Positions 1 through 22,444 of a stretch of DNA of 22,444 bases are shown here, piece by piece. Position numbers and translations under genes: made by a program. The stretch spans positions 1 to 22,444 of the IMG/VR virus record IMGVR_UViG_3300037502_002811. The stretch is one strand, 5' to 3'. The first letter of the stretch is position 1. Every line of letters begins with the position of its first letter. The notes beneath the pieces were generated by a model. The model was not told the origin of the DNA, searched no databases, and was given only the letters and a program-made list of their open reading frames with translations. The stretch is from a virus.

Positions 1-276
1 CAAAAGTACGGCTTTAATGCTGCGTCATTCACCCCCATCCAGCGCCCACGGACCTATAACGAAATCGTTGTTCCGAGCGTTGGCCCGGTTTACGCAAAAG
101 ACGGTGGACACATCTCCGGACCCGGCACAGGGACCAGTGACGATGTGCCGGCTCTGTTGAGCGATGGAGAATTTGTTATGACGGCCAAGGCTGTCCGCGG
201 GGCCGGTAACGGTAGCCGCAAGGAAGGCGCTCGTAAGATGTATGAGCTCATGCACAAGCTTGAACGGAGGGCCTAA
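1..276 (+). CDS. Partial virion-associated protein (C-terminal 91 aa)
   Basis: The frame is open from base 1 and ends with TAA at 274-276, so only the C-terminus is in the window. It contains the segment GPGTGTSDDVPALLSDGEFV followed by a basic, helical tail. Segments of the form GPGTGTSD-x-(I/V)PA-x-LSDGE(F/Y)V recur near the ends of many phage structural and tail-associated proteins; this is from family knowledge, not a search. The gene lies 2 nt upstream of another virion-type gene on the same strand, which fits a structural operon. Its exact role (tail, internal or tape-measure-related) cannot be decided from this fragment. Confidence 0.8.
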   Translation, partial: QKYGFNAASFTPIQRPRTYNEIVVPSVGPVYAKDGGHISGPGTGTSDDVPALLSDGEFVMTAKAVRGAGNGSRKEGARKMYELMHKLERRA

Positions 277-278
277 GC

Positions 279-1793
279 GTGGCCGAAACTACCACACAGG
301 AACAAGTAGTCCGCGAAGCCCCGGAGCTTGAGGCCCGGAAGCTTGCGCTCATTGATCAGGCCCGCTCCCTTGCCGGGATTCGGCTAGACCTTCCTGACTT
401 CCGTGTCGCTGGCCTGAGCCCGCAGCAACAGCGGGCGCTGAAGATGGCCATGGCTGGGGTTGGCGCATATCAACCCTACCTAGACCAGGCCGGAAACCTC
501 TACGGGGAAGCCGCCCGCGGATTCCAAGGTGTTTCTGAGTATGGCCAAGACATCGTCAATGCCCTGCGGTCTGGGGCTTCCACCGCGCAGAGCTACGGTC
601 GCGGAGCATTAGAAGATGTGACCGCGGGGGCGGGTCTTGCCCGCGCCGGTGCTCGTGAAGCAAACCGGTATGCCAGCGGCGCGATGGGGGACATCGATGC
701 CGCGGCAGCTCGTGCGCTCGGCGCAGCGGGACGCGGGGTGGGCTCGTTCCAAACCGCAGCGAACATCGGCTCACAATACGGTCGGGGCGCGGTGTCAGAC
801 ATTGACGCGGCGGCGTCTCGTTCCGTCCGCGCAGCTTTTGCTGGCGCTCAGGAATATGACCCCCGCGATGTCCGGGCATACATGAACCCCTACGAATCGG
901 CTGTCGTGGCCAACGCCATGCGCGATATTCGCCGCGAAGGCGACATCATGCAGCAAGGCATTGCCGGTCAGGCCGCTCGTGCAGGTGCGTTTGGTGGAAG
1001 CCGCTTCGGTGTCCAAGCTGCGGAAACGAACCGCGCTACATTGGAAAAGGCCGGTGACACTTCGGCCCAGTTGCGCATGGCTGGTTACAACCAAGCACAA
1101 GCTGCTTCAATGAACGCCTTCCAAAACCAACAAGCTCGGTTGCAGCAGGCTGGCAACATGGCCCTCGGCGCAGGTCAGGCCCAAGCAGCTGTTGGCATAC
1201 AGGCCGGTCAGATGGGCATGGCTGGGCAGCAGGTTCTTGGCCAAAGCCAATTCAACCTTGGCCAACTCGGTCTTCAAGCCGGTCAGGCACAAGCTGCTAC
1301 TGGTATGCAGGCGGGTCAGATGGGTCTTCAAGCTGGCCAGCTCGGTCTCACCGCAGGTCAGGCCGAAGCAGCGACAGGCTTGCAGGCTGGCCAGCTCGGT
1401 CTTTCCAGTCAGCAGATGCTGGGTCAGGCTTATCAATCCGCGGCGGGCCTTCGCGCTCAAGAAGCTGCAGGTCTTGCAAGCCTTGGTCAGCAGCAGGCGA
1501 ACCTTGGTCAGATGGCCTCGGGCCTTGGACAGGGTGATGTGTCGTTCCTCTACAATATCGGCCAGCAACAGCAGGGCTATCAGCAGCGCATCCTTGATGC
1601 TCAGCGCATGTCTCAGCTGCAGCAGATGTACGAGCCCTATCAGCGTCTGGCTTTTGCGAGCGACATCTTCAAGAATGCTCCGTCTACGCAAATGGCCCTC
1701 ACCTCGGCGACGGCGCCATCGCCGTCTTGGATGTCGCAGGCGGCAGGCTTAGGCGTTGCGGGTCTCTCCGCTTACAATCTTTGGAACCGGTAA
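279..1793 (+). CDS. Ala/Gln/Gly-rich repeat virion-associated protein (504 aa)
   Basis: A GTG start is supported by GGAGG at 266-270, 8 nt upstream; the upstream gene stops 2 nt before. Three kinds of sequence are visible. First, residues about 100-190 carry repeated YGRGA/DIDAAA blocks. Second, near residues 205-260 there is a segment with YMNPYESAVV and GAFGGSRFG, a pairing I recognise from uncharacterised phage virion proteins. Third, residues about 297-385 are AGQ-rich repeats. There are no catalytic motifs and no clear membrane helix until a mildly hydrophobic C-terminus (AAGLGVAGLSAYNLW). The composition suggests a long helical, possibly ejected or tail-internal protein. Neighbours on both sides are of the same virion type. 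Gene call is secure; function is inferred. Confidence 0.85.
   Translation: MAETTTQEQVVREAPELEARKLALIDQARSLAGIRLDLPDFRVAGLSPQQQRALKMAMAGVGAYQPYLDQAGNLYGEAARGFQGVSEYGQDIVNALRSGASTAQSYGRGALEDVTAGAGLARAGAREANRYASGAMGDIDAAAARALGAAGRGVGSFQTAANIGSQYGRGAVSDIDAAASRSVRAAFAGAQEYDPRDVRAYMNPYESAVVANAMRDIRREGDIMQQGIAGQAARAGAFGGSRFGVQAAETNRATLEKAGDTSAQLRMAGYNQAQAASMNAFQNQQARLQQAGNMALGAGQAQAAVGIQAGQMGMAGQQVLGQSQFNLGQLGLQAGQAQAATGMQAGQMGLQAGQLGLTAGQAEAATGLQAGQLGLSSQQMLGQAYQSAAGLRAQEAAGLASLGQQQANLGQMASGLGQGDVSFLYNIGQQQQGYQQRILDAQRMSQLQQMYEPYQRLAFASDIFKNAPSTQMALTSATAPSPSWMSQAAGLGVAGLSAYNLWNR
1169..1430 (+). repeat. In-frame AGQ(A/M/L)-type coding repeats
   Basis: The DNA encodes repeated units AGQAQAAVGIQAGQMG, AGQAQAATGMQAGQMG and AGQAEAATGLQAGQLG, with GLQAGQLGL spacers. 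At DNA level a 17-nt block, gctggccagctcggtct, occurs exactly at 1332-1348 and 1386-1402, 54 nt (18 codons) apart. The repeats stay in frame, so length changes by recombination would keep the protein intact. Confidence 0.8.
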
Positions 1794-1800
1794 GAAACAC

Positions 1801-3096
1801 ATGTCCAAGGTCCTTGAACGGAAGATGTTCGCCAAGCAGGCGAAGAAGTTTGCTAAGGGTGGCGAAGTCGAACAGCAGGAACCGGCGTTCGACATGGAAG
1901 CGGGGCTCATGCCCCGCTCTCAGCGTGAGCGCATGGCCTCCGAACTTCTTGGCCGCGACCTCGGCTACAGCCTTCTTGCTCAAGGCGACCGGCCCATGTT
2001 CACCCGTCCAACAGCGACGGGCATGCCTCAGATGATGGCTCCTCCACAGGCCGTTCCTCCTCAGATGCAAGCCGCTCAGATGCAGCAGCTGGCGCAGGCC
2101 GGCATGCTGCCGCGGTTCCAAGAAGGTGGGGAAGTCAAAGAGCCCAGCATGTGGAGTCCTTTGACTTGGCTCAAGAAACTTTACGGCGGAAACCCGCCTC
2201 TTCCGGAAGGGTTGGACCGACCAACGCCTGTTGTTGATGCCCGTGTAAACCCGATGTCTCTCGGGTTTTCGATGTCTGACATGCCTCTCCCTCCCGACGG
2301 GGGAAGGAATTTGATGCCTTCCGGACTCCCAAGTCTTTCCAATGTTCTTGGGGTTCCTCAGTTCTCCACGCCGTCAGCCCCCAACGAAGCTCAGCAAGCT
2401 GCTATGGAAGCAGACCGCGAAAGCCGTCGTGCTGCCGGGTTTAGCAAGATCGCCCCGCCCGAGAAGAAGGCCCCGCCTCCGCCCCCTCCGGCTGAGAAGA
2501 AAAAAGATAATCTGCAGGACATCAAAGTAGATCGCGAAGCCCGTAAGGCTGAACTTGCAGCGCAGGCCCAAGCTGCTCGCGAAGAAAACAAGTGGCTTGC
2601 TCTGATGCAGGCAGGTCTCGCTATTGCTGCGGGCCGCAGTCCGAACGCCATTACCAACATTGGTCAAGGCGGGCAGGCAGGCTTAGCTTCGTTCATGGCC
2701 CTTGAACAGCAGCGCCGCCGCGATGAAGACGCTGCCATGCGCCGCGATATTGCTGAGCGTGAGTACGGTCTACAGGAGCGTCGTTTCCAAGCTCAACAGC
2801 CCTTGCTCGCAGCGCAAGCTGCCTATTGGCAAAACCGCCCGGCGAGCGAGCTCGCTACCCTTCAAGCACGGCAAATGGTCGCCCGCACCCGCGCCGCCGA
2901 GGCTGCCCGCAAGGCTTGGGAGAAAAAAGCTGCAAGCCCAGAGTACATGGGCATGAACGCTTTGCAAAAGCAGGCCGCGGAACAGTTGTTCTTGAAACAA
3001 GAAACTGACCGTCTTTATGGTGACGAGCTTTTGAAATTCCGTGCGGGGGTATATGGTGATCGCCAACAAGATGCGGAACCCACTACCGGGGAGTAA
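1801..3096 (+). CDS. Phage virion-associated protein with GGEV motifs and coiled coil (431 aa)
   Basis: I chose ATG 1801 (MSKVLERKMFAKQ) over an in-frame TTG at 1756, which would overlap the upstream gene. The Shine-Dalgarno is weak (ggtaag, about 10 nt upstream). The N-terminus has AKGGEV, repeated later as QEGGEVKE near residue 110. The middle (about 215-235) is Pro/Lys-rich with a run of six prolines. It is followed by KWLALMQAGLAIAAGRSPNA and then a long Arg/Glu/Gln-rich coiled coil to about residue 400. The LMQAGL-GLA-SPNA segment is one I recognise from uncharacterised virion proteins of environmental phages. It lies 3 nt before the giant gene and probably belongs to the same ejected-protein group. 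Confidence 0.82.
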   Translation: MSKVLERKMFAKQAKKFAKGGEVEQQEPAFDMEAGLMPRSQRERMASELLGRDLGYSLLAQGDRPMFTRPTATGMPQMMAPPQAVPPQMQAAQMQQLAQAGMLPRFQEGGEVKEPSMWSPLTWLKKLYGGNPPLPEGLDRPTPVVDARVNPMSLGFSMSDMPLPPDGGRNLMPSGLPSLSNVLGVPQFSTPSAPNEAQQAAMEADRESRRAAGFSKIAPPEKKAPPPPPPAEKKKDNLQDIKVDREARKAELAAQAQAAREENKWLALMQAGLAIAAGRSPNAITNIGQGGQAGLASFMALEQQRRRDEDAAMRRDIAEREYGLQERRFQAQQPLLAAQAAYWQNRPASELATLQARQMVARTRAAEAARKAWEKKAASPEYMGMNALQKQAAEQLFLKQETDRLYGDELLKFRAGVYGDRQQDAEPTTGE

Positions 3097-3099
3097 TCG

Positions 3100-6000
3100 G
3101 TGGCAGACTTTATCCAGCAGTATCGCGAGACTTTCCCGGAATTTCGCAAGTCCACAGACACTGAGATAATCGACACGCTTTACGACCGGTTCGGTGGCCC
3201 CGACTCCGGTGTGGATAAAGCGGACTTTGCTTTGAGCATGAAGGGCCGTGGTCCACGGATCTCTCCCCTTCGTGCAGGCATTGAAGGCCTAAAAGGCGCA
3301 GCCGAGACAGCCATTGCTCGCGGCGCTCAAGCTGTTGGCGCAGAAGAAACTGCGCAAGAATATCTCCGCAGCGCAGAAGAGCGCGGCGAAGATGTCGCGG
3401 CTCGCTATCAGCCTGTCACCCGCAGCTTTGAAGACGTTAACGATCCCTACACGTTCTATCGCTACATGCTTGAGCGTGGTGGCGAGTCGGCACCGCAGAT
3501 GGCCGCGATGCTTGGCGGTGGCGTCCTCGGTCTCGGTGCGCGTGGCGCCCTTGGTCTTGCAGGTCTTGCCGCCGCTCGTGGCATCCCCGCTTCCGCAGCA
3601 GCTGCGGCAGGCTCAACAGCGGTGGGGACTGGCGCATACACAGGCTACAACATCCAGCGTCAGATGGAGGAAGGCACTCCGTTTGAGGAGACCTCCTTGG
3701 GTGCTGCAGGTGCCGCGGCCCTTGGCCAGTCAGCGCTTGATACACTTTCTCTTGCAACGATCCTTCGCGGATTCCCCGGCCTGTCTCTTGGTCAAGCGGG
3801 TAGCCGTGTTGCAGCAACAGCCCGTCGCGCTGTTGAAGCGGGCGCTACAGAAGCGCTGACGGAAACAGGGCAGCAGGCGCTTGAGATTCTGCAGGCTGAT
3901 CCGGAGAAGCTGTTTAGCTTTAGCCCCGAAGTTCAAGAAGAGTTGAAGCAGGCGGCTATTGCTGGCGGCTTGTTGGGCGGTGCGCTTGGTGGTGTTGGTG
4001 GTGCAATCACATATCGCCGTCCGCCAGCTGCGGCGCCGGAAACGGAAACCGAAGGCGGCACTGAGACTGGCACAGAAGGTGGTCAGACCTCGACCACCGG
4101 CACGGACATTGATACGCAAGCCGCTGGAACGGATATCGATACGCAAGCTGCAGGCATTGACACTCAGGCCACTGGCGTTGAGCCGCCTCCGGCACAAGGT
4201 GCCGCCGGTGTGGAACCTCCCCCGGCACAAGGCGCGGCTGTTGAACCCCCGCCTGCTCAAGGTGCGGCGGTCGAGCCTCCCCCTGTCCAAGGCGCGGAGC
4301 CCGGACAGGTCACGGCTGTTGAACCCCCGCCCACGGCCCAAGGACAGCAGCCTCTAGCTCCTGCTCCGAAGATGGCTCCCCCGACACAACCCGAGCCAGT
4401 CCCTGCTCCGAAGGCTCCGTCGGGCATAGAACTCTTTGCATCTCCGTCCCCGCCGTCCCTTCCCAAGAAGCTTCAGCTTGGGAAGTGGAATTACAATTAC
4501 GGTCAGCAGGGCTCGTTTACGCTGAACTTCGGCAGTGACTTGGAAAAGGCGCTGTTTCAAGTTTCTAAGAAAACCACCAAGCCTGCCGACCTTCAGTACC
4601 GGGATTGGCTCAAGGACCAAGGTCTAACCGACAACCAGATCGACACATTGAGTTCTGACTTCCGTCAGCAGCTCACGTCCTTTATCGGCCAGAAGGTGAA
4701 GGCGGGCCAGACCACAGGCACCATAACGGTCCCTCGGTACAACCCTTCGATGGTTGGTCTTGGGGCTACCGCTCCTGTCCCCACCAAAGCCCCGACACCC
4801 GCCTCCCCGGCTCCGACCGGCCCCAGTGTCACCGCCGCGCAGCCGCCCGCCGCCCCGGCCCCACAAGGCCCGGAAGCCGAACCTATGGAGTTTGGGACGG
4901 GCGCTGAGCCCGGTGTCACCCCCGGTCAAACACCCTTCCCGGAACAGGTGTCCCGCCGCAAGACCGTACCTGTAACATTTGGCGCCGGGATAAATGGGTA
5001 TCAGGTTCAGACCCAAGCTCCTGGTCAAGCCACCGCAATTATTACTGTTGCCCGTGAGGATTACGACCGACTGCAAAACATCCTTCCCGGAGCCATCGAC
5101 ATTCTGGGAGAGATCCACGCTCGCATGTTCCCCGGCATGGAGATGAAGCTCAAGGTCCCTGCGGGTGGAGACAGTCGCGGGGGGTCCTTGGTCCTTTCTC
5201 CAAAACAGTTTCTTCTCCAAGTCAATCCGGACGTGTTGGAGGCAGAGTTTGGCACGGGCCCCAATCGCCAGACCAAAATGCTGCACACCTTGTTCCACGA
5301 GTTAATGCACCCTGTGGAAGAAGTGTATTTGGCTAATGCTCCACTGTCAGTGCTTGACGCCATCATCAAGCAGTATGTCCGTCTGCGGAATCCGAGCGCT
5401 GTTAACCGTGCGGCGGTTGTCTACGCTTTGAAGAGAACGCATGTTAAAGCTTCCGACCCCGAATTTGTTAAGGGCCTTCTTTCTTCCTTCGGTTTGAAGG
5501 CGAGAGTTTACGAAGAATACGTAAAGTCCACTTCCAAACAGTATCCCATATCTGTTTACTTGGAAGGACCTTCTTCAAGCACCTCGCTAACCCGAGACTA
5601 CTATCGCAGCTTTACCGAGTGGGTTGCGGAACAGGGCGCTGCTTGGCTGGTCAAGGAAGCGCAAGGCCTTGTTCCAAAGACCACGTTCGAAAAGTTTCAG
5701 AAAGCGATCTTGGATCGTCTGCGCAAGCTGTATCGCGAGATCGCCAAAAGCCTTGGCTTCGCTCCCAGAAAGGGCGCCTTCGAAGCTTTCTTGGAAGAGA
5801 ACTACGGCAAGCGGGCGCAGGTGTCTGCCACGCCGGATGGGTCGATCAAAGACCCACGCATCATTGACTACCCGTTCGATAACCTTGAGTCTGAGGCCCA
5901 AGGCAAGCCAACGATTAGCAAGAAGGCGGTCTCCGCGTACCTTGCTAAGAACAGGCCTCCGAAAACCGACATGGCTGGACGAGCGGGCGCAGGCGAACCC

Positions 6001-8670
6001 CTGATGCGGGAAGAGAGAGCGACCTCCCCGGCCGCTCCTGCCGATGTCGAAGCCGCGCAGAATAAATTGGCTAAGGCTTACACGAAGCCCGAGTCCATGG
6101 GCTTCAAAGGTTTCTTACGCGCCATCAAAGAAGCGTATGATTCCGGCTCGTACAAAAACCTCGGTGATAAACTTACCTACGCGCTCACCGACCGCTTCAT
6201 CTATGTGAAGCGGTTGCAGGAGCGTTACGTTGATTGGCTAAAGAAACAGGGCTTGTCATTGCAAGCAGCGTATGATGGACGCCATCCGATTGCTGCAAAC
6301 CTGTCTGCCTATGCCGCTATCCTCGGGCGCGAGAACGTCCTCGGACAACTTGAAACTCTCATCAAGTATGGCGGCAAGCCTGTCATCCGGATGTTCTCAA
6401 AATCCAATGACCCGCTTGAGAAATCTCTCGACGGCATGCTTGTTATTGACGGCTCCGATGGGAGCGCCGGCCTGACGTTCTTGGCGGACTTAATCCGGGA
6501 AGATACGCTTGATGCCTTCAAATACTACGCGATGGCAAAGCGCGTCCTCGGTAAGTACTCCGACAAGGAAGCTCCCATCACGCAGGAAGAAGCCAAGGCC
6601 ATCGTTGAGCATCACGAAAAAGATCCCGTCGTTATGAAGGCCTACAAGGACTATCAGGCTTTCAACAAGGCGATGATGCAAATGGCCGTGGACGCCGGTG
6701 TGCTGTCACAGGATGTTGCTGACGCTTTCCTTGAGCACAACGACTACTACCCGTTCTATCGTGAGATGGATGAGACGGGTCGTTACACAGGGCCTCTGTT
6801 TACAGGTGGCGTCCTTACACGGACCAAGATCCAGAAAGCTGTCGGCGGTTCAGCGCAACTTGAGGCTGACCCCGTCGAAGTGATCATGAAGAACGCACAG
6901 TTCTGGATGCACTCTGCTGCAAAGAACGTCGCTGCGCGTAAGATCTTCACGATGATGGAAAGTCTCGGCGACGCGACGCCAATTAAGAAGGGTGCGAAGC
7001 TTCCGCCTGATCAGACGGAAGCTGTTGTTCGCATCAACGGTCGCGAGCAATACTACGCCCTGAAAGATCCCGTCATGGCAGCTGCGCTTGAAACCACAGG
7101 CGCACAGCAGCTCCCCAACTGGACACGGATTCCGGCGAAGTTCACGCAGTTCTATCGCGAACTTGTCACGCGTTCTCCGGACTTCATCTTGAAGAACGTG
7201 TTCCGTGATCCAATGGGTGCGTATGTCACAAGCGGTGTGGACTTCAACCCGTTCGCTCCGATTAGGGGCTTTGTGAATGGGATCGTTGATCCGCAGAAAA
7301 TTCCTGAGATGCTGGCGCTGCAAAACTGGGGCATCAAAGGTGGCTTCCGTGCAATCCCCGGCGTCGAGGATGCGACTCAGCTCTTGAACGAAAACTTCAA
7401 GCCGACATCGAACGGTATCTACGTTGTCCCGAACGGCAACGTGCTGACCGGTATTATCGCTAAGGCTTGGAACAAGCTTGGCGAAATATCGGAAGCGTCT
7501 GACGCCGCGACCCGTATGGAGATCTATAAGCAGGTCTTGGCTAAGACAGGAAACGAAGCGGAAGCGGCGTTCCGTGCGCAGGAGGTTATCAACTTCCGCA
7601 AGCAAGGCGCGAGCTCTATCGTTCGCTACATGTCGATCATGGTTCCGTTCATCAACGGTCGCCTGCAAGGCATGGACGTCACGGCTCGTGCGTTCGGACC
7701 TAAGGCTTTTGCAAACACCATGATAAAGGGCGGCTATCTGTTCGCCGCCTCCATGGCGATGCAGGCGTTGTTCGGAGACGATGAAGAGTACAAGCAGCTG
7801 CCGGACTATGTGCGATACAGCACGATGCCGGTTCCTCTCAAGCTGCTCGGCCTCGGTGACAGCGGCTTCGTCGCGATTCCAAAGCCTTTCGAAATCGGGT
7901 TCGTGTTCCAAACATTCCCTGAAGTTCTCGCTCAGGCGATGATGGGTAACATTGAGAACCGCGACATCGGCAAGGCCGCTTTGGAGCAGCTCAAATCAAC
8001 CTTCGGTCTGGCCCTGTTCCCACAGATCATCGCGCCGATTGCGGAGCTGATCGTCAACCGCTCGACGCTAACAGGTCTGCCGATTGTTACAGAGGCGCAG
8101 AAGAATCTTCCGCCGGAGTTGCAGTACACTGCTGCAACATCCGACATCGTGAAGAATCTGGCGGGCTCCGCGGGTCTGTCCCCGGTGCAGGTCGAGGCTT
8201 TGATCAAGGGCTATGGCGGTCAGATCGTGACCAGCCTTCTCGGTCTGGTTGACGGCATGTATCGCACCGCATCCGGTGTGGGCGTGGAGAAGGATTGGAC
8301 GCAGTATCCAACAGTCTCGACCTTCCTCAAGACGCAGGCCAACACAAATCCCAAAGGGGTTGCGGACATCTACCGTCTGTCGGCTGAGATCCAAGGCGTG
8401 ACTACAGCGATCAACACCTACGTCGCACAGGGTCAAGCCGACAAAGCCGCCAACCTGATGAAGGAAAACGAAGGGCTGCTCACGATCAAGCAATCTGTCT
8501 CGGCTCTGCGCACTCAGCTCAACACCCTGAGCCGCAATGAGCGGATGCTCGTTAATAATCCGAACATCCCCCAAGATCAGAAGAACGCACAGCTTGATCA
8601 GATCAAGGAAGCCCGCCGTCAGATTGGCCGGGTGATGACCGAAAGCCTGATCGACAAGACTGGCAAGTGA
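3100..8670 (+). CDS. Giant polyvalent phage protein with metallopeptidase motif (1856 aa)
   Basis: A GTG start is supported by GGGGAG at 3088-3093. Parts in order: a conserved-looking N-terminus (MADFIQQYRETFPEF); a long Gly/Ala-rich hydrophobic region (about residues 128-305) that could interact with membranes; a Thr/Pro-rich repeat linker (about 310-460); a second Pro-rich linker (about 550-615); and a zincin-type motif HELMH at 733-737 with FTEWVAEQ at 838-845 as a possible source of the third ligand. A long helical region follows. A C-terminal block beginning at about 1348 (RELVTRSPDFILKNVFRD) resembles the LPD38-type domain of polyvalent proteins, and the end is coiled coil. Polyvalent proteins combine many domains and are thought to enter the host with phage DNA. 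The peptidase and LPD38 assignments rest on motif recognition only. Confidence 0.88.
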   Translation: MADFIQQYRETFPEFRKSTDTEIIDTLYDRFGGPDSGVDKADFALSMKGRGPRISPLRAGIEGLKGAAETAIARGAQAVGAEETAQEYLRSAEERGEDVAARYQPVTRSFEDVNDPYTFYRYMLERGGESAPQMAAMLGGGVLGLGARGALGLAGLAAARGIPASAAAAAGSTAVGTGAYTGYNIQRQMEEGTPFEETSLGAAGAAALGQSALDTLSLATILRGFPGLSLGQAGSRVAATARRAVEAGATEALTETGQQALEILQADPEKLFSFSPEVQEELKQAAIAGGLLGGALGGVGGAITYRRPPAAAPETETEGGTETGTEGGQTSTTGTDIDTQAAGTDIDTQAAGIDTQATGVEPPPAQGAAGVEPPPAQGAAVEPPPAQGAAVEPPPVQGAEPGQVTAVEPPPTAQGQQPLAPAPKMAPPTQPEPVPAPKAPSGIELFASPSPPSLPKKLQLGKWNYNYGQQGSFTLNFGSDLEKALFQVSKKTTKPADLQYRDWLKDQGLTDNQIDTLSSDFRQQLTSFIGQKVKAGQTTGTITVPRYNPSMVGLGATAPVPTKAPTPASPAPTGPSVTAAQPPAAPAPQGPEAEPMEFGTGAEPGVTPGQTPFPEQVSRRKTVPVTFGAGINGYQVQTQAPGQATAIITVAREDYDRLQNILPGAIDILGEIHARMFPGMEMKLKVPAGGDSRGGSLVLSPKQFLLQVNPDVLEAEFGTGPNRQTKMLHTLFHELMHPVEEVYLANAPLSVLDAIIKQYVRLRNPSAVNRAAVVYALKRTHVKASDPEFVKGLLSSFGLKARVYEEYVKSTSKQYPISVYLEGPSSSTSLTRDYYRSFTEWVAEQGAAWLVKEAQGLVPKTTFEKFQKAILDRLRKLYREIAKSLGFAPRKGAFEAFLEENYGKRAQVSATPDGSIKDPRIIDYPFDNLESEAQGKPTISKKAVSAYLAKNRPPKTDMAGRAGAGEPLMREERATSPAAPADVEAAQNKLAKAYTKPESMGFKGFLRAIKEAYDSGSYKNLGDKLTYALTDRFIYVKRLQERYVDWLKKQGLSLQAAYDGRHPIAANLSAYAAILGRENVLGQLETLIKYGGKPVIRMFSKSNDPLEKSLDGMLVIDGSDGSAGLTFLADLIREDTLDAFKYYAMAKRVLGKYSDKEAPITQEEAKAIVEHHEKDPVVMKAYKDYQAFNKAMMQMAVDAGVLSQDVADAFLEHNDYYPFYREMDETGRYTGPLFTGGVLTRTKIQKAVGGSAQLEADPVEVIMKNAQFWMHSAAKNVAARKIFTMMESLGDATPIKKGAKLPPDQTEAVVRINGREQYYALKDPVMAAALETTGAQQLPNWTRIPAKFTQFYRELVTRSPDFILKNVFRDPMGAYVTSGVDFNPFAPIRGFVNGIVDPQKIPEMLALQNWGIKGGFRAIPGVEDATQLLNENFKPTSNGIYVVPNGNVLTGIIAKAWNKLGEISEASDAATRMEIYKQVLAKTGNEAEAAFRAQEVINFRKQGASSIVRYMSIMVPFINGRLQGMDVTARAFGPKAFANTMIKGGYLFAASMAMQALFGDDEEYKQLPDYVRYSTMPVPLKLLGLGDSGFVAIPKPFEIGFVFQTFPEVLAQAMMGNIENRDIGKAALEQLKSTFGLALFPQIIAPIAELIVNRSTLTGLPIVTEAQKNLPPELQYTAATSDIVKNLAGSAGLSPVQVEALIKGYGGQIVTSLLGLVDGMYRTASGVGVEKDWTQYPTVSTFLKTQANTNPKGVADIYRLSAEIQGVTTAINTYVAQGQADKAANLMKENEGLLTIKQSVSALRTQLNTLSRNERMLVNNPNIPQDQKNAQLDQIKEARRQIGRVMTESLIDKTGK
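4099..4347 (+). repeat. GTDIDTQAAG and VEPPPAQGA coding repeats in the giant gene
   Basis: Tandem in-frame repeats encode two GTDIDTQAAG units and a shorter GIDTQATG (4099-4176). They are followed by five VEPPP-containing units, the first four as VEPPP(A/V)QGA (4177-4347, from residue 360). They form an extended, probably disordered linker between the hydrophobic N-terminal part and the metallopeptidase-like part. Codon use varies between copies, so the repeat is more strongly conserved as protein than as DNA. Confidence 0.85.
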
Positions 8671-10125
8671 TCAGATAAGCCATTCCTTATAACCTTCCGC
8701 GAGAACTTCAGACGCAATGTTGATCTTCTCGCGGAGGGCCTTGAGGATCTTCTCGTCTACCGTTCCCTCAGTAACGATGTCGATATAGGTCACGGCCTTC
8801 TTCTGACCTATGCGGTGAGCGCGGTCCTCTGACTGGAGCCTTACCTCCAGATCATAGTTGTTCGAGAAATAAATCATGGTCGAAGCTTCGGTGAGCGTGA
8901 GCCCGTAGCCCCCGGTCCGTGGTTGGCCGACGAAGAACCGCAGCGGGTGATCAGGGTTCTGGAAATCGATCACCATCTTCTGGCGATCATCGGCACTCGT
9001 CGCCCCGTAATAGACGCGCACTGATTCGGCGCCATACTCCTTGGCCAACCGATCACGGATCATCTCCAGATCGTAGGTGTAGTTGGCCCAGATGATGACC
9101 TTGCCGTCCACTTCCTCCAGCACATCCATCAGCTCATCGAACTTATTGCTGTGCATGTTGATGATCGTGCCGTCATCGGCCTTGAAATAGCCTGAGCAAA
9201 TCTGCTGCAAACGGAGGATCTGGGTCAGCACATTCTGCGCAGTCAGCAGCTTGCCATCCAATTCTGCAATAGCTTGTTTTTTGATACGCCCGTAGAGCAG
9301 AGCTTGTTCGTTTGTCAGCTCGACCGTGCGTTTGACGTAGATCTTTTCTGGCAAATCCAAGCAGTCTTTCTTCAGGATGCGGAACGAGAACTTGTCCAGC
9401 TTGTCTGTCAGCTCAGACAGATTCTGATACCCGACCACTTGGTTGAACGAGTGCGACCCGACGCTGCGCTTTTGCAAGCGGCAGTAACGTGCTTGAAATG
9501 AGTAGAACGAGTTAAAGCCGAGCAGCCGTGGATCAAGGAACGAGCACTGGCTGTAAAGATCCATCGGGCTTTTGGTAATGGGCGAGCCTGTCATGATTCG
9601 CTTGTATTTCGCAATCATGCCGGCGCGTGTGCAGTTCTTTGTGCGTTTGGCCTGACCATTTTTGATCGTTGTACTTTCGTCTATGGCCATGAGCGCAGCA
9701 TGCTTGCGCAGGAAATCCATCGCATAGTCCGTTCCCTTCTGCGTCGAGAACGCCTCGATGTTCATGATCAAGACTTTAAACTTGCCGTCCTTCTCAAGCC
9801 CGCGCTTCAGCTCAGCCGCTTGCTTTTTAGTATTGTTCGGAGACCAGACCACAACATCTAGTGGTACGTGGTCAGGGAGATGCTTTGGGAGCTCAGTGAT
9901 CTGCCAGTTTTTGTACACACCCTTTGGTGCGACAACGATGGCTGCTTCGATTTCGTTCGCGTCCCACAAGAATGCGAGCGTGTCGATCAGGATTTTTGAT
10001 TTGCCTGTGCCCATCTCAGCAAAGAGCGCGAAGTCCCGGCTCTTCCAGGAACGTGCAAGGGCGTCCTTCTGGTGCTGATAAGGCTTGAATTTAAAAGGAT
10101 ATGCGTCGTAGCTGATCGTTGACAT
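8671..10125 (-). CDS. SNF2-type superfamily 2 helicase (484 aa)
   Basis: Motifs in order: YQHQKDAL near residue 17, motif I EMGTGKSK (37-44), motif II DEST (149-152), motif III MTGSP (178-182), motif V GGYGLTLTEA and motif VI QSEDRAHRIGQ (431-441). The HRIGQ end is diagnostic of SNF2-like ATPases, which translocate on double-stranded DNA. I chose the ATG at 10125 (MSTISYDAYP) because AAGGGG lies about 7 nt upstream; a longer frame to 10266 would run through the promoter region and the next gene. It is the only minus-strand gene between two + blocks, and its stop directly abuts the stop of the giant gene. SNF2-like helicases are common in phage replication regions, where they may help replication or recombination; its role here is not visible. 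Confidence 0.93.
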   Translation of the reverse strand: MSTISYDAYPFKFKPYQHQKDALARSWKSRDFALFAEMGTGKSKILIDTLAFLWDANEIEAAIVVAPKGVYKNWQITELPKHLPDHVPLDVVVWSPNNTKKQAAELKRGLEKDGKFKVLIMNIEAFSTQKGTDYAMDFLRKHAALMAIDESTTIKNGQAKRTKNCTRAGMIAKYKRIMTGSPITKSPMDLYSQCSFLDPRLLGFNSFYSFQARYCRLQKRSVGSHSFNQVVGYQNLSELTDKLDKFSFRILKKDCLDLPEKIYVKRTVELTNEQALLYGRIKKQAIAELDGKLLTAQNVLTQILRLQQICSGYFKADDGTIINMHSNKFDELMDVLEEVDGKVIIWANYTYDLEMIRDRLAKEYGAESVRVYYGATSADDRQKMVIDFQNPDHPLRFFVGQPRTGGYGLTLTEASTMIYFSNNYDLEVRLQSEDRAHRIGQKKAVTYIDIVTEGTVDEKILKALREKINIASEVLAEGYKEWLI

Positions 10126-10245
10126 GGGGTGCCCCTTTCTACTGGCGTGATTATAAGAATAGTCAACTCGAAAAAAATTGCAAGACCCCCGCTTGACGAA
10201 CCGCGGCCCATGGTCCACCTTATGTGTCCCAACGGAGAGAAAGCC
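10126..10245. promoter_or_regulatory. Divergent intergenic region with candidate promoters
   Basis: This 120-nt gap separates the SNF2 gene (leftward) from the replication operon (rightward) and should hold both promoters. On the minus strand there is a perfect TATAAT (complement of 10150-10155) about 25 nt before the ATG, with no good -35 at 17 nt, and a TTGACT only 5 nt upstream of it. On the + strand CTTGACG (10192-10198) resembles an alphaproteobacterial -35, but the -10 is poor (cttatg at 10219-10224). A 7-A run lies at 10171-10177. The assignments are tentative. Confidence 0.45.
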
Positions 10246-10581
10246 GTGACTGTTTACATCACACAAGAAGTTAGAGGACGTGATCTTTCAGAGGCTTTGG
10301 TCTTTGGGGATCTGGAAATCCTTGTTCCTGCCGACATGCAAACATCGGAGGAGAGTGACCTCGTTGCTCTCAGCGATCTTGTCGCCGACAGGCTTGAGGG
10401 TTTCAATAGCGAAGACTACCTGCTGCTGGCCGGGGACCCGGTCTGCATCGGGCTCGCCTGTATGTGGGCAGCTGAATATAACGGTGGTTATGTGCAGATG
10501 CTGAAGTGGGACCGGTTGGAAGAGCGGTATCTTTCAATCACTGTGGACATGTGGAACGAAGAAAGGGATTCCCATGATTGA
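10246..10581 (+). CDS. Conserved phage protein of unknown function (111 aa)
   Basis: GTG at 10246 is preferred because GGAGAG sits at 10234-10239 with good spacing. In-frame ATGs at 10210 and 10222 lack such a site and would begin inside the promoter region. The protein starts MTVYITQEV. It carries LLLAGDPVCIG near residues 63-73 and MLKWDRLEERY near residue 85, features I recognise from a family of small phage proteins of unknown function that often sit at the start of replication operons. It has no membrane segment or catalytic motif. It is the first gene of the operon and overlaps the next by 8 nt. Confidence 0.85.
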   Translation: MTVYITQEVRGRDLSEALVFGDLEILVPADMQTSEESDLVALSDLVADRLEGFNSEDYLLLAGDPVCIGLACMWAAEYNGGYVQMLKWDRLEERYLSITVDMWNEERDSHD

Positions 10582-11125
10582 CTTCGAAGACGTTGCAACA
10601 GAACTCACGCAAGTGGGTGACAACGACCTTAAAGCGGTCGCCGATCTTGTTCGCCAACAGCTCGTGCTTGAACGACGCATCGAGGATTTGGAAGACGAGT
10701 TGAAGCGGGCGCAGCAAAGCCTCGCAAAAATTTCTCAGGAGATCTTGCCCGAGGCTCTTGCGGAGCACGGACTGTCTGAGCTTAAAATGGAAGACGGTTC
10801 TAAGATTACCGTCTCGCAATTCATCCAAGCGCACATCTCGAAAGAGAAACAAGAAGAAGCGTTCGATTGGTTGCGCGAGCATGACTTTGATGACCTGATC
10901 AAGAACGTCGTGTCATTGGAGTTTGGTAAGGGCGAAGACGATCACGCCCGTGATGTAATGGAAACGCTGACGAATCGTGGCTATTGGCCACAGAACAAAC
11001 AGTCGGTGCATCCGTCTACGTTGAAAGCGTTCGTCAAGGAACAGGTGGAGAAGGGCGCAGAAATCCCTTCCGATTTGTTCGGTGTTTTCATTGGCAAAAA
11101 AGCCGTCATCAAGAAAGGTAAGTAA
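10574..11125 (+). CDS. Coiled-coil phage protein of unknown function (183 aa)
   Basis: The ATG at 10574 follows AAAGGG at a suitable distance and overlaps the previous stop by 8 nt. Residues about 28-60 form an acidic/basic coiled coil (LERRIEDLEDELKRAQQSL). A mixed region follows with a conserved-looking SELKMEDGSKITV. The C-terminus is basic (FGVFIGKKAVIKKGK). Its place between the operon's first gene and an SSB-like gene, with a 1-nt gap to the latter, suggests work in DNA metabolism. I do not recognise a named family with confidence. Confidence 0.82.
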   Translation: MIDFEDVATELTQVGDNDLKAVADLVRQQLVLERRIEDLEDELKRAQQSLAKISQEILPEALAEHGLSELKMEDGSKITVSQFIQAHISKEKQEEAFDWLREHDFDDLIKNVVSLEFGKGEDDHARDVMETLTNRGYWPQNKQSVHPSTLKAFVKEQVEKGAEIPSDLFGVFIGKKAVIKKGK

Positions 11126-11126
11126 G

Positions 11127-11927
11127 ATGACAAAGAATGCAGTCGCCGTGAAAGAAGAGAAGTCCACAGCCGTTGCTATTGCTGCTGACTTCGAAGCGTT
11201 TGCTGGCATGGGCATGGAACAGGTTGGTACAGAAGACCTTTCCATTCCTTTCCTCCGCATCCTCGCGCAGTTGTCACCGCAAGTGAACAAGCGTGATGGT
11301 GCGTATGTCGAAGGCGCTGAGCCGGGTTTCATCTACAACACTGTCGCCAACGAAGCTTACGATGGTGACGCTGGTGTGCAGGTGATTCCTTGCTACTACA
11401 ACCGCCGTCTCGTTGAGTGGAAGCCGCGTGAGAAAGGCGGCGGGTATGTCGCATCGTATCCCGCTACCGATCCAATCGCGAACACAACCTATCGCGATGA
11501 TCGTGGCAATGACGTGCTGCCCAACGGCAACCTGCTCGTTAACACGGCGCAGTTCTTCGTGATCCTGTTGCATCCGACACTGGGTCCGCAGCGCTGCCTC
11601 GTTACGATGACGAGCACACAGCTCAAGAAAGCGCGTAAGTGGATGACGCAAATGCAGTCGCTCACAGCGACCGGCAAGAACGGAAACCTCTTCACGCTTC
11701 CTATGATGTCGCAGGTATACAAGCTGCGCACAGTTGAAGAGCGCAACGACAAAGGCTCGTGGTTCGGCTGGGAGATCTCCCGCATTGGGGCAGTCGAAGA
11801 CAAGAACCTTTTCAATCTGGCGGTGGAGTTTTCCAAGTCCGTCGCCAAGGGCGAAGTGCAGGTCAAGGAAGAGCACGGTGCAGAAGAGCAGCGCCGTTCC
11901 ACGACCGACGAAGAAGCGCCCTTCTAA
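11127..11927 (+). CDS. Probable phage ssDNA-binding protein (266 aa)
   Basis: ATG 11127 (MTKNAVAVKEEKS) begins 1 nt after the previous stop; a longer frame to 11082 would overlap that gene. The body contains LSIPFLRILAQLSPQ near residue 38 and mixed strand-type sequence. The last residues are acidic and end in DEEAPF, very like the acidic tip ending in Asp/Glu-x-Pro-Phe by which SSB proteins recruit partners. The position directly before primase, helicase and polymerase agrees with an SSB role. The body does not show an OB-fold motif I can recognise, so the assignment rests on the tail, size and context. Confidence 0.85.
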   Translation: MTKNAVAVKEEKSTAVAIAADFEAFAGMGMEQVGTEDLSIPFLRILAQLSPQVNKRDGAYVEGAEPGFIYNTVANEAYDGDAGVQVIPCYYNRRLVEWKPREKGGGYVASYPATDPIANTTYRDDRGNDVLPNGNLLVNTAQFFVILLHPTLGPQRCLVTMTSTQLKKARKWMTQMQSLTATGKNGNLFTLPMMSQVYKLRTVEERNDKGSWFGWEISRIGAVEDKNLFNLAVEFSKSVAKGEVQVKEEHGAEEQRRSTTDEEAPF

Positions 11928-11933
11928 ACTATT

Positions 11934-11954
11934 GGGGAGGCTTCGTGCCTCCCC
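11934..11954 (+). terminator. GC-rich hairpin between SSB-like gene and primase
   Basis: A perfect 8-bp stem, GGGGAGGC (11934-11941) and GCCTCCCC (11947-11954), encloses the loop TTCGT. It begins 7 nt after the stop of the SSB-like gene and ends 26 nt before the primase start. There is no U-tract after it (ttcccc), so it may be a weak terminator or attenuator, or an mRNA-stabilising or processing hairpin that separates a highly expressed SSB-like gene from less expressed enzymes. Confidence 0.6.
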
Positions 11955-11980
11955 TTCCCCACCCCATTGGAATTTAAATC

Positions 11981-13507
11981 ATGGAACTCGCAGCACGATT
12001 CCATTCGCTGTTTGCCGGGAACGATAGAGCGCACGGCACATTTACTGTAAGCGCCGACCGAGCAACAGACGGAAAGAAGACTGGACAAGCTCGCGTGTTA
12101 CGCGAACCTCCGACCACGGACCTTTGGACAAAGCATCTCAAAGGAGAGTCCGGGCTCGGCATCATTCCCATCAAAGACAACAACTGCTGCCATTGGGGCG
12201 CAATCGATATTGACGTTTATAACCTCGACCATTCCGCGCTGATTAAGCAGGTCGAGAAGAACAAGCTTCCGGGTATTGTGTGCCGCAGTAAATCTGGTGG
12301 CGCCCATTTGTTTTTCTTCTTTGATAAGGAAGTGCCAGCGGAAGATTTGCAGCCTAAGCTTATGAGCATCGCAGCGATGCTTGGCTATGGTGGTTCTGAA
12401 GTTTTCCCCAAGCAGCAAAAGATTCTCGCTGATCGTGGTGACACAGGCAACTTCCTTAACATGCCGTACTTCTCTGGCAGCCGCACGACACGCTACGGCT
12501 ACAACAACCAGAGCGAAAGTCTGGGGCCACAGGAGTTTCTGGATTACGCGGAGAGTCGCAAGACAAACCCCGAAGCTTTTCTCGGCATCCAAACGCAGCA
12601 CAAGAAAGCTGAGGAGCTGCTTCCAAAAGGACCGCCGTGCTTGCAGCATCTTGCAGCGCAGGGCTTTGGTGAAGGCTCGCGCAACAATGCGCTGTTCAAT
12701 CTCGGTGTCTATGCCCGCATGTCAAATCCAGACAAGTGGGAGAACGATCTCCACGCATACAACACGAAATACATGACGCCTCCTCTTGATAGCAAGGAGG
12801 TAGACATCGTCATCAGCCAGCTTCGCAAGAAGGAATACTTCTACAAGTGCGAAGATCAACCCATCGTCAGCTTCTGCAATAAGGACGTGTGTCTCACACG
12901 CAAGTTCGGTATCGGTCCCGGACAACGGGCCAATGACCTTGGCTCACTGACCAAGATCGATGGCGATCCGCCGATCTGGATTCTTGATGTGGACGGCCAG
13001 CGCGTCGAGCTGGGCACGGATGCTTTTGTAAACCAGAAAGCTTTCCAGCGTGACTGCATGAACCAGATCAACGTCATGCCGCGCACCATGAGCGCACGAG
13101 CATGGGAAGGCCGCATCCAAATCCTTCTCGCTAATCTTACTGTCGTTGAGGTTCCGCCCGAAGCTACGAGCAAGGGTGAGTTTATGGATCACCTCACGAC
13201 GTTCTGCTGTGACCGTGCAAAAGGCGTTGATAGAGAAGACATTTTGCAGGGTATCCCTGTGTGGACTGATGGCCGCGTCTACTTCCAAGTCAAAGACCTC
13301 AAGAAATATCTCGTGAACCAGCAGTTCACATCCTACTCCGCCGTCCGTATCGGGTTGCGTCTGAAAGAACTCGGTGCGGAGAAAACATTCTGGAATGTTA
13401 AAGGCCGCGGCGTTCATGTGTGGGGCATGCCGCAGAAGAAGTTTGATCACCACAAGGAAACGACAATCGATCTCCCGCCGATCAGTGATGAAGCGGACAT
13501 CCTCTGA
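11981..13507 (+). CDS. Archaeo-eukaryotic-type primase (508 aa)
   Basis: The N-terminal domain has the signature of AEP-superfamily primases: the metal-binding pair in AIDID (D76 and D78), SGGAH with H109, and a later EVFPKQ and LNMPYF stretch. It most resembles the AEP domain described in TOTE conflict proteins and many phage primases. A PriCT-like helical segment follows (GSRNNALFNLGVYARM, about 225-240), then a small Cys cluster (YKCEDQPIVSFCNKDVC, about 287-303). The C-terminal part may hold a DNA-binding winged helix. There is no Walker A motif, so it lacks its own helicase. Its role would be primer synthesis for the polymerase encoded downstream. It overlaps the helicase gene by 1 nt (TGATG). 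Confidence 0.85.
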   Translation: MELAARFHSLFAGNDRAHGTFTVSADRATDGKKTGQARVLREPPTTDLWTKHLKGESGLGIIPIKDNNCCHWGAIDIDVYNLDHSALIKQVEKNKLPGIVCRSKSGGAHLFFFFDKEVPAEDLQPKLMSIAAMLGYGGSEVFPKQQKILADRGDTGNFLNMPYFSGSRTTRYGYNNQSESLGPQEFLDYAESRKTNPEAFLGIQTQHKKAEELLPKGPPCLQHLAAQGFGEGSRNNALFNLGVYARMSNPDKWENDLHAYNTKYMTPPLDSKEVDIVISQLRKKEYFYKCEDQPIVSFCNKDVCLTRKFGIGPGQRANDLGSLTKIDGDPPIWILDVDGQRVELGTDAFVNQKAFQRDCMNQINVMPRTMSARAWEGRIQILLANLTVVEVPPEATSKGEFMDHLTTFCCDRAKGVDREDILQGIPVWTDGRVYFQVKDLKKYLVNQQFTSYSAVRIGLRLKELGAEKTFWNVKGRGVHVWGMPQKKFDHHKETTIDLPPISDEADIL

Positions 13508-15021
13508 TGCACATCATCCTTGGACCACCCGGCACAGGCAAAACCACGAAGCTCCTGACGTTAGTCGAGGACTTCATGGACCGTGGTGTCCCGCCAGATC
13601 GTATCGGATACTTCAGCTTTACCCGGCAAGCCGCGCAGGAAGCTATCGGCAGAGCGGTCCGCCGCTTCCGCCTGTCTCCCAAGGACCTGCCCTACTTCAG
13701 GACGCTTCATAGTTTCGCGATGCTTCGGTGTGGCATTGACAAAAAGAATGTCATGACGTGGAAACACTACGAAGAGGCCGCGAACTGGCTCAAGATCGCT
13801 CCGTTCCAAGAACTCGCCACGCCTACGGAGGGCCCTTACCAAGACCACGGACTCGGTGATCGCTTTCTTGAGGTGATCAACATGTCGCGCATCTGCCTCT
13901 TGCCACTTCGGGAAGTTTACAACCGGTCCTCCGTACCACTCACTACGGATTGGGCCAAGGTCGATTATGTCGATAGAGGACTGCGCAACTTCAAGAAAGC
14001 TCATAACCTTTATGACTTCACCGATATGCTGGAGATGTTCATCGAACAGCAGCTCTCCCCACAATTCGATGTCGTATTCGTGGACGAGGTCCAAGATCTC
14101 TCCCCATTGCAATGGCGGATGATCGACGTAATCGCGCAGAACACGAAGCAAATCATCGTGGCAGGCGACGATGATCAAGCGATCTATAGATGGGCGGGGG
14201 CGGACGTAGACTACTTCATCCGTCTCGCCGGGACACAAGAGGTATTGGGACAGAGCTTTCGTATTCCTGCCAGTCATCATGCTATCAGCCAGCGCCTCAT
14301 CCATCAGATCCACCACCGCCGGCAAAAAGAATTTAGGCCACGCGATGAAGAAGGAATTGTTCAGTGGCATCGCCACAGTGAGGAAGTTAACCTAGACAAC
14401 GGCGATTGGCTATTGCTCTCGCGCACCAGGAAGGGCGCAAAACAAATTGAAGAAGAGGTTCGGCAGCGCGGGCTGTTGTACTCATTCAATTTGAGCAACG
14501 ATGTAGACAGTGGAGCAATGAACGCAATCCGTATGTGGGAAGAGTTGCGCAAAGGCGAACGTCTTTCTGCTGCGGAGATCCGGCACATCTATCGTCACAT
14601 GCGTTTAGGTGAACAGGTTGCGCGTGGCCACAAGACATTGCCCAATGTCGAAGGCGATCAGATGTTGAGCCTTGCTGATCTGACCACCGACCATGGCCTA
14701 CTGACCACGGCGCCATGGGACGAAGCACTCGGTGCAATATCAGAAGAAGACTCCCGTTATTTCCGTGCGTGTCTGCGTCGCGGAGAAAGGCTTGATCAGA
14801 AGCCACGCATTCGCATCTCGACAATTCACACTGCAAAAGGTGCTGAAGCAACGAACGTCATGATGCTGACAGACTATCCTTCAAAGGCTGTTAATTCAGT
14901 GCGGAAAGGTGTACATTCAGAGGACGATGAGGCTCGCGTTTTTTATGTCGGGCTGACACGGGCTAAGAAAGAGTTGCATCTAATCCATCCGATGAAGGGC
15001 AAAGGATACCCGATTCCATGA
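13507..15021 (+). CDS. UvrD/Rep-like superfamily 1 DNA helicase (504 aa)
   Basis: SF1A motifs are all visible: Walker A GPPGTGKTTK (6-15), Ia FSFTRQAAQEA, Walker B VFVDEVQDL (190-198), III AGDDDQAIYRWAG (219-231), IV GQSFRIP, V STIHTAKGAEA (438-448) and VI YVGLTRAKKE (480-489). At 504 aa it is shorter than E. coli UvrD (about 720), so the accessory 1B/2B subdomains must be reduced. UvrD-like enzymes move 3' to 5' on single-stranded DNA. With no DnaB- or gp4-type helicase in the window, this is the best candidate for fork unwinding, which is inference. It starts inside the primase stop and ends ATGA-coupled to the next gene. Confidence 0.94.
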   Translation: MHIILGPPGTGKTTKLLTLVEDFMDRGVPPDRIGYFSFTRQAAQEAIGRAVRRFRLSPKDLPYFRTLHSFAMLRCGIDKKNVMTWKHYEEAANWLKIAPFQELATPTEGPYQDHGLGDRFLEVINMSRICLLPLREVYNRSSVPLTTDWAKVDYVDRGLRNFKKAHNLYDFTDMLEMFIEQQLSPQFDVVFVDEVQDLSPLQWRMIDVIAQNTKQIIVAGDDDQAIYRWAGADVDYFIRLAGTQEVLGQSFRIPASHHAISQRLIHQIHHRRQKEFRPRDEEGIVQWHRHSEEVNLDNGDWLLLSRTRKGAKQIEEEVRQRGLLYSFNLSNDVDSGAMNAIRMWEELRKGERLSAAEIRHIYRHMRLGEQVARGHKTLPNVEGDQMLSLADLTTDHGLLTTAPWDEALGAISEEDSRYFRACLRRGERLDQKPRIRISTIHTAKGAEATNVMMLTDYPSKAVNSVRKGVHSEDDEARVFYVGLTRAKKELHLIHPMKGKGYPIP

Positions 15022-15269
15022 AGAAGAATCGTGAGGTTCTGGCGTACTGCCTGTGCGGGAAGCTGGAAGAAATAACAACACTGCAGAAGGTTAAGAATCG
15101 CTGGCCTTTCTGCGATTGCAATCAGCCTATGAGGATTAGTGCCGATGTCGTTTCAGTTCGTACACGAGACGGAATGGGTGATGCCGGAGGAGTTCCCGGA
15201 TCTGACGGGAGTTCCGGAGATAGCCATCGACTTGGAAACATACGACCCGCACCTAAAGACGAAGGGTAG
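15018..15269 (+). CDS. Small Cys-rich protein overlapping the polymerase start (83 aa)
   Basis: ATG 15018 overlaps the helicase stop as ATGA, a typical coupled start. The N-terminal 40 residues hold two CxC pairs (YCLCG near residue 11 and FCDCN near residue 32) and could bind zinc. The last about 40 residues lie in DNA that also encodes the polymerase N-terminus in another frame, and their sequence is low-complexity (GGVPGSDGSSGDS). The 125-nt overlap is far longer than at any other junction here. The first half looks like a real protein, while the second half may be an overlapped extension or the result of a lost stop codon. Confidence 0.55.
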   Translation: MKKNREVLAYCLCGKLEEITTLQKVKNRWPFCDCNQPMRISADVVSVRTRDGMGDAGGVPGSDGSSGDSHRLGNIRPAPKDEG

Positions 15270-17058
15270 TGGCTGGGCCACGAAGGAAGGACACATCATT
15301 GGGATTGCTGTCGCGATCCCAGGCATGGCCTGGTACTTCCCAATCCGCCACGAGAACGGTGGCAACTTCGATCCCAAGGCCACGCTGCGGTGGATGAAGG
15401 ATGTCTGCTCGCAGGAGAATACGACTTACGTATTCCACAATGCGATGTACGACGTTGGTTGGTTGCGCTGCGAAGGCATCGAGGTGAAAGGCACCATCGT
15501 TGATACGATGATCGCTGCCCCTCTGATTGACGAGAACCGCTACAGCTACGCGTTGAATGCGCTGGGTCGCGACTATCTGAAAGAAACAAAGAGCGAGCGC
15601 GTTCTGACTGAGGCCGCAAAGAGCATGGGCCTTGATCCAAAGAGCGAGATGTACAAGCTGCCTGCGCATTTCGTCGGCGCCTATGCCGAGCAGGATGCAG
15701 CCCTGACGCTCCGCCTTTGGCATCACCTGCGTGGGATCATCCATGAAGATCAACTGACCTCGGCCTTTGAGCTGGAGCTCGGTGTGTTTCGCGTCATCTT
15801 GGACATGCGGACCCGTGGTGTGCGCGTCGATCTTGAGAAGGCCGAGCACGTCAAAGGCTTTCTTATGAAAGAGGAAGAGCAGATTCTTTCAGCGGTGCAA
15901 AAGAGCTACGGGGCAGAGGTCAACATCTGGGCTGCGGCTTCTGTCGCCAAGGCCTTCGATGCAGCGGGGCTTGAATATCCGCGCACGGCCACCGGCCAAC
16001 CGTCCTTCACCAAGAACTTTCTCGCCACCCATCAGCATGAACTGCCCAAGCAGATCGTCCGGGCGCGTGAGCTGAACAAGGCTCGCACGACCTTTATTGA
16101 TTCGATCACCCGCCATGCACACAATGGTCGGATCCACGCCGACATCCACCAACTTCGGAGCGATGATGGTGGGACAGTGACGGGTCGCTTCAGCTATTCG
16201 AACCCCAACCTTCAGCAGCTTCCAGCGCGTGACGATTTCATCTCGCCCCTGATCCGTGGGCTGTTCCTCCCCGAAGAAGGACAAGCGTGGGGCAGCTTCG
16301 ACTACTCGTCACAAGAGCCGCGCATCGTGGTCCACTACGCGTCCATCGTTCACAAGAATTTCCTGGAAGGCAAAGCCCGCTACCCAATGCAGGGGGCGGA
16401 CACGTTCGTGGAGAAATACCGTGAAGATCCTAGAACAGACTTCCATCAACTTGCGGCTGACATCGTCGGTGTGTCCCGGAAGCAAGCGAAGACCATCAAT
16501 CTTGGACTATTCTACGGGATGGGGGTCAACAAACTCAGCGAGCAGCTGGGTCTTGATCTGGCGTCTGGTAAGGAACTCTTCAACCAATACCACGCGGCTG
16601 TTCCCTTCGTTCGAGAGATGTCCCACTACGTCACAGAACGGGCTGACAAGAACGGCCACATTCGAACCCTGCTTGGACGGAAGGGACGCTTCGACAAGTG
16701 GGAGCCAAAGGCTTTTGGAGTCCACAAGCCTCTGCCGTTTGATGATGCTGTCCGTGAGTATGGCCAGCCCCTCAAGCGGGCCTTCACCTACAAGGCCCTC
16801 AACAAACTGATCCAAGGGTCAGCTGCCGACCAAACAAAGAAGGCGATGGTAGAGCTGCATGCCGCCGGCATTCCGCCCATGATCCAGATCCACGATGAAC
16901 TGGCTGTGTCTGTCGCCAATAAAGAACAAGCCCAACGCATCGTCCAGATTATGGAGACCTGCGTCGAGCTTGAGATTCCGTCAGTCGTGGATGCCGAGCT
17001 TGGCCCCTCATGGGGAGAGGCCAAGAAGTCTATCAGCGAGATGTTCGGGGAAGATTAA
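15145..17058 (+). CDS. polA: Family A DNA polymerase with 3'-5' exonuclease (637 aa)
   Basis: I prefer ATG 15145 (MSFQFVHETEW) to GTG 15139 because GAGGA at 15131-15135 is correctly spaced only from the ATG. The proofreading domain has ExoI AIDLET (D29, E31), ExoII FHNAMYDVGWL and ExoIII YAEQDAA. The polymerase domain has motif A FDYSSQEPR (385-393), motif B RKQAKTINLGLFYGMG and motif C HDE (583-585). There is no 5'-3' exonuclease domain, and the size is close to phage T7 DNA polymerase. The O-helix residue equivalent to E. coli Phe762 is Leu453. It replicates the phage genome with the upstream primase, helicase and SSB-like protein. Its 3' end overlaps a convergent minus-strand gene by 26 nt. 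Confidence 0.96.
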   Translation: MSFQFVHETEWVMPEEFPDLTGVPEIAIDLETYDPHLKTKGSGWATKEGHIIGIAVAIPGMAWYFPIRHENGGNFDPKATLRWMKDVCSQENTTYVFHNAMYDVGWLRCEGIEVKGTIVDTMIAAPLIDENRYSYALNALGRDYLKETKSERVLTEAAKSMGLDPKSEMYKLPAHFVGAYAEQDAALTLRLWHHLRGIIHEDQLTSAFELELGVFRVILDMRTRGVRVDLEKAEHVKGFLMKEEEQILSAVQKSYGAEVNIWAAASVAKAFDAAGLEYPRTATGQPSFTKNFLATHQHELPKQIVRARELNKARTTFIDSITRHAHNGRIHADIHQLRSDDGGTVTGRFSYSNPNLQQLPARDDFISPLIRGLFLPEEGQAWGSFDYSSQEPRIVVHYASIVHKNFLEGKARYPMQGADTFVEKYREDPRTDFHQLAADIVGVSRKQAKTINLGLFYGMGVNKLSEQLGLDLASGKELFNQYHAAVPFVREMSHYVTERADKNGHIRTLLGRKGRFDKWEPKAFGVHKPLPFDDAVREYGQPLKRAFTYKALNKLIQGSAADQTKKAMVELHAAGIPPMIQIHDELAVSVANKEQAQRIVQIMETCVELEIPSVVDAELGPSWGEAKKSISEMFGED

Positions 17059-17278
17059 ACTGCCGAATGTAATACTCCCGGTCCTCCGGGAGTATGTGGT
17101 ATCCGACACCATAGGTGCAGAGCACAGGTGTATTCGTCGCACGAAGCGCACGGCGCAAGCGGTATGCTTCCATGCGGGGCAGCGGGACATATTCGTCCAT
17201 CAGCATCTGATAAAGGTGGTTGGCTAAAGCCTTGGACAAGCCAAGGTTGTCGCGCAGAATTTCAACAGGGTCTTTCAT
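17033..17278 (-). CDS. Small protein resembling a winged-helix effector domain (81 aa)
   Basis: The last gene of the leftward operon, it overlaps the polymerase 3' end by 26 nt. The protein has a helix around LSKALANHLYQMLMDEY, a second helix MEAYRLRRALRA, then a hairpin-like VLCTYGVGYHI. This order resembles the end of OmpR/PhoB-type DNA-binding domains, where an LRRKL recognition helix is followed by a VRGVGYR-type wing. ATG 17278 is a compromise. An in-frame TTG at 17329 overlaps the upstream stop as TTGA but lacks a ribosome site, and a GTG at 17290 has GGAG too close. If correct it would be a DNA-binding regulator without a receiver domain. Confidence 0.7.
   Translation of the reverse strand: MKDPVEILRDNLGLSKALANHLYQMLMDEYVPLPRMEAYRLRRALRATNTPVLCTYGVGYHILPEDREYYIRQFNLPRTSR
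17072..17095. terminator. Perfect 10-bp inverted repeat after the polymerase gene
   Basis: ATACTCCCGG (17072-17081) and its exact reverse complement (17086-17095) enclose a 4-nt loop, starting 14 nt after the polymerase stop. No T-tract follows on the + strand (gtggtatcc). The hairpin also lies inside the coding sequence of the convergent minus-strand gene (codons for PEDREYY). It may halt rightward transcription between the two converging operons, or it may serve as an RNA stability element. Confidence 0.55.
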
Positions 17279-17325
17279 TTCAGGTCTCACTTTCTCCGAG
17301 ACATTGGTAAACTTATTGATGCTTG

Positions 17326-17754
17326 TCAATCGTCGGGTTGTAGCAAATCGAAATCGCGTACCCCGAAGAGAGGACTGCCAAGACCGGGAGCATTATTCGG
17401 GGCGTAACCGTGGGACTTGCGTAGTTCACGGAGATACGGGTTGCCTTTCGTCTCATCCCGCAGACGCGCAAGAGCAGCCTCTTCAGATTCATGCCACTTC
17501 TCCATCTCCCTCTGCATCAGGGTCATATACCCGATCAGATCGACCACATTATCCATATACATTGGATCCCCCGTCAGCATTCGGGAGAACTTCGTAGACA
17601 TCAGGCTCAACGCTTCCTTCATATAGTGAGGCAGCGACGGCCAGTTGGGTGAGGATTCGAAGGCGTCGCGGATGTGCTGTGCCGTGCGGGCTTGCACTCC
17701 AAAGTCCCCGTACCTTGAACCACGGTCCTTTAGGATGTCATCGATCTCAGGCAT
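17326..17754 (-). CDS. DUF6378-like phage protein (142 aa)
   Basis: The start has AGGAG 7 nt upstream and overlaps the previous stop by 8 nt. The N-terminus DILKDRGSRYGDFGVQA, the middle HYMKEALSLMSTKFSRML and MDNVVDLIGYM near residue 70 match the pattern I know from DUF6378-type phage proteins (RG-x-x-YG, K-x-x-R, D-x-x-x-D-x-x-GY). Such proteins are small, helical and often annotated hypothetical; the acidic/basic pattern is reminiscent of all-alpha NTP pyrophosphohydrolases, but that is speculation. The C-terminal 45 residues are Arg/Pro-rich and look disordered. Confidence 0.82.
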   Translation of the reverse strand: MPEIDDILKDRGSRYGDFGVQARTAQHIRDAFESSPNWPSLPHYMKEALSLMSTKFSRMLTGDPMYMDNVVDLIGYMTLMQREMEKWHESEEAALARLRDETKGNPYLRELRKSHGYAPNNAPGLGSPLFGVRDFDLLQPDD

Positions 17755-18070
17755 TGGTCCTCTCCTGTAGCGAAGCCAGTTTCAGGCGAAGCTCCGCCAC
17801 TTCATCCTGCGCCTTTTCCAACTGCCAGCCAAGCTCTCCGGCTTCGTCCTCAGCCTCTCTCAAGGAGTCTTCAAGATCCCGGATCTCTTCTTCGTAATCA
17901 CGGGAAGCCATCTCAATGCAGGTAAGCATTGTGTATGCCCGTCGAATCAAAGCTTCCTCACTCAGACGGCCAAGCTTTCTTTTAATGAGGGGCTCATAGT
18001 TCTGAATCTTGTCCCGCAGGTCTTTCACCAGCTCTTCGGTATCGAAGTCAACATGCTTTGTCCGGATCAT
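17747..18070 (-). CDS. Coiled-coil protein of unknown function (107 aa)
   Basis: The start is supported by GGAGG 8 nt upstream and overlaps the preceding stop by one base (TGATG). Residues about 55-105 form an almost continuous acidic coiled coil (EEEIRDLEDSLREAEDEAG). The first half is helical with LGRLSEEALIRRAYTML. No family is recognised. Tight coupling on both sides suggests it is made together with its neighbours. Confidence 0.8.
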   Translation of the reverse strand: MIRTKHVDFDTEELVKDLRDKIQNYEPLIKRKLGRLSEEALIRRAYTMLTCIEMASRDYEEEIRDLEDSLREAEDEAGELGWQLEKAQDEVAELRLKLASLQERTNA

Positions 18071-18387
18071 CAGTGGTCCCTCCGGTCACTTGTTTCGTGT
18101 GTTGCGGTAAGGTTTACGAAAGCGTCGTAGCTGATCTCGCACAGCCGCATATACTCTTCCTTGTTTAGGTTGAGCACTTCGGTGGCGAGGTTGCAGTTGG
18201 TGTAGGACAAGAACATCACGACTTGGCGGAACAAATCCGAAGTCAGGAAGCCTCTGTCACTTGCTGTCTCGAACAAAATATCGAGGACGCCTTGCAGGGT
18301 GGGAGGAATCTCAGCGACGAACTCCTGCTCGGTGTCGAACCCGTCAGCCCACTCGCGCATCTTCTCTTCTAAGTCTTCCTGGTTCAT
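18070..18387 (-). CDS. Acidic hypothetical protein (105 aa)
   Basis: I chose ATG 18387 (MNQEDLEEKMREW), which follows GAGGA by about 9 nt. The longer frame to 18450 would overlap the GcrA-like gene and starts with a basic, unlike sequence. The protein is helical and acidic, with a hydrophobic core segment around SDLFRQVVMFLSYTNCNLAT and a polar C-terminus. No motif or family is recognised. Confidence 0.78.
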   Translation of the reverse strand: MNQEDLEEKMREWADGFDTEQEFVAEIPPTLQGVLDILFETASDRGFLTSDLFRQVVMFLSYTNCNLATEVLNLNKEEYMRLCEISYDAFVNLTATHETSDRRDH

Positions 18388-18403
18388 CGGGGTGTCCTCA
18401 ATA

Positions 18404-18919
18404 TCAAGACGGTCGTGGGGATTTGCGCGGCGGCATGGGACTGAACACAATCTGGTAGTGATGGGGGCACCAGCTTGTCGATCCTTTAACAGGCGCTCCG
18501 CACATTAAAGGATTCGGGTCTTTCCTTTCACTGCTGACGATATACCGGCATTCGAACCTGCCGATATTGGACATCCGCACAGGCTTCGTTTCCGGCGCCG
18601 GCACGGGGGGCTTGATAACCTCCGCAACAACCTCCGGCGGTAGCGTCTTGGTAGACCGACCAGAAGCAGAGAGGCCATCCTTGCGGGCTTTCTGCTTGGC
18701 CTCCCGCCTTTCCTTGTTCACCTTCACCCGTGACAGGTGAAGGGCCTTGAGCTCTTCCGGTATCATCTTGGTATACCCTCCAAACTGGCGAAAGGCGAAG
18801 CCCAGAATGGAGTTCCGGCTTCTGTTGAGCTGCCTCGCCGCTTGGGATGCAGGCACCCCGCTCTTGGCCAGCTCTATCAGGACGGCTCTTTCTTCCTCCG
18901 TCCAATGCATCTCAGACAT
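18404..18919 (-). CDS. GcrA-like cell-cycle regulator (171 aa)
   Basis: The N-terminus MSEMHWTEEERAVLIELAKS followed by VPASQAARQLNRSRNSILGF is the helix-turn-helix region of GcrA proteins. The C-terminus has the matching block: a CRYIV start, then MCGAPV, then SWCPHH (about residues 124-153), which in GcrA forms the sigma-70-interacting region. GcrA is an alphaproteobacterial cofactor of RNA polymerase that activates promoters carrying methylated GANTC. A phage copy would be expected to redirect host transcription or tune the host cell cycle. The middle is a Lys/Arg and Pro-rich linker (about 65-115). I see no GANTC in the two main intergenic regions of this window, so the targets are probably elsewhere. 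Confidence 0.88.
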   Translation of the reverse strand: MSEMHWTEEERAVLIELAKSGVPASQAARQLNRSRNSILGFAFRQFGGYTKMIPEELKALHLSRVKVNKERREAKQKARKDGLSASGRSTKTLPPEVVAEVIKPPVPAPETKPVRMSNIGRFECRYIVSSERKDPNPLMCGAPVKGSTSWCPHHYQIVFSPMPPRKSPRPS

Positions 18920-18929
18920 GGTACCACTC

Positions 18930-19130
18930 TTATTTTTTGACGTGTTTCAGTTCGCCACGGGGCGGGTTGAGTTGGTAAACGAGAGAGTCCATAGCCTTGA
19001 TCAACAGAGCACGGGCTTCCTCGCTCCGAGCAAGGTCCACGGCCCTTGCCAGATCCACAAGGGCCTCTGCGAATTGGGCCTCCCGGCACTTGGCCGGCTC
19101 ATCAAGGATGTCGAAGTCATCGTCAGACAT
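18930..19130 (-). CDS. Small helical hypothetical protein (66 aa)
   Basis: ATG 19130 (MSDDDFDILDEPAK) is chosen because AGGAG lies 9 nt upstream; in-frame starts at 19154 and 19193 have no ribosome site and overlap the upstream gene. The protein has an acidic N-terminus, then amphipathic helices (EALVDLARAVDLARSEEARA) and a basic end. No family is recognised. It lies 10 nt before the GcrA-like gene. Confidence 0.75.
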   Translation of the reverse strand: MSDDDFDILDEPAKCREAQFAEALVDLARAVDLARSEEARALLIKAMDSLVYQLNPPRGELKHVKK

Positions 19131-19146
19131 GGGGTGGGGCTCCTGA

Positions 19147-19392
19147 CTAGTCATTACCGCACCCATCATTACCCGAACCGTGAGGAACCTCAATGACAGG
19201 ATAGTCCAAGGCCCGGAGCATTCGCTCCAGCTCCTCCCGCAGCTCCTCTATGGTCTCTCCGAAGGGAGCAGAGGGCTCGTTAGTCCACGCTGTGACCTCC
19301 CCAACATCATTGTAGTAGGCCTCGTGGATGGCGTAGTGCGTCCGACCAACTGCGTCCGTGTGTCGCATGACCCGGTAGTTCCACTTCTTCAT
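19147..19392 (-). CDS. Small conserved WNYRV-family protein (81 aa)
   Basis: It starts MKKWNYRVMRH, with HYAIHEAYYND and later FGETIEELREELERMLRALD. I recognise this layout from a small bacterial protein family of unknown function in which a beta sheet is followed by one long helix. The length is normal for that family. It starts ATGA-coupled to the preceding gene and has only a weak Shine-Dalgarno of its own (cggggt), so translation probably depends on that coupling. Confidence 0.83.
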   Translation of the reverse strand: MKKWNYRVMRHTDAVGRTHYAIHEAYYNDVGEVTAWTNEPSAPFGETIEELREELERMLRALDYPVIEVPHGSGNDGCGND

Positions 19393-19610
19393 AGGATGAC
19401 CCCGTTTTTGGAGGCCATGTCCCGCTCGATCCGGCGGAGGCGGAAGATCTTCAGCGCCCGCTCCAGCTCTGTCTTGGCAAGCATGGCCCGGTTTGGGATG
19501 GGCAACCCCTCGTCCCCGTCATCAACGTCGGAGTAATCCTCCAAGACTTCGAGGGCATACTCCGCAGCATCGACAAGTCCATCAATGGTAGAGGCTAGTT
19601 CACTGGGCAT
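19389..19610 (-). CDS. Acidic hypothetical protein (73 aa)
   Basis: The start is supported by AGGAAG about 5 nt upstream. The N-terminal half is acidic (LEVLEDYSDVDDGDEG) and the C-terminal half basic and helical (KTELERALKIFRLRRIERD). The stop overlaps the next start as ATGA and the start lies inside the 3' end of the small frame at 19600-19740. No family is recognised. Confidence 0.76.
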   Translation of the reverse strand: MPSELASTIDGLVDAAEYALEVLEDYSDVDDGDEGLPIPNRAMLAKTELERALKIFRLRRIERDMASKNGVIL

Positions 19611-19740
19611 CGTCTTCCTCTTTCTTTAAGAACATCCAAGGTATTTCATGATCAACGTACAAGTCGGAATCTGAGAGAGGGCGTTTCTCTTTTTTCCCAG
19701 AACCTTTGAGCAACCCCAACTTTGTTCTTTTGTTTTTCAC
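19600..19740 (-). CDS. Possible 3' part of a split gene, or coupled 46-aa gene
   Basis: This frame is +1 relative to the gene at 19652-20050 and overlaps its 3' end. From a GTG at 19740 it would encode 46 residues: a Lys-rich start, then LSDSDLYVDHEIPWMFLKK and an acidic end. It looks more protein-like than the last residues of the other frame (ETPSLRFRLVR). Removing one base, for example from the A6 run in tctgggaaaaaagag or the A5 run in gtgaaaaac, would join the two frames into one protein of about 149 residues. So it may be a frameshifted gene end, a programmed frameshift product, or a separate small gene with a poor ribosome site. Confidence 0.45.
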   Translation of the reverse strand: MKNKRTKLGLLKGSGKKEKRPLSDSDLYVDHEIPWMFLKKEEDDAQ

Positions 19741-20050
19741 GGACCGAAGAAGATTCTTCGTGAATCTCGTTGAGGACCACACGGAAACCTGTCTTTCTTT
19801 CATAAGCCTGGATAAAGATCTCGGCGTCCATCTCTTGCTCAAGATACATGCCCTTCTCATCGATGCGACTGAATGCCGTAAACGAATACGGCGACAGGCC
19901 AACATCATCTAAATCCTCGAAGGGTATGTAAAGCCATCCGCCATAGTCATCGACAAAGGCTGTAAAGATTCGGACATGGGGGTGAGGCCCGGCTGTGTTA
20001 TCGACCACCGTGCGAATCATCTTCTTCGCCCACTCACTTATTTTTTTCAT
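19652..20050 (-). CDS. Hypothetical protein, C-terminus possibly frameshifted (132 aa)
   Basis: The N-terminal about 100 residues look like a folded domain: MKKISEWAKKMIRTVVDN, then DDYGGWLYIPFEDLDD and EQEMDAEIFIQAYERKTG. The last about 25 residues are basic and atypical, and the adjoining +1 frame continues with a more plausible C-terminus. The start overlaps the previous gene by 17 nt and the Shine-Dalgarno is weak. The function is unknown. Confidence 0.68.
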   Translation of the reverse strand: MKKISEWAKKMIRTVVDNTAGPHPHVRIFTAFVDDYGGWLYIPFEDLDDVGLSPYSFTAFSRIDEKGMYLEQEMDAEIFIQAYERKTGFRVVLNEIHEESSSVREKQKNKVGVAQRFWEKRETPSLRFRLVR

Positions 20051-20375
20051 GGAGTCCCGCCGCCACTTCTAAGAGACGCGTCATGCCGATCTGGAGGATC
20101 AGCTTTGCTGCCGTCTGATCGACCTCGAAGGACACATCAGCCGACCCGTCCTCGTTCTCTTTCATGTGGGTCAACACGATGCTGCCGCCTGTCATGTGAT
20201 CCGGTAGGGTCACGGGCTTCTGAGGAGGGGGCATGTCCAACGCTTCACGGACCATGGACAAGGCCTTGCGAAGCGGCTCGTTGTTGCGAGGCGTCTCACC
20301 TTCCTTGAGCAGGTAGGTTAGGAAAGGCTCTGCTGCATACAAAGCCTCCCGTAACTTGATCACATCATCCATCAT
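20034..20375 (-). CDS. Hypothetical phage protein (113 aa)
   Basis: Tandem ATGs at 20375 and 20372 follow GGAG at about 7 nt and overlap the preceding stop. The N-terminal half is helical (VIKLREALYAAEPFLTYLL), a Pro-rich link follows (DMPPPQKPVTLPDH), and the C-terminal half has a strand pattern ending in a helix (GSIVLTHMKENEDGSADVSF). The second half resembles short phage modules built around an EDGSA strand, but no named family can be given. Confidence 0.78.
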   Translation of the reverse strand: MMDDVIKLREALYAAEPFLTYLLKEGETPRNNEPLRKALSMVREALDMPPPQKPVTLPDHMTGGSIVLTHMKENEDGSADVSFEVDQTAAKLILQIGMTRLLEVAAGLHEKNK

Positions 20376-20686
20376 GCTGCGTCTCCGACATTCTTCAGGA
20401 TCTCATTGCGCTCTTCGTCCGTTAACCTCCGACCAGTGACAATGGCCGGCAGCGGATCTGATTCATCGACGGGTTTCTGGTCCCGCGGATAACCGTTCTT
20501 CACCTTGGCAGTGATGTCATCGAAGGTCTGCGCGAGGAGAGCCATGAAGGCATCCGCTTCGCGTTGCTGTTTGTCGAAGAACAAGGTGCAAGCTTTCTTA
20601 ATGTTCTCCATGTCATCGAGCAGAAGATGCTCGCAGCGCATTTGTTCTGAGGACAGTTGGTTGATGATAGCGTCGAGGTTTCTCAT
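20372..20686 (-). CDS. Helical hypothetical protein (104 aa)
   Basis: ATG 20686 (MRNLDAIINQLSSEQ) has one of the best ribosome sites in the window, AAGGAG 7 nt upstream, which settles the start against an upstream frame to 20713. The protein is mostly helical, with DMENIKKACTLFFDKQQREA and a polar C-terminus (GRRLTDEERNEILKNVGDAA). No family is recognised. Its stop overlaps the next start as ATGA. Confidence 0.8.
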   Translation of the reverse strand: MRNLDAIINQLSSEQMRCEHLLLDDMENIKKACTLFFDKQQREADAFMALLAQTFDDITAKVKNGYPRDQKPVDESDPLPAIVTGRRLTDEERNEILKNVGDAA

Positions 20687-20697
20687 AATCTTTCTCC

Positions 20698-20832
20698 TTA
20701 GTTTGAGAACCATTTCAGTAATTCGAGAACGTCCGGATGGATTGGACCGGGCGTTAAGATGATGATCAGCAGATGGATGAATGCGATCATGATCGTTGCG
20801 AAGATGATGTCGAACAAGATTTGTAGCTTCAT
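20698..20832 (-). CDS. Membrane mini-protein (44 aa, one TM helix)
   Basis: The ATG at 20832 overlaps the preceding stop as ATGA. GAGG lies 10 nt upstream, and the TAA is directly followed by the strong ribosome site of the next gene. The protein is MKLQILFDIIFATIMIAFIH then LLIIILTPG and a short polar tail. Residues 5-27 form a single hydrophobic helix. It exactly fills an otherwise empty slot in a tightly packed operon, which is the main argument that it is real. Possible roles include a membrane-active toxin-like or holin-like peptide, or an envelope modifier; none can be shown. Confidence 0.68.
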   Translation of the reverse strand: MKLQILFDIIFATIMIAFIHLLIIILTPGPIHPDVLELLKWFSN

Positions 20833-21107
20833 GCGATGTTTACCTCTTGCGCGGTCAGCTCGATCTGCTTGTCCATCACATCTCTGCGGAGCTTTGTGAT
20901 CCTTTCTGCGACCACATGATACATATGAAACTGCGCGTCTTCGTCTAGCGCAGCCAGCTCCATCGATAGGAACGACAGAAGATAACCGCTCTTGTAATCG
21001 TCTATGTGTTCGTCACGGCATCCCGTGCTTGCGGCTTTCTCCTCGATGGCCTCAAAGAATTTCGTCAGCAAGGCATCGAAAGCACGTTGTGAAACTCTGG
21101 AATACAT
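20829..21107 (-). CDS. Helical hypothetical protein (92 aa)
   Basis: ATG 21107 follows AGAGGA by about 8 nt and is the first gene after the candidate promoter at 21143-21171. The protein is helical throughout (RAFDALLTKFFEAIEEKA; ERITKLRRDVMDKQIELTAQ) with one Cys. No family is recognised. It is coupled to the membrane mini-protein by an ATGA overlap. Confidence 0.78.
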   Translation of the reverse strand: MYSRVSQRAFDALLTKFFEAIEEKAASTGCRDEHIDDYKSGYLLSFLSMELAALDEDAQFHMYHVVAERITKLRRDVMDKQIELTAQEVNIA

Positions 21108-21142
21108 GATGCGATCCTCTCTATGATCGTTGTGACTGGTAG

Positions 21143-21171
21143 ATTGTGACGAGTGTAAATGAGATAGTCAA
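21143..21171 (-). promoter_or_regulatory. Candidate sigma-70-type promoter for the minus-strand operon
   Basis: On the minus strand TTGACT (21171-21166) is followed after exactly 17 nt by CACAAT (21148-21143; 4 of 6 consensus bases). It lies in the only sizeable gap of the minus operon (67 nt) and about 35 nt before the start at 21107. The same 8-mer TTGACTAT occurs on the minus strand in front of the SNF2 gene, hinting at a shared recognition site. Confidence 0.55.
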
Positions 21172-21174
21172 CCC

Positions 21175-21555
21175 TCAGCAATAGGGCTTCTGCCTCAATT
21201 TGGTCCGGATGCCGACAGGTTCGACAGAGGCGAACGCGCCATCAGAAAACCTCCGACAGTCCAATGCGCCCCCTTGAGCCACGACCTGGCGGTTGATGTT
21301 GGTGGTCCCTGTGAAGCAGTAACCTACCACCCGGCCGTGCTTATCGCGGGCCATGTTCTCGCACTTCACAGGTTTGCCGGACACGATGGAGGTTAAGATG
21401 TCCTTGGCCCTTGGACCATTAGGCTCTGACATCTCTTCGGCATCGACACCCCACAGGCGGATGGTTTCCCTGCCGATCTTGATCGTGTCTCCATCGACCA
21501 CGGTGGGCACACCGCAGAGCCATGCGGAGAACAGGAACATTGAGACGCAGTTCAT
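21175..21555 (-). CDS. SNase-like (thermonuclease) protein with N-terminal hydrophobic segment (126 aa)
   Basis: The body is a staphylococcal-nuclease-like domain: VVDGDTIKIG (Ca-binding region), IRLWGVDAEE (catalytic Arg and Glu equivalents of R35 and E43) and DKHGRVVGYC (Arg equivalent of R87), ending with VAQGGALDCR. It should cleave DNA and RNA with calcium. ATG 21555 is chosen because it is ATGA-coupled to the preceding membrane mini-protein. This gives a short hydrophobic start (MFLFSAWLCG at residues 6-15) that could be a minimal export signal or anchor. It has several Cys, consistent with export. Likely roles are degradation of host or competing DNA, or cell-exit functions; context does not decide. 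Confidence 0.9.
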   Translation of the reverse strand: MNCVSMFLFSAWLCGVPTVVDGDTIKIGRETIRLWGVDAEEMSEPNGPRAKDILTSIVSGKPVKCENMARDKHGRVVGYCFTGTTNINRQVVAQGGALDCRRFSDGAFASVEPVGIRTKLRQKPYC

Positions 21556-21701
21556 TCCTTCCCCCACCCGAGCGCGTCTAGGCGTAGGATGATCGACAGG
21601 ATGGCAGAGAACAGCCAATCAGACATTTCCGCGCCAAGAAAGTATTGGATGATTGCGGTGATTGATAACGCGAACGCACAGAACCAGATAATCGCTGTCA
21701 T
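21552..21701 (-). CDS. Membrane mini-protein (49 aa, two hydrophobic helices)
   Basis: Both ends are ATGA overlaps (with 21698-21982 and with the nuclease), so it fits the operon exactly. The protein has two hydrophobic stretches, MTAIIWFCAFALSITAIIQY and LFSAILSIILRL (about 30-41), separated by GAEMSD, and ends LDALGWGKE, a tail shared with neighbouring genes. Two short helices and a position just before a nuclease are compatible with a holin-like or membrane-anchoring protein, but no family is recognised. Confidence 0.68.
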   Translation of the reverse strand: MTAIIWFCAFALSITAIIQYFLGAEMSDWLFSAILSIILRLDALGWGKE

Positions 21702-21982
21702 TCCTTGTCCTCCCCAAGCGCGTCTATGGCGATCTTTTGCATGTCGTATTGAGCAATTCGCTCAAGCGTCTGCCTTTGATCGTCTGGATTTTTACTCAGT
21801 GCGGTTTGCGCCCATGATTGAAAATCGCATTGAGCTACCTGCCGCAGCGCCTCACGCAGCCGCTCTATTTCGGCTTGCTTTGCGTTGAACATGGCAACGA
21901 CACCTTCAAAAATGCCATGCTCTTTAAGCTGCCGCATCATTACGGCCTCATATCGTTCTTGCATTTCCACGGGATCAAGCAT
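21698..21982 (-). CDS. Coiled-coil array protein, copy 3 (94 aa)
   Basis: ATG 21982 (MLDPVEMQERYEAVMM) has a GGGGAGGGGG ribosome site embedded in the previous gene's last codons. Mid-protein QAEIERLREALRQVAQ is encoded by DNA nearly identical to that in the two upstream genes. It ends AIDALGEDKE, a variant of the shared tail. The rest (CDFQSWAQTALSKNPDD) is unique. Probably a small oligomeric helical protein; function unknown. Confidence 0.78.
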   Translation of the reverse strand: MLDPVEMQERYEAVMMRQLKEHGIFEGVVAMFNAKQAEIERLREALRQVAQCDFQSWAQTALSKNPDDQRQTLERIAQYDMQKIAIDALGEDKE

Positions 21983-22238
21983 CTTCCCCCTCCCCAAGCG
22001 CGGCGCGGGCCATGCGGAAATAGTCCGCGTGTCTATCAAAGGGCATCGTTGATTGCTGTTCAGCCCTTTTCTGTATTTCAAGAAGCGCCTCACGCAGCCG
22101 CTCTATCTCGTCGGCGGCTTTAAGCGCAACTTTTGTGTCGCATTTGCATATTCCCCCGCGACACGCCATTCTTTCATCATCATCTGCATCACAGGATATT
22201 TGATTTTTTCTGCGAAGCTGTTCAACAATGTCGCTCAT
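21975..22238 (-). CDS. Coiled-coil array protein, copy 2 (87 aa)
   Basis: ATG 22238 is preceded by GGGGAGGGGAAGG from the end of the upstream gene. The protein starts MSDIVEQLRRKNQI. It has a short Cys-containing insert (CRGGICKCD, about 25-33), then ADEIERLREALLEIQKRAEQ and ends ARAALGEGEDA. The MSDIVEQLR and AADEIERLR pattern is common in small phage proteins of unknown function. The Cys insert could bind metal. Confidence 0.8.
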   Translation of the reverse strand: MSDIVEQLRRKNQISCDADDDERMACRGGICKCDTKVALKAADEIERLREALLEIQKRAEQQSTMPFDRHADYFRMARAALGEGEDA

Positions 22239-22444
22239 TCCTTCCCCTCCCCAAGCGCGGCGCGGGCGGTATATAGCTCTGCAATTTCCGTTGCAACATC
22301 ACGACACTCACAATTAGCCTCGAAATACCCACCCGTTTTGCGGCAACAAAGTGAGTTGCAAAGTCCCGTCAGAATATGGGCAATGTCGCCAATTAGCTTA
22401 TTATCGGGACGCAGAGCCTCACGCAGCCGCTCTATTTCGTCGGC
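22235..22444 (-). CDS. Partial coiled-coil array protein, copy 1 (C-terminal 69 aa)
   Basis: The frame is open at the right edge of the window and stops with TGA at 22237-22235, overlapping the next start as ATGA. The visible part begins ADEIERLREALRPD, has a Cys-rich middle (LCNSLCCRKTGG and later NCECRD) and ends ARAALGEGKE. The first and last blocks match the downstream genes, while the middle differs, suggesting shuffling between copies. Confidence 0.75.
   Translation of the reverse strand, partial: ADEIERLREALRPDNKLIGDIAHILTGLCNSLCCRKTGGYFEANCECRDVATEIAELYTARAALGEGKE

Follow-up and report, generated by a model that had tools for sequence, protein, structure and literature searches.

Arrays of promoterless small genes held together by a recurring joint are known from the gene cassettes of integrons, and in phages the PeSL is a unit made up of a promoter and a stem-loop. 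The PeSLs of T4-like phages are presented as mobile regulatory cassettes (Arbiol 2010; Comeau 2014) in the relevant passage of PMC4503421, with accessory genes shuffled between phages by means of a short conserved sequence at the gene borders. For the lambdoid phages, part of PMC2327257 describes flanking conserved sequences (Clark 2001), through which modules are exchanged by homologous recombination at short conserved flanks, and a passage of PMC8022706 covers the gene chain of the lambda nin region (Kroger and Hobom 1982), with its packed small genes and ATGA overlaps. Finally, the SAS of cluster K mycobacteriophages is a 13-bp sequence, GGGATAGGAGCCC, that lies near gene starts, over the ribosome-binding site of many unrelated small genes (PMC3203893).

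The locus described here is of a known type, that of linker or PeSL shuffling in phages, and its new features are joints that are themselves coding and the exchange of half-genes. It was found in the window, by which is meant the whole stretch of DNA analysed, a single IMG/VR virus record of 22,444 bp, and it is built around two short elements whose sequences are unrelated to each other. The first, J, is about 33 nt long (consensus GCCCGCGCCGCGCTTGGGGAGGGGAAGGAATGA) and combines in one piece of DNA the C-terminal codons of one gene, a Shine-Dalgarno sequence and an overlapping stop and start. The second, M, is about 30 nt long (GACGAAATAGAGCGGCTGCGTGAGGC, read as DEIERLREA) and lies inside genes, three of them in the window. 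RNA-parameter folding of five segments over J and M gave z-scores of -0.84 to 1.15, no better than shuffles, and a scan at J found no sigma-70-like promoter and no terminator, results that led us to reject a regulatory RNA or terminator at J.

How, then, does this array relate to its nearest counterparts? Like a PeSL, J is a short conserved sequence at gene borders, and the exchanged modules are flanked by short conserved DNA (J and M) as in other short-linker modular exchange; it differs from the PeSL, as far as the passage cited portrays it, in being coding and in the lack of a detectable sigma-70-like promoter, terminator or fold, while the array has a second joint inside genes and is carried by lineages that share little of their core. 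With the lambdoid flanks and the nin chain, in the parts of the two accounts referred to, it shares tightly packed small genes, ATGA overlaps and module exchange at short flanks, but here many joints, in one array as well as in different lineages, use one near-identical 33-nt J, and the exchange of half-genes takes place at a distinct coding element, M. The likeness to SAS lies in a short repeat over the ribosome-binding sites of unrelated small genes, whereas J is 33 nt rather than 13 bp, has a different consensus, is not confined to one mycobacteriophage cluster, codes for the C-terminus of the preceding gene and is tied to shuffling across lineages. The resemblance to integron cassettes, promoterless small genes with a recurring joint, stops at the joint, which has no attC-like fold and is coding on both sides, and no integron integrase was identified.

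Within the window, four minus-strand copies of GCGCTTGGGGAGGGGAAGGA lie between 21556 and 22258, where dinucleotide shuffles give an expectation of 0: at 21556-21575 with three mismatches, at 21702-21721 and 21982-22001 with two each, and at 22239-22258 with none. The preliminary description of this DNA had reported variants of an ALGxGKE tail on four consecutive genes, encoded by the same DNA that serves as Shine-Dalgarno sequence and start of the next gene, and both statements hold. The four consecutive minus-strand genes have the C-termini ALGEGKE, ALGEGEDA, ALGEDKE and ALGWGKE; three of the joints have an ATGA overlap of 4 nt and the other an overlap of 8 nt (21975-21982), and in the 22239 copy GGAGG sits inside the coding tail with a spacer of 7 nt to the ATG. 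The 21556 copy (GGGTGGGGGAAGGA) has a weaker Shine-Dalgarno sequence because GGAGG is missing there. The repeat is thus real, but the 24-28 nt first allotted to the junction fall short of J, as DNA conservation reaches further upstream than GCGCTTGGGGAGGGGAAGGA, into GCCCGCGCC, which encodes the peptide ARA.

The array, all of it on the minus strand, includes a cassette gene truncated by the contig end, whose 3' part (22235..22444) consists of M1 (22409..22444, ADEIERLREAL, at the extreme contig end), a C-half starting RPDNKLIGDIAH and J1 (22235..22267), an exact copy of the consensus with the tail ARAALGEGKE, GGAGG and an ATGA overlap. Next to it lies a gene of 87 aa (21975..22238) composed of an N-half (MSDIVEQL...), M2 (22084..22118, ADEIERLREAL), a C-half and J2 (21975..22010, tail ARAALGEGEDA), with the next ATG at 21982 in the 8-nt overlap. 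A gene of 94 aa (21698..21982, MLDPVEMQ...) carries M3 (21842..21874, AEIERLREAL), a C-half and J3 (21698..21730, tail DALGEDKE, ATGA overlap). The last cassette gene (21552..21701, 49 aa) is without M and encodes a small hydrophobic protein, apparently a membrane protein; its J4 (21552..21584, tail DALGWGKE), the most diverged copy, runs by an ATGA overlap into an SNase-domain gene (21175..21555), where the array ends. An SNase-type gene also follows immediately after J in L003, L012 and L021. A Pfam search with the cassette proteins gave no convincing family, and for one of them a structure predicted without an alignment (mean pLDDT 63.8) has as its sole feature a long helix over M, which suggests that M may form a helical joint in the protein. 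In L004, at about 3759, a copy of J lacks the stop codon and two cassettes are fused in one reading frame. The window itself ends inside M, and the ends of several other contigs are no more than about 150 nt from J or M; it may be variation among arrays that interrupts assembly.

Beyond the window, the exact 24-mer GCGCTTGGGGAGGGGAAGGAATGA occurs in 20 other viral contigs, and when other phage DNA was searched for the junction, as had been suggested at the outset, a looser pattern for the junction types found J in 50 IMG/VR viral contigs besides the window. The same pattern found J in 0 of 84,980 bacterial and archaeal genomes, and among 50,697 named phages J and M had weak partial matches at chance level, none of them convincing. 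Exact M has no match in the 84,980 genomes either; its 26 loci lie in 25 distinct viral contigs, one of which contributes two, and J is found in 22 of these contigs as well. In the other three, the distance from M to an end of the examined stretch is at most about 160 nt. Both elements are conserved as DNA and not as peptide alone. A search for ARAALGEGKE in all synonymous spellings (Arg as CGN, stop as TGA) returned 17 contigs, of which the exact-J set already contained 16. The codons of J in the collected arrays are nearly invariant (Gly GGG, Glu GAG and Arg CGC each 52/52, Leu CTT 50/52), a constancy that is partly ascertainment, because it was through J DNA that the loci were collected; M played no part in finding them, and yet 29 of its 33 copies spell Ile with ATA, a rare codon that makes up 5% of Ile codons in six window genes. 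Codon counts and synonymous search together rule out selection on the peptide alone. The tail of J comes in two dialects, GGG-AAG and AAA-GAG (loci L002-L073), which do not track backbone lineage and are mixed in 5 of the 23 contigs with at least two typed copies, against 16 expected from shuffling.

A single phage lineage for all carriers is ruled out by a comparison of core proteins across 41 contigs, which revealed several backbone lineages with few or no core proteins in common; the grouping that follows is our reading of the core-protein table and is approximate for small contigs. Lineage A comprises the window, G002, G007, G010, G018 and G025; lineage B G016, G014, G017, G021, G036 and possibly G033; lineage C G020, G015, G040, G011 and G028; lineage D G005, G022, G031, G009, G013 and others; lineage E G029, G003 and G024; and lineage H G019, G034, G035 and G008, the rest being single contigs. 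Lineages C and D are related at about 45%, and A and D share at most two proteins at about 32% (G007 and G005). The DNA polymerase of the window has counterparts at 88% amino acid identity in three other records among the 41 searched. In four large carriers the portal is of phrog_1216 and the replication modules differ, with no T4 hallmark among the matches listed. As for recombination functions, lineage B encodes an Erf-like annealase, an exonuclease and a RusA resolvase, lineage D (G005) an ExoVIII-like exonuclease and an integrase, and lineage C (G020) an integrase; lineage A has HNH endonuclease matches and no annealase among the best 25 of its 60 matched PHROG families, and no integrase was seen among the annotated window genes. 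The window phage is a tailed phage whose host is probably alphaproteobacterial, since a GcrA-like regulator is encoded at 18404-18919, and the hosts probably lie outside the sequenced species, since lineages C and D have integrases yet J and M are absent from the genomes searched. The window also encodes a 1856-aa protein with an LPD38 domain (3100-8670) and, on the opposite strand amid plus-strand genes, an SNF2-type helicase (8671-10266).

Across these lineages, modules that are 98-100% identical recur with different neighbours, and 18 module clusters were found in at least two lineages. A 140-nt half-cassette, with M at one end and J at the other, is found at 99-100% identity in lineages A, B, C, D and E and at 88-90% in additional copies from A and B. 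Ten of its copies were clustered, and they adjoin six partner clusters on the left and eight on the right. When exact 24-nt flanks are counted, the left flank of this half-cassette is followed, through J, by five different right-hand genes, so that gene order changes while the junction stays, as the preliminary description had envisaged; three of the five joints are replicated in two or three independent metagenomes. A 508-nt block in L006 (lineage D) and L021 (lineage A) is 99.8% identical, with J at both ends. Positions 22235-22444 of the window (210 nt) are 99% identical to L015 of lineage D, where another gene comes next, and cassettes related to the 49-aa one lie among other neighbours in L006, L015 and L021. 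The sample consists of metagenomic contigs, and some joints were seen once.

The ends of the exchanged blocks are concentrated at the two elements. Among homologous blocks (at least 85% identity over at least 70 nt), J holds 104 of the 277 unique ends and M 73, compared with 25 and 17 from their shares of the bases. When recent cross-lineage blocks are taken (at least 93%, at least 80 nt), there are 93 distinct ends, 45 in J, 33 in M and 15 elsewhere. Random offsets of up to 400 nt lead to expectations of 14.9, 12.6 and 65.6, and in 1000 trials they never placed more than 29 ends in J or 23 in M. The 15 ends outside J and M are mostly at other gene starts or diverged M-like sites, but one of them is truly mid-gene: in L071, at about 3446, a module breaks off away from J and M and with a change of frame, which reflects either a real deletion or an assembly error.

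Could the pattern be that of ordinary mosaicism, in which random illegitimate recombination is followed by selection that keeps breaks at gene borders, with J carried along because it serves well as a ribosome site? Ends would gather at J under selection for intact genes too, and for this reason the J result alone is weaker than that for M; that some blocks end outside both elements would fit as well. Whole-gene selection cannot, however, account for intragenic ends, and the excess at M is therefore the strongest part of the end-point evidence. Random breakage also sits poorly with synonymous sites in J and M, rare codon of M included, that are conserved across lineages of little core homology. 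Ordinary mosaicism is on balance an unlikely source of the array. A dedicated site-specific recombinase or guided nuclease that recognises J and M and moves cassettes in an integron- or homing-like manner would agree with their fixed orientation and very strong DNA conservation, and with the integrases of C and D and the endonuclease matches of A. Such an enzyme would, though, have to act on two elements of unrelated sequence and unremarkable folding, at either of which a block may end, sometimes at diverged joints, and none was found common to the lineages, all of which makes it very unlikely.

Many cassette genes have one layout, MSDIVERLR...EIERLREAL...ARAALGE, as would be expected if tandem duplication and divergence of one small-gene family in each lineage had left the tails as inherited paralogy. 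The identical tail is also found on unrelated cassettes (hydrophobic, cysteine-rich and other small proteins), and near-identical modules are shared between lineages; duplication is contradicted as the sole explanation, in which role it is highly improbable, and may contribute inside arrays. Chimeric assembly, with unrelated fragments joined at 30-nt repeats, is scarcely credible even though several contigs, the window among them, end within the array or M, as 17 of 76 J joints recur exactly in at least two independent metagenomes, including three right-hand partners of one left flank.

The reading that we regard as quite probable is that co-infecting phages shuffle whole genes and half-genes by recombining over the short homology of J and M. 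The locus would then represent the end of a cassette array in which each small gene is linked to the next through J and many cassettes carry, mid-gene, an M that codes for a predicted helix. During co-infection, or when a phage meets a prophage, strand annealing or homologous recombination would pair J with J and M with M; exchange from J to J would move whole genes, and from J to M or M to J half-genes, with reading frame and translational coupling kept through the swaps. Rad52-like phage annealases, which carry out relaxed homologous recombination, are the proposed engine, although PMC3945230 treats homology in general and not an array of reusable joints. The minimal pairing lengths given there, 23-27 bp for Red-beta and 31-34 bp for RecA, are a fit for joints of 30 and 33 nt, and since neither element folds better than shuffles and the scan at J found no sigma-70-like promoter or terminator, homologous pairing is the simplest engine and would drive the exchange in place of a dedicated enzyme. 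Translation is presumably coupled at the joints. The earlier idea that cassettes are inserted or swapped while remaining coupled stands for the swapping, as an evolutionary outcome, whereas enzyme and coupling are what we infer; the second element, half-gene exchange at M and exchange across unrelated backbones go beyond it.

To our knowledge, and on the basis of a non-exhaustive literature search, the exchange of half-genes at a coding joint that is used repeatedly has not been described before. The array makes the joints of phage mosaicism readable base by base and is an unusually clear natural case; whether mosaics originate by illegitimate recombination or by homologous recombination at short flanks is an old question, for which the array offers joints, modules and partners open to counting and testing. 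The benefit would be the diversification of accessory proteins. More tentatively, distinct lineages might keep a common pool of half-genes with J and M as standard sockets, maintained for the in-frame recombination that they permit, and new two-part proteins might continually be assembled, possibly against host defences. Half-gene exchange through a coding joint across unrelated phages suggests a fast route to new accessory proteins.
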